Below, one piece after another: positions 1 to 64,000 of a DNA stretch of 64,000 nucleotides. The stretch covers positions 1 through 64,000 of IMG/VR virus record IMGVR_UViG_3300048929_000179; one strand, 5' to 3'. A model generated the notes under the pieces. It did no database searches. It worked only from the letters and a program-made list of their open reading frames with translations, and was not told the DNA's origin. Position numbers and translations under genes: made by a program. How positions within the stretch are numbered: the first letter of the stretch is position 1; the number at the start of each line of letters is the position of its first letter. The DNA is from a virus.

Positions 1-417
1 TAAATTGCTATTTAGCGTACCAATTTCCTGTTCCATAGCATAAGCCAATGCGGCACTCGCCGCCTTTGACGTGCTGTTTTGCTGTTGACTCACCACGTCT
101 GTCTTTAACAATAATTTTGTAGCAACCCTGTCTGAAATTTCATCCAATAATGATTGCCCAGTAACAGTCGCTCCTATCGTCCCTAATAACCCACTCGTAT
201 CAGTTCCGTCAATCCCAGACAATGTGTCTGCTATATATCCATGAGCAAGAATTTGCCAATTTGTAGTATCCACTTTGGGGTTCACTGTACTATTCGTAAC
301 ATCTGTTTTTGCTATGTAAGACGAACCGCCAAAATATACAATATCTAAAAACCCATAATTATTGCCAGAAGTCCAATTGCCCACCGGAAACATTAAAATT
401 TTACCTGCTGTAGCCAT
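1..417 (-). CDS. Tail fibre / receptor-binding-like protein, N-terminal part
   Basis: The gene starts at 417 behind AAAGGAAGGTGATGAG and runs off the left edge of the window, so only 139 codons are visible. The reading is low in cysteine and rich in G, S, T and N, with short motifs such as GNNYGFLDIVYFGG that recall the start of phage fibre or carbohydrate-contact proteins in Firmicutes. It is the last visible gene of the minus-strand tail module, directly after the baseplate-like gene at 437-1303, which fits a host-recognition role at the tail tip. The function is inferred from context and composition; no catalytic motif is visible. Confidence 0.5.
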   Translation of the reverse strand, partial: MATAGKILMFPVGNWTSGNNYGFLDIVYFGGSSYIAKTDVTNSTVNPKVDTTNWQILAHGYIADTLSGIDGTDTSGLLGTIGATVTGQSLLDEISDRVATKLLLKTDVVSQQQNSTSKAASAALAYAMEQEIGTLNSNL

Positions 418-436
418 TTATCTCATCACCTTCCTT

Positions 437-1303
437 TTAAATGTAATTGTAGTCTAAATTTCTTGTTACTCGATTTATGTTAAATTCTAATTGATCTGAA
501 TCTGGGTATTCCAGCTCCCTGCTCACAAGGTTAAGAGTAAGCACTGGAATTACTAACCCCGCATATGATGCCGCTTTGTCTGCTTCAATTTTGGCTTGCT
601 CGTAGTAAAATTTGCCATTATCTGTGTCTTCCCCTTGTCTGCTGTTTGTACCACCACGGGCATAACTTTCGGATAATTTTGCACTAGTAGCCGCCTCATT
701 TTCAACATCCGACATATATTCTTGGATTGATGTCATTAGGTTTTGTAGATCTGTGCTCATTTGATTAAATTCGGTCTCATATGTAGCCATTTGAGTATTA
801 ACACTTGCAATTAAGGCTTCAGCTTCTTCTTTTGTAGTGGTGATATCTGCAAGAATCTCAGGAATCGTTGAAGCTTCCGCAATGATATGAGAGAGTACAT
901 CAAAATCATCACTTTCAATCAGACCTAAATAATTAGTCAATGATTTCGTGATGTCCAAATTCTGAGGCATTGTACTTACCGTAATCATAGAGCCGGGTTC
1001 TTGAAGTATAAATTCATAAGTTACATTCCCGACTTTAGACAACATGTTATTCGTAAAAGTAAGAACGGGGCAACCTTCGACCCACGGATCGTCAAGCCAT
1101 TTATCTACATAAGGCTCGGCTTCACCTTCTGCCCACATACGAATGCGCACAAGAGTTTCGTCTGTCATATTTTGATACAATGAACCGTTGTCTGTAAAGA
1201 CCAGCTTATATTGTCGTGATAGATTATCGTACTGCTTGGAAAGCAAATACATATAATCCCTTGGCTTAGAAATATCAGCTTTCATTATTGGTAAAACACC
1301 CAT
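437..1303 (-). CDS. Baseplate upper protein (BppU)-like protein
   Basis: 288 residues, start at 1303 with GGAGG six bases upstream. Residues 1-120 look like a compact beta domain similar to the N-terminal BppU domain that anchors side fibres to siphovirus baseplates. Residues about 145-215 are heptad-rich (for example TTTKEEAEALIASVNTQM) and should form a trimeric coiled coil. The tail is a short beta-rich segment. It lies 19 bases before the fibre-like gene, and the two are probably co-expressed as a baseplate-fibre pair. The BppU assignment is by overall pattern, so the family call is moderate while the structural role is likely. Confidence 0.55.
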   Translation of the reverse strand: MGVLPIMKADISKPRDYMYLLSKQYDNLSRQYKLVFTDNGSLYQNMTDETLVRIRMWAEGEAEPYVDKWLDDPWVEGCPVLTFTNNMLSKVGNVTYEFILQEPGSMITVSTMPQNLDITKSLTNYLGLIESDDFDVLSHIIAEASTIPEILADITTTKEEAEALIASVNTQMATYETEFNQMSTDLQNLMTSIQEYMSDVENEAATSAKLSESYARGGTNSRQGEDTDNGKFYYEQAKIEADKAASYAGLVIPVLTLNLVSRELEYPDSDQLEFNINRVTRNLDYNYI

Positions 1304-1335
1304 TTTATCGCCTCCTTCTTTAATTTTTTGTATTA

Positions 1336-1364
1336 AAATAAGCCGACAGGATTAACCCATCGGC
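1336..1364 (-). terminator. Intercistronic terminator-like hairpin
   Basis: Read on the minus strand, GCCGA (1360-1364) pairs with TCGGC (1342-1346) and is followed by TTATTTTAATA. It is one of many similar hairpins between genes of the minus-strand module. Confidence 0.55.
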
Positions 1365-1391
1365 GTTACCGTTTAAGCTATTTAATTGTTC

Positions 1392-1562
1392 TTATGACCA
1401 GTTGAGAAATTTAACAAACAGAACGTGAAAATCATGAAATCTTCCTTGTTCCAATAAAAGTTCACTCTTTACTTTGAATGCTTCATAGTATGCATTTATA
1501 TCTGATAGGTCTACATCTATGGAAACATCGCCGTCGTGATTTATACTTTCTTTTTGTTTCAT
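1392..1562 (-). CDS. Small phage protein, 56 residues
   Basis: An ORF of 56 codons starts at 1562 (MKQKESINHDGD) with AAAGGAG seven bases before it, and ends at 1392. The protein is acidic at the N-terminus and hydrophobic-aromatic at the C-terminus (FVKFLNWS). It fills the gap between the hypothetical gene at 1582-1971 and the hairpin before the baseplate gene, with typical phage spacing. Small genes at this place sometimes encode tail accessory or holin-like factors, but there is no clear membrane span. Function unknown. Confidence 0.6.
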   Translation of the reverse strand: MKQKESINHDGDVSIDVDLSDINAYYEAFKVKSELLLEQGRFHDFHVLFVKFLNWS

Positions 1563-1581
1563 TATTTGCTCTCCTTTACGT

Positions 1582-1971
1582 CTATGGCAATAAAAAATCT
1601 ATTGCATCAATATCAATTCCTTTTTCGTCTGGGAATGAATCGCACGCTTCCTGAGATAGAGCATATGGCTCAATTTCACACTCCATCAATAATAATTCAT
1701 TCATTTCTTTTCCGAAATCATCAGCGCTTTTATTCTCTTTAAGGTTGAATTTTATTTTATCGTCGACCATTGTGATATATTTTCCACCTTCATCTTTATA
1801 ACAATACTCGTCATATAAATCGTTTCGTAATCCTACAAACAATTCATAGTCACTGGCGAGAGATTTGATGTTCTTGTTGCACCAATACTTGACCTTAAAT
1901 CCTACATCTAATGATTTAATATATATTAGTGTGTTTACTGCATCGAAAACCTGACTGTAAATTAATTCCAA
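1582..1971 (-). CDS. Hypothetical protein, DUF1617-like
   Basis: 129 residues starting with TTG at 1971; GGAGG lies nine bases upstream, and no ATG is available in the frame near it. The N-terminal part (QVFDAVNTLIYIKSLDVGF, then a predicted helix containing NKNIKSLASDYELF) resembles by pattern DUF1617-type phage proteins found near tail genes. The C-terminus is very acidic. It is separated from the upstream RepL-like gene by a strong terminator at 2031-2052 and so may have its own promoter. The family call is tentative; that it is a gene is well supported by the ribosome site and position. Confidence 0.5.
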   Translation of the reverse strand: MELIYSQVFDAVNTLIYIKSLDVGFKVKYWCNKNIKSLASDYELFVGLRNDLYDEYCYKDEGGKYITMVDDKIKFNLKENKSADDFGKEMNELLLMECEIEPYALSQEACDSFPDEKGIDIDAIDFLLP

Positions 1972-2030
1972 ATTTTTATTTCCTCCATAATTTCATTATA
2001 GTTAGTTGTTAAAAACGCAATTATAATAAG

Positions 2031-2052
2031 AAAAAGTTGCGTTTTTCGCAAC
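2031..2052 (-). terminator. Rho-independent terminator
   Basis: On the minus strand GTTGCG-AAAAA-CGCAAC is followed directly by TTTTTC. It lies about 70 bases downstream of the RepL-like gene and probably ends the antirepressor operon. Confidence 0.75.
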
Positions 2053-2123
2053 TCTGTAATTTTAAATAAGCCCTTATTTACTTGTGTTCTTGCTAATTTA
2101 TCCTGTTCTTTATATCTTTTATC

Positions 2124-2687
2124 TTATCTTTTATTTTCTAATAATTCACGCCATCCTGTTTCATCAAAATATCTACACACGTCTATATCTGGTGACTTGC
2201 CGTTAATATAAATATATGGATTTAGTATGTAGACTTTTGTCTTTTTGCCATCATTAATGTTTCCTGTCGTGAATTCACCAATAACTCCTTTTGCAACTAG
2301 AGAATTTACTATTCTTGTGATTCTAGTGTAATCAATTTCTAATTGCTCGGAAATGTCACGAAGTGTCATGGCTCTCATACTTTTTCCATGTCCAATTCTT
2401 AGAACGCAATCCTCATATGATACAAATTTACATATAGCTACGGTCACCATGAATTCTTTTGGTGGTAAATTCTTTGATAAAATAAAAGCCGTATCTGTAA
2501 ATAATTTCACAAATGACTCCCCTTTATTAAAATTTGCGACATGAGAATTAAGATATTCCCGTCTTTTTAACTCTGACGTACTCAAATTTGTATCTTCAAT
2601 AGAAGTGCAACCTGAAGTCTCACATATTATTTCACCCGTTTCTTTTACCGTGTGGATCACATCATATCCGTTTATTCTAGTTTTCAT
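2124..2687 (-). CDS. Winged-helix protein, RepL/plasmid-replication-like
   Basis: 187 residues. Residues about 60-160 contain a winged-helix DNA-binding domain with the segment LRDISEQLEIDYTRITRIVN as helix-turn-helix, followed by a hairpin wing and the motif YILNPYIYIN that is typical of RepL-type replication proteins of Firmicute plasmids and phages. It is the last gene of the operon Arc-like / antirepressor / 2962 / 2708 / this gene, and is followed by a terminator. It could be a replication initiator for a plasmid-like state or simply a regulator. No origin-like repeats are apparent beside it, unlike the Rep-like gene at 52343. The domain call is fairly secure, the role is not. Confidence 0.55.
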   Translation of the reverse strand: MKTRINGYDVIHTVKETGEIICETSGCTSIEDTNLSTSELKRREYLNSHVANFNKGESFVKLFTDTAFILSKNLPPKEFMVTVAICKFVSYEDCVLRIGHGKSMRAMTLRDISEQLEIDYTRITRIVNSLVAKGVIGEFTTGNINDGKKTKVYILNPYIYINGKSPDIDVCRYFDETGWRELLENKR

Positions 2688-2707
2688 TTAGTTGTCTCCT
2701 TATTTTT

Positions 2708-2899
2708 TTATATAAGGGCTTCAATTGCCTTCCTTAATCCATCTTTTGCTTCGAAAACAAAGACACATCTTGTAAAATCAGTTGTACCGTCTTCTTGTTT
2801 TTGTGGTTTTACATCAACAATCTTGAAGCCCATTCTTAATAATTTTCTGGCGATAGATGCTTTAATTACAATTTGGTTCTTTTCAGTCAAAATCACCAT
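2708..2899 (-). CDS. Small DUF5659-type protein
   Basis: 63 residues. The layout ASIARKLLRMGFKIVDVKP, then a variable stretch and VFVFEAKDGL, matches the small DUF5659 fold seen in many Firmicute phages: an N-terminal helix, the pair L..G, a strand, then a strand rich in F and V. Two further copies occur at 32522-32689 and 25124-25351. The start at 2899 is the only ATG near the 5' end. Function unknown; the repeated presence beside endonuclease and regulator genes suggests a small DNA- or protein-binding adaptor. Confidence 0.55.
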   Translation of the reverse strand: MVILTEKNQIVIKASIARKLLRMGFKIVDVKPQKQEDGTTDFTRCVFVFEAKDGLRKAIEALI

Positions 2900-2924
2900 T
2901 CCCTTCTTGTTCTATTTTTGTGCA

Positions 2925-2954
2925 ACAAAAAAGAGCAGGAGATTAGTCCTGCTC
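2925..2954 (-). terminator. Terminator-like hairpin with U-tract
   Basis: On the minus strand GAGCAGGA (2947-2954) pairs with TCCTGCTC (2933-2940), a perfect 8-bp stem, followed by TTTTTTGTTGC. It lies between the 2962 and 2708 genes. Confidence 0.7.
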
Positions 2955-2961
2955 AGAAAAA

Positions 2962-3162
2962 TTACATCTCTATATCCATTTCATACGCTTGGCAGATATT
3001 ATTACCATAATCATATTTACTTAAATCCCTATGTGCTTCGTTAGTTTGATCATGATTATAATTCTTCTCAAATAGAATCTGTGACTCAAACGGATCGAGT
3101 TTAACTACAATTGCTTTTATGTATTTATTTGAAGGAGAAGCATTAGATAATACTTTTACCAT
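2962..3162 (-). CDS. Hypothetical small protein, translationally coupled to antirepressor
   Basis: 66 residues, charged, no recognised domain (MVKVLSNASPSNKYIKAIVV at the start). Its start codon at 3162 overlaps the stop codon of the antirepressor gene, so translation is probably coupled. The C-terminal third is rich in D, N, Y and acidic residues. It could be a partner of the antirepressor or a separate small regulator. Function unknown. Confidence 0.55.
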   Translation of the reverse strand: MVKVLSNASPSNKYIKAIVVKLDPFESQILFEKNYNHDQTNEAHRDLSKYDYGNNICQAYEMDIEM

Positions 3163-3989
3163 TATGCCGTCACCTCGCTAATTTTATTTTTGAAATCTGA
3201 ATCATATTTATAGTATTCATCAATATATTTAGTGAGATACCGGTATAAAAAATCTTGACCTTTGGCGGTTACTCTAGTTATTGCAATTTGATATTTTCTT
3301 CCACCTTTAACCACATATGTATAACTTTTTACTTCAAAATAATCTTGATTAGAATAGTAAGAAGCAGGAGAGTTATCTTGATTAAAAACATTCATGTCAC
3401 GAAGAAACTGCATCATCTTATTTCTCTTTGTTTTTAATTTCTTTGCGGCTTGGTTCAACGAAGACGTTCCATCATTGTCAATATATAAGTCAAACTGTTC
3501 TGCCTTTGGTTTCATTATTTCATTTTCTTTTGCAAGGTTGGCTGACAATAATAGTGCTTCAGACAAAGTGGTGGGAATCTTAAAATTATCTATATCCACT
3601 TCCTTTGGTTTAATAAAGGCTTGTGCGAGCACATCTTTTGCTTTTAGCTGATAATGCATAAGCTTTTTTACCAGTTCTGGTGATTCTTCTTGCATTTTAG
3701 GCGTTATAGAAATTTTTGCCAACCAAAGAGGTAGAAAGTCTAATTCCAAACACGAAATCTCTTGATATCCTCCATTTGTTGGGAGGATTAAATTTCGTCC
3801 CCCTTGAAGAAGAACCAAATCCTTCTTCATTTTAGATTTTTCGTTCTTTGTTTGACCCTCAGATAGACCTATTCCATCACACACCCATGTTATGCCCACA
3901 TAAATTTTACCCGTAGAGTTATCTTGTGCGCACATAATTGCATCGCCATAAAAATTAACTTCTCTCGTTACTAATTCATTTTTCATCAT
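3162..3989 (-). CDS. ant: Phage antirepressor (P22 Ant-like N-terminal domain)
   Basis: 275 residues. Residues 1-115 match the P22_AR_N antirepressor domain: VNFYGDAIMCAQ, then the segment around residue 30 with GITWVCDGIGLSEGQ, and WLAKISITPKM near residue 95. The C-terminal part (about 160-270) is a phage antirepressor C-terminal (KilAC/ANT-like) winged-helix region with TTLSEALLLSANLAKENE and the aromatic SYTYVVKGGRKY. Antirepressors bind prophage repressors and trigger induction. The gene follows the Arc-like gene at 4116-4301, and a small antisense RNA lies between them, the same order as arc-sar-ant of phage P22. Confidence 0.85.
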   Translation of the reverse strand: MMKNELVTREVNFYGDAIMCAQDNSTGKIYVGITWVCDGIGLSEGQTKNEKSKMKKDLVLLQGGRNLILPTNGGYQEISCLELDFLPLWLAKISITPKMQEESPELVKKLMHYQLKAKDVLAQAFIKPKEVDIDNFKIPTTLSEALLLSANLAKENEIMKPKAEQFDLYIDNDGTSSLNQAAKKLKTKRNKMMQFLRDMNVFNQDNSPASYYSNQDYFEVKSYTYVVKGGRKYQIAITRVTAKGQDFLYRYLTKYIDEYYKYDSDFKNKISEVTA

Positions 3990-4014
3990 ACTATTCCTTT
4001 CATATTATATGTAT

Positions 4015-4043
4015 TTGACATCACAGAATAGAAAGGGTATAAT
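4015..4043 (+). promoter_or_regulatory. Sigma-A promoter of the antisense RNA
   Basis: Perfect consensus on the plus strand: TTGACA at 4015-4020, 17-bp spacer, TATAAT at 4038-4043. It points against the Arc-like/antirepressor operon. Confidence 0.8.
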
Positions 4044-4049
4044 TTAAAC

Positions 4050-4118
4050 AGATATAGCTTGCCTATATTGTCGTTGACAGCCTTAACTACTTTGGACGGT
4101 GGTAGGCTGTCTTTTTTA
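4050..4118 (+). ncRNA. Small antisense RNA between arc-like and ant genes (sar-like)
   Basis: Predicted transcript of about 69 nt from the consensus promoter at 4015-4043 to a strong terminator. It has a 5' hairpin (ATATAG...CTATAT, loop CTTGC) and a terminator stem GACAGCCT (4076-4083) / AGGCTGTC (4104-4111) followed by TTTTTT. The inner terminator loop holds ACTTTGGACGGTG, which is also found in two other predicted small RNAs at 57.8 and 59.9 kb. The RNA is complementary to the leader between the Arc-like and antirepressor genes and ends at the Arc-like stop codon. By position it matches sar RNA of P22, which silences ant translation; here it does not overlap the ant ribosome site itself, so the mechanism could be attenuation. 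Confidence 0.7.
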
Positions 4119-4301
4119 TTCTTCAAGCTCTTTTAAATTTATTACGCCATCAGAATACGCTTGCATCAATATTTCAAGCACTTCATTCATATCTAGTTCG
4201 CTTCTAGTACACGCAATCTTGAATTCCTTCTTTACTTCTGGTAGAAGAGTGAAGTTATATCGTTTACGCTTACTAGATACATATGTTGGTTCATCTGTCA
4301 T
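4116..4301 (-). CDS. Arc/CopG-type ribbon-helix-helix repressor
   Basis: 61 residues from the start at 4301, chosen because AAAGGTG lies nine bases upstream; a longer reading from 4343 has no ribosome site. Residues about 11-55 form a ribbon-helix-helix: the strand KRKRYNFTLLPEVKKEF, helix with ACTRSELDMNEVLEILMQAY. These proteins bind DNA as dimers and repress their own operon. A palindrome lies within the spacer of its promoter. A paralogue is encoded at 59684-59863 (shared pattern KEFKIAC/QDFKVAC, MNEVLEILMQAYSDG/MNTAMELFMKAYAEG). It is the first gene of the antirepressor operon, as arc is in P22. Confidence 0.8.
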   Translation of the reverse strand: MTDEPTYVSSKRKRYNFTLLPEVKKEFKIACTRSELDMNEVLEILMQAYSDGVINLKELEE

Positions 4302-4317
4302 ACAATCACACCTTTCA

Positions 4318-4360
4318 TACATCATATAGCTAATATACATCACATGATGTACGAAGTCAA
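4318..4360 (-). promoter_or_regulatory. Promoter and operator of the arc-ant-like operon
   Basis: On the minus strand TTGACT (4355-4360), 17-bp spacer, TATATT (4332-4337). The palindrome TACATCACATGATGTA (4336-4351) lies inside the spacer, and a further half-site TACATCAT is at 4318-4325. The arrangement fits autorepression by the ribbon-helix-helix protein. Confidence 0.7.
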
Positions 4361-4408
4361 TAGCGTAATGGAAAAATATTCAATTTATTATACACGTCTC
4401 TTCGTGCA

Positions 4409-4419
4409 GATGCTATAAT
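4409..4419 (+). promoter_or_regulatory. Extended -10 promoter of the 4451 gene
   Basis: TGCTATAAT (TATAAT at 4414-4419) on the plus strand, about 26 bases before the ribosome site of the membrane protein gene; no good -35 box is seen, as usual for extended -10 promoters. Confidence 0.5.
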
Positions 4420-4450
4420 AAAATAAAATAACAAAAGCGGAGGCATGAGT

Positions 4451-4747
4451 ATGAAAAATCAGCCATTAGTAGATGAATTAATTGAATTAGGAATTTATGA
4501 TGTTGTCGATTATGACAACGAATACGAGCAAAATCAAGAGTTTATGACTACCACTGATTCAAATAACAAAATCAGGAAAGTCGAAGATAATAAAATATCA
4601 GACGAAGAAATTAAACTTCTTTTGTCTGCTAAACAAACCAGATATTTAAAAAGAATAGCCTCTATGGTCACAATTCTTGCAGTGGTGACAATATTAGGAG
4701 CGTGTTATTGGGCGTATATGTATTTCAAGATTAAATCGATGTTTTAA
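4451..4747 (+). CDS. Small membrane protein with C-terminal anchor
   Basis: 98 residues. CGGAGG lies seven bases before the ATG at 4451; an ATG six bases earlier is too close to the ribosome site. Residues 1-65 are charged and acidic, and a single membrane helix (about residues 74-94, MVTILAVVTILGACYWAYMY) ends the protein, so the body faces the cytoplasm. It is the only plus-strand gene in the left half of the window, stands alone behind its own promoter and is followed by a hairpin, which is typical of a gene expressed in the lysogen. A role in exclusion or membrane signalling is possible but not shown. Confidence 0.65.
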   Translation: MKNQPLVDELIELGIYDVVDYDNEYEQNQEFMTTTDSNNKIRKVEDNKISDEEIKLLLSAKQTRYLKRIASMVTILAVVTILGACYWAYMYFKIKSMF

Positions 4748-4750
4748 TGC

Positions 4751-4785
4751 AAAAAGAGCCAGTCTACTTAACGTAGGTGGCTCTT
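4751..4785. terminator. Bidirectional terminator
   Basis: AAGAGCCA (4754-4761) pairs with TGGCTCTT (4778-4785), with an inner CTAC/GTAG pairing. The U-tract is on the minus strand (TTTTT from 4751-4755), so it can stop minus-strand transcripts entering from the right as well as ending the 4451 gene. Confidence 0.65.
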
Positions 4786-4813
4786 GTGTTTCATTGCTAA
4801 GCGTCAATATATT

Positions 4814-4932
4814 GTAAAAGCACCCAATTTCTTGAGTGCTTTTACGGACCAGTGAACACAGACATAAACTGGTCGAGATAAGTTTATGCGGTTCAATAAA
4901 ATAATACGTCCATTGAAGCATCTTGCTTCGTT
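4814..4932 (-). ncRNA. Predicted small RNA downstream of the PemK-like gene
   Basis: A perfect promoter (4939-4967) is followed by about 120 nt without a convincing ORF, which can fold into GAAGC-AAGAT-GCTTC, then GACCAG...CTGGTC, then a perfect 10-bp hairpin GTAAAAGCAC/GTGCTTTTAC (4814-4823 with 4836-4845). The terminator U-run is short, so some transcripts may go on to the second hairpin at 4751-4785. The promoter starts immediately after the stop codon of the PemK/MazF-like gene. It could be an RNA antitoxin-like regulator or an unrelated lysogenic small RNA. Confidence 0.55.
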
Positions 4933-4938
4933 GAATGT

Positions 4939-4967
4939 ATTATATCTTAAATATATGCCTTTGTCAA
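4939..4967 (-). promoter_or_regulatory. Perfect sigma-A promoter
   Basis: On the minus strand TTGACA (4962-4967), 17-bp spacer and TATAAT (4939-4944). It drives the predicted small RNA at 4814-4932. Confidence 0.8.
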
Positions 4968-4972
4968 CACTT

Positions 4973-5752
4973 TTATTCACTTTCTTTGTTTTGCTGACAG
5001 CTTAATTGTAATTCTAATTCTTTAACCTTGCTTTTTAAATCTTTTATAATTGTATCTTTATCATTAAGTCTTTCTTTTAATTTTACATTGTTCTTAATTT
5101 CATTTGAGTAGTTGACGTTTATCGTAGGAAAGCAAACCGAGAATAATTGATTTTGTATTGAATGTAAAACTTCTGTATCCTCAATTTTAACATCCAATTC
5201 AGAAATCCTTCCAGCAGATAAAAATTTAGCATCATTAATCATTAGTACGCAATCTTTTGAAAACCCCTCTTTCTCATATGCCGTCCTATTCTTTTTTGAT
5301 TTATTAGGATTTTTTGTAGGATGATAGCAATCATAAACCCACCCGGCGCCAGAAGTTATTGGTATAAATAATATTTTTCCTTCTTTTTTACTAATGCACA
5401 ACCCGTAATGATAATATGCTAATTCACCATTATATGCTTTCCCATAATCTAAATAACAGACTTGACCAATATCTATTTTTACCTCTTTTTTATCCTTATT
5501 AAGATATTTGGTAAACGAGTATTTTTGAAGCCAAGTTGAGTCACTTTTAATTATTGAAGCAGACTCGTAGGCATTAAGTTGTTTTATTCCTTTAATATAA
5601 TTGCCTACAAATTGTATCGCACCTAATAAAATTTCAGGAGCAATTTTACTTCTCGTGCCTTTGTTTTTTGCACAATTTTTCGTGTAGCAAGAAATATCCT
5701 TTATATCACCCCAATGCATCGAGGTTGTATCAATTTTTTCATTAACACTCAT
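4973..5752 (-). CDS. PemK/MazF-like toxin-family protein with C-terminal coiled coil
   Basis: 259 residues, start at 5752 behind GGGAG. Residues about 90-200 resemble the PemK/MazF fold: DIGQVCYLDYGKAYNGELAY, a strand with GLCISKKEGKILFIPITS, and a late KDCVLMINDAKFLSAGRI corresponding to the usual final strand. Family toxins cut RNA. The protein is more than twice the usual MazF length; residues 1-85 form an extra helical domain and residues 215-255 a coiled coil (KLKERLNDKDTIIKDLKSKV). No separate antitoxin gene is apparent; the coiled-coil gene at 5864-6001 and the small RNA at 4814-4932 are the candidates. It stands apart from structural genes, as an accessory gene would. Confidence 0.5.
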   Translation of the reverse strand: MSVNEKIDTTSMHWGDIKDISCYTKNCAKNKGTRSKIAPEILLGAIQFVGNYIKGIKQLNAYESASIIKSDSTWLQKYSFTKYLNKDKKEVKIDIGQVCYLDYGKAYNGELAYYHYGLCISKKEGKILFIPITSGAGWVYDCYHPTKNPNKSKKNRTAYEKEGFSKDCVLMINDAKFLSAGRISELDVKIEDTEVLHSIQNQLFSVCFPTINVNYSNEIKNNVKLKERLNDKDTIIKDLKSKVKELELQLSCQQNKESE

Positions 5753-5763
5753 ACTCCCATTCC

Positions 5764-5841
5764 CCTATCATAAGTAATCTCTATATAATTATATACCATA
5801 ATTTTCCATATTTCTACAGGAACGTAGGTTCTTATGATAGG
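5764..5841. repeat. Inverted repeat at the PemK-like gene leader
   Basis: CCTATCATAAG (5764-5774) and CTTATGATAGG (5831-5841) are perfect 11-bp inverted copies 56 bp apart, and the homology continues imperfectly to ACTCAT/GAGTATGA. The left copy covers the ribosome site and start region of the PemK-like gene, so it may be an operator or an RNA hairpin. Confidence 0.5.
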
Positions 5842-5863
5842 AGAGTATGACTAACAAAAACGT

Positions 5864-6001
5864 TTAAAAGATTTTACCAATTATTTGGCACAAGTAATCT
5901 ATTTCTTCTTTAATCTCTTTGCATTTCCTTTCCCTCTGAGTATCCTTTTCCATTTTATCCATTTTTTCATTAAGATCTATCATTTCTTGCTTAATTGACA
6001 T
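5864..6001 (-). CDS. Small coiled-coil protein, 45 residues
   Basis: A 45-codon ORF starts at 6001 (MSIKQEMIDLNEKMDKMEKD) with AAAGGAG six bases upstream. Nearly the whole protein is a charged heptad-like helix with K, E and M, and a short hydrophobic end (YLCQIIGKIF). It lies just upstream of the PemK-like gene in the same direction with 111 bases between, so it might act with it, for example as an antitoxin, but no antitoxin family is recognised. Function unknown. Confidence 0.55.
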   Translation of the reverse strand: MSIKQEMIDLNEKMDKMEKDTQRERKCKEIKEEIDYLCQIIGKIF

Positions 6002-6021
6002 ATTAACTCCTTTCAATTTAC

Positions 6022-6053
6022 AATAAAAGAGAGTAGAACTTAATCTACTCTCT
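6022..6053 (-). terminator. Rho-independent terminator
   Basis: On the minus strand AGAGAGTAGA (6044-6053) pairs perfectly with TCTACTCTCT (6028-6037) and is followed by TTTATTG. It ends the secreted-protein gene. Confidence 0.75.
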
Positions 6054-6059
6054 AAATAA

Positions 6060-6803
6060 TTATGGTCTTACGAAATTAGCAGAACAGCCAATTATTTGAA
6101 TATACTGTCCATCTCTAACCGTAACCTCTCTTGGTGTTTTAAAAACAAATATTCTCTGTTCCATATTGTGGCCTTGGGTAGATTCATCTTTACTTGACGG
6201 AATAGAATTAAAAACTCTGCACTCCGCTCTGGTGTTGTTGGGGTCTATTCGGGTTATAGTATAATCACCTGCTTTAATATCTTTGCCAACTAAAAATACC
6301 CCTTCTTTACTAATATCCAGTTGTTCTGCTTCCGTCACTGGGACATATACTCCTGGATTCACATCATCTCCTTTGTGGAGTTTAATGTAATTAAAATTAC
6401 TCATATCACTGTAAGAACCTTTAATGATTATATCGTTAGCGAGAACCTCTGGGTAGAATACATATTCTCCAGCGGGAATATTACCGCTGTCAACCCATTT
6501 TCCAGACGTGTCAAACGTATATTTTTTATTTGATGTTGATACGGTTGTATCGTTTGATTGCACCCATTCGCCAGATTCGTTTACAAGATATCCATCGGGA
6601 GTAGTTGTATTGCTTAACATATATCCTCCTTCATTAAAATAGTACCACTTGCCGTTTACTTCTTTCCATGATTTTTTTACGTATGAACCATTATCATTCT
6701 GATACCACCATCCAACATCATCCTGTTTCCATTCACTCGCAAAAGAGGTTATGCAAAGTGCTGTTGAAAATGCTAACACCAAGGCTAATATTTTTTTCAT
6801 CAT
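6060..6803 (-). CDS. Secreted protein with choline-binding-type repeats
   Basis: 247 residues. A signal peptide (KKILALVLAFSTALCITSFA) precedes two or three aromatic cell-wall-binding repeats at about residues 24-85 (VGWWYQNDNGSYVKKSWKEV, KWYYFNEGGYM). Residues 105-245 hold a beta domain with repeated GxxIPAGEY / GKDIKAGDYT motifs seen in secreted Firmicute proteins. Two ATGs are adjacent (6803 and 6800); the second is better spaced from GGAG. It has its own strong promoter (6844-6872) and its own terminator inside the tail region, the layout of a moron expressed by the lysogen. It probably alters the cell surface, for example by superinfection exclusion or lysogenic conversion; this is inference. 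Confidence 0.7.
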   Translation of the reverse strand: MMKKILALVLAFSTALCITSFASEWKQDDVGWWYQNDNGSYVKKSWKEVNGKWYYFNEGGYMLSNTTTPDGYLVNESGEWVQSNDTTVSTSNKKYTFDTSGKWVDSGNIPAGEYVFYPEVLANDIIIKGSYSDMSNFNYIKLHKGDDVNPGVYVPVTEAEQLDISKEGVFLVGKDIKAGDYTITRIDPNNTRAECRVFNSIPSSKDESTQGHNMEQRIFVFKTPREVTVRDGQYIQIIGCSANFVRP

Positions 6804-6843
6804 CTCACTCCTTTTATAAAATAGTATTATAGTTTATGAATTT

Positions 6844-6872
6844 ATTATAATACTACCCATAAAAATAGTCAA
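6844..6872 (-). promoter_or_regulatory. Sigma-A promoter of the secreted-protein gene
   Basis: On the minus strand TTGACT (6867-6872), 17-bp spacer, TATAAT (6844-6849), immediately after the stop of the tail-tip gene. An own promoter marks the gene as independently expressed. Confidence 0.75.
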
Positions 6873-6878
6873 TTATTC

Positions 6879-9704
6879 TTAACCGCCCAGAGCCTTAAGT
6901 CTATCGTCAAACCACTTCATAGTCTCTGTGAGAGTCCACGTCTCACCTCCCCACCATGAGTCCCCAGTGATTCTAATATCGGTAGCGTATACCTTTTCAC
7001 CGCTAACAGCAAAGACGTAATTATTTATGGCAGTTGGACTTCCTCCGCTAAATCCACCCCACAGTGCAAACCGATTCGAAGCAGTGCTTGCAGACATTCC
7101 AGAGTATTGATCTGTAGACATAAATAATGCACGATCAGTATACGTGGTATAAAAATCTCCCATGTACACCTCATTATCGCTCACATAGAAAAACCCGTTA
7201 CCAATACTAATTCTTCCACCAGTGATATATGTACTAGAATTTCCGGTTAATCCGGTTGCCCCAATACTCCAACCACCAATGGTACCAGATGTTGCAGTAA
7301 TTACGCCTGATATATTGGCGTTTGAAGCGTATAAGTATCCTTGGTTCGTCACTCTAAACGGTGCGATAGCTGAATTGCTGTTACCCGCCCAATAAGCGAT
7401 TGCTCCTGTAGTAGCATCAGAACTCATACCTACATTACCAGAGTATAATCTATTTGTAGTAATAGTCCAGTTAGCAATATGTCCTTCATCAATTTCTGCA
7501 CGACCTTTGAATACCAACTTGTTTGTGACGGCATCTATATAGAAGAGTTTCGTTCCATTTTTAGAAATGTTCAAGATATTAGCAGGATCATCAGGATTAA
7601 TCTGTACTCGGAATCCATTAGTTGCGGAAGCCACAAACCCGTTTTGGTCAAGTGTGAGAGTATTATTCTTGTTTTGGATTGAAAGAGATTCTCCGAAGAA
7701 CATATCTCCAGCAATCACGTCAGCAGCGACAGCATAGAATTCCTTTGTTACACCACCTACGGTCTTATATACTTTGCCTATTGCAACCTTTGGAGTCTTT
7801 AGATTTGTTCCATCTGGTTCTTCAAATAATAGTATCTGTCTGTTGGTAATCCAAAGTTTTTCTGGTGCAAATTTACTTTGTTCTGGTAAATACTTTCTGA
7901 ATAAAAGTCCTGCGTCACTTAAATCGGTAACAATGTTATTCGCATTACTCTGAATCTGCTGTAAACTCAAGTCAAGAATTTCTTTCTTAGTGGCATTGTA
8001 AGCAACGGTTGCCTGTTCACTGGCCTGATTCCACCCTGAAGTTTTATAATCGAGAGTGGTGCTAGACCTATTTACCATGTTTTTGATGGTTTCAAACTCA
8101 AAGAAACCGTCTTCCAAACTTGTTTTAGAGCTGAAAGTGAGAGAGAAGTTCTTAAAGTTATCCCAATCCAATTCCATCTTTAATAGTCTAGCTGAGAAGA
8201 AAGCTGTATCTGAATACTTAATCCTCACAATATCACCTAATTCAAGCTGTTCTGTCCAGTCTTTATAATTGAATAGTACAGGAAAATTCACAGCGTCGAC
8301 AGTCATTTCAAACTGTGGGAAACACACTCTCGACAACTCACTCATGCCATGTTCGTACAAATCTTTCTTCATAGCAAGAACTTCTGTATCGGTCATTATA
8401 TCGGTTGCAATATATGAGTCATCACATAGTTTGTCCTCACGAATAAATGGTTGCAATTCTATATATAAATCTTCACCAAGGACAGACTTAATGTCTACGG
8501 TATAAGAGCGTATTTCGGTCTGCTTCGCCGTAATCTGTGTATTCTTAGCTGTAATTTGTGATTGTCTTACAATGATTTCAGCAGTTACTTGATTCCAAAG
8601 AGTATTATTCGTAGTATATGCTTGCGCAGAAGTAGGGTCATTCCCCATTTTATCTGTATACAAAGACATATTACTCAAATATATTTTCTCTTTACTCTTT
8701 AGTCCCACAAGTCCATACTGCGTCCAATCTGTACTGGATTCGTTGGCGGGCATTTTATTGTTTAGATTATATAATTCTTCGTACAGAGTGTTTAGTTGAG
8801 AGAGAGCAGTGGATATCAATACTCCATTGGTTTCCATTAACTGATAATATTCTTCTAGTTTGGTTTTGAGTTCTATACTCATATCTTCATAGAAGTAACT
8901 AAAATTTGTTATGTAGCCATTACTGCTTGCATTAACTCCTGCAATAGATAGTGGAGTGCCACTGGCATCGTTTCCACCTGTGACATATAACATAGTTTTA
9001 ATGTCATCTTCATTCCAGGAGATATCCAATTGTTTTAACAAGTTACGGAATGATAACACAACTGGAACGGTCTTACCGAAGTTTTCCAGCTTATACGCTG
9101 ACACAGATCTATCATTGCTGTCAAAGGTAAATATACATTCAAACGCAGTAGCTACGTCTTCGGTAAGAAATTTATATGAAGATATACTATCATTACTAAA
9201 ACTTCTACGTCCTTTGGATATAGCGTCGTCTATATGCTTGAATGTCCACCCCGGATTCTTAGCCATAAATATATGAGCAATGCTATGAGCGGTATCAGCA
9301 GCATCATAAAGTGCGTATCTATCTAATCCACCTTGTTCATCGTCTTCGGTGCCCATAGACCCAAAAGAGGTTAGTAGGGTTTGAGTTAATTCTGTCACAA
9401 GGTCATATCCTGTAACTTCAATGAGTGGATTCACGCCATCATCTGTACGTTTTATATCTGTTATTCTGAACCAACCTGCATTGTTTACTTTGAAATATTT
9501 ACCGATTGAAACCTTACTATATCCAAGATTTTCCTGAGATCCATTATACTTATACATTTGAAACTTGAAACTAGATATCCCGTTTACGTACAATGACGCC
9601 TTCATATGTAACACATTGAGCTTACAAATTATTTTCTTATTGGGGTATGATAAATATACTTTTGCTGGATCGATATTATTATAAGCGTTAAAAGTAAATT
9701 TCAT
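6879..9704 (-). CDS. Tail-tip protein (Tal / minor structural protein) with fibre-like C-terminus
   Basis: 941 residues. Residues 1-350 form the siphovirus baseplate-hub domain (gp27/Tal type; NAGWFRITDIKRTDDG, LIEVTGYDL). Residues 290-440 contain coiled-coil segments, 440-560 a second hub part (LELGDIVRIKYSDTAFFS), and 600-930 a beta-rich fibre with GTIGGWSIGATGLTG-like repeats. The start codon overlaps the end of the Dit gene by four bases. It would sit at the tail tip, contact the host and guide DNA ejection. No clear peptidase or muramidase motif is visible, so lytic activity is not claimed. Confidence 0.8.
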   Translation of the reverse strand: MKFTFNAYNNIDPAKVYLSYPNKKIICKLNVLHMKASLYVNGISSFKFQMYKYNGSQENLGYSKVSIGKYFKVNNAGWFRITDIKRTDDGVNPLIEVTGYDLVTELTQTLLTSFGSMGTEDDEQGGLDRYALYDAADTAHSIAHIFMAKNPGWTFKHIDDAISKGRRSFSNDSISSYKFLTEDVATAFECIFTFDSNDRSVSAYKLENFGKTVPVVLSFRNLLKQLDISWNEDDIKTMLYVTGGNDASGTPLSIAGVNASSNGYITNFSYFYEDMSIELKTKLEEYYQLMETNGVLISTALSQLNTLYEELYNLNNKMPANESSTDWTQYGLVGLKSKEKIYLSNMSLYTDKMGNDPTSAQAYTTNNTLWNQVTAEIIVRQSQITAKNTQITAKQTEIRSYTVDIKSVLGEDLYIELQPFIREDKLCDDSYIATDIMTDTEVLAMKKDLYEHGMSELSRVCFPQFEMTVDAVNFPVLFNYKDWTEQLELGDIVRIKYSDTAFFSARLLKMELDWDNFKNFSLTFSSKTSLEDGFFEFETIKNMVNRSSTTLDYKTSGWNQASEQATVAYNATKKEILDLSLQQIQSNANNIVTDLSDAGLLFRKYLPEQSKFAPEKLWITNRQILLFEEPDGTNLKTPKVAIGKVYKTVGGVTKEFYAVAADVIAGDMFFGESLSIQNKNNTLTLDQNGFVASATNGFRVQINPDDPANILNISKNGTKLFYIDAVTNKLVFKGRAEIDEGHIANWTITTNRLYSGNVGMSSDATTGAIAYWAGNSNSAIAPFRVTNQGYLYASNANISGVITATSGTIGGWSIGATGLTGNSSTYITGGRISIGNGFFYVSDNEVYMGDFYTTYTDRALFMSTDQYSGMSASTASNRFALWGGFSGGSPTAINNYVFAVSGEKVYATDIRITGDSWWGGETWTLTETMKWFDDRLKALGG

Positions 9705-10498
9705 AGGAAGTTTATCACCAACTTTCTGTACTCACGATACTTAATTAAAACAGTACACTTTAAGTTAAACGTGAGAGTATTTTCTTCGTCATAGAGTCTT
9801 GGGCATATTAAATTTGAATCACTCATTATGTCATGCGCCGTACGACTAGTTGTAATATTTTCATCTTTAATGGTGATTATTTCACCCACTTGCAAGTTGC
9901 TAATTTCAGTTTTATATGCACTATCGGTTTCGGCTGAATTTGTAATTGTGAGTTTTCCTGCTTCTTGCGTGGTAATTTGCAACTCTGGATATATCTCTAA
10001 TTCCTCATCGTTGTTTACATATATACTTATTGTTTTAACTGTATCGGTAATGGAATATGTGTTTTCATATTCGTCAGAGAATGCGACAGGAGAGGAAGTT
10101 TGTACTGTATATTGGATTCCTTTTACTTCCATAACAGTCCACGTCTGAGGGTTATAGAATTTTGCTCTTACCCATGCATCGCCAAATCTTTCATCATGAA
10201 TAAACAGCCACTCATAATCTCCACGATTACAGAATGCTTTGCTCATAGCACGTTCCTGTTCGGCTGAAATGTCCGAACCATCTTTGTTAATTACTTGTAA
10301 CGTGAACTCCATTGGCTCTTTGTAACTCTGCGATATTTTCTGATACTCAATTGCTTGTGCTGCTTTATCTGTTACAATCTCAGAAACTTGCCCTTTATTG
10401 AAACGACTTGATGTTGACTCAAGACTTACAGCCATAACTCCAAATTCATCGCTACACCAGTTGCCAAATGTAAATGAACCTCTATACATATTTTTCAC
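9701..10498 (-). CDS. Distal tail protein (Dit)
   Basis: 265 residues. The N-terminus (MYRGSFTFGNWCSDEFGVMA) and the following segment match siphovirus Dit proteins of the Sipho_tail family, and residues 150-260 form a galectin-like beta domain. Dit forms the hexameric ring linking the tail tube to the tip. The order tape measure, Dit, Tal is the standard one, and the Dit stop overlaps the Tal start by four bases. RBS AAAGGAAGTG lies upstream. Confidence 0.85.
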   Translation of the reverse strand: MKNMYRGSFTFGNWCSDEFGVMAVSLESTSSRFNKGQVSEIVTDKAAQAIEYQKISQSYKEPMEFTLQVINKDGSDISAEQERAMSKAFCNRGDYEWLFIHDERFGDAWVRAKFYNPQTWTVMEVKGIQYTVQTSSPVAFSDEYENTYSITDTVKTISIYVNNDEELEIYPELQITTQEAGKLTITNSAETDSAYKTEISNLQVGEIITIKDENITTSRTAHDIMSDSNLICPRLYDEENTLTFNLKCTVLIKYREYRKLVINFL

Positions 10499-10516
10499 TT
10501 CCTTTCTTCGTTTAAT

Positions 10517-10548
10517 AGAAAAAGACCGTATGGCGATGAAGCCATACG
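10517..10548 (-). terminator. Terminator-like hairpin between tape measure and Dit
   Basis: On the minus strand CGTATGGC-TTCATC-GCCATACG followed by GTCTTTTTC. Perfect 8-bp stem. Confidence 0.7.
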
Positions 10549-10556
10549 ATCCTAAA

Positions 10557-13500
10557 TTATCTTTGTGTTCCTTTTGTTTTGTAGGCGCTATTCATTTGAT
10601 CTACAATTTTGCTAGGGATTCCATTAACTAAATCAGTTACGTAGTCTTTCATAGTACTGTCTAATCCACCTTCAATTGTTACTAGTGGACTTGTGATGTT
10701 GAGTGCGACACCATTGTTGTTAGGCATAATTTTAGTGGTATCGAGTGTTGGTAAATTTGACATAAGTGCATTTGCGATGTGTCTGGTCGGATCATTAGCC
10801 ATATCATATAATGTCTTTGTCATTCCAGAATTGAATACCGTTTCCCCACCTTTAAACTGCATGAGAGTACCAGTGTTGTCTCTAATAAGTTCGCTACCAA
10901 CCCCCTCTTCGTCCATATAAGCTAATCCTGACTTTGCAGAAATAGTTCCACTTTTGTATCCCACTGTAATATTTCTGCGTTTCACCTCATCATAAGATAA
11001 AGTATTTCCGTCCCATACGCCATCATCATTTACGTAATAATATCCACTACCATTTTTAGCCTTTATAGCCATGTCAGTAGCCATAGTGCCATCAGATTTT
11101 AAATAGTACTGCTTGCCATCTTTACTATTTCGCCATGTGGATTTAACCATCTGACCGTTTTCTGGCTCAAAGTATCTCCAATCACCAGAACTTTCGTCCC
11201 AACCAGTTTTCATGTAACCATCTTCGTTGAAACTATATTGCTTGCCTCCAATGGTATATGTACCATCAGACACATAGTCGTCATTAGATGAGCCATACCA
11301 CCAGCCTTTAGATGTCTTCTGCCATGTGCCACTACCCGTGACATCTTCAAATCCAGAACCGGACAATCCACCGGAAGCTCCTCCCATCATACTTACCAAC
11401 TCGGTAAGACTTGACAAATCAATACTCGCAATATCAATGTTGATTTGAGCAATGGCATCACTAACAGCAGACTGGAATGTATCGACTGCGCTACTTGCGG
11501 ATTCCCATGGAGACGTGAGATCAGATGTGGTTGCTAAGTTATAATCCTCTCCATATTTTGTGAGTGTTTTATAAACTGTGCTATAATTATTCTTTACATC
11601 GGAGAGATAGTCAGAGATTACCTTTTGCTGTTTGTCATAATTATTTTTCAACTCATCTAATTCAGCCTTCTTAGCATTTGAATAGTTTTCTGTTTCTTTG
11701 TCCAGCGCCTTAACTTGTTGGTCATAAACATTGTCTGCCTGTTCTTTTGCTAATTCGTCCTTCGCATCTTTTAATTGCTTTTCTAACTGTAGTCTTTGAG
11801 CAATATCCTGTCTATTTGTTGAATTAGATAATTCATTTATTTTTGCCTGTAAATTATTAATACCTGTCTGCTTCTTGCTAATACTATCGAGATAATCCTG
11901 ATATCCTTTTTCTACCTCCCATGCCTTTTTCGTTGTATCAGCAAGTTTATTCATATCATCAATCTGTGCCTGTATCGCATCATATCTAAACTGTAAAATG
12001 GCAGATTCGGCTTCTTTGGTGGCTTTGACGGCTGCCAATTGCGCACTCGTATATTCATTTAGCTTATCATTATATTCAGACTGTGTGAGTGAGCCATTTT
12101 CATACATTTCGTTAACAGCTTCAATGGCGTTTGCATATTCAGCCGCTTGCTGTTTTGCATTGGCATATTGCTGACCATACAAAGCAATCTGAGCCAAACC
12201 CTTAGAAGTAATCATGCTGTCTTGCATTAATCCATCAGAACCCATGACATCAATCATAGCGCTTACACTGTTGTTGATCCGGTCTATTGTGTTGACAAAG
12301 TCTTTAATGCCGTCAAAAGATAAATTAATCATGGCCTGACGGAAATCGTTCATTGATGAAACCGTGTCGTTCATCTCTGAATTAATGTTAATCAGTTCCT
12401 CACGATATTTACGCCATTCGTCCGTGCCTGTTTTAATTGCACCAGAACTTACAGCCTTTGAGAGCTCTTTGCTTAATGAGTTATATTCGCTTTCGAGCTG
12501 ATTGTAAATACCTTTTTGCTGACTGATTAAATTCTCGTAATCTGTGTTTGATATTTCTTGTCCGAGTTTTTTCTGTAAATCAAGAAGACTCTTACTAAAG
12601 GAAGAATACTTTTCAGACAGAGACACTAAACTTTCAAAGTCATTAATTATGTTATCTAACCTGGATTTTGCCAATTCTTGCATTGACTTCTTGGTTTCAT
12701 CGATTTTCTTACGAACATCTTCGGCCTTGTTGTACCATTCCTGATAATTTTTGATATTATTGGAAACCGTTTCGTCGGTTATCGTTTCAATCTCCATCGT
12801 ACCGTTTTTAATTTTATCTATGTACGATTCGGGCAAGCCTAACGACTTTGCTTTTTCATTATATGAATCCATTATAGCTTCTAAAGCAGTAACCTTATTA
12901 GCCATTTCATCAATAGCAGTGTCTGTCAAAGTATTCTTTGACTTATAATTCGAAGCGTCAGCAATTCTATCTTGGAGATTTTTAACCTTCTCATCTGCAC
13001 GATCTATAAGAATTTCTATCCAATCAATCTCATCCTTAAAAGCTTCTTTATCCTTTTTTCCAGATCCAGATGCCTTATTTGTCTTCGTTCCACCAGAATA
13101 TGATGCATTTACATTTGTACCTTTGCCTTTGTAACCTCTGGCGGACTTTATGGCGTTATCTACTTCTTTTTGAGCTTCTGTTTTTGCCGCATCTAGCTTT
13201 TTGTTGTACTCACTGAGTTGTTTTGCTTGTTCCGCAGCCTGACCAAGTTGACCAGGATTGAAACCTCCAGACAACAAACTTTCTCTATTAGTCTTTTGAG
13301 TTTCTGCATCAAAAATTTGACCAGACTTAAGTTTGTTGTAGTTTTGGAGAGCAGTACTGGCGGTTCCAATTACTCCAATTAAAGATATTACGTTTTCAAT
13401 ATCCCCACTAGTATCAAGCGTAGTTCCATTTACGTTTGCCTTTTCCAAAGCAAGTCCAGCAATTGCAACCTTTGCAACGTCACTTTGAGTGGCTTCATCA

Positions 13501-16500
13501 ATTAGCTTAGGAATCTCACTTGCGGTAGCATTTGTGAGTGCATCACTCATATCTACAGTATAAGCCTTTTCTGCGGATAGTCTTTCTTGTGTAACTGCGA
13601 GTCTATTTGAAACTACTTCATCTGCATTTGCAACGCCCATATTCTTGAGCATAGCCGTGGTTAGTCCAGCGTTATCTTCCGTAAGCCCCTCTAATGCCTC
13701 AGAGTTATCGAGCCATTCAGTAACAAGATCGTTGAATGCTGATTGCGCCCCTTTAACATCTTTTGGTGAAGAAGATATCTTTTCAATGAAGTTTGCGTAG
13801 GAATCACCAAGTTCGCCAAATGCCTTTTTAAAATTGCCATCATCTAAAAGCGAATAATCAAAAGGATTTTTGCCTTGCATACTATTCATTATTTTGTCAA
13901 GGGACTCAAAACCCGTTGATAATGAATTAATATTGGCAATGAGTTCTTGTTTTGATATGGGAGCGAAAGCATTATTTCCAGACTCAGCAACCTTACCTTG
14001 AATAATATCTAGTCGTTGAAGAACCGTAATCACACCTTCAACGTTTAATCCGTATTTTTTAGCATACTCGACAAGCTTGTCAAAGTTGTCGGTTTTGCCG
14101 TCATCAGCCATTGCAAGCAAATCTTCTTCAGAGAGACCACGCAAGTCGCTTGTAAGACTTTTTAGGTTATCCCGATTTGACTTAATACCGTCTTCAAAAT
14201 CATATATACTAGTATCTGCTTTACTAAAAACATCTGTGACGATAGCACCATATCGACCCCAATCATTACTAGTAAGGTCTATAGATTTTTTTACACCATC
14301 AAGATCTTTTTTAGCAGTTGATATTTTTGATTCGTCACCAGACGCAAGAGCTTCGTTAAATTTTTCTACTGCTATTTTTGCATCATTATATCCATTTGCT
14401 AAATTCTTATTGTCACTTGCTTGAAGTTCGGCATCTAAGCGTGCTTTGTATTTTTCCCCAAATTCATCAATAGTTTTTTTTGCCTTATTTAACTCTGGGC
14501 TTGTGGCTCCTAATATTGTAGAAATAAGAGGATCATTCTTACCGTATTTTTCTTGGAGCGCTGTTACGGCATTCATAAAATCATTAATTTGTTTATATGC
14601 AGTAGTGGGATCTGCGGTAAGTCTAATAGTAAATGCTCCCGTAGACTCCTCCGTATCCGTCTTAAGCCCAAGCTGTTTTGCTATATCTAAAACATCTTTA
14701 CCTTGGTCGGTATACATACTAACATCTCTGCCAAAAATGTTGTAGGACTTCTGAGATGTCATTTGATTTTCTGCATCTTCCAAACCCTTAGTATTTTCAT
14801 TTAAGAATTTCTGTGCAGAAACCTTGTTTAGCTGTCTTATAGCTTCTGTTTGATCTTTGTAGGCATCTGTTACTAGATTAAGTTTTCCATGCTCCTCACC
14901 ATATTTTTCATTTAAGTCTTTCTGTATGGCAAGTAGCTCTTGCTTAATTTGTTTTTGTCGTTCCTCTGTAGCATTCGTGTTTAATAATTCGTCATGTAGT
15001 TTTTTATATTTGGAAGCAGATTCCTCTATAGCATTAGATGAATCTGTAAAGATATTAGTTGCCTCGGTTGTTTTTTGGCGCATATCTTCTACAGACTGCT
15101 TATACGCGTTCCACGCAGCCATTCCAGCAGTAACAGCCATTCCAACCATCATCAATGGATTCGCCATCATTGTAGCCCATAAACCCTTTAGCGCAGTACT
15201 AAGCCCAAGAGTGGACACCTTTGCTGTGGTTTGTGCAGTTGTAAGTGTTCCCGTGGAAATTGCAGCCTTAATTTCTTCGGCAGAAACTCCAGCTGTTGTC
15301 AAAGCCATAATTTTTTGTTCTTTGCTTAATGCAGATTGAGAAACTATATTGATTTTGGTTTGAGTATCTACTGTTTTTAAAATTGCAGCAAGAGAAGAGT
15401 AGCTTGATGCTCCAGTAGAAACAGCTGAGTTTAACTCATTTAAGGCTGTAACCGCTGTCCCCGCGGATTTTAAATCTTGAAAATTCTCAACAAATGCACC
15501 AAGTCCAATTGCACCCATTGCTGCGGGGAATAATCCAATTGTTTGAACTATTGATTGCAGGATATTATTAAGTTCTGATCCAGAATCAATTAAAGATTTT
15601 AGAAAATCAGAATTTACTACGGTCTGAGATAGTGACTGAAATGATGCAATATATTGTTGTGTTTTTGCCTCAAGAGAATCCATCCATCTGGCCTGTTCCT
15701 GATAGGCACTACCCTCTGAATTAATAGATGCCTGAAGCGCTTTATCTACCTGTCCAGATTCAAATGACTGGATAAGAGCAGCAACCTGATTTCCCCTCTG
15801 TTTACCTGCCACGATTTCGAGAAGATCTGCTTGATCAGTTTGAGAAATCTGTGACCAAACCTTAGATATTCCCTTTAAAATTTCATATGTAGACTTAAAA
15901 TTACCCGAATCATCAAAAATGTTTACCGTTCCGCCAGTACGATTGAGTATCTGTGTTTGAATCTTTGAAATAGAGTCAACATTTTCGTATTCTTCACCTA
16001 AGTCTTCTAGCTCACCCTTCATTCCACGCACACGCATTGAGAGAACTTTTAGTGCATTTCCCATTTCAGATGCGTTTTGAATAATTTCAGTACCACCAGT
16101 AAGCATTGCAAGTGATTGGTTTATATCGTTACCAGCAAGTTTTAATGCAGATGCAGAGTTTTTCAACCCTTCACCTAGAGATGCTGAATCAGTTGCAAAC
16201 TTATTTCCAAGTTCATTCAACGAATCAACAATTGTAATACTATCAGATGCCTGAATATTAAAAGCCTTCATTGCCGTAACAAGGTCAGAAACAGCAGTGT
16301 TGTCGTCAACTTCACCAACGTTTGCATAAATCGATGATATTTGAGCTAATTTAGCTGCATCATCAATTCCGAATCCTAACTTTGCCCACGTAGCTGTCTG
16401 CTCGACTAAACTAGAAATAGACCTACCTAATTCCTGTGCATCTTTGTTGGCATTTTTTAGAAATTGTCTATACTTTGTGTCGGTTTCATCTGTTACCTTA

Positions 16501-17129
16501 TATAAATTAGTCATGGCAGTGTCTATATCATAAACCGCCTGATACATTCCTTTTAATGCCCTAACGCTCCCAGCAACCAGCGTACCTATCCCAAACCAGT
16601 TGGAAAAGGCTCTAATATTCTCCTTAAATGTATCACCAAGAGATTTACCAATCATACCAGCAGACTTTGCTTCATTTTTTAACGTGGAAAGCTGGGTCTT
16701 CAAGTTTGCTAGAGACTTATTGTTGTCGGCTGAATCAATAGCGGTTTTTAATTCTAAAAATCTATTACGCAATTCTCCGGTTAATTTTGTGTTTGTGGCT
16801 AAGAATTGATCTATGTTTGATTTAACATTTATTTTTTGAAGATTTAGTCTAGTTATGTTATTGTTAATTCCACCAGAAATCTGTTTACCAATTGACTGAC
16901 CAAGTTGCTGACCCTGTGATTTTAAACCGGATTCATTTAAATTTGACTTAATATTTAAAGTAACCTTTGAATTGTCAAGTGCAGATTGAATCTTGTTTAA
17001 AGCATTGTTACTTAATGTAATATCATCTACGTTGAGACGTAATCCTTTTACATTACTTAATTGTTTTTGGATTTTCGCATCTATACCATTATCAAGCTGC
17101 GCCCCAATTTTAAAATTCAAATCATTCAT
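10557..17129 (-). CDS. Tail tape measure protein
   Basis: 2190 residues from the ATG at 17129, chosen because GGAAGGGGTGATG precedes it; the longer reading to 17204 enters the right end of the IS605-type element. The N-terminal third is helical with glycine/alanine-rich tape-measure features (SLGEGLKNSASALKLAG, MSMRVRGMKGELEDLG-like). Hydrophobic segments around residues 550 and 660 (LWATMMANPLMMVGMAVTAG) fit the membrane-crossing role, and residues 1380-1880 are coiled coils. At the usual 0.15 nm per residue the tail would be about 330 nm. Unusually, about residues 1930-2050 carry choline-binding-type repeats (KGWWYGSSNDDYV, YYYVNDDGVW). Confidence 0.9.
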   Translation of the reverse strand: MNDLNFKIGAQLDNGIDAKIQKQLSNVKGLRLNVDDITLSNNALNKIQSALDNSKVTLNIKSNLNESGLKSQGQQLGQSIGKQISGGINNNITRLNLQKINVKSNIDQFLATNTKLTGELRNRFLELKTAIDSADNNKSLANLKTQLSTLKNEAKSAGMIGKSLGDTFKENIRAFSNWFGIGTLVAGSVRALKGMYQAVYDIDTAMTNLYKVTDETDTKYRQFLKNANKDAQELGRSISSLVEQTATWAKLGFGIDDAAKLAQISSIYANVGEVDDNTAVSDLVTAMKAFNIQASDSITIVDSLNELGNKFATDSASLGEGLKNSASALKLAGNDINQSLAMLTGGTEIIQNASEMGNALKVLSMRVRGMKGELEDLGEEYENVDSISKIQTQILNRTGGTVNIFDDSGNFKSTYEILKGISKVWSQISQTDQADLLEIVAGKQRGNQVAALIQSFESGQVDKALQASINSEGSAYQEQARWMDSLEAKTQQYIASFQSLSQTVVNSDFLKSLIDSGSELNNILQSIVQTIGLFPAAMGAIGLGAFVENFQDLKSAGTAVTALNELNSAVSTGASSYSSLAAILKTVDTQTKINIVSQSALSKEQKIMALTTAGVSAEEIKAAISTGTLTTAQTTAKVSTLGLSTALKGLWATMMANPLMMVGMAVTAGMAAWNAYKQSVEDMRQKTTEATNIFTDSSNAIEESASKYKKLHDELLNTNATEERQKQIKQELLAIQKDLNEKYGEEHGKLNLVTDAYKDQTEAIRQLNKVSAQKFLNENTKGLEDAENQMTSQKSYNIFGRDVSMYTDQGKDVLDIAKQLGLKTDTEESTGAFTIRLTADPTTAYKQINDFMNAVTALQEKYGKNDPLISTILGATSPELNKAKKTIDEFGEKYKARLDAELQASDNKNLANGYNDAKIAVEKFNEALASGDESKISTAKKDLDGVKKSIDLTSNDWGRYGAIVTDVFSKADTSIYDFEDGIKSNRDNLKSLTSDLRGLSEEDLLAMADDGKTDNFDKLVEYAKKYGLNVEGVITVLQRLDIIQGKVAESGNNAFAPISKQELIANINSLSTGFESLDKIMNSMQGKNPFDYSLLDDGNFKKAFGELGDSYANFIEKISSSPKDVKGAQSAFNDLVTEWLDNSEALEGLTEDNAGLTTAMLKNMGVANADEVVSNRLAVTQERLSAEKAYTVDMSDALTNATASEIPKLIDEATQSDVAKVAIAGLALEKANVNGTTLDTSGDIENVISLIGVIGTASTALQNYNKLKSGQIFDAETQKTNRESLLSGGFNPGQLGQAAEQAKQLSEYNKKLDAAKTEAQKEVDNAIKSARGYKGKGTNVNASYSGGTKTNKASGSGKKDKEAFKDEIDWIEILIDRADEKVKNLQDRIADASNYKSKNTLTDTAIDEMANKVTALEAIMDSYNEKAKSLGLPESYIDKIKNGTMEIETITDETVSNNIKNYQEWYNKAEDVRKKIDETKKSMQELAKSRLDNIINDFESLVSLSEKYSSFSKSLLDLQKKLGQEISNTDYENLISQQKGIYNQLESEYNSLSKELSKAVSSGAIKTGTDEWRKYREELININSEMNDTVSSMNDFRQAMINLSFDGIKDFVNTIDRINNSVSAMIDVMGSDGLMQDSMITSKGLAQIALYGQQYANAKQQAAEYANAIEAVNEMYENGSLTQSEYNDKLNEYTSAQLAAVKATKEAESAILQFRYDAIQAQIDDMNKLADTTKKAWEVEKGYQDYLDSISKKQTGINNLQAKINELSNSTNRQDIAQRLQLEKQLKDAKDELAKEQADNVYDQQVKALDKETENYSNAKKAELDELKNNYDKQQKVISDYLSDVKNNYSTVYKTLTKYGEDYNLATTSDLTSPWESASSAVDTFQSAVSDAIAQINIDIASIDLSSLTELVSMMGGASGGLSGSGFEDVTGSGTWQKTSKGWWYGSSNDDYVSDGTYTIGGKQYSFNEDGYMKTGWDESSGDWRYFEPENGQMVKSTWRNSKDGKQYYLKSDGTMATDMAIKAKNGSGYYYVNDDGVWDGNTLSYDEVKRRNITVGYKSGTISAKSGLAYMDEEGVGSELIRDNTGTLMQFKGGETVFNSGMTKTLYDMANDPTRHIANALMSNLPTLDTTKIMPNNNGVALNITSPLVTIEGGLDSTMKDYVTDLVNGIPSKIVDQMNSAYKTKGTQR

Positions 17130-17152
17130 ATCATCACCCCTTCCGCATAAGC

Positions 17153-17257
17153 TTGAACCTCTCATCACTAAAGTGACGAGATTCCTACTTCTCAGATTTC
17201 GCAACCTCCATCTCCGTAGGCGTAACTTCCCGTCGTTCCAACGGTATTATTTATTAG
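17153..17257 (-). ncRNA. Right-end / probable omega (re)RNA region of the TnpB element
   Basis: The 105 bases after the tnpB stop codon have no ORF and can form GC-rich hairpins, ending with TCTCGTCAC-TTTA-GTGATGAGA and GGTTCAA. In IS605-type elements such a region is the scaffold of the TnpB guide RNA, with the guide taken from the flanking DNA. Here the flank would be the tape-measure ribosome site. Assignment rests on position only. Confidence 0.4.
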
Positions 17258-18358
17258 TTAGGCACTTAGTGGTCTAAGTCCTTCGTTTAATATGTTAATA
17301 CTTGCATTAATATCTCGGTCATGATGAGAATGACATTCTGGACACTTCCATTCCCTAACAGAAAGATTTTTTGTATCCTTATTAACATATCCACATACAT
17401 TACAAGTCTGACTTGAAGCAAAGAACTTACCTACTTTAATAACTTCACGACCATACCAATTAGCTTTATATTCTAACTGTCTTACAAATTCAGACCATGA
17501 AACGTCGGCAATAGACTGAGCGAGTTTGTGATTTTTAATCATGCTTTTAACTTGCAAATCCTCAATACAAATTACATCATTGTTTTTAACCAATTCCGTA
17601 GATAATTTCTGCAAGAAATCTTTCCTCTGATTCGCAATGTGTCCTTGAAGCCTAGCTACGTGAATTCTTGCTTTATTTCTATTAGAACTACCTTTTGTTT
17701 TTCGAGATAATTCCTTTTGAAGTTTTGCAAGTTTCTTTAATGATTTTTTCATATATTTGGGGTTTGATATCATTTCTCCGTCAGAAGTTATGCAAAATTC
17801 TTTAATGCCCAAATCAATTCCTATTGAATTTCCAGTTAGTTTACGCTTGGACATTTCAACATCTGTACAACACAGTGAAACATAATACTTTCCAGATGGT
17901 TCTTGCGAAATAGTAGCATTGAGTATTCTTCCTTGCGGAATCAGTTTATTTTTAGTTTTAACCATTCCAAGTTTTGGAAGTTTGATGTATTTGTCATTAT
18001 ATGAAATGTTGTCATTTACATATTTTGACTTATAAGAAAATCTATGAGTTTTCCTACTCTTGAATTTTGGAAATCCGCTGTGCTCTTTAAAAAACTTCAG
18101 ATAAGCGCAATCTAAATCTTTAAGAGAAGATTGGAGAGCAGTAGAATCAACTTCTTTGAGCCATTCTAATTCAGTTTTTAATTTCTTCATGTCGTTTGCA
18201 CATTGCACATAGGAAAATGTTTCTTTACTGTTTTGGTACATTTCAATTCGTTTAGCCAGATATTTATTATATACAAATCTGCAACAACCAAATGTTTTTG
18301 AAATGATTTCTTGCTGTTTTCTATTTGGATATATGCGGTATTTATAAGCTTTTTCCAC
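17258..18358 (-). CDS. tnpB: TnpB RNA-guided nuclease (IS605 OrfB family)
   Basis: 366 residues starting with GTG at 18358 (AAAGGAGGTGAG upstream). The N-terminal helix-turn-helix-like domain starts [11 protein letters not shown]. The RuvC-like nuclease residues are present: D in [11 protein letters not shown] (about 190), E in [10 protein letters not shown] (about 275), D in [12 protein letters not shown] (about 350). The zinc ribbon CNVCG...[11 protein letters not shown] is intact. TnpB cuts DNA guided by an RNA from the element's right end and helps keep the element. The gene is full length and without frameshifts, so it is probably active. Confidence 0.9.
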
Positions 18359-18445
18359 GCACTCACCTCCTTTTCTGATTTTTATATCTACATATGTAAC
18401 AGATTCATCTCACGAATAAATTCGAAAGTGTTCTGGGTTTAAGCA

Positions 18446-18474
18446 TAAAAATACACCCACACGAAAGAGGGTGT
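18446..18474 (-). terminator. Terminator-like hairpin at the element's left flank
   Basis: On the minus strand ACACCC (18469-18474) pairs with GGGTGT (18453-18458), followed by ATTTTTATGC. This hairpin belongs to the phage junction; the TnpB element starts right after TTTAT. Confidence 0.6.
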
Positions 18475-18487
18475 TAGTCAATCTATT

Positions 18488-18901
18488 TTAAGAGACGTTA
18501 AGCCCTTGTTTTCTGAGTTCTAACATGTAAATATTCCTTGCGTTTTCATAGCAATATTTTAAAAAATCTTCCCAATAATAACCCTCTCGAAATATGAGTT
18601 CATTACCGTGAAATCCTCTTGCTGCGAGTTTAGCCACATAATCACCCGTAGCATCTTCATAATTCATTGAATCTGTATCTACGAATACTTCTGCAATTGC
18701 ACTTGAAAGCATTTGAAATTTTGGACTGTCTAGAAATTGATACGAACGCTCGTAAACCCTTGGGGAATAGAGATCATAAAAATCTTCTTCGATATATTCT
18801 ACTAATTTTCTTGTAAGTATATTAGCCGTGTTTCTCAAAGCAATAGACATGCATTTTTTAATATATTTTTCAAGTTCAGCCGTACTATTAAAACTTGGCA
18901 T
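18488..18901 (-). CDS. Putative gp10-like tail or head-tail completion protein
   Basis: 137 residues from the ATG at 18901 (AAAGGAGTGTGTC upstream); the longer reading to 18955 lacks a ribosome site. The motif YSPRVYERSYQFLDS, a Tyr/Arg pair with a following Leu-Ser, resembles the HK97-gp10/phage minor protein family, which lies near head-tail joining genes, and the N-terminus is a long helix. It precedes the tape measure gene, from which it is now separated by the TnpB element. The assignment is tentative; the gene itself is secure. Confidence 0.5.
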   Translation of the reverse strand: MPSFNSTAELEKYIKKCMSIALRNTANILTRKLVEYIEEDFYDLYSPRVYERSYQFLDSPKFQMLSSAIAEVFVDTDSMNYEDATGDYVAKLAARGFHGNELIFREGYYWEDFLKYCYENARNIYMLELRKQGLNVS

Positions 18902-18920
18902 GACACACTCCTTTCTAATC

Positions 18921-18967
18921 AAAAATAGAGCAGGAGAGTAGCAAAATATCACCACTCAACCGCTCTA
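18921..18967 (-). terminator. Hairpin in the 19006-18901 gene junction
   Basis: TAGAGC (18926-18931) pairs with GCTCTA (18962-18967), with further inner GAGT/ACTC pairing; on the minus strand it is followed by TTTTTGATT. Confidence 0.5.
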
Positions 18968-19005
18968 TGTCAAAGACACATTTTACTGGGATTTATATGT
19001 TGTTT

Positions 19006-19665
19006 TTAGTATTGATTCCTTATGTAATTCACTTTGTCAATAAGCCTTACTAAATTATTAACTGCAATAATATCGCTTTTATCTACCTCACATAAATCAT
19101 AAACTAATATCTCAAGTATTTGCGTAAGATTGTTTTCAATGGTTGTTTTGTTTTTGATTTTCTTGTCATCTAAAACACTTTTCTCTACAAACGCAAAGAA
19201 TTGAACCATATTCATAAATTCTTTTTCATTAGATTCAACATCTAATACTAGTTTTCCGTTTGATGATACTTGATTAAACTTAAATTTATTCAAATCAACA
19301 TTAAGTCCTCTATCAAGAGAAACTTTGTTGGATTTTACATATTCATTTGCTTTTAAAATTCCACAGTTAATAATTACTCCGTTTGGGTATCCTTTGTAAA
19401 TCGGAATTGTGAAATCACTATTCTTTTCCAGTTCATCAACTATGCCCATTCCAATACCTCGACAATCTACAATTATCATGGAATAATCAGAGTCTTCACA
19501 TAACTCAGCGATTACATCCGCCACATCTTTGGCGTTCAACCCAGGAATTTCTTTCCAATCCTCAAGTCTTACATTGCCAATTTTATCTCTAAAAACATCT
19601 ACATCGTAGAATCCTATATCAGCCGTATCTCTGCTCGCACATACGCACATAATATTTTTATTCAT
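19006..19665 (-). CDS. Orphan terminase-nuclease-like (RNase H fold) protein
   Basis: 219 residues, start at 19665 with AAAGGAG. Residues 45-90 (DVADVIAELCEDSDYSMIIV, then DCRGIGMGIVDEL) closely resemble the segment of the TerL nuclease domain of this same phage (IRIKQLFEDFDADYCVLDMR, then NGGIAVYDLL). The first catalytic strand with its Asp, which in TerL precedes this segment, may correspond to IGFYDVDVF. There is no ATPase domain. It lies in the tail region between a fibre gene and the 18488 gene, not near the terminase. It could be a nuclease, a resolvase-like factor or a non-catalytic structural relative. Confidence 0.5.
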   Translation of the reverse strand: MNKNIMCVCASRDTADIGFYDVDVFRDKIGNVRLEDWKEIPGLNAKDVADVIAELCEDSDYSMIIVDCRGIGMGIVDELEKNSDFTIPIYKGYPNGVIINCGILKANEYVKSNKVSLDRGLNVDLNKFKFNQVSSNGKLVLDVESNEKEFMNMVQFFAFVEKSVLDDKKIKNKTTIENNLTQILEILVYDLCEVDKSDIIAVNNLVRLIDKVNYIRNQY

Positions 19666-19689
19666 AATCTTGATCTCCTTTAATTTTAA

Positions 19690-19763
19690 TAGAAGAGAGC
19701 CATATTCCAGACTCTCTTAACGATTTGTTGTATAAAAATAAGCCCTATTTCAAAGGCTTTCAA
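19690..19763 (-). terminator. Two consecutive terminator-like hairpins
   Basis: Upstream of the 19006 gene on the minus strand are AAGCC...GGCTT followed by ATTTTTATAC (about 19738-19763), and AGAGAG...CTCTCT followed by TCTATT (about 19690-19720). Both follow the tail-fibre gene. Confidence 0.55.
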
Positions 19764-19767
19764 ATAC

Positions 19768-21276
19768 TCATTTTACTATAATTAAATCTATAACATAATC
19801 CGCATAGTTTCCATCTAAGTCTTCTGATGCTATTTTGACATTTGTAGATGACTTCGATACGATTGCGACACTAGCAACATCTGTGGCTCCAGAATTATTT
19901 GTAGTGGTAGCAAAAACTAAATAGTCAGAACTCATATATGCCATAATAAATCCTATAGTATAACAACCAGCAGCCGTTCTCGACACACTTGAAATATTGC
20001 CCGTCGACCTAACAATAGACCCATCTTTGTTGATTACAACCATCGCATGTATGCCAATGCTATTATTCATATTTGATTCCAAAACACCGAGTCTTGAATA
20101 TATGTTATCTACCGTTGTTTGTAGGTCATCAATGTTGGATATTTGATGATTATGAGAATAATTAACAACTGAAACATTTCCGTTTTCGTCAATGGAAATA
20201 TCTGTTCCATTTTTTATACCACCGATAGTTGTAGAAGCTATAGGCAACGTATAATTATTGGCTCCAGTAGCAACTCCCGCCAGTTTAGTTTGTTCAGCCG
20301 CAGTATAACTAGCAGTTGTATTATCCAATGTGGCTTTGTTGTTATGGGCATGGCTATTCATATAAGCAGAACCCCAGTTACTTTTTTCGGTTTCAGTAAC
20401 ATGTAATACCAAATCAGACATGTGTGATATTAACGATGATATTGCCTTGGCTATTTTTCCAAAAGACGTTGTTATTATTTCTCCGCTAATCAAATTTGAG
20501 TTACTTAACGCCATTGTAAATGTTGGAGTTTGATTATTTGTGGTCACATTAGGAACATTCTCTAGGCCAATGTCTGCCTTAGTCGTGTTATGTGGGTTTG
20601 ATCCTGTTGGGTGAGCGTAGACAGTTTTTTCAATGCTATCAACAATAATATTACCATTAGACGATGATACCTCAACTTTATTAGCTCCAGATGAAATCCC
20701 TTGTAATTTTGTTATCTCTGTATCTAGCAACAAAGATTTATTATTTATTTTATCTACTTTATTGTCTAATTCTGAGCTTATTTTATTAGCAGACCACAAT
20801 GAGTTGTCTGTTATTAATCCGATTTTTGTGTCATCTACGTGAAGTCCACCCACTGAATCTAAATCTGCATTACTTATAAATTCAGACAATACTTTTGGTG
20901 ACCATAGTCTAATTTCATTTGTATTGACAGAATCCCCATTTTCACTAGGCGAATATCTTGGAGTAGATGTAAAATCAGATCTTATCCACTCTGTGCCGTT
21001 ATATGCGTATATGCCTTTTAGCCTTGTAGATTTAATTACGTTCCACCATTGATTATTTATACTTGTAGTTATTTCTGCTATTTGACCTAATTGTGGGTTT
21101 TCGACTAATAGCAAATCATTGTATGTATCACATTTGTAATCTATTGTAATAGAGTTATTGTCTAAATCAATTCCCATATTATTAATAAACCACTTCTTAC
21201 ACTCCTCTTGAGTTGATTTATTGTATTTTCTAATCAATCCAACTATTTCGCCTAATTCTGCTGACATTAAATTCAC
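19768..21276 (-). CDS. Tail fibre protein
   Basis: 502 residues. Residues 1-60 are a globular, partly helical attachment part. Residues 60-300 are beta-rich with fibre motifs (WSPKVLSEFISNAD, LWSANKISSELDNKVDKI). The segment ADIGLENVPNVTTNNQTPTF is the well known tail-fibre 'GLxNVxN' repeat. Residues 300-375 repeat the pattern LDNTTASYTAAEQTKLAGVA, and the C-terminal domain (about 400-500) is probably the receptor-binding head. Trimeric fibre expected. It sits between the lysis genes and the tape measure, which is an unusual place. Confidence 0.75.
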   Translation of the reverse strand: MNLMSAELGEIVGLIRKYNKSTQEECKKWFINNMGIDLDNNSITIDYKCDTYNDLLLVENPQLGQIAEITTSINNQWWNVIKSTRLKGIYAYNGTEWIRSDFTSTPRYSPSENGDSVNTNEIRLWSPKVLSEFISNADLDSVGGLHVDDTKIGLITDNSLWSANKISSELDNKVDKINNKSLLLDTEITKLQGISSGANKVEVSSSNGNIIVDSIEKTVYAHPTGSNPHNTTKADIGLENVPNVTTNNQTPTFTMALSNSNLISGEIITTSFGKIAKAISSLISHMSDLVLHVTETEKSNWGSAYMNSHAHNNKATLDNTTASYTAAEQTKLAGVATGANNYTLPIASTTIGGIKNGTDISIDENGNVSVVNYSHNHQISNIDDLQTTVDNIYSRLGVLESNMNNSIGIHAMVVINKDGSIVRSTGNISSVSRTAAGCYTIGFIMAYMSSDYLVFATTTNNSGATDVASVAIVSKSSTNVKIASEDLDGNYADYVIDLIIVK

Positions 21277-21282
21277 CCTCTA

Positions 21283-21600
21283 TTACCTTATTTGTATTGT
21301 CACTAGAGCAGATATTCCACTTTCTTTAATCTTAAATGTCTTAATGGGAGAGAAACCTCCAGTAGTATAAAAATCTGGGGCAGACTGTTCATATCCATTG
21401 ACGATAACTGTACATTCGGTATCTGGTAAAATAGTAATTTTCATATTCGTTGGACTCGCCCAACTTCGTATTATTTCAGATGTATAATTATATTTTGATA
21501 AAAGTTCCGATGCGATTTGCGGTTCTGATAAAATATCAAAATTAATACTAGTTGATGTTATCTTTTTTTGAATCGGTGCACTTGTAATTGTTTCTGCCAT
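21283..21600 (-). CDS. Small structural protein before the tail fibre
   Basis: 105 residues, beta-rich, with no cysteine. It starts MAETITSAPIQKKITSTSIN and ends VTIQIR, six bases before the tail-fibre start. Pattern and tight spacing suggest a virion or fibre-associated protein. No family recognised. Confidence 0.55.
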   Translation of the reverse strand: MAETITSAPIQKKITSTSINFDILSEPQIASELLSKYNYTSEIIRSWASPTNMKITILPDTECTVIVNGYEQSAPDFYTTGGFSPIKTFKIKESGISALVTIQIR

Positions 21601-21643
21601 TTTGTTTTCCTCCTTTTTTTATTCTTGTATGCCATTCTTTGCA

Positions 21644-21680
21644 TAAAAATAGCACCCATACCTTTTACAGCATGAGTGCT
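21644..21680 (-). terminator. Terminator-like hairpin
   Basis: On the minus strand AGCACTCAT (21672-21680) pairs with ATGGGTGCT (21651-21659) and is followed by ATTTTTATGC, the sequence that also follows other hairpins in this module. Confidence 0.65.
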
Positions 21681-21684
21681 TGAT

Positions 21685-21849
21685 CTATTCGTTTATGTAC
21701 ATGGGATAAATCTCCCATTTTGCCTTTGGATATTTCCGCACATTATCCCAAAAGGTTTTATGAATCTCTTCTTCACCTAGGTTCTTATCAATATGGATAA
21801 CTTTGCCCCCAGTAACACATATTTCTTCACATATCATGTTAAAATACAT
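21685..21849 (-). CDS. Hypothetical small protein
   Basis: 54 residues from the ATG at 21849, preceded by GAGGGG with six bases spacing. An alternative ATG at 21870 overlaps the end of the XRE regulator gene and lies 11 bases after GGAG. The protein is acidic with YFNMICEEICVTGGKVIHID near the start and ends MYINE. It is coupled to the regulator gene. Function unknown. Confidence 0.5.
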   Translation of the reverse strand: MYFNMICEEICVTGGKVIHIDKNLGEEEIHKTFWDNVRKYPKAKWEIYPMYINE

Positions 21850-21859
21850 TGTACACCCC

Positions 21860-22075
21860 TCACCATTCATCTTTGCAGCTTCTCCTTTCGCAATCAACCA
21901 TGTCTCCAACACCAACATTTAAAGCTGCGCATAGCCTGCACAGTACATCAATTGATGGCATTCTTATGTTATTTTCTATTTTACTCACTGTTGATTTATC
22001 CACACCCGCAAGTGTTGCAAGTGTCTCTATAGACATATGTCTTCGAAGCCTTAAACTGCGCAGATTAATTTTCAT
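21860..22075 (-). CDS. XRE-family transcriptional regulator
   Basis: 71 residues from the ATG at 22075, preceded by GGTG; a start at 22087 overlaps the ribosome site. Residues 3-57 form a Cro/C1-type helix-turn-helix (LRLRRHMSIETLATLAGVDK, STVSKIENNIRMPSIDVLCR). The C-terminus (GVGDMVDCERRSCKDEW) is short, so no sensor domain. It lies within the lysis-tail module but has its own extended -10 promoter upstream, with repeated TTTCCAT/ATGGAAA sites nearby. It probably regulates itself and the next gene, or a lysogeny function. Confidence 0.75.
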   Translation of the reverse strand: MKINLRSLRLRRHMSIETLATLAGVDKSTVSKIENNIRMPSIDVLCRLCAALNVGVGDMVDCERRSCKDEW

Positions 22076-22095
22076 AGTATACACCATTTCCCTTG

Positions 22096-22165
22096 TTTAT
22101 GGAAATAGTATTTACAATGAAGGGCTTTATATGCATATTATAGCATAAAACTAATGGAAATAAAT
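22096..22165 (-). promoter_or_regulatory. Promoter and operator region of the XRE gene
   Basis: On the minus strand TGCTATAAT (extended -10) lies about 60 bases before the start. ATTTCC and GGAAAT form an inverted pair nine bases apart around 22090-22110, and another TTTCCATTAG lies at about 22150-22160. These are candidate binding sites for the regulator. Confidence 0.45.
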
Positions 22166-22181
22166 AATTTTGTACTTATTT

Positions 22182-22200
22182 GGTTGACTCAGAGTCAACC
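22182..22200. repeat. Perfect 19-bp palindrome
   Basis: GGTTGACTCAGAGTCAACC, nine paired bases on each side of a central A, lies at the stop codon of the 22200 gene. It has no U-tract, so an operator or an RNA-stabilising hairpin is as likely as a terminator. Confidence 0.6.
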
Positions 22201-22433
22201 TATCCCTGAACGTCGACTTTTTCTTCCTGAGCGTCGTTTTTAGCTGTTTTTATACCATCAACAATGACTTTAACCCATTCACTTTCTGGAGTACTCTTCA
22301 ATAATTGAGAAATTTTGGTAAGTAGCACCACATTTTCATTATCCTTAACTACGAGAATTAGTTCTGCAATCGTCTCTAAAATTAAAACTTCCGCACGTAA
22401 TTTTCTGAATTTCAATTTAAAATATTCAAACAT
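22200..22433 (-). CDS. Hypothetical protein of the lysis cassette
   Basis: 77 residues, start at 22433 with GGAGGTAATCG; the ribosome site overlaps the end of the XhlA-like gene. The protein is a helix-rich hydrophilic/amphipathic chain (VLILETIAELILVVKDNENV) with an acidic C-terminus. It follows the two holin-type genes and may belong to the lysis cassette. No family recognised. Confidence 0.55.
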   Translation of the reverse strand: MFEYFKLKFRKLRAEVLILETIAELILVVKDNENVVLLTKISQLLKSTPESEWVKVIVDGIKTAKNDAQEEKVDVQG

Positions 22434-22437
22434 TCGA

Positions 22438-22839
22438 TTACCTCCATGGTATCATTGGGAACATTGCCCCCAGTATGTAAAATATCAGACCTGCCGCTAT
22501 AACTGAAATAATTTTTCCTGTAACTGTATCAAGAAACGCCTTTGCTTCATTCGCTGGGCGGTTTTTAACTTCATTTATTTCTTCAGACATAATGCTTTGG
22601 TTTTTAGACAACGCATCTTGCCCTAATTTTACATCTTTAATTTGAGCTTTAACATCAATCAACTGGTTTCCCATGTTTTCAACTCCATTTGCTAGTTTAA
22701 CCAGAGTTATCTGTATGTCTTTTACTTCTTTTACATCAGATTCCAAGTCATCAATTCTATGACCATTTGAATCGGCTTTACTCCCTATTTTTTCAACCTT
22801 TACTGATAATTCCGTAAAATCTTTATCTGTTATACTCAC
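22438..22839 (-). CDS. xhlA: Haemolysin XhlA-like lysis protein
   Basis: 133 residues. Residues 5-95 are a coiled coil (VEKIGSKADSNGHRIDDLES), and residues 105-128 (TGKIISVIAAGLIFYILGAM) a single membrane helix at the C-terminus: the standard XhlA layout. XhlA works with a holin in host lysis. The neighbouring LLH-type holin supports the call. Confidence 0.8.
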   Translation of the reverse strand: MSITDKDFTELSVKVEKIGSKADSNGHRIDDLESDVKEVKDIQITLVKLANGVENMGNQLIDVKAQIKDVKLGQDALSKNQSIMSEEINEVKNRPANEAKAFLDTVTGKIISVIAAGLIFYILGAMFPMIPWR

Positions 22840-22875
22840 ATTTGCGTACCCCGTTTCTGTAGAATGGTATCTTAA

Positions 22876-23259
22876 TTACTTTTCGTTCTTTATATCAAAT
22901 AGAGCAGTGCCGATAAGTGAGTCTAAGTAATCTTCAAAATCTCCATTTGCTTCTTTTAAACATCTATATGTAACAGTTGATAATGCCTGAATTGCTTTTG
23001 TTTTAGCCAGTTCTTTAACTTCAGCTTGTTTTTCAAGAGTCCAATCATCAGTTGATTTAATGTCCTTTACTTCTGTTTCGTATACGCACTTAACAGCTTT
23101 CTTTACTTCGTCGTATAAAATCATGCCATATTTATCGACTCTTTTTGCCTTTAACCACTGATAGGAGTAATTCAAAAGTGGAATACAAATTCCAGTCCAT
23201 ACAATTGGTAGTATTTCTTTGATTAATGCCACTATATTAATATTTAAAGTATCATTCAT
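22876..23259 (-). CDS. Phage holin, LLH family
   Basis: 127 residues. One N-terminal membrane helix (about 10-35, IKEILPIVWTGICIPLLNYS) is followed by a soluble helical part with VKKAVKCVYETE and, at the C-terminus, FEDYLDSLIGTALFDI. This is the layout of the superfamily 6 / LLH holins of clostridial phages. It would open the membrane for the amidase endolysin encoded at 38489-39373. Good ribosome site GGGAGG at 23266. Confidence 0.75.
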   Translation of the reverse strand: MNDTLNINIVALIKEILPIVWTGICIPLLNYSYQWLKAKRVDKYGMILYDEVKKAVKCVYETEVKDIKSTDDWTLEKQAEVKELAKTKAIQALSTVTYRCLKEANGDFEDYLDSLIGTALFDIKNEK

Positions 23260-23450
23260 AATAATTTACCTCCCTGTTTATCAACTGTAGTCTCACTGCG
23301 ATTCTCTACATATTGCTTAATTTATGGAATATTTTGTCTCGATTCTGCCTTTATACCGTCTTGATCGTCTATTGCCTTGCTTTGTGTCGCTTGGCTCACA
23401 ATTACGACTGCATACGAACTTAGCCACCATTGTCTTGGTGGGGCAGTGTG
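23260..23450. other. Non-coding gap between recU and holin genes
   Basis: About 190 bases without a supported gene. A 37-codon frame on the minus strand has no ribosome site. The only visible structure is a CCACC...GGTGG hairpin near 23425. Confidence 0.4.
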
Positions 23451-23963
23451 TTATGATTTCACATCAGTTAGGAACTTCTCAATGTCATATCTGTAATTAA
23501 CCCGCAGTTTTGCCTTATTGATTAATACTGGATTCCCATATCTCAACAAATCTGCTTCATTAAAACTTTTCTTGTCTATGTGTTCTATTATGTGCAGAAA
23601 ATCTTCTATATATATGAAATATGTATTATCTGATTTGCGAAAGTCGAGAATGAAACCACTAACAACATTTTTGTATGTGGCGAATTTCCTCAAACTTTCA
23701 ATCTGGTGAAAATGAATATCGCCCTTATCTTCTTTGGTTCGTTCAAATGAAAAACTTCCTGCGCTCGTTTTGAGTTCTATTGCATAAAAAGTGGAAGAGC
23801 AACCATTGAACATCATAAAATCACATGGACTATGTGCCGAGAATCGGAGAGCAGAAGATTGGTTGAATGATTGTGCTGCGTCAGGTGGTCTATGTACGAG
23901 TAGCCAGTCTGGGCAACTGTTCTGCCAGTTCTTTTCGAATACCTTTCCTATGTTTTGTGCTAT
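23451..23963 (-). CDS. recU: RecU-type Holliday junction resolvase with apparent AUA start
   Basis: 170 residues if translation starts at the ATA at 23963. The frame has no ATG, GTG or TTG between an in-frame stop just upstream and the ATG at 23816, which lies after essential N-terminal residues. AAGGAG lies nine bases before the ATA (six before the adjacent ATC). The N-terminus reads GKVFEKNWQNS, as in RecU. Then come a conserved CDF near residue 47, ELKT and FHQIESLRK (nuclease core). RecU resolves recombination intermediates. A canonical start would remove the first 49 residues, so either the non-AUG start is used or the gene is damaged. Confidence 0.75.
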   Translation of the reverse strand: MAQNIGKVFEKNWQNSCPDWLLVHRPPDAAQSFNQSSALRFSAHSPCDFMMFNGCSSTFYAIELKTSAGSFSFERTKEDKGDIHFHQIESLRKFATYKNVVSGFILDFRKSDNTYFIYIEDFLHIIEHIDKKSFNEADLLRYGNPVLINKAKLRVNYRYDIEKFLTDVKS

Positions 23964-23983
23964 GATTTATCGCTCCTTTTGCA

Positions 23984-24013
23984 TAAAAATAAGCCGTAGT
24001 AGTGACTACGACT
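23984..24013 (-). terminator. Terminator-like hairpin
   Basis: On the minus strand AGTCGTAGTCACTACTACGGCT can form a hairpin followed by TATTTTTATGC, between the endonuclease and recU genes. Confidence 0.55.
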
Positions 24014-24018
24014 GTTTG

Positions 24019-25047
24019 TCAAATTTGAGTTTTACTTAATTTTGTATTCTTTGCTTTTATGTATCCAATATTCTTGTCGTGTAACGGATGGTATTCACAA
24101 ATACCAATTATTGATCCTCTTTTTAGATATTTCAGAATTGTACTTCTGTTAATATCAAACACTTTTGAAATATCGGTAGTGGTGGAATCTGGATTGTTGT
24201 TTTTATAATCACACACAATCTTTACATTGCTAGAAATTGCTCTTTCGTCGCAAGTATTCCAGTCAATACAACTTAAATCAAATTTGCGAGAAAGATTTGA
24301 TTTTAAAATTGAGTTTTTAATGTAATTTGAATCAGAACATCTACAATCTAAAACTATGTACTTATCACCGAATATTCCATTTTTGAACGCTAACATTTCT
24401 TTGTTGATATCATTTATTCTTTCTTGATGATAGCTTTTGAAATTTCCTCGCTTACCGTATTCTTGATAATGTTGCATTCCATGGACTTCAATTATTACAT
24501 CTAAATCTTTAAGATAAAAGTCATATCTATAATTATTGCACCAATCAAATTGCCTTTTACCTAGTTGCGTCAAATAATTTATATTTAATTGATTTAATAA
24601 TTCGGATAAGTATTTTTCAGGATAACTTATTCCATCACTGCAATATTTACAACAAAACCCAAATCTACTTAGTTGTGCCGTAGAATACATCTTTTCTTTT
24701 CCACATTCTGGACATTTCATGAAATATTCTTTTTTACTTTTAGCTGTAGATATAAATGGATCATTTTTATTTACGAAATATTTTACTAATTCTGGATTTG
24801 TTGTCTCCAAATCATTTATACCTTTAATTATGGTTTTACCATTACAGCAAGAACAACCCACTCCTTTTAATAGATGGTTCTCATAAATCCAACAATCGCT
24901 TGCTCCGCATTTGAAGCATTTGTACTTATATTTCTTCCACAGCCTACCGTTCTTATCTTCAAAGTATTCTCTATCAATTATTTCAATGTTTCTTTTTTGA
25001 TCAGAAAATTTTTCACCTATGTCATACTTAAAACCACTTGATTTCAT
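24019..25047 (-). CDS. Free-standing homing endonuclease, zinc-ribbon plus Vsr-like (PD-(D/E)XK)
   Basis: 342 residues. Zinc-binding pairs occur at about residues 43-75 (CFKCG, CSCC), 110-140 (CPECG, CKYC), as in the DUF4379-type ribbons. Residues 140-230 form a Vsr-like nuclease core with YRYDFYLKDLDVIIEVHGMQ (D and E of the active site) and HYQE. The C-terminal part holds a helix-turn-helix (TTTDISKVFDINRSTILKYL). It is related to the gene at 31494-32489. It interrupts a run of phage genes between the DUF5659-like and recU genes, so it is a mobile endonuclease rather than a phage function. Confidence 0.7.
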   Translation of the reverse strand: MKSSGFKYDIGEKFSDQKRNIEIIDREYFEDKNGRLWKKYKYKCFKCGASDCWIYENHLLKGVGCSCCNGKTIIKGINDLETTNPELVKYFVNKNDPFISTAKSKKEYFMKCPECGKEKMYSTAQLSRFGFCCKYCSDGISYPEKYLSELLNQLNINYLTQLGKRQFDWCNNYRYDFYLKDLDVIIEVHGMQHYQEYGKRGNFKSYHQERINDINKEMLAFKNGIFGDKYIVLDCRCSDSNYIKNSILKSNLSRKFDLSCIDWNTCDERAISSNVKIVCDYKNNNPDSTTTDISKVFDINRSTILKYLKRGSIIGICEYHPLHDKNIGYIKAKNTKLSKTQI

Positions 25048-25123
25048 CCATGTCCTCCATTTATTGAAATTTTAATAGATGACAAATCAATCACTATGTT
25101 TTCAATCAAATACTTTGTCATGA

Positions 25124-25351
25124 CTATTTAATTGGTCTATTTCTAAACCATTCACCATATGCCTTTTTGGTTTCACCTTTGTGAAAATAGCAAACTATAC
25201 GACCTTTATTTTCTGAACTTTCATCTATCCATTTCGGTTGCAGTTTATATTTCGATGTATAAAAAATAATCTGCGCAATATTAGTCACAGGTATAATATT
25301 TTCTTCGCCATAACACTCAAATACCTCTTTTAAATTTTCAAATATCTTGAT
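25124..25351 (-). CDS. DUF5659-like small protein with apparent AUC start
   Basis: 75 residues if the ATC at 25351 is the start: GGTGG lies eight bases upstream. The alternative GTG codons at 25363 and 25360 overlap the ribosome site itself. The rest (TNIAQIIFYTSKYKLQPKWI, then GRIVCYFHKGETKKAYGEW) follows the small DUF5659-like layout: helix, strand, then a strand with F and a Trp-ended helix. It lies between the 25456 gene and the endonuclease. Function unknown. Confidence 0.5.
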   Translation of the reverse strand: MKIFENLKEVFECYGEENIIPVTNIAQIIFYTSKYKLQPKWIDESSENKGRIVCYFHKGETKKAYGEWFRNRPIK

Positions 25352-25376
25352 TAGTATCACCACCTTTTTATCGTAA

Positions 25377-25421
25377 AAAATAGGGAATAAACATCATCGT
25401 AATAGTATGAGTGTTTATTCC
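25377..25421 (-). terminator. Strong terminator hairpin
   Basis: On the minus strand GGGAATAAACA pairs with TGTTTATTCCC (11 bp) and is followed by TATTTTTTACG. Confidence 0.75.
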
Positions 25422-25455
25422 CTTCTCCACACAAACTACAATACGATTATTTTTA

Positions 25456-25692
25456 TTATTCTGAAACTTCTTCGACAACATCTTTAATTACTTCTTTCTT
25501 TTCCTGTTTCTTAGCTTTTGTCAATGCTTTGTCATAGTCTTCTTTTGACACAATTGAATATCTTCCATCATCTATATCTACATATACAGAATCATTTACG
25601 ATTTCCATATATGGAAACTGAATAGGAGTCCCATCACAATCAGCCACGATACAAACGCTATTGTGTAATATAATTTTGCATTCTTTAATCAT
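25456..25692 (-). CDS. Hypothetical small protein after the tail tube gene
   Basis: 78 residues: an N-terminal beta part (CKIILHNSVCIVADCDGTPI) then a charged helix (KEDYDKALTKAKKQEKKEV). RBS AAAGGAG. It directly follows the tail tube gene, where siphoviruses often encode tail assembly chaperones, but the sequence gives no family match. Confidence 0.55.
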   Translation of the reverse strand: MIKECKIILHNSVCIVADCDGTPIQFPYMEIVNDSVYVDIDDGRYSIVSKEDYDKALTKAKKQEKKEVIKDVVEEVSE

Positions 25693-25742
25693 CAGATACT
25701 CCTTTGACAGAGTGGGTTGTTAGCCCACCCCCGAGAATAGTT

Positions 25743-26471
25743 TTATTCCTCAATTTCTACCATATCAACGAAGTTTCCATCTTTGTCCTCAAGTAATTCA
25801 AATGAAAGAGTAATTGTCGCAGGATCTCCTTCACTGGACTGAGAAAGCTCAAAGTTTCTCTGTGGTTTAGCTTTGTAAAGAATAATCTTATATGGTGTAA
25901 GATTTTCATCTTCATCTTTTTCAACAGTATCCATAGTAATGTAGTATGCTTTTGGCATTTTAGCGTTGTTGAAAGAGATACGTTTAACTCCAGAACTCTT
26001 AGACACCATATAGCCAACTTCGTAAGAAGTACCTATAGCAATGTCGGAAGTGGTAGTTGCTGTAAATTTGTTTGTAGCAAATGTTCCAGTAATTCCAGTA
26101 TTTCCCCATTCTCCAACCGCAAATACAAACACCGTACCAGCAACTGCACCAGCTGGAATTGAGAGTTCTCCTGCAACAGTACAGGCAATTGTTGCTTTTA
26201 CTGGATAAACAGCAGTAGACTCAACCGTTCCATCAGTCATTAATGAAAATAACTGAAATGGATAAACCATGGCTTCCAGAGTTGCCGTTCCGGTCATAGG
26301 GTTATCAAATGCAATTTTTCTTGCTCCCTTTGCCATCGCATACACAGAATCACCTGTAATATTCTGAGTGGTGGTATTAGCTGTTTCGAAAAACATTACC
26401 GGAGCCTTTGTGTCGAGTGCTCTGATATCGACATCACAAACCTGCCGATTAGCTTTATTAATGTTAGGCAT
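25743..26471 (-). CDS. Major tail tube protein
   Basis: 242 residues. The N-terminus (CDVDIRALDTKAPVMFFETA) and the remainder are beta-rich with an inserted Ig-like/Thr-Ala-rich domain at about 75-155. The C-terminal part (PKAYYITMDTVEKDEDENLT, ending DMVEIEE) fits siphovirus and myovirus tube proteins, which form stacked hexamers. Position after the head-tail genes and a strong ribosome site (AAGGAGGAATTTT) suit a highly expressed virion protein. Confidence 0.75.
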   Translation of the reverse strand: MPNINKANRQVCDVDIRALDTKAPVMFFETANTTTQNITGDSVYAMAKGARKIAFDNPMTGTATLEAMVYPFQLFSLMTDGTVESTAVYPVKATIACTVAGELSIPAGAVAGTVFVFAVGEWGNTGITGTFATNKFTATTTSDIAIGTSYEVGYMVSKSSGVKRISFNNAKMPKAYYITMDTVEKDEDENLTPYKIILYKAKPQRNFELSQSSEGDPATITLSFELLEDKDGNFVDMVEIEE

Positions 26472-26530
26472 AATAAAATTCCTCCTTAAATTTTTGTAAA
26501 ATAAAAGCCCATCATTTCTGATAGACTGAG

Positions 26531-27337
26531 TTACCGCTTTATGTAGTCAAACCATTGACCTGCGTTGAATTTGTCGTCTTTTGCACCAAATGCTATGGCT
26601 GTTGATTTTATATCAAAAACTGTATTTGATTGCATTCTTTCAAATAAATCGTACACCTGATATATAGTCAAATCCCATATGTTCAACATGTTAACGCTGT
26701 TGTGATATGCAGAAATGGAAGATACTATATTAGGAAGTTCAAGTCGTTCATCTGTTTTTTTACTAACAGTTTTTGCTTTGTTAAGTTTCTCTAATATTTC
26801 AAGAGCCTTTTTGTTTTTGACTTTGGTTTTGTCTTCCTGTAAAATATCTTTATGTATCCAATTCATTTGAAGTATGATGTCAATTACGTCGGGATAAGAT
26901 TGACTATTTATTGCACCAATTACTTCGTCGCCGTCATATATCAAGAATGCTCTATCGTCGATTGAATATGAAATCTTCTCACAAATAAAAAAAGAGAGTG
27001 CTTCCTGCAACTCTTCAATCATTTTTTTATCGAAATTAAATACATCTAAAGTTCCAACATTTACTCTTTCTTCATGTGTAATCGATTCATATTCTTTCTT
27101 GATTTTAAGTATTTGTTTTTTTTCTTCTTCTGTATACTTTGAAAAATAATCAAATTCCTCGTTTTCAACGACTCTATAATAAGACTTTATATCAGTTAGA
27201 ATAATAGAGAGAAACCCGTTGTATGTGTTAAATTTAGCTCTTAAATTTGATATTTCTCTAAGAGTTGGACTTTTAATTGAACATATGTTTAATTTCAATG
27301 GTGTTGGGCTTATAAGTGTCCCATAATCTAATTTCAA
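26531..27337 (-). CDS. Putative tail assembly / structural protein, hypothetical
   Basis: 268 residues starting with TTG at 27337 (AGAAGGTAGGTG upstream). The N-terminus (KLDYGTLISPTPLKLNICSI) and the ending (FGAKDDKFNAGQWFDYI) recur in clostridial siphophage genes at this place. The middle part is helical and charged. It lies between head-tail completion genes and the tail tube. A chaperone role in tail assembly is possible; no domain is firmly recognised. Confidence 0.55.
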   Translation of the reverse strand: MKLDYGTLISPTPLKLNICSIKSPTLREISNLRAKFNTYNGFLSIILTDIKSYYRVVENEEFDYFSKYTEEEKKQILKIKKEYESITHEERVNVGTLDVFNFDKKMIEELQEALSFFICEKISYSIDDRAFLIYDGDEVIGAINSQSYPDVIDIILQMNWIHKDILQEDKTKVKNKKALEILEKLNKAKTVSKKTDERLELPNIVSSISAYHNSVNMLNIWDLTIYQVYDLFERMQSNTVFDIKSTAIAFGAKDDKFNAGQWFDYIKR

Positions 27338-27345
27338 CTAAGCAC

Positions 27346-27816
27346 CTACCTTCTAACGAAATCTGGATTTTTATATACCAGTTTTCTACCATAAAAATTT
27401 TCACCTAGAGAAATTGCACGCGAAGAGTCCAATTTTAATTTACCGATTCCAAGTTTTTCTGAACCGCTAATGCATCTTTCTGCCATATCAGCCAGAATAT
27501 CAGCCCTGTCACCCATGAAATCAGTCTTTTTATAATCCATTATCCTTTTATGACAATATGCAAAAACTGTTATCTCTATATTTTTTAGGTTATCATCAAG
27601 AACTTTTGGGATATCAATATCAAAACATAGATACGACTTTTCTTCCGTCTGAGTTCCTTCTATATAGAGATATGGAAATATGTTATGATACATTAATTGT
27701 TCATTTGCAATTTCCTCGTTATATGTATTGCCAAGCATCAATTCTCCAATATCAGAAGATGTCGTGAACGCGTTGGCAATTCTGCTTTTATACAAGCCAA
27801 TATCTTTTAGCTTCAC
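27346..27816 (-). CDS. Tail terminator / head-tail completion-like protein
   Basis: 156 residues from a GTG at 27816 (GGAGG seven bases upstream); a TTG at 27822 touches the ribosome site. The strand pattern (PYLYIEGTQTEEKSYLCFDI, NIEITVFAYCHKRIMDY) and the later RADILADMAERCISGS look like tail-terminator proteins of siphoviruses that form rings at the end of the tail. Position before the tail genes agrees. Confidence in the exact role is modest. Confidence 0.5.
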   Translation of the reverse strand: MKLKDIGLYKSRIANAFTTSSDIGELMLGNTYNEEIANEQLMYHNIFPYLYIEGTQTEEKSYLCFDIDIPKVLDDNLKNIEITVFAYCHKRIMDYKKTDFMGDRADILADMAERCISGSEKLGIGKLKLDSSRAISLGENFYGRKLVYKNPDFVRR

Positions 27817-27832
27817 TTGCAATCCTCCTCAA

Positions 27833-28888
27833 TTAATATATGCTTTTTAATGATACAGATAATGTGGTTTCAATAGTTTCTGAATCGTGAGTTCCAGTAG
27901 CCTTTAACGTAAACGTAGTATTAATCAGTTTGTCATTCTCTGCACATTTTATCTTCACTGAATTTACAGTGGGAGTGAGTAATAGTTCGTTTATCGGACT
28001 ACCGACAATACTCCATATTGTACTGTAATTACTACTAACGTCATTACCATTGGCATCTTTATAGGTGGCAGTAAATGTCTTAGCATTTCCGCCAACAATT
28101 ATACTCGCGTCGCCCTTATATGTAATTGTACATAAAATGCCCGATTGACTCGGTTCTCCTGGATCGGGTGGAGTAGTAGGAGAGATGTAGTCACAGAGCC
28201 TTAACTCCTGATTATCTGTGTCTTTGTTGAATGAGTTTTTATCAGCTATGAGATTTAATATACCTCCACCATCACCGTGTTCATAATCACTCAAGATGTC
28301 ATCATTTCTAGTTATCTTAAATATCTTCGTAGGATTAATTTTACGCTTGTCAATAAATACTCTTTTTTCTTCAAGATTCATAGACTCATCATCATTTGGA
28401 ATCATAATGGCAAAAGTATTTGAAGATACAACAATCGTTTTGTTTCCATCTTCTCCAACATCATATTTACTTGCACTAACAGCATGAATCCAGCGTTCAA
28501 CTATTGTTCCGCTAGCATTTTGCCACTTCAATAAATATTGACACAATGAAACCAACGCCTTTGAGCACATTTTATCATTGTCAACAAACCCAGTTACAAG
28601 CCAATACATATTACGGTACTTAATATACATACCCGCTTTTAGAGTGCCGATATTTACATAAACTTCTCGTTCGTGTGACTTCAGATCGGTATTTGCCTCT
28701 TTGCCATGGATAATAGCTTTTATAATTGATGATACCGACAAGTCGTAATTAAAAATTTCAATTTCTTCCGCTATTGGAGAATCTAAAAGTTCATTAAATC
28801 CTTCTTGAGCAAAATTTTCAAAATCATCATTTTCAAATCCACTATATCTATTAGGTGGATTATTCATTAAATACCATTCTACAGCCAT
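27833..28888 (-). CDS. Head-tail connector-like protein with C-terminal Ig-like domain
   Basis: 351 residues. Residues 1-230 belong to a group of clostridial siphophage proteins beginning with the pattern MAVEWYLMNNPPNRYSGFEN and containing GMYIKYRNMYWLVTGFVDND. Residues about 245-350 are an Ig-like (Big-type) domain (YKGDASIIVGGNAKTFTATY), a common surface decoration of virions. It lies in the head-tail joining cluster. The connector role comes from context. Confidence 0.55.
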   Translation of the reverse strand: MAVEWYLMNNPPNRYSGFENDDFENFAQEGFNELLDSPIAEEIEIFNYDLSVSSIIKAIIHGKEANTDLKSHEREVYVNIGTLKAGMYIKYRNMYWLVTGFVDNDKMCSKALVSLCQYLLKWQNASGTIVERWIHAVSASKYDVGEDGNKTIVVSSNTFAIMIPNDDESMNLEEKRVFIDKRKINPTKIFKITRNDDILSDYEHGDGGGILNLIADKNSFNKDTDNQELRLCDYISPTTPPDPGEPSQSGILCTITYKGDASIIVGGNAKTFTATYKDANGNDVSSNYSTIWSIVGSPINELLLTPTVNSVKIKCAENDKLINTTFTLKATGTHDSETIETTLSVSLKSIY

Positions 28889-28898
28889 AATTCACCAC

Positions 28899-29291
28899 CT
28901 AATCATTGCAGTTCTTTTTCTGTTTATGTAACATTTCATCGACTCTTTTTAATTCTAACTCTAAATCTTTGTATGTAATTCTTTTAGACTCGTCATTACC
29001 AGTAATGCTAATTCCTTTACTTGAAATCCCTTGTAATTTTTCAACACGGCTCAATTCTCTAGTCAAGTAAAATGTGTACATTATCAATCCAAGAGTCTTA
29101 ACTTGGTATTGTTTTAATCTTGTGACAAATTTTTGATCCACTTCGTCAAATTCCAATGCTTCAATTTCCAATTCATAAATACCAAGAGCGTCTATAAACC
29201 ACTGATATACTAATTCATCTGCAAGAATATATTTAGACATTGGGTTGGAATGAAACGAAGATAATACATCTTGATAGGTTGTATTTTCCAT
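28899..29291 (-). CDS. Head-tail connector (adaptor)-like protein
   Basis: 130 residues from the ATG at 29291 (AAGGAGGGG upstream; the codon at 29297 is a TTG next to the ribosome site). All-helical (YQDVLSSFHSNPMSKYILAD; FVTRLKQYQVKTLGLIMYTF), as typical for the helical gp6/gp15-type adaptors that bind the portal. Position after the major capsid genes supports this. No direct family match. Confidence 0.5.
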   Translation of the reverse strand: MENTTYQDVLSSFHSNPMSKYILADELVYQWFIDALGIYELEIEALEFDEVDQKFVTRLKQYQVKTLGLIMYTFYLTRELSRVEKLQGISSKGISITGNDESKRITYKDLELELKRVDEMLHKQKKNCND

Positions 29292-29309
29292 ACGCAACCC
29301 CTCCTTATA

Positions 29310-29795
29310 TTAATCGAATTTATATCCTGAAATCTTTTCAATTGCAGCGATTTTATATGCCTCAACATCATCGATTCCAACTTCTTTTGCAATCGGAACA
29401 ATAGTTTTCTTTTCAGCTTCTGTAGTAACCAACTTCTCAAGCTGTTTCTGGAATTCTACCTTAGGAGATGTGCTCAATAATACAGCTACACTTTCCTTTG
29501 TAAGTAATGTTGAAGCGGGTGCTTCGTCTTCTTCATAACCGTCACCAAATACAAATGATACAACAGATCTATCATTAATTCTAATATCCGCATTGTTGCC
29601 AAACCCATCTTTACCAACAAAAAATAGATTTCCCATTTTTACCTGTCCATCAATCTCTGCTACGGTAAGTTGTTTATAGCCCTTTACGTTTGCAGGAATT
29701 GTAATATCTTTATTTGATTCAGTTGCTCTGAAATCAAGATTCCAACTCCTTAAATTATCAATACTAACTCTATCAGTTAATTTAACCTGAGCCAT
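29310..29795 (-). CDS. Capsid-proximal structural protein, hypothetical
   Basis: 161 residues. Residues 1-95 are beta-rich (GYKQLTVAEIDGQVKMGNLF), residues 100-160 helical with a possible helix-hairpin fold (IAKEVGIDDVEAYKIAAIEK). It starts 35 bases upstream of the capsid end in the same operon with a good ribosome site. It may be a decoration or connector protein. Confidence 0.5.
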   Translation of the reverse strand: MAQVKLTDRVSIDNLRSWNLDFRATESNKDITIPANVKGYKQLTVAEIDGQVKMGNLFFVGKDGFGNNADIRINDRSVVSFVFGDGYEEDEAPASTLLTKESVAVLLSTSPKVEFQKQLEKLVTTEAEKKTIVPIAKEVGIDDVEAYKIAAIEKISGYKFD

Positions 29796-29814
29796 TTAAT
29801 CCTCTCCTTTGAAA

Positions 29815-29845
29815 TGCTTATTTTTATGAAAAGGAGAGGCAAATG
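29815..29845 (-). terminator. Hairpin after the major capsid gene
   Basis: On the minus strand GGAGGGGCA-TT-TGCCTCTCC followed by TTTTCATAAAAA. Confidence 0.6.
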
Positions 29846-29865
29846 CCCCTCCTATAGTAAATAAA

Positions 29866-30960
29866 TTAAACTACCTTCTTAGCAATCATACCGATCTCAA
29901 ATTCTCTACCTTTAACAACGTCTGCTCCAACTTCAATATCGAAGCGTGTCTTAACAATGCCAGTTTCAACATCGTTTCCACTCATAGTCATGATTCCACC
30001 ACGCCTAAAAATATTGAGTGGAGATGTGTTGCCCTGTGCTGTGAAATACAGTTTATCGGAATCATAATATGTTTCGAAAGAAGTTTTATCGGCCAATGGT
30101 TTTGTAAAGTTATATGGATTTTCAAGTTCGATAAGAGAAGATCCCTTATAGAAACCATTTAATCCTGCTTTAGCGATTTCATTTACCTGTTCTGGTGTAT
30201 AAAATGGTACACTGGCATCTCCAATTGTTTTATACCCATTCCAATCACAGATGGTAGAAAGAACAGAGAAGTCTCCTGCGATACCTACTTTTCCCATTTT
30301 TCTCATGTTGGTAATCATTGCATTTACACCAGTCTGAGTAGGAATTGTATCATATTCAGAATAGAATTTTACATATTTAGTATTTTCCTTAATGGCTTTG
30401 GCAAGTACGTTTAACACATAAGCAATAGCCTTGTTGTTCATGTCAATCTGAACCTGTGCGGTTTCCTCAGCGATGGTTCCGCCAAAATTACCGCTAGCCA
30501 GCTCTCTATAATCAATAGCCATACCGCCAGAAATTGTTTTGGTAGTAACTGGATATTCAATCCAATTCTTTCCCGCAAAACTTACATCAGAACCAGAAGC
30601 TTGGATTCTAGTATCAAGACCTTCATAATTATAGGTCTTTACCATAGGCTGCTGATCATAACCGATTTCCTTATAGTTTCCTAAAAATGAGAACACTTTC
30701 ATAGATTCAAGTAATTTAGGCTGAATCATAAACTTTACATATGAGTTGATCTCAGCTCTAGCTCTCCAATCACCATTATCTGCTCTATTGCCAAGATCTT
30801 TAAGTCTTGTTACTACAGAATCAACTTCTTTACCGTATTTTGCTAAATCATCTCCATGGAAAAGAGCAGAACAAATCTCTACCACTCTATATAACTTCTT
30901 CTGGTCTTTAACCTGAATGTCGTCTTTTCTTGCATTGTTTAATTCAAAAGATGTATTCAT
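29866..30960 (-). CDS. Major capsid protein (HK97-fold type)
   Basis: 364 residues from the ATG at 30960, chosen for the AAGGAGG nine bases upstream; a longer frame to 30999 has none. Residues 60-120 include a long helix and the E-loop/N-arm region (AEINSYVKFMIQPKLLESMK), later the P-domain pattern GGTIAEETAQVQIDMNNKAI, and the ending RTRFDIEVGADVVKGREFEI-like. The size, high expression signals and position after a protease-scaffold gene all fit the major head protein. The family is inferred by pattern. Confidence 0.75.
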   Translation of the reverse strand: MNTSFELNNARKDDIQVKDQKKLYRVVEICSALFHGDDLAKYGKEVDSVVTRLKDLGNRADNGDWRARAEINSYVKFMIQPKLLESMKVFSFLGNYKEIGYDQQPMVKTYNYEGLDTRIQASGSDVSFAGKNWIEYPVTTKTISGGMAIDYRELASGNFGGTIAEETAQVQIDMNNKAIAYVLNVLAKAIKENTKYVKFYSEYDTIPTQTGVNAMITNMRKMGKVGIAGDFSVLSTICDWNGYKTIGDASVPFYTPEQVNEIAKAGLNGFYKGSSLIELENPYNFTKPLADKTSFETYYDSDKLYFTAQGNTSPLNIFRRGGIMTMSGNDVETGIVKTRFDIEVGADVVKGREFEIGMIAKKVV

Positions 30961-30979
30961 TAAAAATTTCCTCCTTATT

Positions 30980-31016
30980 TTTGCGCATAAAAAAGACACC
31001 CCATCAAGGATGTTCT
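30980..31016 (-). terminator. Terminator-like hairpin before the capsid gene
   Basis: On the minus strand AGAACATCC...GGGGTGTCT followed by TTTTTATGCGC. Confidence 0.55.
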
Positions 31017-31038
31017 TATGCTAATTGATATTTTTTAT

Positions 31039-31497
31039 TTAAGCTACTACAACCTTTACCGCTAAACCTGCGCCACCAAAAACTGTCTTCTCAGTAACTT
31101 CAAAATATGTAGCATATCCTGTCACATCTGCGGTTTTAACTAATTTCCCGTCTGTTCCAAATGTTAATTTATCTGCAACCGCAACATCTGCATAAGCAGT
31201 AGTAACAGCGTCCATATCCATGTCAATAATACGTCCACCTAAAGATTTTACTCTGAATAATCTTGGATTTTCACCAATTTCAATCTTGTAATCGTTTGGC
31301 TGATGTGTTTCCGGTTTATCAATTCTGTTTAATACAATCCAAACATCTCCTTTAGTTGTAGTAGTTGTTGGAAGGGCGGCAACCTTAGTTGTTTCATTCA
31401 CAGTGACTCCATAACCATTCTTTAAAACAGAAGCACAAGTACAGTATCCATTATTGTGGCTATTTTTATAAGTGCCCAATTCTCTAAACTTAATCAT
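31039..31497 (-). CDS. Head decoration-like protein
   Basis: 152 residues, Ala/Val/Thr-rich beta protein (VAVADKLTFGTDGKLVKTAD) with a Cys pair near the start (GYCTCASVL). Position just before the major capsid gene is typical of decoration proteins. Its ATG overlaps the stop of the homing endonuclease gene by four bases, and its ribosome site AAGGAGG lies in the last codons of the endonuclease. Confidence 0.6.
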   Translation of the reverse strand: MIKFRELGTYKNSHNNGYCTCASVLKNGYGVTVNETTKVAALPTTTTTKGDVWIVLNRIDKPETHQPNDYKIEIGENPRLFRVKSLGGRIIDMDMDAVTTAYADVAVADKLTFGTDGKLVKTADVTGYATYFEVTEKTVFGGAGLAVKVVVA

Positions 31498-32489
31498 TTT
31501 AAATCCTCCTTTTTAACATAAGCCCATTTTAGCTTTGTTCCATCTTTTAATTTTCCTGAACTTTTTCTTTTTCCATTACAGCAATCACTAATATGTGATC
31601 TATTAGCTCCATTCATCCTCGTCGCTTCAACTATTGAATTGTAAATTACTCCCGTGGTTAAACAGATAACGCTTTTTGTATGTTTGGAGGCATTATTTTT
31701 GGCATTTAATTGCATTTGTAATTTTGGATTATAATTACAAAAATTATGTTTATTAGCCTTTTTTAGATATCTAATTATCGTATCTTTATATAAATTGAAT
31801 TCATTTGCAATTTCTTTTACGCTAAAACCTTTGTTCCACATTTCTGCAACTTTAATTACCAATGAACTCAAAGATTTTTTATCACATTCTATCCAATCTA
31901 TATCAGATAAATTTAAGATACTAGACAATTTTGAACTTAATATGTTTTTAGATATGTAGTCAGAATTAGATTTGTCTGCCAATATTCTTATTATTTCAAA
32001 TCCATTTTGATCTGCTAATAAACTTTTTTGTTCATCTATATACTTTGAGTCTTGCTTTGACAACCCACTCATTGTATTATTAATAAAATGCATTCCACCA
32101 TCCATTTCAATTATGTATTTATTATTATCCATTTCAAAATAAAAATCATATACACCAGTTCTTATTTTGTTTTTGTAATAAAATTTACACCAATCAAAGC
32201 GCTTTTCAGTTTCAAAGCTTATATTCAATTGCCGTAAAACGTTATACATAAATTTATTTGGATAAGAAACTCCATCTGAACATTTTTTGCACGCAAATCC
32301 ATTCACCACAACATAACATACTCTTCTGTCTTTTATAACACTTCCACAATTTGGACAAATCCAATCTAATTTCATCTCAGAAGCGTGTGATGTAGCATAT
32401 CCTTGCTCTTTATCGACAAGTTGATTTGCTAATTCTGGGTGCGTAGTCCACAAGTCTCCAATTCCTCTTATGCGTTTTCTGCGATCCAT
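31494..32489 (-). CDS. Free-standing homing endonuclease, Vsr-like with NUMOD-type C-terminus
   Basis: 331 residues. It begins with GIGDLWTTHPELANQLVD and a zinc ribbon (CPNCG...CKKC). Residues 75-175 are a Vsr-like nuclease core (VYDFYFEMDNNKYIIEMDGG, MHF). Then comes a helix-turn-helix (FSVKEIANEFNLYKDTIIRY) and a C-terminal NUMOD1-type DNA-binding segment (SVICLTTGVIYNSIVEATRM). It is related to the gene at 24019-25047. It is inserted between scaffold and head genes in an otherwise standard order. Its last codons carry the next gene's ribosome site, so expression of that gene is kept. Confidence 0.7.
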   Translation of the reverse strand: MDRRKRIRGIGDLWTTHPELANQLVDKEQGYATSHASEMKLDWICPNCGSVIKDRRVCYVVVNGFACKKCSDGVSYPNKFMYNVLRQLNISFETEKRFDWCKFYYKNKIRTGVYDFYFEMDNNKYIIEMDGGMHFINNTMSGLSKQDSKYIDEQKSLLADQNGFEIIRILADKSNSDYISKNILSSKLSSILNLSDIDWIECDKKSLSSLVIKVAEMWNKGFSVKEIANEFNLYKDTIIRYLKKANKHNFCNYNPKLQMQLNAKNNASKHTKSVICLTTGVIYNSIVEATRMNGANRSHISDCCNGKRKSSGKLKDGTKLKWAYVKKEDLK

Positions 32490-32504
32490 TCAATATGTCC
32501 TTTC

Positions 32505-32540
32505 TATGCACAACAAAAAAGCTAGCCATTTTTCAGACCA
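32505..32540 (-). terminator. Terminator-like hairpin
   Basis: On the minus strand AGCTGGTC...ATGGCTAGCT followed by TTTTTTGTTGTGC, overlapping the stop of the DUF5659 gene at 32522. Confidence 0.6.
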
Positions 32541-32689
32541 GCTAAATCGTTAATAAATTTTTCTGTTTTTTTAAATATAAAAATTGTCTTTTCTGGATTA
32601 TTTTTATCTGGTTTAATATCAACAAGATGGTTCCCAAATTTTAATAATCTTCTTGCTACGTTTGCAGAAAATATAGATTTGAATTCCAT
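32522..32689 (-). CDS. Small DUF5659-type protein (second copy)
   Basis: 55 residues, too short for simple ORF scans. It starts at 32689 (MEFKSIFSANVARRLLKFG), with GGAGG 11 bases upstream, and contains NHLVDIKPDKNNPEKTIFIF as in the copy at 2708-2899 (same ARxLLxxG, VDxKP and FxF spacing). It lies between the scaffold gene and the endonuclease. Function unknown. Confidence 0.6.
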   Translation of the reverse strand: MEFKSIFSANVARRLLKFGNHLVDIKPDKNNPEKTIFIFKKTEKFINDLAGLKNG

Positions 32690-32709
32690 AAATATGGATT
32701 TCCTCCTTA

Positions 32710-33246
32710 TTATTCAAAAATTCCATCAAAATCTGAACTGCCTGTATCAGTCTCTGCATCATCCATATAACCGAAGATGTCATCAGCTTTCTTCTCTTTG
32801 GCAGAGTTAATTTCTGCAATCTGATTTTCTTTTACCTTTGCGCCGATAGCGGCATTGATCTTGGTAACAATTGTGTCAACTGTAACCTTAGTAAAGTCCT
32901 CATTGAAAGAATTAATTTCAACTTCAGCAATTTTCTTTTCATCTTCTGTGAAATCCTTTAGTGCAGAATTTAATTCGTTGATTGCATTTTCCTTCATACA
33001 CTCATTTAATTCCTTCGTGATTTTTTCAACCGTTGCATTTAACTCTAAAACTTCCTTGTCTTTCTCGCTTGAGTCTTCTTCAAGGGCTACATTTTTTGCG
33101 TTTAATTCTGCAATTTCAGTGTCCTTTGTTTCGAGCATAGAATTTAATTCAGCAATTTTTGCTTCATATTCGGAATTCTTAGAATTAGTTTCAGCGACAG
33201 CACTTTTCACATTTGAAATGAGCTGTTCAATCTGTTTTTCATCCAT
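32710..33246 (-). CDS. Nested scaffold protein from an internal start
   Basis: An in-frame ATG at 33246 has AGGAGG (33255-33260) eight bases upstream, stronger than many gene starts here. It would give a 178-residue protein made only of the acidic, coiled-coil scaffold part (MDEKQIEQLISNVKSAVAET). Such nested protease/scaffold genes are known from lambda (C/Nu3) and other phages. Ratio of the two products would be set by the two ribosome sites. Confidence 0.65.
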   Translation of the reverse strand: MDEKQIEQLISNVKSAVAETNSKNSEYEAKIAELNSMLETKDTEIAELNAKNVALEEDSSEKDKEVLELNATVEKITKELNECMKENAINELNSALKDFTEDEKKIAEVEINSFNEDFTKVTVDTIVTKINAAIGAKVKENQIAEINSAKEKKADDIFGYMDDAETDTGSSDFDGIFE

Positions 33247-33882
33247 TAAATTTTCCTCCTCGTTATTTTGATTTATTTCTTTATTATTAAGTTGATTTAA
33301 TTCAACCATAATAGCAGTAGAATCGCTTGGTTTTACAGTGATTACACAGAATGCACTATATACATATTCTATTGGCACTCGATATTTATCCTCTTGTGTT
33401 TTCCCATCTTTATAAATAATGCGACCGTTTTCTTTGGTTCCTACGAACTCAACACTTCCATGTACTGTTACCCCGTTTTGTCTACAAGTTTCCAACCACT
33501 CTACAAACAGCGGATATCTTTGCTGATTAATGTAGCAATCACAAACCAGTGCTCGCTTTTCTTCTCCATCGATAGTGATGTTTTCAATACTCCAACCATC
33601 AGCAGTTCCAACTTGCACAGAATCTTCAAATACTGGCATGTTTTCTTCTTGTCCAGTTAATCCATGGTCGTATGGAATGTCTTTGTTCTCGTCCAAAAAT
33701 GTTGCGCATATTGGCATACCAATGACACTGTTCGCATTTATTCTCGTTGGTTCTTCTAAATATGTAATTCCATTCAAATTACACTGAGTTTCATCTGGAT
33801 AAACTTCATGCAAAGCAAATCTTGCTCTACGTCTACCATCGGGAGATACCTGTTGAGATATTTCTATTAAATCTAAATCCAT
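32710..33882 (-). CDS. Prohead protease-scaffold fusion protein
   Basis: 390 residues. Residues 1-195 look like a phage capsid maturation (serine) protease domain: start LDLIEISQQVSPDGRRRARF, a buried HGSVEFVG (possible catalytic His-Gly-Ser) and YVYSAFCVITVKPSDSTAIM. Residues 215-385 are a charged coiled coil (LISNVKSAVAETNSKNSEYE onward), the scaffold. An in-frame start with a perfect ribosome site makes the scaffold alone (32710-33246). Position between portal and capsid is standard. Confidence 0.7.
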   Translation of the reverse strand: MDLDLIEISQQVSPDGRRRARFALHEVYPDETQCNLNGITYLEEPTRINANSVIGMPICATFLDENKDIPYDHGLTGQEENMPVFEDSVQVGTADGWSIENITIDGEEKRALVCDCYINQQRYPLFVEWLETCRQNGVTVHGSVEFVGTKENGRIIYKDGKTQEDKYRVPIEYVYSAFCVITVKPSDSTAIMVELNQLNNKEINQNNEEENLMDEKQIEQLISNVKSAVAETNSKNSEYEAKIAELNSMLETKDTEIAELNAKNVALEEDSSEKDKEVLELNATVEKITKELNECMKENAINELNSALKDFTEDEKKIAEVEINSFNEDFTKVTVDTIVTKINAAIGAKVKENQIAEINSAKEKKADDIFGYMDDAETDTGSSDFDGIFE

Positions 33883-33897
33883 TCGTAGTCACCTCCT

Positions 33898-35589
33898 TTA
33901 AATGCCTGGCTTCGGCATAGCATTTGAATTTGTCGTCTTACTTTGTATTGTATTTTCATTGTCTGGATTGGTAGTTTCTGGCCTACCTGCACTTTTGTCT
34001 ACATCACTCATATCTGAATCTTTTGATGTTAAAGTGAAAGATGTTTTGTGTACGGGAAAACGATTCTCGAAATCTTGTTCCAACTCTTCTTCCATAAGAG
34101 CCAAATAACATTCTGGATCAACACCAGTACTTGAAACCCACGCCTGTAAACTACCTTTACCCCTTGCATATAAATCACTCATATACTTAACCATTTTGTC
34201 TCTATTTACGAAAGTAGTGGGGAGTATTGACATTTTGGTTGGACAAGAATTATCTTTGATGATATTCGCATTAATAACCTTGTTTAATTCATCTACAATT
34301 TCAGTAATGTATGAATAGATAGAAGAGGAAATACATTCAATGTTTAGTGTAGCTGTAGCGAAATTTGCATTTGACTTTCCTCCAACAATGGCTGCTTCGA
34401 TACCCAAATCTTGAGATATGTTATTTTTTACATTCACTTCATTCTTTTCGTCAAATATAGTAGTGTCAACCTTTATTTGGTCAAGTTTGGTACCGGTAGC
34501 TAAAGAGAAAAATGCCTTACCATAACGATTATTATTGTTGAACAAAGCACTTTTAATCATATTATGTTGCGCTGTCTGCTGTGGCTGAGAGAGAGAAGAA
34601 CTGCCTTTTCTTTCACCTTCTGGATAAGTCTCATAAAAAATTTGATTATTCAAGTCGTCCAATACGCTTCTTTTTGTATTAATGAAATGATTAGCATATA
34701 AAATGTCATCGAGAGAAGCAATCGGCATAGGTATTCCCCATGGCTCGCTGTCAGCAGACTTAATTTTGTGGCAAATAGTATTGTCATTATTTAGAAGTAG
34801 CCAAGGTTGAATTTGTTTCCCAGCATCGTATCTACTCCAACCATCTCTAATTTCTTTAGGAAATGATCTAAGTTTTCTTTTCAACCTATCACCACAATAC
34901 TGAGAAAAATACCTCAAATCATATGCAACTAGTGGAGAACCATTCTTCCTACTTATAATTTTGCAATAATCGACTGGCAATGCTATGATTGAAACATTTA
35001 TGCCCAATTCATTAATCTCAAATATATTCAACACTTCTTCGTCAGAAAGATATTTTTTATTTTCCGCTACTGGTTTTGTAGTCTCAAGATAATAAAAAAT
35101 AATGCCATCATTAAATTCTTTTAATAAGGCATCACGAATGAATTTTTTATATTTAATTGCATCGAGAGTAGATTCGAATTTCTTTTTATTTGACATTCTG
35201 CGTTTTTTAAATGAATCTGATGTGTTAGGGACAGTCGTATAAACAACTTTATCAAGTGTATGCATTGACCTCATATAATCAAGTCCACTCGAAATAGTTC
35301 CGTTTGTACGATAAGCCCACCAAGATAATCTGCGTAACTGCTGATTATATATCATTGGATTTGCTTTATACTCAGATATCATATCTAAATCTACCGGACA
35401 ATCTATAACGGTATCTCCCATGGAGAGTGATACTGGAATTGCCGAGTTAAATTCATGCGAAAACTTTTCGTCTAGTATAACATTTTCTTGATTAATTTCT
35501 GCTGTAGCATTAATATCATTAACGCCGTTTCTGCTTTTCGAACATTTTGGTCTACCTCTTTTTTTTGGTTCATTTGTTGTTTCTGGCAT
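33898..35589 (-). CDS. Portal protein
   Basis: 563 residues. The order of genes (TerL, portal, protease-scaffold) and the chain features fit a portal: basic N-terminus (KKRGRPKCSKS), a wing and stem with LRRLSWWAYRTNGTISSGLD, helical clip region (RSVLDDLNNQIFYETYPEGE), and a Glu-rich end. It forms the 12-subunit ring through which DNA is packaged. Start at 35589 behind AAGGAGGTGAT. No sequence-only motif proves it, so confidence rests on context. Confidence 0.8.
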   Translation of the reverse strand: MPETTNEPKKRGRPKCSKSRNGVNDINATAEINQENVILDEKFSHEFNSAIPVSLSMGDTVIDCPVDLDMISEYKANPMIYNQQLRRLSWWAYRTNGTISSGLDYMRSMHTLDKVVYTTVPNTSDSFKKRRMSNKKKFESTLDAIKYKKFIRDALLKEFNDGIIFYYLETTKPVAENKKYLSDEEVLNIFEINELGINVSIIALPVDYCKIISRKNGSPLVAYDLRYFSQYCGDRLKRKLRSFPKEIRDGWSRYDAGKQIQPWLLLNNDNTICHKIKSADSEPWGIPMPIASLDDILYANHFINTKRSVLDDLNNQIFYETYPEGERKGSSSLSQPQQTAQHNMIKSALFNNNNRYGKAFFSLATGTKLDQIKVDTTIFDEKNEVNVKNNISQDLGIEAAIVGGKSNANFATATLNIECISSSIYSYITEIVDELNKVINANIIKDNSCPTKMSILPTTFVNRDKMVKYMSDLYARGKGSLQAWVSSTGVDPECYLALMEEELEQDFENRFPVHKTSFTLTSKDSDMSDVDKSAGRPETTNPDNENTIQSKTTNSNAMPKPGI

Positions 35590-35604
35590 TTAAGTATCAC
35601 CTCC

Positions 35605-37407
35605 TTAATTATATAGTGGTAGAAAATCATAGTCTGAAGAATCAGACAGTAAATCTTGCTCAAGTAGACTGGCAAAATAATTTCCATAAGAAACCGATGT
35701 ATACCTATCCTTTCTGTTGGAACCTTGCTCGCTAATAACTACGATATCTGTTTGTGGCTTCTTCTCATACACCAACTCAACACTTTCTGAAATTAATTCT
35801 TGAGTGTCAAGGAACGGAGCTTCATAGAATAACTGACTATCTAAATCAAAATTCTCCATATATTCTGGTATCTTTGGTAAAATATTTTCCACAGCATCAT
35901 TATAGCCAACAAGAAAATCTATTTTATTTTCAACCAAACTTAATCTAAATTCTTGTGCTATATCACTGTTGAGTTTTTGAGACGCTACAATAGAAAAGAG
36001 CACTGAGGTTGCCCCCGCGCTCTTAATACGATTCGCTATTTTTTCATCATTAAAACAAACCCACGGTCTGTATTCTTTGTCTCTTTCTTCGTCGTACATT
36101 ACTTTTGCCAACAAATCATAAACGGCTATACCACCGTTACGCATATCAAGGACACAATAATCTGCATCAAAGTCCTCAAAAAGCTGTTTTATACGAATGG
36201 CTTGCTTTGTAGTGTCTCCACCCTGTATTGCTTCAAGATAACATAGCATTCTGCGATATCCTTGTTTAATTTCCTTGCCAGATCCCTCTATACTTTGAGA
36301 CGTATATGTAATACTTTCTGGAATAAGCCTAATACAACTAAAAATTGAATTATCATTATTTTTATTTTCAACAAAAGCCATATCACAAGATATAATTCTT
36401 ATTTCTCCATCTTGCTTTGGGATAGCATGTGGATTTTTTTTTCTATTCAGCACATCTAATGTTAATCTTGGATAAAATGGCTTTCTTAATCTTTGATTAT
36501 CAGTAAACATTTTGTATTTAAAATAAGCTGTAGTATTTTCTTTTATCATTTGATTCTTGTATTCAATAGCAAATGTAATAGGATCAAACTTCTTCATATC
36601 CTTATATATCTGATTTCGTGTTTTTATATTATGCTTCAAGGTTAAACTGTAATCAAATCCAAGGACACACTGATCTTTCCCGTTACGTACTTCCACCATG
36701 GTATCTTCTAATAGTTTTCCCATCCAGTGAGATGAATACCATGCAGAGCTTATATAAATATCGGTTGGTTCTTCCGCCAAAGCTGAATACTCGTCGAACT
36801 TTAAATATGGGACTGGTCTTATAATTTGGAATGGTGAGAGAACTGAATCTACAACAAACTTATCTATCATACGAAACTCTTCATATATAATACACGTACT
36901 TCTGTTACCTCTGGCATTATCATTTGCAGGAACAACCTTAATTGTGCTTCCATTCCTGAAATTTACAACCGTATCATTTTGATTGTCCTTAATACTAAGT
37001 ATTTCTCTCCTGAGATTAGGAGATTGGCTCATTAGTTCATTTTTTATTTTCTCGGTAACAATAAGTTTAGATTGTCCCTTAGTTGCGCTTGCTATTACAA
37101 TTTTACTATTTGGATACAGAGATGCTTTGCTACAACCAAAAATCGCAACAACGTATGATTTGGCAACTGCTCGTGAACCGACTATTACATTTGAAGAATT
37201 GGTGTTCATTTCATATAATTCCAAGTGCTGATATGGATATAAATTAAAACCAAAATACATTTCAGCATAACGATTTATATTTCTTTTAAAAAATGTATTC
37301 CATTCGTAAAAATGCATTAAATTGTTTTTGTTTGATAACCAATGTCCCTCTGCAACGTTCTTATAGGCGTTTAATTGACGTTCATCTAATAAACTTTCAT
37401 TATTCAT
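35605..37407 (-). CDS. terL: Terminase large subunit
   Basis: 600 residues. The ATPase has a Walker A-type loop VGSRAVAKSYVVAIF (about residues 77-90) and Walker B CIIYEEFRM (about 170). The nuclease domain has the first Asp in IISCDMAFVENKNNDNS (about 345), and DADYCVLDMRNGGIAVYDLL (about 430). TerL cuts concatemers and pumps DNA into proheads. The gene start overlaps the end of the zinc-finger gene at 37400 by eight bases. Confidence 0.9.
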   Translation of the reverse strand: MNNESLLDERQLNAYKNVAEGHWLSNKNNLMHFYEWNTFFKRNINRYAEMYFGFNLYPYQHLELYEMNTNSSNVIVGSRAVAKSYVVAIFGCSKASLYPNSKIVIASATKGQSKLIVTEKIKNELMSQSPNLRREILSIKDNQNDTVVNFRNGSTIKVVPANDNARGNRSTCIIYEEFRMIDKFVVDSVLSPFQIIRPVPYLKFDEYSALAEEPTDIYISSAWYSSHWMGKLLEDTMVEVRNGKDQCVLGFDYSLTLKHNIKTRNQIYKDMKKFDPITFAIEYKNQMIKENTTAYFKYKMFTDNQRLRKPFYPRLTLDVLNRKKNPHAIPKQDGEIRIISCDMAFVENKNNDNSIFSCIRLIPESITYTSQSIEGSGKEIKQGYRRMLCYLEAIQGGDTTKQAIRIKQLFEDFDADYCVLDMRNGGIAVYDLLAKVMYDEERDKEYRPWVCFNDEKIANRIKSAGATSVLFSIVASQKLNSDIAQEFRLSLVENKIDFLVGYNDAVENILPKIPEYMENFDLDSQLFYEAPFLDTQELISESVELVYEKKPQTDIVVISEQGSNRKDRYTSVSYGNYFASLLEQDLLSDSSDYDFLPLYN

Positions 37408-38419
37408 CTTCTGTTACCTTGATGGAATATTCTTCATCCATTGCTGAAGTGCCATTTATTAAATTGTTTGTTGGTCTTTCTACAAAACGCCTATAATATT
37501 CATCTTGTTCATCATAATCTTTGAATATTGACTTATCCTTAAAATATTCGGCAGGAGACATAGTTTCTATAATTTTAGTGAAATTACCCCAACACTCATC
37601 TGGATTGTTTATGGTTGTATCACCATTTGTTTTTGGCTTTAAATTTGCATTCCCAAGTGTTTGTTGATATAGTTTAGATACCTTATCGTATCTATCCATA
37701 TCTTTGTCTTGCCTGGCTCTTGCTTTAAGTACATATTGTTCACATAGATCGTTTAACAATGTAGCCTGTGTTGCATTTTCCTCATCAATACTATCTTTAT
37801 AAAGTTTATAATGCTCATTAAGCATGTCGTACTCTGCTTCAGAATAACCGATTCCCCACCTCTTCATGTTTTTTTGTAATTTTTTAGCGTCTGGTTCTTC
37901 CATATTTTCAATATCTGACTCCGACAGTATGAGGTTATTGTTCTGTTCATATAAATAATCATCATATGTTTTACCTGAATTCTGATTTAAATTACACTGG
38001 CGAACATATTCTTTTATACGTGAACGTTGAGCGCCGCTTTTTTTGCTTGCAGATAAAATACTATCATTCTGATAAATATCCCAGTGTAGGCAAACTCTTT
38101 TAATTGCTGCATCTTGATCTCCAAGTATTTCTTGATATTGTTTAACCAATGAATCAATACAATCATTACAAATCGGCAAATACGAATTATTCCCTTTAAA
38201 GAACGGAGACTGACTGAACGAAAAATTACCTTCTTGTTTTGCATACCTGGTTCCACATGTTACACATTTATGTGGTTTCTTAATTAAGCTTTCTTCAACT
38301 TCTGTTTTTTTAGGAGAGATTATTGTTGGTTTAGTAACTGCATCTTTATTTGCTGTTGCAATTACCAATAAACTTTCCTTTGGTTTGATACTTCCCTTTG
38401 GTCTGCCGCCTTGAGCCAA
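37400..38419 (-). CDS. Probable terminase small subunit with zinc finger
   Basis: 339 residues starting with TTG at 38419 (GGAAGGTGAT upstream). Residues 50-90 hold a zinc-binding CVTCG...CNDC pair. The N-terminus (GRPKGSIKPK) is an AT-hook-like basic tail. Residues 90-330 are helical with helix-turn-helix-like parts. A DNA-binding protein directly before and overlapping TerL is most likely TerS, although it is longer than usual (about 150-200 residues). The sequence motif does not prove it. Confidence 0.6.
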   Translation of the reverse strand: MAQGGRPKGSIKPKESLLVIATANKDAVTKPTIISPKKTEVEESLIKKPHKCVTCGTRYAKQEGNFSFSQSPFFKGNNSYLPICNDCIDSLVKQYQEILGDQDAAIKRVCLHWDIYQNDSILSASKKSGAQRSRIKEYVRQCNLNQNSGKTYDDYLYEQNNNLILSESDIENMEEPDAKKLQKNMKRWGIGYSEAEYDMLNEHYKLYKDSIDEENATQATLLNDLCEQYVLKARARQDKDMDRYDKVSKLYQQTLGNANLKPKTNGDTTINNPDECWGNFTKIIETMSPAEYFKDKSIFKDYDEQDEYYRRFVERPTNNLINGTSAMDEEYSIKVTEDE

Positions 38420-38439
38420 AAAATCACCTTCCTTTTATT

Positions 38440-38476
38440 CCACAAAAATAGACAGCCGAATTAACGACTGTCTTTG
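38440..38476 (-). terminator. Terminator-like hairpin
   Basis: On the minus strand AAAGACAG...CTGTCTATTTTTGTGG, between the amidase and TerS genes. Confidence 0.6.
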
Positions 38477-38488
38477 TAATTACAATAT

Positions 38489-39373
38489 TTATTTAGCTAA
38501 ACCTTTGTATTCTAGCGATCCGTCATTCAACGTCGAAACTAATACTTTACCTGTAACCATTTTACCGTCAGCATCTACAGCGTAAATCTTACCATCGTCA
38601 GCAACAAACTGTGATTTGCACATTACGCCATCTGCGCCGAGGAAATACCACTCGTTATTATACTGATACCACACGTTTGCTACCATCATTCCCGCAGCAT
38701 TGAACCAGTACCACTTGTTCTCAATTTGTACCCAATCGTTCCGTACAGGCAATCCGGTGTCGCCGTTGTAATATGACCAACCTTCAGGAGTCTGCATCCA
38801 ACCGGATTTCTTTTCTTCTGGAACTGGAGTAGCGGGAGATGATAGAGCAGCTTTAAAATCAGCCCATGTATGTTTTGTATGATTATATACATATGGGTTT
38901 GGGCAGATCTTTCCGGTAACATCGTAATGTCGAATTACGCGATCCGCAGGTATATTATATCTTTTCATTAGTTCTTTGGTTAATTCAATAGCGGACTGTA
39001 CAGTAGCATCTTCAAAATACCAGTCCTGACTTGTATCGGCTTTGTTACTATTATTACGAACACACATTTCAATGCTCACACAGTTTGTATTTTTTGCAAT
39101 TCCGTATAACGATCCGCCACCATTCGATAATTTCTTTCCACCCACTGCCCAACAATATCTAGCTACAGGATCGGGATTATACTGCCAAATATCACCTGAG
39201 AATCCTACATAGAAATCAGCAGAAGCATTTGTTGTTGTTCTCTGATTGTAGTAATTTATATTTGCTTTAGCGTCCCCAGTAGCTCCAACGTAATGTATAA
39301 CTATGTATTCTATTTTACCTGGGCGCACAGATGTATTGTGTGTGCCGAAATTAGGATTTTGATTAATGTACAT
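38489..39373 (-). CDS. Endolysin: N-acetylmuramoyl-L-alanine amidase with choline-binding-type repeats
   Basis: 294 residues from the ATG at 39373 (GAAAGGAG upstream); the longer frame to 39490 runs through the tRNA gene. Residues 20-170 are an Amidase_2 domain with zinc ligands in IVIHYVGATG (first His), HYDVTGKICPNP (later His and Cys/Lys) and the conserved SIEMCVRNNS. Residues 185-290 are wall-binding repeats (GWSYYNGDTGLPVRNDWVQI, KWYWFNAAGMM, EWYFLGADGVM). It would cut peptidoglycan after the holin opens the membrane. It lies away from the holin genes, in front of the terminase. Confidence 0.9.
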   Translation of the reverse strand: MYINQNPNFGTHNTSVRPGKIEYIVIHYVGATGDAKANINYYNQRTTTNASADFYVGFSGDIWQYNPDPVARYCWAVGGKKLSNGGGSLYGIAKNTNCVSIEMCVRNNSNKADTSQDWYFEDATVQSAIELTKELMKRYNIPADRVIRHYDVTGKICPNPYVYNHTKHTWADFKAALSSPATPVPEEKKSGWMQTPEGWSYYNGDTGLPVRNDWVQIENKWYWFNAAGMMVANVWYQYNNEWYFLGADGVMCKSQFVADDGKIYAVDADGKMVTGKVLVSTLNDGSLEYKGLAK

Positions 39374-39411
39374 TTTAATTACTCCTTTCTGTTTGTATTT
39401 TCTCATTATAG

Positions 39412-39495
39412 CGGTTGAGGTAGGATTTGAACCCACGGTGCGGTTAAACACATCTATTTTCAGGACAGACATCATAAGCCTCTCGATCACTCAAC
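39412..39495 (-). tRNA. tRNA-Ser (anticodon UGA), with C at position 33
   Basis: 84 bases. Acceptor GGTTGAG/CTCAACC with discriminator G, D-stem ATC/GAT, anticodon stem TCTGT/ATAGA with loop CCTGAAA, a long variable arm and T-arm GTGGG-TTCAAAT-CCTAC. The long variable arm and G73 identify serine. The base before the anticodon is C, where U33 is nearly universal. It may still be functional but with reduced decoding. Confidence 0.8.
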
Positions 39496-39499
39496 CGGA

Positions 39500-39585
39500 G
39501 CGTCGTGTGCAAGAGTCGAACTTGCAAGTCAAATTAATGACCGACAGATTAGCAATCTGTTCCAATACCATTATGGGAACACGAC
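39500..39585 (-). tRNA. tRNA-Ser (anticodon GCU)
   Basis: 86 bases. Acceptor GTCGTGT/ACACGAC with discriminator G, D-stem CCA/TGG, anticodon stem ACAGA/TCTGT with loop TTGCTAA (GCU), a long variable arm, and T-stem GCAAG/CTTGC around TTCGACT. It lies four bases upstream of the first tRNA, so both are probably cut from one transcript. It decodes AGC and AGU. Confidence 0.9.
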
Positions 39586-39587
39586 AA

Positions 39588-39612
39588 AATAGGAGAGTAG
39601 TGTACTCTCCTT
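39588..39612 (-). terminator. Terminator-like hairpin before the tRNAs
   Basis: On the minus strand GGAGAGTA-CAC-TACTCTCC followed by TATTTTG. Confidence 0.6.
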
Positions 39613-39679
39613 TAATTAGTAATACGAACTCACTCGCGGTTCGTTTATCTTGTCTGTAAAACAGTAGATTGATTAGGAA

Positions 39680-40696
39680 TTAAGTAAATAATTCATCAGC
39701 TTCTTCGCCTTCATCTAAACCTATGACATAATGCTGAAGAGTTGTTTGCGAGCTTTCGTGTCCCAAGAGAGCTTTGGCTGCTTCTACGCTTTTACCTTGT
39801 GCTACCACAATGTCAGTTGCCGCGCTTTCACGGAGAGCATGTGGATGGAAGCGTCTTCCAAGTATAGGTGTAAATATATCAGTTCCCCATGTATTAAAAG
39901 TTCCTTCTGCCACCTGTTTTATCTGCCCACCATAAAATACTGTAAATAAATATGGACAGTCGTCATCTCTTTCATTTACCCATTCTTTTATAGCGTCCAT
40001 GGAATAATCTGAAAATTTTAATCTTCTTGGCTTGCCACTTTTACCATGCCCTTTACATCTAATGATCGGAGTTTGATAATATTTCGCTGGCTTTTCAATG
40101 ATATTCCCATTTTTGTCTTTAACCTTTGTTGCCTTTTCTACTAATTCTGTTTCAACAATATTTTTTAATATTTGTCTTGTCTCAGCTCTACGACAACCAG
40201 TTTCAAAGGTAAATTTTAAATAAGCAATCAATTCTTTTTTATTCTTGCGTTTTGATTCTTCGAGTTTTTGACACATCATTTCTATTTCTTCCCTTGTAGG
40301 CGGAACCTTTTCATGAACAAGCGCCTTTTCTGGCTTCTTAATGCTTTTATTAATAAAATTATGAAACATTGGGTATATATCGCAGTAGTAAACAACTATG
40401 TAATTATTTAATGTGCTGATTGCTGATCTTTTATTTGAAATATCAGAAGATGAGTGACCTAACCCAAGCAACCAGTTTTGATACCTCAAATATTCTCTCG
40501 GCTTTATGTCTGTAATTAATTTATCATCAAGATTATCATGAATCCAGTTTAACCAGATACGACAATTAGAGGTATAAGCTTTTAGTGTTTTATCCGAAAG
40601 TTCTGTCGAGTTCATTAAAAAATCTTCTAGTAATTCCCTATTCTTTGGATTACACTGTAAATAATCATTTTCTGTCATTGGAGTTAATGCTTGTAT
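39680..40696 (-). CDS. int: Tyrosine recombinase (integrase) with apparent AUA start
   Basis: 338 residues if it starts at the ATA at 40696, eight bases after GGAAG in GGGAAGTGAT. The GTG at 40705 lies inside that ribosome site, and the next ATG is at 40678. The N-terminal core-binding domain (KTLKAYTSNCRIWLNWI) and the catalytic domain are complete: Arg in GCRRAETRQ, Lys after CKGHGKSGKPRRLKF, HPHALRESAAT (His-x-x-Arg), LLGHESSQTT (His), Tyr in HYVIG. It can integrate the phage or resolve dimers. It lies just upstream of the tRNA-Ser pair. Confidence 0.85.
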   Translation of the reverse strand: MQALTPMTENDYLQCNPKNRELLEDFLMNSTELSDKTLKAYTSNCRIWLNWIHDNLDDKLITDIKPREYLRYQNWLLGLGHSSSDISNKRSAISTLNNYIVVYYCDIYPMFHNFINKSIKKPEKALVHEKVPPTREEIEMMCQKLEESKRKNKKELIAYLKFTFETGCRRAETRQILKNIVETELVEKATKVKDKNGNIIEKPAKYYQTPIIRCKGHGKSGKPRRLKFSDYSMDAIKEWVNERDDDCPYLFTVFYGGQIKQVAEGTFNTWGTDIFTPILGRRFHPHALRESAATDIVVAQGKSVEAAKALLGHESSQTTLQHYVIGLDEGEEADELFT

Positions 40697-40780
40697 AGTA
40701 ATCACTTCCCTTCTTTTGTTTGTACTAGCGAAATCTTCTCATCTATTCGCCCGTTTTCTCTGTCGCCAAAATAGGCACAA

Positions 40781-40810
40781 TAAAAGAGCAGACTGTGACA
40801 TCTGCTCCTC
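40781..40810 (-). terminator. Terminator-like hairpin
   Basis: On the minus strand GAGCAGATGTCACAGTCTGCTC followed by TTTTATTGTGCC. Confidence 0.6.
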
Positions 40811-40819
40811 TTAATTACC

Positions 40820-41209
40820 TTAGTTTTTAATATCAAATTCACAAAACCGACTGCCGGCATTTTTAATAACAAACTTACTGTTACAATCAGAGTGAATAAA
40901 TGTAAACACATCATCTACGTATATGTACTCGTCGCCATATTTGGCTTCCTGGCACCAAATTTTCTCATCGTGAGAAATGGTGAGAATATATTCTCCGGAG
41001 TAGCTATCAATGTCTGCCGAACAAATCTTTACATCGAAAAGCTCAAATGAAGCATTCTTTGTGATCCAATTTAAAATATCAACCATAGTCTCGTAATGAG
41101 CAACAATATTGACTCCCTCAAAATCATCATTGTTTTTCTGTTCTCTTTCATACGCGCCTAATAATTCATAACCAAATTCGTTTAATGATCCAAAACTATA
41201 TGTTTTAAT
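40820..41209 (-). CDS. Hypothetical protein with apparent AUU start
   Basis: 129 residues if the ATT at 41209 starts it: GAGG (41218-41221) lies eight bases upstream and is followed by TGATTAAT. A GTG at 41218 overlaps the ribosome site. The protein is acidic with aromatic residues (KTYSFGSLNEFGYELLGAYE; TISHDEKIWCQEAKYGDEYI). No family recognised. It lies between HU and the recombinase. Confidence 0.55.
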   Translation of the reverse strand: MKTYSFGSLNEFGYELLGAYEREQKNNDDFEGVNIVAHYETMVDILNWITKNASFELFDVKICSADIDSYSGEYILTISHDEKIWCQEAKYGDEYIYVDDVFTFIHSDCNSKFVIKNAGSRFCEFDIKN

Positions 41210-41226
41210 ATTAATCACCTCGATTT

Positions 41227-41502
41227 TTATTCATTTACGGCATTTTTTAAATTTTTACCTGCTTTAAATTTAGGGGTCTTTGTGGCGGCAATGGTGATAG
41301 GTTCCCCTGTCCGTGGGTTCTTACCTTCTCTGGCAGACCTTTTACCTACGCTGAATGTACCAAATCCCACTAATTGCACAGATTCACCCTTTGCGAGTTC
41401 TTCTGAAACCGTATCTAAAAGTGCAGCAAGCATAACTTCTGCCAGTTTCTTGCTCTCGCCTGTTTTATTCGCCATTGACTCTAAAATTTCTGGTTTGTTC
41501 AT
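41227..41502 (-). CDS. hup: HU-family DNA-binding protein
   Basis: 91 residues, full length for HU. It has the N-terminal helices (MNKPEILESMANKTGESKKL), the GFGTFSVGKRSAREGKNP motif and the NPRTGEPITIAATKTPKFKA arm that inserts in the minor groove. HU bends DNA; phage HU can help replication, recombination or DNA packing. It stands beside the recombinase and replication genes. Confidence 0.95.
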   Translation of the reverse strand: MNKPEILESMANKTGESKKLAEVMLAALLDTVSEELAKGESVQLVGFGTFSVGKRSAREGKNPRTGEPITIAATKTPKFKAGKNLKNAVNE

Positions 41503-41559
41503 ATTATGTATTTCTCCTTTTATCCTTTTGATTTTTAATAGAAGAGCGGTAATCTGATA

Positions 41560-41784
41560 CTAGATAATATCAGCACTTACTCCGTAATCTTTAACTGTAA
41601 TAATCATAAAATCTGATTTCGCGTAACCTTTATTGTTTAGCAAATCCTCAACGAAAGTATCAAGTTCTGCATCAGTCGCAAACTCAACAGGCACAACCTG
41701 ACTTGCTTCATTGGTCTTTGTCATATATTTATAGAGGCTTGCGTAGTTATCACGTTTGTCTGCTAAGTCTAAAATCCTGTACAT
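41560..41784 (-). CDS. Hypothetical small protein
   Basis: 74 residues, start at 41784 with AAAGGAGG. It has a mixed alpha/beta make-up: MYRILDLADKRDNYASLYKY at the start, a helix ATDAELDTFVEDLLNN, and a beta end FMIITVKDYG. No family recognised. Conserved-looking small accessory gene between the phosphoesterase and HU genes. Confidence 0.6.
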   Translation of the reverse strand: MYRILDLADKRDNYASLYKYMTKTNEASQVVPVEFATDAELDTFVEDLLNNKGYAKSDFMIITVKDYGVSADII

Positions 41785-41811
41785 ACTCGATCCTCCTTTG
41801 ATGTGGTTAGT

Positions 41812-43035
41812 TTAATTTAGCTCAATATCGCACAATGCCTTGACTCTTTTATTTTCAGTCACGATAGTAACTGTTTGTTCAGGCAATCCAACAAGCCTTT
41901 TGTCTATTGCATAGCTATCCATTCCATCAACACAACCAGACTGAATAACTTTAACTCCGTCTACTGTAGCCATTCCATTTGTATGTCTGTGTCCTAAATA
42001 GCACATATCTGGCAGTGGATAATTTGCTTTTCTAGCCAATTTCGTCATATTATAGACTACATTACTCATTGAATCCTTGTCCCCATGACTGGCATAAACA
42101 CTATGTCCTCTTACGTTAAATGTTGCAATGTTAATATCCAACGTGTTGTCTTCAACATGTACATTTTCAACTCTCTTAAATTCTTTTTTCAAGGCATATG
42201 GAATAAGTAAATCAAAATTTTCTCCTTTTGGAGATTCTTCCTTACTTGCTGTGGAACGAGAGTGATTTCCCGGAGTCGTGTACACATAAACATTCTTAAA
42301 ATTAAAGCGAAGTGTGTCTATAAAATTACCAACTAAATCTGAAACCAACTCAATTTGTTCTATAATATTCTCTTTAGCCTCGATTCTGCCGTTTAAGTGT
42401 ATTAATCCGTGTATCATGTCGCCGCCAAGTATCACGTAAGCATTTTCGCCGTTATATGTATTCTTGATTTCCAATACTTCATCTAAATATTTTTTCATTC
42501 TGCACTTAAGAATGTCAACATTAAATTTATTCAATGGGCTATCTACTTCGACGGAACAGTGTACATCTGTAAGATGAATAATTAAATCTGAATCACTATC
42601 AATAATGGGAGATGGGTGGTAATCGAATGAAATTGGTTGATATTCGTCAATTGCTCTTTTGACAATCTCAAATAATTCTTCTCTTCTGGACTGTTCCCTC
42701 AAGAGTTTATTTAATCCAGTTCGTTCATCATATAATTTTTGCTTTTCTTTTTTGATTTCCTGTTTTTCAAGTGTGAGTTTTGTGAAATAATCGTCATCAT
42801 CTAACACAACATTTTTTTGTCTCAGGTATTCAGCTCTAGCATATCCGCCGAAAATAGTAGAAGACGCTTTACGAATGGTTTCTGACGAGCACTGAATGTT
42901 GTATTTATTCTTGAGATCGTCCCAATCAAAATCGCTGAAATCTCCGTATGCCATATCTATTTCTCTACAAGCAGCATTATATGACTCTTCCGTAAGTCCC
43001 AGTTTAGCTAATTTTTCTTCAAAATTATACAGTAT
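41812..43035 (-). CDS. Metallophosphoesterase (calcineurin-like) with apparent AUA start
   Basis: 407 residues if the ATA at 43035 is used (AGAAGG nine bases upstream). A GTG at 43041 lies only three bases after the ribosome site. Residues about 1-130 are a helical coiled-coil part. Residues 145-400 hold the five metal-binding blocks: HLTDVHCSVE, LGGDMIHG, TTPGNHSRS, ASHGDKD, YLGHRHTN. Such enzymes include SbcD-like nucleases, 2',3'-phosphatases and others. The neighbourhood (RNA polymerase, beta-CASP) suggests nucleic acid metabolism. Confidence 0.8.
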   Translation of the reverse strand: MLYNFEEKLAKLGLTEESYNAACREIDMAYGDFSDFDWDDLKNKYNIQCSSETIRKASSTIFGGYARAEYLRQKNVVLDDDDYFTKLTLEKQEIKKEKQKLYDERTGLNKLLREQSRREELFEIVKRAIDEYQPISFDYHPSPIIDSDSDLIIHLTDVHCSVEVDSPLNKFNVDILKCRMKKYLDEVLEIKNTYNGENAYVILGGDMIHGLIHLNGRIEAKENIIEQIELVSDLVGNFIDTLRFNFKNVYVYTTPGNHSRSTASKEESPKGENFDLLIPYALKKEFKRVENVHVEDNTLDINIATFNVRGHSVYASHGDKDSMSNVVYNMTKLARKANYPLPDMCYLGHRHTNGMATVDGVKVIQSGCVDGMDSYAIDKRLVGLPEQTVTIVTENKRVKALCDIELN

Positions 43036-43049
43036 GTTCACCCACCTTC

Positions 43050-43211
43050 TTATTCTTCATTTTCTTCACTAGGAGAGTAGGAGTTACAATTTTTAATAGA
43101 AATATCTACTCCGATAAATTTCTTTGAATCTGAATCAAAGTTGACAAGTACCGCATTATTTTTACAAACAGAGTGATGATTACAGTTTTTACAAATGTGA
43201 TTATCAATCAT
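43050..43211 (-). CDS. Small Cys/His-rich protein, 53 residues
   Basis: A 53-codon ORF starts at 43211 with GGAGG about ten bases before it and ends at 43050, 14 bases before the phosphoesterase start. Residues 5-17 hold ICKNCNHHSVCKNN, a likely zinc knuckle of three Cys and two His. The C-terminus is acidic. It may bind nucleic acid. Too short for ordinary ORF scans but the ribosome site and packing support it. Confidence 0.55.
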   Translation of the reverse strand: MIDNHICKNCNHHSVCKNNAVLVNFDSDSKKFIGVDISIKNCNSYSPSEENEE

Positions 43212-43329
43212 TTATATAAATCCTCCAATTATTCATTGTATTTTATGTGAAACATTACCATATATTATTTACAAGATGTATGTTAGTATTATATGAGTGA
43301 GAATAGACGCAAAAAATAGATATAAAAAA

Positions 43330-43944
43330 TTAAATGATTTCATCTATACTTTTCAAAATACTATGAGCTATTCCATATTCAACCTGCTCATCTGCATCAA
43401 AGTACCAATCTTTACTCTTATTCTTGTTGAAAGTTTTCTGGTCAATGTTTGTACGCGATAATACATAATCACACATCTGCTGAATTTGCTTACGATATGT
43501 TTTCTGTGATTCCTCCACCTGTTCAAAAGTTCCCTGTACTCCGGTAGACCCGGTATGTAACATAGCCTGAGAACGAGAAAGACAATATCTGTGAGTACCC
43601 GCAAGGAATAACAGAAAACCACCAGAAAGTGCAATTCCCATATTTACGGTAACAATTGGAGTAGTAGACGCAAGCATTGTATCAACTAAACTATATGTAC
43701 TATATAAACAACCGCCAGGAGACTGAATGAAAATTTTAATTGGAGTTCTTTCTTCAATTGATTTACCCTTGTCTTCACGGTTTATATTTATAATAGATCT
43801 CTGAATCTCTAATACGCTTTCATCAATCTCATAATCAATGTAAAATGTGCGATTTTCAGCCAATCTCCAATAATTCACCATTTCTGGAGCTGGTAACTGC
43901 ATGTTTTCTAAGTTTGCTGGGAGTGTTAATAATAATTCGTCTAT
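43330..43944 (-). CDS. clpP: ClpP-like serine protease with apparent AUA start
   Basis: 204 residues if the ATA at 43944 is used, seven bases after AGAAGG (an ATT precedes it). The ATG at 43902 has no ribosome site. The ClpP core shows IKIFIQSPGGCLYSTYSLVD, the nucleophile region GIALSGGFLLFLAG (Ser in G-x-A-x-S), the His in AMLHTGSTG and an Asp in WYFDADEQVEYGI. Phage ClpPs may alter host proteolysis or cut virion proteins. It lies in an enzyme cluster with beta-CASP and phosphoesterase genes. No Clp ATPase is encoded nearby. Confidence 0.85.
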   Translation of the reverse strand: MDELLLTLPANLENMQLPAPEMVNYWRLAENRTFYIDYEIDESVLEIQRSIININREDKGKSIEERTPIKIFIQSPGGCLYSTYSLVDTMLASTTPIVTVNMGIALSGGFLLFLAGTHRYCLSRSQAMLHTGSTGVQGTFEQVEESQKTYRKQIQQMCDYVLSRTNIDQKTFNKNKSKDWYFDADEQVEYGIAHSILKSIDEII

Positions 43945-43971
43945 AATAAAACCTTCTTCCTGTAGTTTATT

Positions 43972-45408
43972 TTATAATGAGAATTTCAAACTTGAATTTG
44001 CAACGACTACTCTTGTAGATTTACACTTATTTTCTAATTCTTTTTTCAATGCAGTAGCCAATGTTTCTTTCGCTTCCTTACTTCCATGATGCAGCACAAT
44101 CTTATTGCAATTTACAGATGAATAAATATTCACTAATTGATCAAATGGAGCATGACCAGACATACTTTTTAAGCTATACGAACTACATCTGCAATTATAT
44201 TCTTTTGCGTCAATAGTAATAGTTTTTCTCTTATTGTCTTTTAACATGCTTGCAAGACTACCCTCAGTGCTAAAACCTACGAATAGGATAGTAGCATTAG
44301 GATTACAGACCAAAGACTTTAAATGATGACGTATGCGTCCCACATTACACATCCCGGCTGTACTCATGATGCAGCAAGGTTCAGTAGAAGATACCAATGC
44401 TTTGCTTGCTTCTGGTTCTTTTACAAACACCAAATTATCCCATTTAAGCATTTCATCAAATTTCTTCTTATCCTCACCTTCCAATATTTCCGCATAATCC
44501 TTGAATATTGAAATTGCAAGAGGAGAATCAATATACAACTTTGGTTGCCATGGTTCATCTTTGTAGAGTTCATACACCATTAATGCCAACTGCTGAATTC
44601 TGGACTGAGCAAATGACGGAATAAGTACCCTTCCGTTCATTTCTTTAATCTGTGTATCGATGATTGATTTTAGCTTATTCAAATCATTTTCACGCTCTTT
44701 TTTACCAGTTTTGAGATCAGGTCTATCGCCATATGTAGATTCACCAATCAGTAAATCACATGATGTCACTGGCTCAAATTTACCGACAAAATAATTATCT
44801 ATATCTTTATTTCCAATATCACCCGTATAAACGATTGTCTTTGTTAATCCACCAACCGTAATATACAAAACAATCTGGCAGCTATTAAGCAAATGGCCGC
44901 TGTGGACAAACATGAATGACAGCTCATCATCTATCGTGACTTTCTGGTTAATTGGTCGTTCAATAGTGTATTCAAGCATTGTATTTACGTCTGATATATC
45001 ATATAATGGACTATAATTCTTATTATTTTGAGTGTTTATAACGAAGATATCGCGCTCTGCAATATATGCTGAGTCACTTGCCATAGTCTTAAATACACCT
45101 TTTGAGTTCGCAGGAAGAACCGTAGCCCCTCTGAACCCATCTCTGTATAACTTTGGTACAGCAAGACAGTGATCTCCGTGTAAATGAGATATGAATACTA
45201 AATCAATATCTTTTGCTTTAAATTTCGTTGGTTTTCTATTGTTTACCAAGAAATCTTCGTATTTAGAGTTCGATTGATGTAAGCCAAAATCAAGTAACAA
45301 CCTATGATTTGGAGTCTCAACATAAACACAGCTACCCGTTACGTCTTCGCTGGCAGGTTCATCAACAAATGATACTGTAATTTTGTCTTTTTTCTTTGCG
45401 ATGGTCAA
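43972..45408 (-). CDS. MBL-fold beta-CASP nuclease (CPSF73/RNase J-like)
   Basis: 478 residues from the TTG at 45408, five bases after AAAGG; an ATC at 45402 lies eight bases after GGTGG, so the start is uncertain. The metallo-beta-lactamase motifs are intact: HLHGDHCLA, a Gly-His in VHSGHLLNSC, YTGDIGN, and then beta-CASP motifs with PSFAQSRIQQL, CIMSTAGMCNVGRIRHHLKS and SGHAPFDQL, HHG near residue 455. Such enzymes cut or trim RNA. Found next to the phage RNA polymerase, it may process phage or host transcripts. Confidence 0.8.
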   Translation of the reverse strand: MTIAKKKDKITVSFVDEPASEDVTGSCVYVETPNHRLLLDFGLHQSNSKYEDFLVNNRKPTKFKAKDIDLVFISHLHGDHCLAVPKLYRDGFRGATVLPANSKGVFKTMASDSAYIAERDIFVINTQNNKNYSPLYDISDVNTMLEYTIERPINQKVTIDDELSFMFVHSGHLLNSCQIVLYITVGGLTKTIVYTGDIGNKDIDNYFVGKFEPVTSCDLLIGESTYGDRPDLKTGKKERENDLNKLKSIIDTQIKEMNGRVLIPSFAQSRIQQLALMVYELYKDEPWQPKLYIDSPLAISIFKDYAEILEGEDKKKFDEMLKWDNLVFVKEPEASKALVSSTEPCCIMSTAGMCNVGRIRHHLKSLVCNPNATILFVGFSTEGSLASMLKDNKRKTITIDAKEYNCRCSSYSLKSMSGHAPFDQLVNIYSSVNCNKIVLHHGSKEAKETLATALKKELENKCKSTRVVVANSSLKFSL

Positions 45409-45425
45409 AACCACCTTTCTTATTA

Positions 45426-45680
45426 TTATTTCACATATTTGTCTTCAATATATCTTTTATGTCTTGTGATAGACACGCCTACATGAAACTTGTCAGTCTT
45501 TAAATATGTATCCGATTCAGACCCGTCATAATATTTGCTTTCTTTGTAATTTTTGTACGCCACCTTATCATAATATCCACATGAATGCTTACCATCTTGA
45601 TTTCCTGAGGTAGTGTGACATTCTCCAATTACATTGTTTGCCAATAATTCATTAAATGCTTTTTCGTTAATGAGTTTTAT
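45426..45680 (-). CDS. Hypothetical protein with apparent AUA start
   Basis: 84 residues if the ATA at 45680 is used: AGAAGG lies eight bases upstream, and the frame reads on as KLINEKAFNELLANNVIG. The only normal codon is a TTG at 45644 without a ribosome site. The rest contains ECHTTSGNQDGKHSCGYYDK, with a Cys/His pair that might bind zinc, and a basic end (ITRHKRYIEDKYVK). No family recognised. Confidence 0.55.
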   Translation of the reverse strand: MKLINEKAFNELLANNVIGECHTTSGNQDGKHSCGYYDKVAYKNYKESKYYDGSESDTYLKTDKFHVGVSITRHKRYIEDKYVK

Positions 45681-45912
45681 AACAGTAACCTTCTTTCATT
45701 TTATATTTCTCCCAATGGGAGAGTAGTTTAAATTTAAAATAGTCAACACTTTGCCGACTAAGGAGAGCGTCTGCGCCCAACTTAAGTAAGTCAAGCGCAA
45801 ACACATATGAAGAATGAAGTATATATCTATCATAATAAGTAAAAACACACCTATTTTAAAACATCAAAAATTCCTTGTAAAATCAAGGGTTTAAGAGGTA
45901 TTTTTGATGTTT
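45681..45912 (-). other. Intergenic region with leader hairpins
   Basis: 230 bases between the 45913 and 45426 genes. Visible are a terminator-like hairpin at 45865-45912, TTGACT boxes without clear -10 elements, and a CTCCC-ATT-GGGAG hairpin near 45705-45717. It may start a new transcript, perhaps by another polymerase, but no sigma-A promoter is convincing. Confidence 0.4.
45865..45912 (-). terminator. Large terminator-like hairpin
   Basis: CATCAAAAAT and ATTTTTGATG (10 bp) enclose an inner CCTTG/CAAGG stem; on the minus strand it starts at the stop codon region of the 45913 gene and contains ATTTTTGATGTTTT. Confidence 0.6.
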
Positions 45913-46683
45913 TTAATTTCCTAACTTTTTATAATATGACTTGTTTTGTTCGTTTTTAATATTTTTCGCACAACCACTACAATACTTACTACGATTTGAT
46001 TTTTTTCTTATAAGAATCCCACAACACACACACCTAACAAATTTGCCTTCTCCTTTATACATCATGTATTCATAACCCAATTCTCTTAAATCAGATATGT
46101 ATAATGTAACTTCTCCTTCTAGGTCAATGAAATTAACTTTGATATTTCTATTGGTGTTCTTTTTTGATATAGATATCATAGGAATCCCGCCATGCGATAG
46201 TTTTAATAATTGATTAACCAAATGAAATTTATCATCACTTCTTTTTGATCTTAATCTTGCTGTATTATAAATAAGTGATATATCAGTATTGATCCAACCG
46301 TCATTTTTTTCATATATCATATTGTAAGCCTTTGCATAGCACAACATGGTAAATAAAAATCTTTCTAATCTGGCATCTTCAACGGTTCCTATTATTTCAA
46401 TTTCTTTTTTTGTTATTGCAATCTCATCAATTTCATTTAGTTTATACTTATTTGCCTTTTTTGAAATTGATTCAATAATGTTTTCCCAAAACACCTTATT
46501 ATAATTTGGATAATTTTTAGACATAAATTCATCTAACTTACGTTCAATTTCATTTTTATTCAAATTTTCTTGATGATAATAATATTTTGCCAACAAGAAC
46601 AGGGTGGAAGAAGGCTTTCTGCCAACTTCTCCCTTATCCAATAAGTTTTTTACATATTTAACTTCATTTAAAATTAGACTCAT
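45913..46683 (-). CDS. Hypothetical protein with C-terminal zinc ribbon
   Basis: 256 residues. Residues 1-60 (YVKNLLDKGEVGRKPSSTLF) and 90-200 are helical with a possible winged-helix part. The C-terminus carries a zinc ribbon FVRCVCCGILIRKKSNRSKY, CSGC and a basic tail. The start codon overlaps the end of the RNA polymerase gene by four bases. The basic zinc ribbon and the coupling suggest a partner or accessory factor of the polymerase. No family name is recognised. Confidence 0.6.
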   Translation of the reverse strand: MSLILNEVKYVKNLLDKGEVGRKPSSTLFLLAKYYYHQENLNKNEIERKLDEFMSKNYPNYNKVFWENIIESISKKANKYKLNEIDEIAITKKEIEIIGTVEDARLERFLFTMLCYAKAYNMIYEKNDGWINTDISLIYNTARLRSKRSDDKFHLVNQLLKLSHGGIPMISISKKNTNRNIKVNFIDLEGEVTLYISDLRELGYEYMMYKGEGKFVRCVCCGILIRKKSNRSKYCSGCAKNIKNEQNKSYYKKLGN

Positions 46684-47846
46684 TCATTTTCCTCCGAATC
46701 ATCAACGTTTATCTCAACCTTTATGTCACATATATCTAATTTAAATTTCTCTCCATTAAATATAATATCTCCATCTTTTGATTTGGTCGGATAAGAAATT
46801 TTATAGTTGTTTAGTTTCAATAGGTTTTTAATAAAAGTCTTTCCACAAATATCCCATGCGAATTGTTTTGATGCATTATTTTTATAACACAATTCCAATA
46901 TGATATTACAAATTACATCTTCATCAGGGCAAGCTATATAACACATGTTTTCAAACGTGCTCCTAATGAGATATCTTTGTAATATTCTTTCGTCTGATTT
47001 TAATCTCTTACTTTTTGCTTGCAACATATATCTGGAAGAAACTAATTTATATTCTTTATATATTTGCTGAATTTTTTTATATAATTCAGGAGAATATGTT
47101 ACTCCAACACTTTTTAATATTGAATAATCAAACGTTATCTGGTCATTGATCTTTAACTTGTTGTCAAATTTTTTCTCAATCTTCCAGCAAATTCTATTCA
47201 CTACACAAGGGTTCATTCCTAGAGGAAAGTGGGTTTCATAGTAATTTAAAAACTCTTCTTCATCGCTATTTCTTTCTTTACACATTTCCAATTCCTCAAT
47301 TGACTTGTCGAACTTGATCTTACATTTTTCAGAAGTATGCTTGATATAATTCTTATACTCCTTATTGCACTGTGGATAGATATATCTCATGAAATAAGGT
47401 TTTTTATCAGCAACTATTTTTTGATTTAAAACTCTGGTTTTCTTTTCATCATTGGTTAGATCAAATGGTTCAAAAGTCCCATCTTTGTTTCGTTTACTCA
47501 ATCGATTTAAAGACCAGTCACTCCAATTACCCGGTATTGGTTTAGCGTCAATTCCTTTTGTCTTGTCAATTGCATTCTGTTGGTATAACTGCCCGCATTT
47601 AATCCTGTAATCAAGTACATTATATTCTCGGCTTCCAGCATGATATTGCGCTTGCACCTCAAACATTGAGGTTATCTTGTTGGTGGTAGACCCAACGTCG
47701 TTCCCAAAACTGTTTATGTTTGATTCGTAAAAATCATCTTCAGTAGGAATGCACTTTGGAGCCTTTCTTTGCACACACACTATCGCAGGTAATTGTTGCG
47801 TATTCCTGACTATAACGTCCATAGATGTGTTGATTACACAGTCACC
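46680..47846 (-). CDS. Phage RNA polymerase (YonO/QDE-1-type), exon 2
   Basis: 389 codons with stop. Read from 47846 the frame begins GDCVINTSMDVIVRNTQQLP, which completes the DKDGD motif when joined to exon 1. It continues with FEVQAQYHAGSREYNVLDYR and KTKGIDAKPIPGNW, sequence segments expected after the DxDGD loop in this polymerase family, and a helical C-terminal region with a Cys-containing end. Without splicing the first usable start is the ATG at 47822, which would lack the catalytic motif. Together with exon 1 the protein has 932 residues. Confidence 0.8.
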   Translation of the reverse strand, partial: GDCVINTSMDVIVRNTQQLPAIVCVQRKAPKCIPTEDDFYESNINSFGNDVGSTTNKITSMFEVQAQYHAGSREYNVLDYRIKCGQLYQQNAIDKTKGIDAKPIPGNWSDWSLNRLSKRNKDGTFEPFDLTNDEKKTRVLNQKIVADKKPYFMRYIYPQCNKEYKNYIKHTSEKCKIKFDKSIEELEMCKERNSDEEEFLNYYETHFPLGMNPCVVNRICWKIEKKFDNKLKINDQITFDYSILKSVGVTYSPELYKKIQQIYKEYKLVSSRYMLQAKSKRLKSDERILQRYLIRSTFENMCYIACPDEDVICNIILELCYKNNASKQFAWDICGKTFIKNLLKLNNYKISYPTKSKDGDIIFNGEKFKLDICDIKVEINVDDSEENE

Positions 47847-48185
47847 CTTATTTACCCTCGGTTTCCCGATATTTATTAGGGGAATAGACTATATCATACC
47901 CAATACTCCTATTACCGTCATATTGAGCCTTGGCGCTTCCACAATGGTATTTCACTCACTATGTACTCTACTCGGTTATTCACTGCGACATTTCTTCGCA
48001 ATTATCCTTTCGATAGTCGTTCCACATAAATCAAAGTTTTTTTGATTTTTAGCACGGCGATTAGGAAACTACACCCTCCCCCGTTAGCACATATTCTAGC
48101 TGTCATTTCCTACAGTTCCTATACGTAACATGCACACCCTAGATTTCTAGGTTCACCAAGTTTTACAAGGACAGATATTTATCAA
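47847..48185 (-). ncRNA. Group I self-splicing intron in the RNA polymerase gene
   Basis: 339 bases without an ORF. P1: exon AAGGAT (48186-48191) pairs with guide GTCCTT (48167-48172), giving the required U-G pair at the splice site. The P7 strands GACTATC (48012-48018) and ATAGTC (47887-47892, in GATATAGTC) are present, as in the conserved R and S elements. The last intron base is G (47847). Removal joins ATGGATAAGGAT to GGTGACTGT in frame and restores DKDGD. It has no endonuclease gene inside. Confidence 0.8.
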
Positions 48186-49817
48186 ATCCTTATCCATACC
48201 ATTCATCGCTTTATCTGACGTATCCCAACTATTAAAAATAGTAATAGTGGTCATGTATTTGTAAAAATCATTCATTTTGTCACTACTTGCGACTTCTAAT
48301 AATCTGATATTGTTGTGACAGGTCATGGGAGCGCGAAAACTAGCTATTTTATTTACCTTCACATCTATCCAGTATTTAGAATAAATTTGACCAGCTTTTA
48401 GTAAACCTGTAACTTTGAGTCCAAACATAGATTGACAAAGAGAGTATGGATCCCCACACACCAAAGAATAATTAGCCGGGACGGTTAATACCCCTACTTT
48501 TGCCTCATCTATTCTTTTGTCTATCATCTTATTTATTTGACTCTGCACATAAGGATCGTTTTTCATTCTCTCATCTATCATTAAAGCTGTTGCAAAAGAT
48601 GAGTCTAGGTGCTGAACAGTCTTACTCGTTAAGTGAGTTCCCTTTGAATACAATATTGTTTTTCTGTAATCTCCAGACAATATATCGTTTATTTCTGATA
48701 CAGTTGGAGATATCAACTCATCTAATTCTTCATCTGTAAAATTATAACTCTGCAAAAATTGGTAATTCATATTCCTTACATTTTCTAATTTTTCTTCAGC
48801 AATCTTTGTAATCGCAAAATCATAATGATTCTTCTTACAGTTATGTAAATATGTATATATCGAATGATAAGAATCCCACAGTTTGAGCATAGATTCAGTT
48901 AAAATCAATTCTATATTCTTGATATGATGCCAAGTTCCCCATACATCTTGAATATATTTTATGCTTCTATCATGTGCGAATTTTTGAAAATCGATGCAAA
49001 AAACAGCGCCCTTACAAAAACTGTTTCTTATAACACAACCTGGCAACACGTAATCTTCTCCAAGTTCTTCTCCCCAACGTCGCATTAATGAAGGCATAGC
49101 CATACCATATCCATCACTATCAATCAATTCAATTGGCTCATCTTTTTTAAATATCATTTTTGGCTGATCAACGTCAGTATCATCTAGCATAATTACATCA
49201 GAAGTAAAGTGCGTAATACTGTCATGAACGACACATATACCTTTTGGATTAGACACCGGAGTTGATGCACTACAAGTCAAAGATTTATAGGCTTCTAATT
49301 TTGCAGGAGAAAATTCTTTCGTTTCATCCCTTCCATTGTTTATACGCCGTCTAATCTCGCTTGCATGCTTTTCGCTTATAAACACAATTGTTTCGTTTTT
49401 TACCCCACCAGTTGTACCGAGTAATCTCACATATTTCACGTTATTTAATTCAAATCCATTTAAATGCAATTTTTCAAAATCTGATATTTTATCAATTACA
49501 ATGCATACATAATCTCGCTTGTATAGTAAATCATCAAGCTCACTCAAAAGCACTTTGATTTCTTTTTGTGTTTTTTTGATATCATCATCATATTTTAATT
49601 TTTTTATCTTATCTTTTAAATACTCGGTGTATATATTAGGATTTTTAATATTATTCAGTTCATCTAACCAGCGAAGCATTTGACTATCATTCAGTGAGAT
49701 AAGTTCATTATTCTCCCTCGCTTGGCTAATTGTCAAATTTAGTTTCCAGTCATTTCTTCTTAATCTAGCTGAATGAATCTTTAAAACAAATCTTGGAGAC
49801 ACTTTTGCTTTACTCAA
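48186..49817 (-). CDS. Phage RNA polymerase (YonO/QDE-1-type), exon 1
   Basis: 544 codons starting with TTG at 49817 (AGGGGG eight bases upstream). The C-terminal part of this exon carries polymerase features: VVHDSITHFTSDVIMLDDTD, GYGMAMPSLMRRWGEEL, ASFRAPMTCHNNIRLLEVAS and NSWDTSDKAMNGMDKD, which leads into the catalytic DxDGD. This is the two-barrel single-subunit polymerase type of SPbeta YonO and of eukaryotic QDE-1; YonO transcribes late phage genes. Without splicing the ORF ends at 48153 after an intron-coded tail. The N-terminal 170 residues are helical and charged. Confidence 0.8.
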
Positions 49818-51246
49818 TCAAACTTCCCCCTTTTGTAGACGCAAATACGTATCTTAACTTACAACCTATCCCATCATAATTTAATACGTTTTCATATATT
49901 TTTTTCATTGCTTTTGTTATTTTATTAATAAAAATTTTGTAAATATTTTCATATGTAAAATCAAATTTTTTATCAATAAAATCATGATATGTTATGAAAT
50001 CACGGGCAAAATTGGAGACACTACAATTTTCTTTTATACCAATTTTAAAAGTTCCTGGTGCATTGATTGTAAAATACCAAATACAATCTTCAGCCTCAAA
50101 TATTTTTGATACATCTTTTAATACTTTAAGTGATACATCTTCTATTAACTTTTGATTAATAGTAAATTCATTTCTTCGAAATATATCATTTTTAATGTCT
50201 TTTATTATTTTTAACAATTCAGATGGTCTCAAGATCCATTCCCTTTTATCATTCCATATGTAGTTATGCTGCTTATTACCATTAATATCAACATAACAAT
50301 AGTTTATCGAAATATTTTTTCTCGGCTTTATTTTGCAAATACCAAAAGTTATTCCACTTTTTGTCATATTAAATACGTTATTGTTCCAATATTCGATTGA
50401 CTCTTTATTAATAATGTCTCTAAATGTTTGATTATTTTTCTTTATACACGATTGTCTTTTTAATAAATCAAAGCAAACCTCCTTATCAAAAATATCTAGA
50501 CATTTAAAATAATCAAAGACATCTTCTTCTGATACTTCTCCATTTTTATATTTTTGCAATTCACTCCAAAACCAATCAAGTCGTTCCCACTGAATTTTAT
50601 AATTCAACTTATCTTGTCTTTTCCATTCGATCTTTCTTTTTGCAATAGTATCCTCGTAGTCTTTATGAGAATAACTTTTGATAAAACAATATCCATCGGA
50701 GTAGATAAGTTTAAATTCTGGAATATCGTTATTATGTTTTTGATTAATAAATTCTCTGGCATCCACTTCTACGACATCAGTTTCTAATTCATCCCATTTT
50801 GGAATATAATATTCCGTCTTTTTGTTTGAATATTTAATTTCAAAAAAGAATAATTTTCCTTCATCGGTATCTACAATAAGATCTGGACGATAATCACCAA
50901 AATTTGTATGCAACGTTTTCTCTGTTTGTATGTTAGACACCGTGTATAAGTTGTTGTCTATTTTAAACTTACAACCATTTTCAAACAGCCAAGTCTTACA
51001 AATGTAATGGACAAAACTTTCTTCACTACATCCACCACTCTCATGATAGAAATGAGGCTGAACCTGATATTCTTCATCTTTCTTATATGCCCTAGGTTTA
51101 ACAATCCCCTTACAACACGGACAATGGTAGACTACATCAGCTTTCACGTCAGAAATATGTATATAATTGGCTGATTCATCAAGTGAGTCCAGTCCAACGA
51201 TTAACTGTGGCAAATCTCTTAATTCAAATTCAATTTTATCGTTTAT
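49810..51246 (-). CDS. CoiA-like nuclease with apparent AUA start
   Basis: 478 residues if the ATA at 51246 is used: AGGAGG (51255-51260) lies eight bases upstream, and the frame reads NDKIEFELRDLPQLIVGLDS. The only normal codon nearby is a TTG at 51213 without a ribosome site. Residues 38-75 hold a zinc ribbon (YHCPCCKGIV, PHFYHESGGC). Residues 110-150 carry a PD-(D/E)XK nuclease core: YRPDLIVDTDEGKLFFFEIK. This is the CoiA competence-protein type. It overlaps the polymerase start by eight bases. A role in DNA uptake is unlikely in a phage; recombination or host DNA attack is possible. Confidence 0.7.
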   Translation of the reverse strand: MNDKIEFELRDLPQLIVGLDSLDESANYIHISDVKADVVYHCPCCKGIVKPRAYKKDEEYQVQPHFYHESGGCSEESFVHYICKTWLFENGCKFKIDNNLYTVSNIQTEKTLHTNFGDYRPDLIVDTDEGKLFFFEIKYSNKKTEYYIPKWDELETDVVEVDAREFINQKHNNDIPEFKLIYSDGYCFIKSYSHKDYEDTIAKRKIEWKRQDKLNYKIQWERLDWFWSELQKYKNGEVSEEDVFDYFKCLDIFDKEVCFDLLKRQSCIKKNNQTFRDIINKESIEYWNNNVFNMTKSGITFGICKIKPRKNISINYCYVDINGNKQHNYIWNDKREWILRPSELLKIIKDIKNDIFRRNEFTINQKLIEDVSLKVLKDVSKIFEAEDCIWYFTINAPGTFKIGIKENCSVSNFARDFITYHDFIDKKFDFTYENIYKIFINKITKAMKKIYENVLNYDGIGCKLRYVFASTKGGSLIE

Positions 51247-51352
51247 AATCTTTTCCTCCTAAAAATATTTGGTTGTGTTTTGTGATGGATTTATTTCTGC
51301 ATCAAAGTCTTGTTTTACGGCACGCCAATGCCTTTTATGTAATCGTTCAATT

Positions 51353-51664
51353 TTATTTCAATCTATCTTTTAATTTTTCCACGTAGCTAATGAAGTTTCC
51401 CATAGTCTTAACATCATCATTAAAATATCCATTACTAACAAGAGTTTCGAGATATCCTGCGACTTTTTCACACATAGAGGCGGAAGATGAGTTTACGATC
51501 ACATTTTCTCTGATTAGAATTCTTAAGCCAGCTTCCGTATCCTGGAGCCATAAGTCACAGTGGAATTTATTTTCATCTTCTAAGTCATTATTTACTTCTG
51601 CGATAATTGCATAATTCTCATTTATGGATACCTCTACGCTTGCCAATTTCTTATAATTCATCAT
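51353..51664 (-). CDS. Hypothetical protein
   Basis: 103 residues, start at 51664 or the next ATG, behind AAAGGAG. A beta-rich N-terminal half (VEVSINENYAIIAEVNNDLE; CDLWLQDTEAGLRILIREN) is followed by a helical C-terminal part. No family recognised. It belongs to the tightly packed small genes between the Rep-like and CoiA-like genes. Confidence 0.6.
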   Translation of the reverse strand: MMNYKKLASVEVSINENYAIIAEVNNDLEDENKFHCDLWLQDTEAGLRILIRENVIVNSSSASMCEKVAGYLETLVSNGYFNDDVKTMGNFISYVEKLKDRLK

Positions 51665-51809
51665 ATTTTTATTCTCCTTTATATTCTTTTAAAATTTGTA
51701 TCGATTTACGGTTTTAAGTAGTTAATGGTAAAATGTTCACGCCAATGTGTTTGAGCCGAAATTTATGCTTAGTTTTAATGCTCAGCTTGTAGTTTTCAAT
51801 ATGCCAGTG

Positions 51810-52115
51810 TTATTTATTAGCGATTCTATTTTTCGCAATAGTTCTCATTCTAGCAGCACGCTCAATTTTTTGTTCTTCCGATAATTCGACTTTTCGTGGG
51901 GCAGATAGCTTAAAATACTTAATAGGCGCATGACCGAAGATGCTGCCATCAGGATTTTTCACATAGTCAATGTCGTCTGGATGTTCCTCTTTCAGCTTCT
52001 TGACCTTATTGATCCACTTGCGAGCTGTGAACGTAAATGAGATTTTGCGCATGTTTGTAAGAAATTCAATACAGTTTTCGTTATTATTATCCTGGTTGTG
52101 TTCAATAGTAGTCAT
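51810..52115 (-). CDS. Hypothetical basic protein
   Basis: 101 residues from the ATG at 52115, one base after the previous gene's stop; GGGAGG lies about 11 bases upstream within that gene. The C-terminal half is basic (APRKVELSEEQKIERAARMR TIAK-like), and the middle contains FTARKWINKVKKLKEEHPDD. Possibly nucleic acid binding. Longer frames upstream overlap the 52117 gene. No family recognised. Confidence 0.55.
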   Translation of the reverse strand: MTTIEHNQDNNNENCIEFLTNMRKISFTFTARKWINKVKKLKEEHPDDIDYVKNPDGSIFGHAPIKYFKLSAPRKVELSEEQKIERAARMRTIAKNRIANK

Positions 52116-52116
52116 A

Positions 52117-52317
52117 TTATTTGTTTCCTCCCTGTGATTTATTGCGTGATTTACGGTTTCTATACTCAGTAAGTGTTGGATAAGAGTATCCATATGTACG
52201 ATATCCATAGCGATCATCTGATTCAAAATCTTTCTCTGATACAAATCCTGCGAATTCTCTGTGAAATTCCTCTCTTGATGGAACTGGGCTTGGTTTGGTT
52301 CTCTTAGTTTCTGTCAT
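52117..52317 (-). CDS. Hypothetical small Tyr/Arg-rich protein
   Basis: 66 residues from the ATG at 52317 with AAAGGAG ten bases upstream. The composition is low-complexity and disordered (DDRYGYRTYGYSYPTLTEYR). No domain is visible. It follows the Rep-like gene by 25 bases and precedes the 51810 gene. Confidence 0.55.
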   Translation of the reverse strand: MTETKRTKPSPVPSREEFHREFAGFVSEKDFESDDRYGYRTYGYSYPTLTEYRNRKSRNKSQGGNK

Positions 52318-52342
52318 TATGTAATTTTTCTCCTTTAAATTT

Positions 52343-53341
52343 TTATATTTCAATTCCGTACTTTTTGAAAATCTCAATGTCTCTGATTTTCTCTAAAAGG
52401 GAATCGTAGTTATTTTGCTCATATAATTTTTCATATTTTCTATTCTCTGAAACTACATATTCATAAACTTCCTGTATCTGAGATGCAGAATATTTATTTT
52501 CTCTGTATAACTGATTATACATTTGTGCCAATCGACGATTTCCGTTTACTTTTTCAATATCCTTACTTACATATTTGAAAGATTTATTATACTGTTTTTG
52601 ATTTTTAGCAAACGTATCAATATAATCCTTATCTTCCGGTCTACCATACACGTTAGGGAGTTGCCTGATTTGATTTTCACCATTTAATACAAAATCATCT
52701 TGTCTACTTATATATAGAAGTCCTTCAGTTTCAAGTATTTTGTTATACTCAATCACAGTTCTTTGAGATATATTGCTCTGCTTTGATATGTAATCAATTG
52801 TAAGATTTCCAACCACATGAGATTTTGAATCCCCATTATCTAAAAATACTGATATATTATTGTTTATGGTTCCGATAATATAAATGAAATATTTTAGCAA
52901 AATAAAACTACTTACATTTTTAACATTCATCATCTTATGCATTTCATCTGATGTAACTGCTACATATAAATCCGAAGAGGTGTCCACCCATATGTTTGAG
53001 CAATCAAGCACATATGATTTTGTTTTCTTATTTTCATAATCCAGAAATATAATATCGTTTTCTATCAGTTCACGTATCCCAGTATCAAGTGACTGCACTG
53101 TGTATTTAGTAGCTGCAACATTACCGGACAAGTAATACATCAACTGGTCTGCCGATAAATATGGTTTCATTATGCCTTTTGCGGTAGACAAACTAAGCCC
53201 ACAATACGCAGCCACAGCATACTGAGATAGTATAGAAGATGTTACTATTTTTTTATCCAGCAATACTAATATTTGATCACTTCCTTTCTTCATGGAGGTA
53301 ATATGGGGGATAGATTTGTGCAAACATCGCGAATAATACAT
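52343..53341 (-). CDS. Winged-helix replication initiator-like protein
   Basis: 332 residues from the ATG at 53341 with GGGAGG six bases upstream. Residues 25-120 and 180-250 look like two winged-helix domains (SILSQYAVAAYCGLSLSTAK; NLTIDYISKQSNISQRTVIE plus a wing), the layout of plasmid RepA/Rep-type initiators and DnaD-like proteins. The C-terminus is helical. Upstream are three sets of short repeats (53.3-53.7 kb) that could be its binding sites and origin. The domain call is by pattern; a pure regulator is the alternative. Confidence 0.55.
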   Translation of the reverse strand: MYYSRCLHKSIPHITSMKKGSDQILVLLDKKIVTSSILSQYAVAAYCGLSLSTAKGIMKPYLSADQLMYYLSGNVAATKYTVQSLDTGIRELIENDIIFLDYENKKTKSYVLDCSNIWVDTSSDLYVAVTSDEMHKMMNVKNVSSFILLKYFIYIIGTINNNISVFLDNGDSKSHVVGNLTIDYISKQSNISQRTVIEYNKILETEGLLYISRQDDFVLNGENQIRQLPNVYGRPEDKDYIDTFAKNQKQYNKSFKYVSKDIEKVNGNRRLAQMYNQLYRENKYSASQIQEVYEYVVSENRKYEKLYEQNNYDSLLEKIRDIEIFKKYGIEI

Positions 53342-53505
53342 TTCTATCCTCCCAGAGTGCAAATTTCGTTCAATTTTTCCATTCTATCCTAGAGACGTTT
53401 TGAAAAATTAGGTCAAAAAACGGATGAAATTTGCAGACAGTTAAATCTTCTATAAATAATAAATCATCTATGATATATTATTGTCTCTAATTTGCACGTT
53501 TTGAA
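53316..53505. repeat. TGCAAA repeats upstream of the Rep-like gene
   Basis: Four copies of GTGCAAA/ATTTGCA occur within 190 bp: near 53321 and 53352 on the plus strand, near 53433 and 53491 inverted, several extended by ATTTC. They are candidate binding sites. Confidence 0.45.
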
Positions 53506-53541
53506 ATTTAGTAAATTACCTCCATTTTAAGTTTGAAAATC

Positions 53542-53640
53542 ACTGGGCAGAAAACGTCCATTTAAATATATAGTTTCATGCATGAGTGGACATTTACTTC
53601 CCAGTCACTTCCAAAATCATAGGGAAGCAAACGTCCATTT
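53542..53640. repeat. Three 20-22-bp repeats (ACTGGGAAGnAAAYGTCCA)
   Basis: Copies at 53542-53563 (plus), 53584-53605 (inverted) and 53620-53640 (plus) share GGGMAGNAAAYGTCCAYT. The two direct copies are 78 bp apart. Together with the AT-rich repeats beside them they look like initiator or repressor sites. Confidence 0.6.
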
Positions 53641-53654
53641 TTTGGTATAAGGAT

Positions 53655-53697
53655 AAAAGCATAATAATATTAGATAAAAGCATAATAAAAGCATAAT
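53655..53697. repeat. Three AAAAGCATAAT direct repeats
   Basis: Exact 11-bp copies at 53655-53665, 53676-53686 and 53687-53697, in very AT-rich DNA. The arrangement is like iterons or an AT-rich unwinding element of a replication origin. Confidence 0.6.
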
Positions 53698-53859
53698 TGC
53701 TACGCTTTAACTTTTCAGTTAAATCTACGCAGATAAAAACATTTTTTCTTGTTTTATTTTTCCATCTTATTTTCATATTGGATTATTAATCTGATATAAG
53801 CTTCAAGGCCTGTTTTAATTGGTATCGCCAAATACCGTTTATGTATAGTTACATATTAT

Positions 53860-53907
53860 TCAGTAGAGTACCTGTCTGTAGATATTGTTATCTTTGAATG
53901 TAATCAT
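53860..53907 (-). CDS. Possible 15-residue leader peptide
   Basis: ATG at 53907 has GGAGG (53914-53918 region) about ten bases upstream and is the first ORF after the minus-strand promoter at 53958-53986. It encodes MITFKDNNIYRQVLY. It may be a leader peptide of the replication operon or a by-product of a ribosome-site-like sequence. Confidence 0.35.
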   Translation of the reverse strand: MITFKDNNIYRQVLY

Positions 53908-53957
53908 ACCCCGTACACCTCCTTGATAAATTTTATTTCCATCTATTACATACTCAT

Positions 53958-53986
53958 AGTATATCACCCATATATCACCATGTCAA
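53958..53986 (-). promoter_or_regulatory. Sigma-A promoter of the minus-strand replication operon
   Basis: On the minus strand TTGACA (53981-53986), 17-bp spacer, TATACT (53958-53963). The next genes in this direction are the leader ORF and the Rep-like gene. Confidence 0.75.
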
Positions 53987-55425
53987 CAATTTTATTTCAA
54001 TCTATTAAACTTATTTTTGCACCTATATTCTTGCCAGTGTATGGTACGGGTATATACATAAGAAGAATATAGTTGTTTGACCGTCATATGATACTCATAT
54101 TCCGTTCAAAATAGATTTAATGGATAAATGTGCCAATAAGAGTTAAAGTCGATTTACGTGGCCTATAACGCTTTGTGAGTATTGGGATAATGTGGGAGTA
54201 GTAATTAGATGGGATATGAGATTTATATGGGTGATATATGTAGCAGCTATAGGTACAAATATTTTAACACATTTTATTTGGCTTATATATAGGAAGTGTT
54301 TGGTGCTGGAGATGTGATCCAGTAATATTTTATATCATTTTGCGTACAATTTAGTTTAATTTGGTAAAGTGAGTTGTATTAAAATTAAAACAGTCCGGGT
54401 TCGGGAGAGAGGTTAAAATTGTGATCTAAAACATAGAAGAAATGCTTGTTCTAATTACGTTTGTTGGGTGTATGAGTGGTGATAATTCTGGGATAATTAT
54501 AGAGCAGATCTGGTGGATAATGTAAAAAGTGGTCGGGTTCGGGAATATAGCTTATCTGTGGGATTTGTTGGGTATTTAAGTGGTCATTTTAAATTGTGTG
54601 AGGTGAGACACAATTCATTTTTTGGCTTAGACATGGGTACTCCCCGAAGGTATATCCGAAGTATTGGAGTAAATTTGATGGTAAGTTATCTGACAATAAT
54701 GGGAAATTATAGGTGAGGTGTGAGTGGAACTGATAGGCTGCTTTTCACCTGAGATTAGTCCGGTTGAAATGTAAAATATCCCCCACCTATGGGATATGTT
54801 TCATTGTAAGGTGGTTTTCCACCATAAAAGAACGTTATATCTGGCTGAAATCAGGTGATAATATTGATAGTAATTCCTATTATAGTGGTCAAAATATTGT
54901 ATCAGGTGGATTGATAATGGCATGAATTGTCAGACACAGAAATTCGTTCGGATATATTTGGTTGTGCACAACTGAATTAAATACTAATGTTGTAATTACA
55001 ACGCTTTTGTTGTAAAAACAACGTAATTATCCATATTACTATACGACATATAATATATACTTATTCGCATACCTATCCACATATTAATAGTTCAATAATG
55101 AACCACTTGATCCTCAATATATAATAGTATAAAATTAAATTTAGCACAATACATTCTCCTTGATCCACCAAATCCACTTCAATCCCAACTCATAACCATA
55201 TCTTATGTCTAACCATCTATCTATAATCACACTTAATAGTATAATAAGCATATAAGTCTACTCACAATCCACCACCACTACCTAATATCATCATATCCAT
55301 TTATAGATAACATCAATTTTATTTCAATCCATTGACTTCCTATTTGTCCCATGATATCATTAAGTCATGACAAACAAATGTTCTGTTATTCAGACACACC
55401 ATATTGCAGCCACACGAGCCACGTA
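53987..55425. other. Gene-poor control region with strand-composition switch
   Basis: About 1.4 kb without a supported gene. From about 54,150 to 54,900 the plus strand is rich in G and T and very poor in C; from about 55,050 to 55,340 it is rich in C and A and poor in G. The motif TTTATTTCAATC is repeated near 53,991 and 55,319, with a variant near 53,931. TCGGGTTCGGGA occurs near 54,395 and 54,533. A GGTGG-TTTT-CCACC hairpin lies near 54,812. A 67-codon plus-strand frame at 54513 has no ribosome site. Confidence 0.5.
54961..55022. promoter_or_regulatory. Three palindromic operator-like sites GTTGT-ACAAC
   Basis: GTTGTGCACAAC (54961-54972), GTTGTAATTACAAC (54989-55002) and GTTGTAAAAACAAC (55009-55022). 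Centres of the last two are 20 bp apart. Such sets are typical repressor operators; the XRE-type gene at 55426-55632 is the nearest candidate. Confidence 0.6.
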
Positions 55426-55632
55426 TCACTCTTTATCAATTGGTGCTATATCAATCATCAACTGACAATCAATAGCATTCAGTATCCTATTAGCTTCACT
55501 TACTCCGAATTGTTTCTTCCTCATAAGCTGATATATTCCTTGCCTACTCATTCCAAGCTTGTCGGCTATGAATTGATACTTGATACCTTTGCTTTCTATG
55601 TGACCATCTATAATGGTTGCTAACTCATTCAT
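55426..55632 (-). CDS. Small helix-turn-helix regulator, divergent from the early genes
   Basis: 68 residues, start at 55632 with AAAGGAG ten bases upstream. Residues 14-62 form a helix-turn-helix (IKYQFIADKLGMSRQGIYQL, then a basic RKKQFGVSEANRILNAI). It is transcribed away from the early operon, whose promoter is at 55721-55749. This is the usual arrangement of a lysogeny/early switch, so it may be a repressor or Cro-like factor. No peptidase or sensor domain. Confidence 0.7.
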   Translation of the reverse strand: MNELATIIDGHIESKGIKYQFIADKLGMSRQGIYQLMRKKQFGVSEANRILNAIDCQLMIDIAPIDKE

Positions 55633-55649
55633 GACGTATATCTCCTTTC

Positions 55650-55670
55650 ATTGGTAGTAAAGTAGTATAT
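55650..55670 (-). promoter_or_regulatory. Promoter of the divergent regulator
   Basis: On the minus strand TGATATACT (extended -10) lies about 25 bases before the ribosome site of the 55426-55632 gene; the -35 box is weak. Confidence 0.45.
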
Positions 55671-55720
55671 CACAATCAGATACGTAAGTAAATAATATTT
55701 GAAAAAAGAAATAAAAAGCA

Positions 55721-55749
55721 TTGACATATGTATATGAATATGATATACT
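55721..55749 (+). promoter_or_regulatory. Early promoter
   Basis: TTGACA (55721-55726), 17-bp spacer, TGATATACT (-10 at 55744-55749) on the plus strand. The same TGATATAMT form recurs at 57732 and 59660. Confidence 0.8.
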
Positions 55750-55811
55750 TATATCAGGTTAAGAGATACGAAATACATACAAACAAGTCAATCGAAATAG
55801 GAGGAAGTAAA

Positions 55812-56063
55812 ATGGAAAAGTTTAAAAAAGGAGCAGAATACAAACTACTTAGAAGAGGCGGGAACGACGCAAAAAGAACATTCGAAGTATTGGGCATCAG
55901 TCATTCAGTTATGAAAATTCAGATCAAGATAATTGGTAGAGTTGAAGTTTTTGATTTAAAGGTTGACTATAAAGGAATTGAATATATTAGCTTGGGTTGT
56001 GGCTTTCCAATGTATGAAAATCCCTCGGCAATTGACATTATAGAACAGGAGACAATAAAATGA
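55812..56063 (+). CDS. Early hypothetical protein
   Basis: 83 residues from the ATG at 55812 behind AGGAGGAAGTAAA; a longer frame from 55728 overlaps the promoter. It is a basic small beta protein (KGAEYKLLRRGGNDAKRTFE, VFDLKVDYKGIEYISLGCGF). It is the first gene of the early operon and its stop overlaps the next start (ATGA). No family recognised. Confidence 0.6.
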   Translation: MEKFKKGAEYKLLRRGGNDAKRTFEVLGISHSVMKIQIKIIGRVEVFDLKVDYKGIEYISLGCGFPMYENPSAIDIIEQETIK

Positions 56064-56236
56064 AACAAAAGATTGAAGTTATCTTAAAGGTTTTAAATAG
56101 CAAGGGTGTCACATGTAAATATATTGAATACGAATATGTTGAGCCTTTTATAAAGGTTACAAATTGTGGTTTATTAGACAGGTATAGCGTGGCAGATTAT
56201 ATTCGTAAAAATGGGTTCAACTGTGATATAGATTAA
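56060..56236 (+). CDS. Early hypothetical protein, 58 residues
   Basis: ATG at 56060 overlaps the stop of the 55812 gene (ATGA), and the ORF ends at 56236. The chain (KIEVILKVLNSKGVTCKYIE, YSVADYIRKNGFNCDI) has an alpha-beta make-up with three Cys. Translational coupling and tight packing support it. Function unknown. Confidence 0.6.
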   Translation: MKQKIEVILKVLNSKGVTCKYIEYEYVEPFIKVTNCGLLDRYSVADYIRKNGFNCDID

Positions 56237-56251
56237 TAAGGAGGACTTACA

Positions 56252-56455
56252 ATGGCAGTATATGTGTGTCAGTTACCACAAAAGTATCAAAACGAAATAG
56301 TAGATAGGTGTAGAAAGATATTTGAGACACTTGGAGACTGGATAAACATGGAAGAAGAAATCGAAAATGTATTAAACTCCAAAGTATTAGACGTATCTGC
56401 AATAGACGCTAGCCGATATTTAAAATATTACAAACCTTTAACAGAAAAGAAATAG
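56252..56455 (+). CDS. Early protein, first of a tandem paralogue pair
   Basis: 67 residues with AAGGAGG upstream. It shares with the next gene the order MxxYxCQLPQ, xEIVxxCxKxF, EEEIENVLxSKxxD. Helical, with Cys-rich N-terminus. Tandem duplication suggests diversification against a host target, as with anti-defence proteins, but nothing shows function. Confidence 0.6.
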   Translation: MAVYVCQLPQKYQNEIVDRCRKIFETLGDWINMEEEIENVLNSKVLDVSAIDASRYLKYYKPLTEKK

Positions 56456-56473
56456 TAAAGGAGGATTCACACG

Positions 56474-56662
56474 ATGGTAATATACATATGCCAGTTACCG
56501 CAAGCAATCCAAGACGAGATTGTAAAGAAGTGCAAGAAGGTATTCAAGTCACTTGCCTATCCCGTAAACATAGAAGAAGAAATAGAAAACGTTCTTTGCT
56601 CTAAACTGTCCGATATTTCCGACACAATCGATATTAAGCCATATTTAAACATTAAGCCTTAA
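56474..56662 (+). CDS. Early protein, second of a tandem paralogue pair
   Basis: 62 residues (MVIYICQLPQAIQDEIVKKC), about half identical to the 56252 gene and 18 bases behind it, with AAAGGAGG upstream. Its 3' end lies within a tRNA-like fold (56655-56716). Confidence 0.6.
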   Translation: MVIYICQLPQAIQDEIVKKCKKVFKSLAYPVNIEEEIENVLCSKLSDISDTIDIKPYLNIKP

Positions 56663-56716
56663 CTCAAGTCTTACCCATAGAACATCATGGGAGTGGGTGC
56701 AAATCCCACAAAGGCT
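56655..56716 (+). ncRNA. tRNA-like folded element
   Basis: AGCCTT (56655-56660) pairs with AAGGCT (56711-56716), enclosing CCCAT...ATGGG and GTGGG-TGCAAAT-CCCAC, like an acceptor stem, an anticodon-type hairpin and a T-arm without a D-arm. It is no ordinary tRNA gene. It may be a leader element of the 56746 gene. Confidence 0.4.
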
Positions 56717-56745
56717 AGTACAAACTAAATAAGGAGGTTTTAAAA

Positions 56746-57003
56746 ATGATAGTAGAAGAAAAGAGAAAACGTGATTTTGCTGTTAGTTTAGATCAATTAT
56801 TACAGGAGAATATTGATTGTTATATTGACGAGATGGGAGAGCCTATCCCATGCCCATATAATGAAGGCACTGTTTATAATTGGCTGATGGAGCAAAAAGA
56901 CTATCACCTACTAACAACCACATACGTAAAAAACATGATTCATTTATTCATGACGGATTTTAAGGCAAGAATGGAGTACATGCACAAAAACAATTTATTA
57001 TAG
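56746..57003 (+). CDS. Early hypothetical protein
   Basis: 85 residues with AAGGAGG upstream. Helical, acidic and aromatic (DFAVSLDQLLQENIDCYIDE; DYHLLTTTYVKNMIHLFMTD). No family recognised. Confidence 0.6.
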   Translation: MIVEEKRKRDFAVSLDQLLQENIDCYIDEMGEPIPCPYNEGTVYNWLMEQKDYHLLTTTYVKNMIHLFMTDFKARMEYMHKNNLL

Positions 57004-57004
57004 T

Positions 57005-57122
57005 AATAACGGTCTATCAGGGCGAGCCTGTAGCATCAAAGCAAATAGACTAATCATCAAGTGAAGTAACTTGTTCCACACAACGGAAAAGAGTCCAACA
57101 GCTACCAACTGTCAGACTCAAC
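57005..57122 (+). ncRNA. Multi-hairpin RNA upstream of the 33-residue peptide gene
   Basis: Consecutive structures: GTCTAT...ATAGAC closing two small hairpins (CAGG-GCGAG-CCTG and GC-ATCAAA-GC), then CAAGT-GAAGTA-ACTTG, TTCC...GGAA, and GAGTC-CA-ACAG...CTGT-CA-GACTC. No ORF with ribosome site. It could be a leader riboregulator or a separate RNA. Confidence 0.5.
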
Positions 57123-57149
57123 CCAAATTACATATGGGAGGTGATATAA

Positions 57150-57251
57150 ATGCCCAAAGGCTACTTTGTTCCTTCCGGTTACATGGGATTCCTTAATAAT
57201 AGCTACCAACTATTTGCGACTGAATCCGAGTATCTGGAATACATAAGTTAA
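57150..57251 (+). CDS. Conserved-looking 33-residue peptide
   Basis: ORF of 33 codons, ATG at 57150 behind GGGAGGTGAT. The peptide (MPKGYFVPSGYMGFLNNSYQ then LFATESEYLEYIS) has the pattern of tiny proteins common in Lachnospiraceae mobile elements: GYM/GF, aromatic strands and LFATExEYxEY. Function unknown. Strong ribosome site and conserved pattern support it despite its size. Confidence 0.65.
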   Translation: MPKGYFVPSGYMGFLNNSYQLFATESEYLEYIS

Positions 57252-57484
57252 TCACCAAATGGTAGGGAGTAAGTCTCTCTACCTATCCCAGAAGAACATA
57301 TGTGAAACGTGTAGATAATCTCAACATCATTCTATCACATTTCGCAGGATATTCAATCCTAAACGTATGTTTCCCATGTAATTAGCAATCGCACCTTGAA
57401 AAGTGAATAGAAATGTATTAGAGTTTCATACTTAATGCGTGAGGCTGTTATATATGATATAATGGCGCACAGGAGGTGGAAACG
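57252..57484 (+). promoter_or_regulatory. Leader and promoter region of the XRE gene
   Basis: Contains a GGTAG...CTACC hairpin (57261-57283), GAACATA/TATGTTTC pairing, a TTGAAA-17-TAGAGT promoter (57396-57424), and a nearer TGATATAAT extended -10 (57458-57463). About 33 bp around the first promoter recur inverted at 57830-57860. Confidence 0.5.
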
Positions 57485-57694
57485 ATGATTAAATACTATA
57501 AGCTGTTTGACATTCTAAGGCGCAACAATATGACCGTTGAGCAGTTAAGAACCGACATTCAAGCGTCCAGTGCGACGATGACCAAACTACGCAAGAATGA
57601 GAATGTATCCATTGACGTGATTGACCGCATATGCGATAGATTGGAATGTCAACCGGGAGACATAATGGAGTTCGAAAAATCTTTAAAAAGTTAA
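57485..57694 (+). CDS. XRE/Cro-type regulator
   Basis: 69 residues from the ATG at 57485, eight bases behind AGGAGG; a GTG at 57476 lies within the ribosome site. Residues 5-62 are a short Cro/C1-type helix-turn-helix (FDILRRNNMTVEQLRTDIQA, SSATMTKLRKNENVSIDVID, RLECQPGDIMEF), the YdaS/YiaG-like small class. Convergent small RNA lies just downstream. It probably controls early genes. Confidence 0.75.
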   Translation: MIKYYKLFDILRRNNMTVEQLRTDIQASSATMTKLRKNENVSIDVIDRICDRLECQPGDIMEFEKSLKS

Positions 57695-57703
57695 AGAAAA
57701 CAA

Positions 57704-57732
57704 TTGACATATTAAAGAATACATGATATAAT
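57704..57732 (+). promoter_or_regulatory. Perfect early promoter
   Basis: TTGACA (57704-57709), 17-bp spacer, TATAAT (57727-57732) with TGA before it. It directs transcription through the structured region at 57.74-58.5 kb. Confidence 0.8.
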
Positions 57733-57744
57733 TGTATTATCAAA

Positions 57745-57823
57745 AGGAAATAGAAAAGGCGGCCACCGACACCGACCAAAGTATCAGACCACCTTTTCAC
57801 ACAACACTTGATAATACAAGCGC
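57745..57823 (-). ncRNA. Predicted antisense small RNA (second member)
   Basis: On the minus strand TTGAAA (57853-57858), 17-bp spacer, TAGAAT (57830-57835). The transcript has a 5' hairpin CGCTTG-TATTAT-CAAGTG and a terminator-like stem GAAAAGGTGG/CCGCCTTTTC (57753-57762 with 57789-57798) whose loop contains ACTTTGGTCGGTG. It faces the plus-strand promoter at 57704-57732, so the two RNAs overlap fully. On the plus strand the outer arms TTGTATTATCAA / TTGATAATACAA are also perfectly complementary. U-tract is weak. Confidence 0.5.
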
Positions 57824-57952
57824 AATAATATTCTAATACATTTTTATTCGCTTTTCAAGTGCAATCGCACACCAATTTCCTTTAAGTAATTATCTCCAGT
57901 GATGAAACTGGAATCAAGTAGAACGGCTCACTAAAAACTGAATAAAGTGAAC

Positions 57953-58127
57953 AACCGATTCTATACGGTTGAAACGTGAAGCGAAATAGAGCCTTCCATC
58001 TTTAAAGGTGTATAGGTTGAACCACATCGGCATATATTGCGGTCACTGGTTACGGGGCTTTTGAAAAAGTAGACACGTAAGAATATATAGAAGCCGTCAG
58101 CGAACAGATTATAGTTTGCATTACGGC
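57953..58127 (+). ncRNA. Conserved structured RNA motif, copy A
   Basis: In order: hairpin AACCG-ATTCTATA-CGGTT (57953-57970), GAAGCGAAAT (57978-57987), stem AGCC/GGCT (57990-57993 with 58056-58059) enclosing CATCTTT/AAAGGTG and AACCA/TGGTT hairpins, TGAAAAAGTAGACA (58062-58075), and GCCGT/ACGGC with inner GCGAAC/GTTTGC. The two single-stranded blocks and the stem positions recur in copy B, with different stem sequences. Confidence 0.65.
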
Positions 58128-58499
58128 ATAGAAATAAATCTTCCAGAGGTAGAGACTGGAATCTATTTCAAACGAAAAACTTCTTAAAATCTAATACAAT
58201 CTATGGTTATTTCTATTTTGGAAACAACCACCGTAACAACCCTATGAGTCATAGGTAACCAACAAATAACGGCAGACCGTAACACAATTTTATTATCTAT
58301 CATGCGAGCAAATATATAAATCAAACATATCTAAGACGTATGAAACGAACGATGATTAAGGCTCTTGGCAACTACTCATTAGGAGAGGCTCTGCTACACA
58401 ATCCTTAATATATAGTGAATTTCTTATTTTGGAATCATTGGTTTATTGTTCGTATGAATACTTAATGAAATGTATAATTATAAAGAAAGGCGCATAAAT

Positions 58500-58673
58500 A
58501 TGAAAATTAAAAATGTAATTATCGTCACAGCACTTGTGACAAGTGCTTTTTTATTTGGCAGATTTGGAAATATGCACACCATCAATATGAATCAGGTCAC
58601 AGATATTCAAGTAAATGACAACGGAGCACAGATAACCTTATTAGACGGTACAGGATACTATTGGGAAAGATGA
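58500..58673 (+). CDS. Small exported or membrane-anchored protein
   Basis: 57 residues from the ATG at 58500 (AAAGGCG upstream); an earlier ATG at 58470 has no ribosome site. Residues 2-20 (KIKNVIIVTALVTSAFLFG) form a signal or membrane anchor, followed by a small beta domain with VTDIQVNDNGAQITLLDGTG. Such short anchored proteins occur in many Lachnospiraceae elements. Function unknown. Confidence 0.6.
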   Translation: MKIKNVIIVTALVTSAFLFGRFGNMHTINMNQVTDIQVNDNGAQITLLDGTGYYWER

Positions 58674-58711
58674 CCAAATATCCATTTCATTGAAAAGGAG
58701 AAATATAAAAT

Positions 58712-58942
58712 ATGAGAGATTTAAAAGAAATTTATCGCAAGTATGAAGTAAAAGCTAACAGCGTAGAAGATTTTCTAAAAAGATATACGAAACCTAGTAG
58801 AAACGAACAGAGATGTGCCGATTATCAAGAAGCAAGAATCGAATCTCATACGGAAGATTTAAACAAATACGGTTATACATTTATAACTCACCACGACAGC
58901 ATAACAGGCGAATGTGTTAGCTATTATGGGACTGAAAAATAA
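58712..58942 (+). CDS. Early hypothetical protein
   Basis: 76 residues with AAAGGAG upstream. Charged and helical at the start (LKEIYRKYEVKANSVEDFLK), ending with a beta part THHDSITGECVSYYG. Followed by a terminator. No family recognised. Confidence 0.6.
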   Translation: MRDLKEIYRKYEVKANSVEDFLKRYTKPSRNEQRCADYQEARIESHTEDLNKYGYTFITHHDSITGECVSYYGTEK

Positions 58943-58963
58943 CAGTCAACACCAAATTTTACG

Positions 58964-58997
58964 GGCTTGTATTTGTCACAGGATACAAGCCTATTTT
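58964..58997 (+). terminator. Rho-independent terminator
   Basis: GGCTTGTAT (58964-58972) pairs with ATACAAGCC (58983-58991) and is followed by TATTTTAG. Confidence 0.75.
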
Positions 58998-59043
58998 AGT
59001 AAAAGAAAACACTATCAATCGATTATTTGACAGGAGAGATAGA

Positions 59044-59235
59044 ATGTATAAGGGGAAAAATATAGCTAAAGAAATTGCTAATATGAAATATATTTATCAG
59101 CTCATTGTTAATGAAGGAAAAGAGGAATACAAAGACGAGTATATTTGTAGCTTTCAAATTGTAAGAAATTATAGCATTCAAAAAATACCGAACAAATACA
59201 TTGAGCTTTATAGAAGGTTAGAAGGGATCAAATGA
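59044..59235 (+). CDS. Early hypothetical protein
   Basis: 63 residues, ATG at 59044 with GGAGAG upstream. Basic, Ile/Lys-rich (IAKEIANMKYIYQLIVNEGK). No family recognised. Confidence 0.55.
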   Translation: MYKGKNIAKEIANMKYIYQLIVNEGKEEYKDEYICSFQIVRNYSIQKIPNKYIELYRRLEGIK

Positions 59236-59269
59236 AACTATTCTTTTACAGTGAAAGGAAAACAATAAT

Positions 59270-59557
59270 ATGAATAAAACAGCAAGAACGCCAAACCATA
59301 GCGAATGGACGGAGGAAAGATATAAAGATTTTAATCTAAGAATAGACCATTTAAAAAACCATTCAAAATATGAGTGGTTAAGAGAATACGCTGATGATGC
59401 TATTAAATGGAATGAGTGCGCAGGACATTTAATGATTAAAGCAACCGATTTTATAGAACGAATTGAGAAAATGCCACTAGATTATATAGAAGGTTGGCTA
59501 AATGGAGAAAATCAACTTGAATGGAAACCAGAGTTTAAGCAACAGAACAGCAAGTAA
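59270..59557 (+). CDS. Early hypothetical protein
   Basis: 95 residues with GAAAGGA upstream. Helical and Trp-rich (HSEWTEERYKDFNLRIDHLK, YEWLREYADDAIKWNECAGH). It ends the second early transcript before a terminator. No family recognised. Confidence 0.6.
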   Translation: MNKTARTPNHSEWTEERYKDFNLRIDHLKNHSKYEWLREYADDAIKWNECAGHLMIKATDFIERIEKMPLDYIEGWLNGENQLEWKPEFKQQNSK

Positions 59558-59568
59558 AATCAATATTT

Positions 59569-59600
59569 GACACGGACTGGAAACGGTCCTTTTATTTTAC
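59569..59600 (+). terminator. Terminator
   Basis: GGACT-GGAAAC-GGTCC followed by TTTTATTTT. Confidence 0.65.
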
Positions 59601-59631
59601 ATAGAAATATTAAAAATATTCAAATATCTAG

Positions 59632-59660
59632 TTGACAATCATATACCTATATGATATACT
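59632..59660 (+). promoter_or_regulatory. Early promoter of the RHH-antirepressor unit
   Basis: TTGACA (59632-59637), 17-bp spacer, TGATATACT (-10 at 59655-59660). The transcript starts about 15 bases before the ribosome site. Confidence 0.8.
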
Positions 59661-59683
59661 AATATTATCAAAGGAGGTAAGAA

Positions 59684-59863
59684 ATGGCAAAGAAAACTTT
59701 CGGAACCTCGATTGATGAAAAGATTATACAGGATTTCAAGGTAGCCTGTGCACAGAACAACATTCCAATGAATACTGCAATGGAATTATTCATGAAAGCG
59801 TATGCTGAAGGCAGATTTAAAATTGATATCCAATATGAAATGAATCAATATGAGGAAAAATAA
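59684..59863 (+). CDS. Arc/CopG-type ribbon-helix-helix regulator
   Basis: 59 residues from the ATG at 59684 behind AAAGGAGGTAAGA. Strand TFGTSIDEKIIQDFKVAC and helix NNIPMNTAMELFMKAYAEG form the ribbon-helix-helix, a paralogue of the protein encoded at 4116-4301. An antisense small RNA ends at its stop codon, and the next gene is an ORF6N/ORF6C antirepressor-type protein, so the arc-sRNA-antirepressor order is seen twice in this genome. Confidence 0.8.
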   Translation: MAKKTFGTSIDEKIIQDFKVACAQNNIPMNTAMELFMKAYAEGRFKIDIQYEMNQYEEK

Positions 59864-59931
59864 ATAGATGGCTGCTCACCGTCCAAAGTTAACAACCATC
59901 TATCACAGACACTTGAACAAAGTCAAAGTGC
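59862..59931 (-). ncRNA. Predicted antisense small RNA (third member)
   Basis: On the minus strand TTGAAA (59961-59966), 17-bp spacer, TATTAT (59938-59943). The RNA has a 5' hairpin CACTT...AAGTG and a terminator stem ATAGATGG/CCATCTAT (59896-59903 with 59864-59871) followed by TTATTTTTCC. The loop contains AACTTTGGACGGTG, as in the RNA at 4050-4118. It is complementary to the 3' end and downstream leader of the RHH message. Confidence 0.6.
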
Positions 59932-60207
59932 ATAATTATAATACACTATCTAACGACTTATTTCAAGTCAGATTTCCCAATTGATAAATAATTAAGGGTT
60001 GCAACACCTGGAACGGGCAACGCAAGTTATAGAGCGTTAAGGGAATGAAGCGAAATGTTCGTGAGATCTGTCAGAGATGACAGCCGTTTGAATAGCCGTG
60101 AGGTCACGCCGAACTGAAAAAGTAGACATTCTAACAGGTTGAAATACCTATATAAATAACAGTCAAAACAAACTGATTGTAATTTAAAGAAAAAGGAGAT
60201 TTTAAGA
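59864..60207 (+). other. Non-coding leader between RHH and antirepressor genes
   Basis: About 340 bases without a gene on the plus strand. It contains the antisense RNA locus and structured RNA copy B (60019-60147), then the ribosome site AAAAAGGAG of the 60208 gene. Confidence 0.55.
60019..60147 (+). ncRNA. Conserved structured RNA motif, copy B
   Basis: Hairpin AACGC...GCGTT (60019-60038), GAAGCGAAAT (60047-60056), stem GTTC/GAAC (60057-60060 with 60111-60114) extended by GTG/CAC and enclosing CTGTC-AGAGAT-GACAG, then TGAAAAAGTAGACA (60115-60128) and hairpin AGGT-TGAAAT-ACCT. Same order and the same two unpaired blocks as copy A. It lies in the leader of the antirepressor-type gene. Confidence 0.65.
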
Positions 60208-60927
60208 ATGGAGAATGTTATAAAAATTAACGAAACAGATTTGCATGTAAAAATGTGGAGCGGTCAAAGAATGGTTACTTTATCAGATATAGACAAAGTA
60301 CACGATAGACCAACAGGCACAGCTAGAAGAAACTTCAACGAGAACAAAAATCATTTGAACTTAGATGAGGATTATATCGTACGAAATTCGTACGAAGCAA
60401 AAACAGAATATAACATAGTGGCTCCCAACGGTTTGACGTTGTTAACTGAAAGTGGTTACTTACTCCTTGTAAAATCCTTTACCGATGATTTAGCATGGGA
60501 AGTACAGAGGAAACTTGTAAACAGTTATTTCAAACTGCAAGAACTGGCTCCACAATCAATGGAAGTATTAGCGTTACAGAAACACCTTGACGTTATGTTT
60601 GTTCAAATCAATAACATGGAATCCATGATTGAGAAACAGCTTGAAATATTCGAACAGACGAAAACACAGCTTGATAAGGTAATGTCAAACATGACACTTA
60701 CAACGGTTCAGCAGAACAAAATTCACCGACTTGCAAAAGATAGAGTAAGTTTTCTTTTAGGTGGTGCTCATTCGCCGGAATACAAGAGTAATTCCAGAAT
60801 GTACTTCATCAATCTTTGGAACGGCTTAAAGGCACGTTTCGAATGTGGCAGCCATTGGCAGGACTTGAATCCAGCGGCATATGATGGTGCCGTGAAATAC
60901 GTCCAGAAATGGTCATATAGCGAATAA
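60208..60927 (+). CDS. ORF6N/ORF6C-type antirepressor protein
   Basis: 239 residues. Residues 10-100 are an ORF6N domain (RMVTLSDIDKVHDRPTGTAR, VAPNGLTLLTESGYLLLVKS). Residues 165-239 an ORF6C domain (QQNKIHRLAKDRVSFLLGGA; YFINLWNGLKARFECGSHWQ, DLNPAAYDGAVKYVQKW). A coiled coil joins them. Such phage proteins act as antirepressors or early regulators. It follows the RHH gene and the structured leader and is followed by a terminator. Confidence 0.85.
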   Translation: MENVIKINETDLHVKMWSGQRMVTLSDIDKVHDRPTGTARRNFNENKNHLNLDEDYIVRNSYEAKTEYNIVAPNGLTLLTESGYLLLVKSFTDDLAWEVQRKLVNSYFKLQELAPQSMEVLALQKHLDVMFVQINNMESMIEKQLEIFEQTKTQLDKVMSNMTLTTVQQNKIHRLAKDRVSFLLGGAHSPEYKSNSRMYFINLWNGLKARFECGSHWQDLNPAAYDGAVKYVQKWSYSE

Positions 60928-60937
60928 TAAACAGGGC

Positions 60938-60972
60938 TTACACTTTTCATAGGGTGTGAGCCTTTTCTATTA
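60938..60972 (+). terminator. Rho-independent terminator
   Basis: GGCTTACAC pairs with GTGTGAGCC and is followed by TTTTCTATT. Confidence 0.75.
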
Positions 60973-60993
60973 AAAATAAGGAGGAGTTATAAT

Positions 60994-61335
60994 ATGAATA
61001 AATTATTTGAAGTATACACAGAGAACAAAACCACAAAGGAATTAGAAGAACTAAAACATTATTATGTCACCAATAAATCGGGCTGTAATTTTGAACAAGG
61101 AGCAAGGCTATGTATTGAAAAAGAGAACGAAAATATTCTAATTGAATTAGATTTACCTACACTTGACCTTAAAGAACAACTTGACGGGAAAGGGGGAAAG
61201 GTATACATGACAGCTTACGCATACACTGGAAAGCTTGAAGATTATGATTGCGAAAATGAAATTGATAGTAAATTCTTTGTTGGAGATTTAGCAAACGCAG
61301 AACAGATAATGTTAGAGTATGCATTGTCATTATAA
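60994..61335 (+). CDS. Early hypothetical protein
   Basis: 113 residues with AAGGAGG upstream. Acidic alpha-beta protein (KLFEVYTENKTTKELEELKH; CIEKENENILIELDLPTLDL). No family recognised. Start of a run of unknown early genes that extends to the right edge. Confidence 0.6.
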   Translation: MNKLFEVYTENKTTKELEELKHYYVTNKSGCNFEQGARLCIEKENENILIELDLPTLDLKEQLDGKGGKVYMTAYAYTGKLEDYDCENEIDSKFFVGDLANAEQIMLEYALSL

Positions 61336-61371
61336 TACTGTCAAATAGTACTTTTATAAGGAGGTAGCAAA

Positions 61372-61596
61372 ATGGGTTATCATACACATAAAAACAGTTT
61401 TTTCTTATATGACAAAGAGAATGAAAGAAGATGGGAGTATTTTAAAACCACGGATAAGTATTTTAGCCAATACTCCGAATATTTTAAAAGTTGCAACAAA
61501 TGGATATCACCAACAAACACAACCGACGAAATTTGTAAAGAAGACTATTACGAAGCATTGTCGATTAATACAGAAGAACTAAGAAAAGCAATATAA
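61372..61596 (+). CDS. Early hypothetical protein
   Basis: 74 residues with AAGGAGG upstream. Aromatic and charged (YHTHKNSFFLYDKENERRWE). Followed by a terminator. No family recognised. Confidence 0.6.
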   Translation: MGYHTHKNSFFLYDKENERRWEYFKTTDKYFSQYSEYFKSCNKWISPTNTTDEICKEDYYEALSINTEELRKAI

Positions 61597-61612
61597 TATA
61601 TTTATCTCCAGT

Positions 61613-61650
61613 TTGAAGCCATTGGACAGCGTTCCAGTGGCTTTTATAGT
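61613..61650 (+). terminator. Rho-independent terminator
   Basis: AGCCATTGGA pairs with TCCAGTGGCT over 10 bp and is followed by TTTATAG. Confidence 0.7.
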
Positions 61651-61687
61651 GGGAATAAACCAATTAAATTAAACGGAGGTAATTATC

Positions 61688-61873
61688 ATGAAAAGAGAAT
61701 ATAAAGTGTTTAAAGATGCAGTTGGGAAAACATTTGTAATATGGAGTGATATGATAAGAAGATGCTTATTTGCGGGAAGCGTAGGGGAATTAAGAGAGGT
61801 TGAAGTCGGATTTTTTGAAAGAGATAAGAATCAATTAGCTAACATTATGTCAGTGGCAAAGAGATATAAATAA
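61688..61873 (+). CDS. Early hypothetical protein
   Basis: 61 residues, CGGAGG upstream. Basic (KREYKVFKDAVGKTFVIWSD). No family recognised. Confidence 0.55.
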   Translation: MKREYKVFKDAVGKTFVIWSDMIRRCLFAGSVGELREVEVGFFERDKNQLANIMSVAKRYK

Positions 61874-61895
61874 AGGAAAGGTTATAGGTGATATT

Positions 61896-62354
61896 ATGAT
61901 TCAGATTAAAGCACATTATGGTGATTGGAAAGAAGTTACAGCAGAACAGGCAATTGATTTTTATAAAACATTTTGCAGTGGATCAACTGCATTAAGCCAA
62001 GAAGAAAAGGAAAAAAGTTTTAATAAAGATCATATTGATGGAGCAACAATAAAAGCCATTTATAATAATGGAAGATTTGAGCCTAAACTAGAAACAGAAG
62101 AACAAAAGAATGAAAGGATGTTTTTACATTATAAACAAAGAATTATGTCAGGTGATAGACCAATTAAAAATACAACGCGTTTCAATGTAATAGAATATCT
62201 TTGTAGCTTTCCTAAAATCAACCCATATGAAATGGCAGCCAGCATATTAAAAGAAGGTTGGACAATAAATTATGATGATTCATCTATTTGCATAAATGAA
62301 AATGAAATTAAGCGTAGAAGAGTAGAAAAATTATTGAAATTGCAGGAGGTATAG
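61896..62354 (+). CDS. Early hypothetical protein
   Basis: 152 residues, AAAGGTTATAGGTGAT upstream. Helical, charged (YGDWKEVTAEQAIDFYKTFC) with EEQKNERMFLHYKQRIMSGD in the middle. Three bases separate it from the next gene. No family recognised. Confidence 0.6.
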   Translation: MIQIKAHYGDWKEVTAEQAIDFYKTFCSGSTALSQEEKEKSFNKDHIDGATIKAIYNNGRFEPKLETEEQKNERMFLHYKQRIMSGDRPIKNTTRFNVIEYLCSFPKINPYEMAASILKEGWTINYDDSSICINENEIKRRRVEKLLKLQEV

Positions 62355-62357
62355 ACA

Positions 62358-62669
62358 ATGCGAAAAGTAACTTTTGTTATAGACGATGTGGCAAGCATGA
62401 GGGAATTATATAAGGACGATTTAACAGAAGAACTAACAAAAGACAAGGAATCATTCAAGGTTATATATTCACTCATAGGCAATAAAGATCCTGATAGATA
62501 TGAACTGCATGACATGAATGGAAATAAGCTGAATGTAAACGATTTAAACGGATACCAGAGGGGTTGTATTATTAATGATTGTTTCAAATACTTTTCTGGA
62601 AAAGGTAATTATTGTTTTGAAACTGCTAAACCTTTTGGAGTTATAAGTATAACAGAAAGTGAGGTATAA
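62358..62669 (+). CDS. Early hypothetical protein
   Basis: 103 residues with AGGAGG in the end of the previous gene. VTFVIDDVASMRELYKDDLT begins a small alpha-beta domain. Three bases before the next gene. No family recognised. Confidence 0.6.
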   Translation: MRKVTFVIDDVASMRELYKDDLTEELTKDKESFKVIYSLIGNKDPDRYELHDMNGNKLNVNDLNGYQRGCIINDCFKYFSGKGNYCFETAKPFGVISITESEV

Positions 62670-62672
62670 ACT

Positions 62673-63317
62673 ATGTTACCATATATTAGAAGTAATACAG
62701 GATTTTACAATCATATTGCAGAGGAATATTTTACAGTTACATTACAGGCAAAAAACAAAGAAGAGCATGAAAAGTTACTCTTTTCTTTTTGTAAAAGATG
62801 GCAAAGAGAATTGACAGATGAAAATGTGCTCGCTTATTTTGTTGAGTCTGGAGAAATGGAACCGGACATGGTAGACGAATTCAGACAGTTTTATATTGAG
62901 AATGCGGAACCATTTCAGAAAGCAATTATCAACACAAAGTTGATTATAGGGAATAAATATACCCTTGTTTACATGAATGAATTTGGCTTTCCTGTAGCTG
63001 ATAAAATCGTGTTTAAAGGCGTTTCACCTTGCCAGTATGCACAATATACGGATGCGATTAGAATGACGGCTAGAAGGGCAAGAAAGCGCAGCAATGTGTA
63101 CATTAATTTCTATGATTCCAGTCTTGCAATACATGAAGGTTGGAACGACTTACCGGAAGAAATTACACATGAAAAAATAGGGGATCACTTGAAGCAATCA
63201 AAGTATAGCTGTTTTGATGCCAGATACTTTGAAGATTGTGTTAAACATTTTGGGAAGCCAGTGGTCGAGTATAGAAACTTTAAAACAAGGGAATCAGATG
63301 GAAAAGTATTTGCATAG
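62673..63317 (+). CDS. Early hypothetical protein
   Basis: 214 residues, GTGAGG upstream. Helical N-terminal half (ITLQAKNKEEHEKLLFSF-like; RWQRELTDENVLAYFVESGE) and a C-terminal alpha-beta half with a basic RMTARRARKRSNVYINFYDS. No family recognised. The run from 61896 to here is a compact operon. Confidence 0.6.
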   Translation: MLPYIRSNTGFYNHIAEEYFTVTLQAKNKEEHEKLLFSFCKRWQRELTDENVLAYFVESGEMEPDMVDEFRQFYIENAEPFQKAIINTKLIIGNKYTLVYMNEFGFPVADKIVFKGVSPCQYAQYTDAIRMTARRARKRSNVYINFYDSSLAIHEGWNDLPEEITHEKIGDHLKQSKYSCFDARYFEDCVKHFGKPVVEYRNFKTRESDGKVFA

Positions 63318-63373
63318 AACAGAACACGCTCAAAAGTAAGTTTTACGGACTTATAAAACAAGGAGGTTCTACG

Positions 63374-63766
63374 GTGGTAAAGTATTTAATTTATGATGAT
63401 AAACTAAGCACAGATAATAATGTTGTGGTAAAAGATGAAAGTAAAAATATTTTTAATGATTTGCTTGTAGATGATGAAAATTTCAAATGGAAACTACATG
63501 CAACCAGAATGTTAAAATATGGAACATATACAAAAACTACATGGATTCAACATGGAAGGTTTAGATTTGATATTGAATATTATTCAGATCAACAATTTTT
63601 CTACATATTTTGTAGATATGACAATAACAACAGAGAATATAATAATGGAACCAACAGGACTGTAACGCTTAATCAAATAAAAGTGCATGGTAATGATAAC
63701 TTAACCGTGTATAAAGTTATTGAACAGTGGAAAGAAGACTTTGTAAATGAAATCAAAGCAATATAA
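63374..63766 (+). CDS. Early hypothetical protein
   Basis: 130 residues starting with GTG at 63374, seven bases behind AGGAGG. A beta-rich protein with many aromatic residues (WIQHGRFRFDIEYYSDQQFF). No family recognised. Confidence 0.6.
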   Translation: MVKYLIYDDKLSTDNNVVVKDESKNIFNDLLVDDENFKWKLHATRMLKYGTYTKTTWIQHGRFRFDIEYYSDQQFFYIFCRYDNNNREYNNGTNRTVTLNQIKVHGNDNLTVYKVIEQWKEDFVNEIKAI

Positions 63767-63808
63767 CACAGTCAATTTGTAATTCTACGCAGAAAGGAAA
63801 GATATCTT

Positions 63809-64000
63809 ATGATAACAGAAACCATTAAAAGTGGCGTGTATAAATGTTTTGATGATGAAACATTATTATTAATTATTACGGATTTAGGAAATAATATTTA
63901 TAGAGCTGTCAATAAAGATACAGACATGACGGCGGAAATAATTAGATTAGAACCAGACAAAGTATCAATGAAAAGCATCGAGCATAAAGTAACAGATAAA
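63809..64000 (+). CDS. Early hypothetical protein, N-terminal part
   Basis: The ATG at 63809 has AAAGGAAAG upstream, and 64 codons are open to the right edge (MITETIKSGVYKCFDDETLL). Beta-rich. Incomplete; no family recognised. Confidence 0.5.
   Translation, partial: MITETIKSGVYKCFDDETLLLIITDLGNNIYRAVNKDTDMTAEIIRLEPDKVSMKSIEHKVTDK

Follow-up and report, generated by a model that had tools for sequence, protein, structure and literature searches.

What is the structured RNA that a single phage carries twice behind small regulator genes, and what could it do there? The phage is the 119,956-bp IMG/VR record IMGVR_UViG_3300048929_000179, and the window analyzed here consists of its bases 1-64000 (64,000 nt). 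An earlier note had placed two copies of a new-looking RNA class in this window, and exact sequence matches bear out their positions. On the + strand, GAAGCGAAAT is found at 57978-57987 in copy A and at 60047-60056 in copy B, and TGAAAAAGTAGACA is found at 58062-58075 and 60115-60128, respectively; these are the sole exact matches of either sequence in the window. Model R1, scanned over the whole record, recovers only these two copies, copy B at 85.7 bits and copy A at 79.8 bits; the next best match reaches 11.7 bits. Model R2 gives 77.9 bits to copy B and 66.2 bits to copy A.

The RNA consists of an outer stem (P1), an asymmetric internal loop, an inner stem (P2) and a distal domain of variable length. 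Exact motifs, models R1 and R2 and covariation together define copy A at 57974-58078 and copy B at 60043-60131 (both + strand). In copy A, P1 (57974-57978/58074-58078) and P2 (57988-57993/58056-58061) enclose an internal loop whose 5' side is GAAGCGAAAT (57978-57987) and whose 3' side is TGAAAAAGTAGAC (58062-58074). Copy B is organized in the same order, with P1 at 60043-60047/60127-60131, GAAGCGAAAT at 60047-60056, P2 at 60057-60061/60110-60114 and TGAAAAAGTAGAC at 60115-60127. The inner stem differs between the copies and yet pairs in both (AGAGCC/GGCUUU in copy A and GUUCG/CGAAC in copy B), as the earlier note had observed. The outer stem, which that note overlooked, closes the motif and is the best-supported stem; it pairs ACGU 57974-57977 with 58075-58078 in copy A and GAAU 60043-60046 with 60128-60131 in copy B. 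A further hairpin of the form AACNN/NNGTT, assigned from the sequence and the predicted fold, precedes P1 on the + strand in copy A (AACCG/CGGTT, 57953-57970, 5 bp with an 8-nt loop) and in copy B (AACGC/GCGTT, 60019-60038). This hairpin is a weaker feature than had been claimed because its sequence is not conserved family-wide: a hairpin 5' of P1 can be read by eye in five of the seven known members, with no common sequence.

The five members beyond copies A and B reside in four other phage contigs and one Mediterraneibacter genome. Four of them were recovered, among chance hits, by searching viral and genome contigs for a gapped pattern that spans the two conserved blocks: L122 (IMGVR_UViG_2921176663_000002), L124 (Mediterraneibacter glycyrrhizinilyticus An427), L134 (IMGVR_UViG_3300031998_000803) and L136 (IMGVR_UViG_3300028797_002345, whose contig stops at the RNA). 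The fifth, L206 (IMGVR_UViG_3300033463_004708), came from a scan of contigs that carry relatives of the L134/L136 terminase, and its core reads GAAGUGAAAU in place of GAAGCGAAAU. Judging from sample numbers and host, we read the viral member contigs as being of gut or rumen origin.

All seven members share the P1, internal loop, P2 and distal domain architecture. In their alignment, P1 comprises five pairs, the last of which is an invariant G-C, and P2 comprises four. P1 is closed by C-G in L134 and L206 and by U-A in the other five members. The internal loop between the stems reads GAAGYGAAAY / UGAAAAAGUAGAC; its conservation is partly imposed, since six of the seven members were found through exact core patterns, and the stems are unaffected by this selection. 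The distal domain ranges from ~25 to 95 nt and contains CCGUUUGA in copy B, L122 and L206. Seven of the nine P1/P2 pairs have changed on both sides with pairing kept. Paired cells make up 96.6% of P1 and P2 versus 64% after shuffling, double-change cells number 20 versus 6.7, and the covariation score is 0.884 versus 0.262, a value that none of 500 shuffles reaches; these shuffle statistics ignore the relatedness of the members, which do adjoin unrelated genes. Sliding the 3' strands by one to three columns lowers the paired cells to 27-51%.

A search of Rfam 15 places no family above its gathering score over copy A or B and yields nothing credible at E values up to 10; the best sub-threshold matches fall outside both copies. 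The motif texts GAAAAAGUAGAC and AAAAGUAGAC were not found in the literature searched. Thus, the proposal of a class outside Rfam survives, and further homologues with compensatory changes now accompany it. We conclude with high confidence that copies A and B represent a real, new and covariation-supported class of phage leader RNA. Whatever its function, this RNA family is new and absent from Rfam.

The family is rare. L124 is the sole member among 397 Lachnospiraceae and the sole match among 391 Clostridia, as it is among 58 genomes of its genus. A pattern scan of 392 genomes of its order returned L124 as the only member, along with a second match that was rejected as coding-like. Most searches used exact blocks, and the member count is therefore a lower bound. 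Other candidates were discarded as coding or chance sequence because P1 or P2 is unpaired or the core fails; they comprise genome pattern matches L123 and L125-L132, viral-contig matches L133, L135, L163-L170 and L245-L308, and Clostridia-genome matches L148-L162, L240-L244 and G999. TGAAAAAGTAGACA alone retrieves 120 loci from viral contigs, among which no true family member was recognized.

Where does the RNA lie relative to genes? In all six members with enough flank, it is located 78-280 nt after a promoter-like sequence and beside a small repressor gene, where promoters are defined as consensus matches. The earlier note had assigned a small regulator gene upstream of each copy, and profile matches confirm both. 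Upstream of copy A lies a Cro/C1-type HTH regulator gene (57476-57694, + strand; Pfam PF13443, E 3.2e-18), followed by a promoter-like TTGACA-17-TATAAT (57704-57732, + strand; 12/12) whose start is ~230 nt before P1. Upstream of copy B lies an Arc-like ribbon-helix-helix (RHH) regulator gene (59684-59863, + strand; PHROG 3180, E 9.9e-7) with its own promoter-like TTGACA-17-TATACT (59632-59660, + strand). A second promoter-like sequence, TTGAAC-18-TATAAT (59913-59942, + strand), would start transcription ~89 nt before P1 of copy B. Downstream of copy B is an ORF6N/ORF6C gene (60208-60927, + strand; PF10552 E 5e-13, PF10543 E 1e-8), and this copy is indeed in the leader of an antirepressor-type gene.

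The other members are arranged comparably. L122 has a strong promoter with repeated AAGTGATACTTAT boxes and a divergent small RHH-like gene of Arc size; its RNA begins 78 nt from the predicted start and is followed by a 34-aa gene that is related by eye to a window ORF at 57150. L206 has a promoter with a palindrome, a divergent RHH-like gene and the RNA at 89 nt. In L134, the divergent RHH-like gene falls into one PHROG with that of L206, the RNA lies at ~278 nt, and an ArdC gene follows. L124 has a divergent HTH protein, a TTGACG-17-TATTAT promoter, the RNA at 247 nt and then tubR-tubZ. A motif scan of the TubZ loci in nine other Lachnospiraceae genomes found no copy, which indicates that the RNA does not travel with tubR-tubZ. 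Every member with flank thus resides in an early-gene leader beside a regulator, although the genes themselves differ. The genes downstream are wholly different (ORF6N antirepressor, ArdC, tubR-tubZ and small unknown genes), which favors regulation of the transcript over regulation of a single gene. Tandem small paralogous genes of the CQLPxxIQxEIV type occur at window 56252-56455 and 56474-56662, with a homologue at L122:3279-3482, a few hundred bases behind the L122 RNA. Leader hairpins with a loop like UGCAAAU/UUGCAAGU, identified by eye, precede some small genes at window 56683-56720, L134 5590-5640 and L206 900-930.

The 176-kb gut phage MT835469 has the RHH gene, boxes and promoter of L122 (98.8% identity over 490 nt), and its downstream genes are 88.8% identical to those of L122. 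The leader between them (L309:5830-6610 versus L122:3500-3960) is entirely different and contains no copy of the RNA; it matches no Rfam family and nothing similar elsewhere in phage or plasmid collections. Since the two related gut phages keep the promoter and operon but differ in the leader, the leader behaves as an exchangeable cassette.

The operons behind the RNA contain intrinsic terminators. Four + strand terminators are found behind copies A and B: 58964-58991 within the gene run of copy A (53 nt before the next start, with no credible promoter in that gap), 59574-59589 closing that run ahead of the copy B regulator promoter, 60936-60961 directly after the antirepressor gene, and 61619-61640 in the copy B gene run (next start 48 nt on). 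After 60936-60961, the next start is only 33 nt on, which leaves no room for a promoter; in all, three of the four terminators have no credible promoter ahead of the next gene. Between 57.7 and 120 kb, the + strand has six intergenic co-directional terminators, of which these four lie in the 3.8 kb that follow copies A and B (binomial p 2e-4, computed after the cluster had been noticed). The L122 operon likewise has promoter-less internal terminators, at 13658, 10745 and 20648, and few terminators were found in the examined part of the L124 operon. In the literature, internal terminators serve as a sign of antitermination (PMC8955417). However, promoter-less intergenic terminators also occur in the late operons of the window phage and the L122 phage and are not specific to RNA-led operons. 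We therefore rejected terminator density as proof of antitermination and regard the support from terminators as moderate.

Leader position combined with operon-internal intrinsic terminators is seen for copies A and B and for L122. From this position and these terminators, we tentatively propose cis-acting processive antitermination as the best single mechanism for the RNA, at a likelihood a little short of even. When the repressor is off, RNA polymerase would transcribe the RNA within the first 80-280 nt. Once folded, the RNA would bind the polymerase during elongation, either by itself or together with a protein of the host or phage, and the bound polymerase would become terminator-resistant and read the downstream early genes. 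The RNA would thereby do the job of HK022 put or pLS20 conAn2.

Could the RNA instead be a switch-type leader, with a metabolite or a protein of phage or host bound in the internal loop and the first gene regulated through translation or attenuation? A purine-rich asymmetric loop that is strictly conserved and flanked by two covarying stems is typical of ligand or protein sites, and the ribosome-binding site of the first gene follows the RNA within ~50-75 nt in L122 and copy B. However, the downstream genes have no common pathway, the distance from the RNA to the first gene varies from ~70 to >400 nt, and neither a conserved terminator nor a conserved sequestered ribosome-binding site was found 3' of the RNA as an expression platform; we consider a switch rather unlikely. 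The variable distance to the coding region would suit a 5' stabilizing or processing element that protects early mRNA, as would the compact fold in the 5' leader and, for three of the six members, its closeness to the predicted start (78-89 nt). Such a role is improbable, given that the strictly fixed loop sequence exceeds the needs of a protective hairpin, and so is its variant, an excised trans-acting small RNA, given that no terminator follows the RNA and that the RNA is always co-directional with the operon. The element could also act as DNA or single-stranded DNA, as an origin, packaging or recombination site, since hairpins can act as DNA and tubR-tubZ is nearby in one case. We rejected this reading, which is hardly credible, because the element is always oriented behind a promoter-like sequence on the coding strand of the next gene; moreover, the distances vary and one phage has two copies 2 kb apart.

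A link to antisense control deserves separate consideration because a predicted antisense gene lies 120-150 nt upstream of both copies. The earlier note had described antisense RNAs beside the regulators. Minus-strand promoters, terminators and a common loop make them good predictions, and they are predictions only. Predicted gene A (57759-57858, - strand) has the promoter TTGAAA-17-TAGAAT (57858-57830) and a terminator at 57792-57759, and predicted gene B (59867-59966, - strand) has TTGAAA-17-TATTAT (59966-59938) and a terminator at 59900-59867. Each would yield an RNA of ~70-85 nt with two hairpins. A third predicted antisense RNA (~4015-4109, + strand) has the promoter TTGACA-17-TATAAT and a terminator at 4078-4109. 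The loop ACTTTGG(A/T)CGGTG, which contains a YUNR-type UUGG, is common to all three and occurs at only these three sites genome-wide; the three may constitute a new antisense RNA family.

The third antisense RNA belongs to a module on the - strand (window 3200-4400) that also comprises an RHH-like regulator and a P22_AR_N + ANT antirepressor gene. The regulator-antisense-antirepressor order is found there (4340-3200, - strand) and at 59684-60927. This arrangement resembles P22 immI (arc - sar - ant), which also has an Arc-like repressor and an antisense RNA between regulator and antirepressor. P22 immI is not known to include such a structured RNA, which the present phage adds in two of its three modules of this kind. 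The module at window 3200-4400 is without the structured RNA, and the antisense module is therefore separable from it: the phage has three P22 immI-like modules, with the structured RNA as a component of its own. These observations bear on the idea that the RNA is the effector end of an antisense switch, which blocks or unblocks the leader upon upstream antisense pairing, as in the attenuation control of pT181 or P22 sar. Antisense RNAs A and B do give weak sub-threshold matches to ctRNA_pT181. However, the module also exists without the RNA at 4078-4109, and the common loop motif was not found at the L122, L124, L134, L136 and L206 loci, and such a switch is highly improbable. Under the antitermination reading, the antisense RNA between regulator and leader in A and B would be a second brake, like sar in P22 immI.

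How does the proposed antiterminator compare with known ones? Few RNAs are known to make RNA polymerase ignore terminators on their own, put and EAR among them, and conAn2 (plus a protein) and canT are recent additions. The idea of antitermination preceded our retrieval of these RNAs for comparison. In its position within the leader, the RNA corresponds to the nut sites of lambda and the put sites of HK022. Of the two put RNAs of HK022, each ~70 nt long, one directly follows its promoter and the other lies ~270 nt downstream, and terminators precede lambdoid early genes (PMC9378689). Repressor-controlled early promoters, two copies in one phage, a compact fold and early-gene terminators are thus shared with put (PMC9378689). 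However, put is a lambdoid element of ~70 nt with two adjacent stem-loops, whereas the present RNA is built from P1, an internal loop, P2 and a variable distal domain; it does not form the two stem-loops of put, and we saw no common sequence or structure.

The conAn2 RNA of the conjugative plasmid pLS20 and its relatives is similar in its occurrence in Firmicutes, its location in a repressor-controlled operon leader and the internal terminators behind it. One of its substructures, P1-U|GCGAG..(variable hairpin)..GUAGAC|A-P1', can be set beside P1-U|GAAGCGAAAU..(P2)..UGAAAAAGUAGAC|A-P1' in the present RNA, in which the GUAGAC block is placed structurally as in conAn2. As background, six such P1-bearing arrangements occur in 2.1 Mb on both strands, or ~1e-3 per 300-nt RNA. 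conAn2 differs in its length (~300 nt), a second conserved part and its protein partner ConAn1; no ConAn1-like gene was recognized in the gene lists beside members. Furthermore, GUAGAC is not invariant among conAn2 relatives (GCAGGC, AUAGAU, GUAACC and GUAGCC occur), and model R2, run on Tn916 and seven conAn plasmid loci (eight in all), gave 13.6 bits at best, off the conAn2 core, so that conAn2 does not rise above noise. The conAn2 cores aligned too poorly to yield a model for the reverse comparison. Because GUAGAC varies in distant conAn2 and R2 misses conAn2, the likeness is a lead and not membership. We find it doubtful that the present RNA is a Clostridia-phage antiterminator whose polymerase-binding core (GCGAR/GUAGAC, flanked by two stems) has a common ancestor with that of conAn2. 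If it were, the shared core would be one widespread motif that makes the Firmicutes polymerase terminator-resistant in both phages and conjugative plasmids.

EAR, also called epsC RNA (RF01735), is a cis-acting RNA antiterminator in a leader as well, but its consensus differs; the RF01735 model has no match in the phage, and EAR loci L232-L239 are without the common core. The canT RNA of Tn916 is a cis-acting RNA antiterminator on a mobile element (PMC11658703), and no common core was found between canT (L226) and the present RNA. A new, well-conserved RNA class that occupies the nut/put position in Clostridia phages would be a concrete candidate for the means by which large gut phages switch on early transcription. 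Should antitermination be demonstrated, the short invariant core would allow the binding of polymerase by leader RNAs to be tested directly in Firmicutes.

Two minor observations arose along the way. The pemK RNA model RF02913 matches the Tn916 canT region in plasmid pCTN1046 (L226:2323-2423) at 55 bits (gathering score 34.8, E 1.9e-9). No link between pemK RNA and canT was found in the literature searched, and the match points to the pemK RNA motif as a component of the known cis antiterminator canT. The window also contains two tandem tRNA matches (Rfam RF00005) at 39412-39585 on the - strand.
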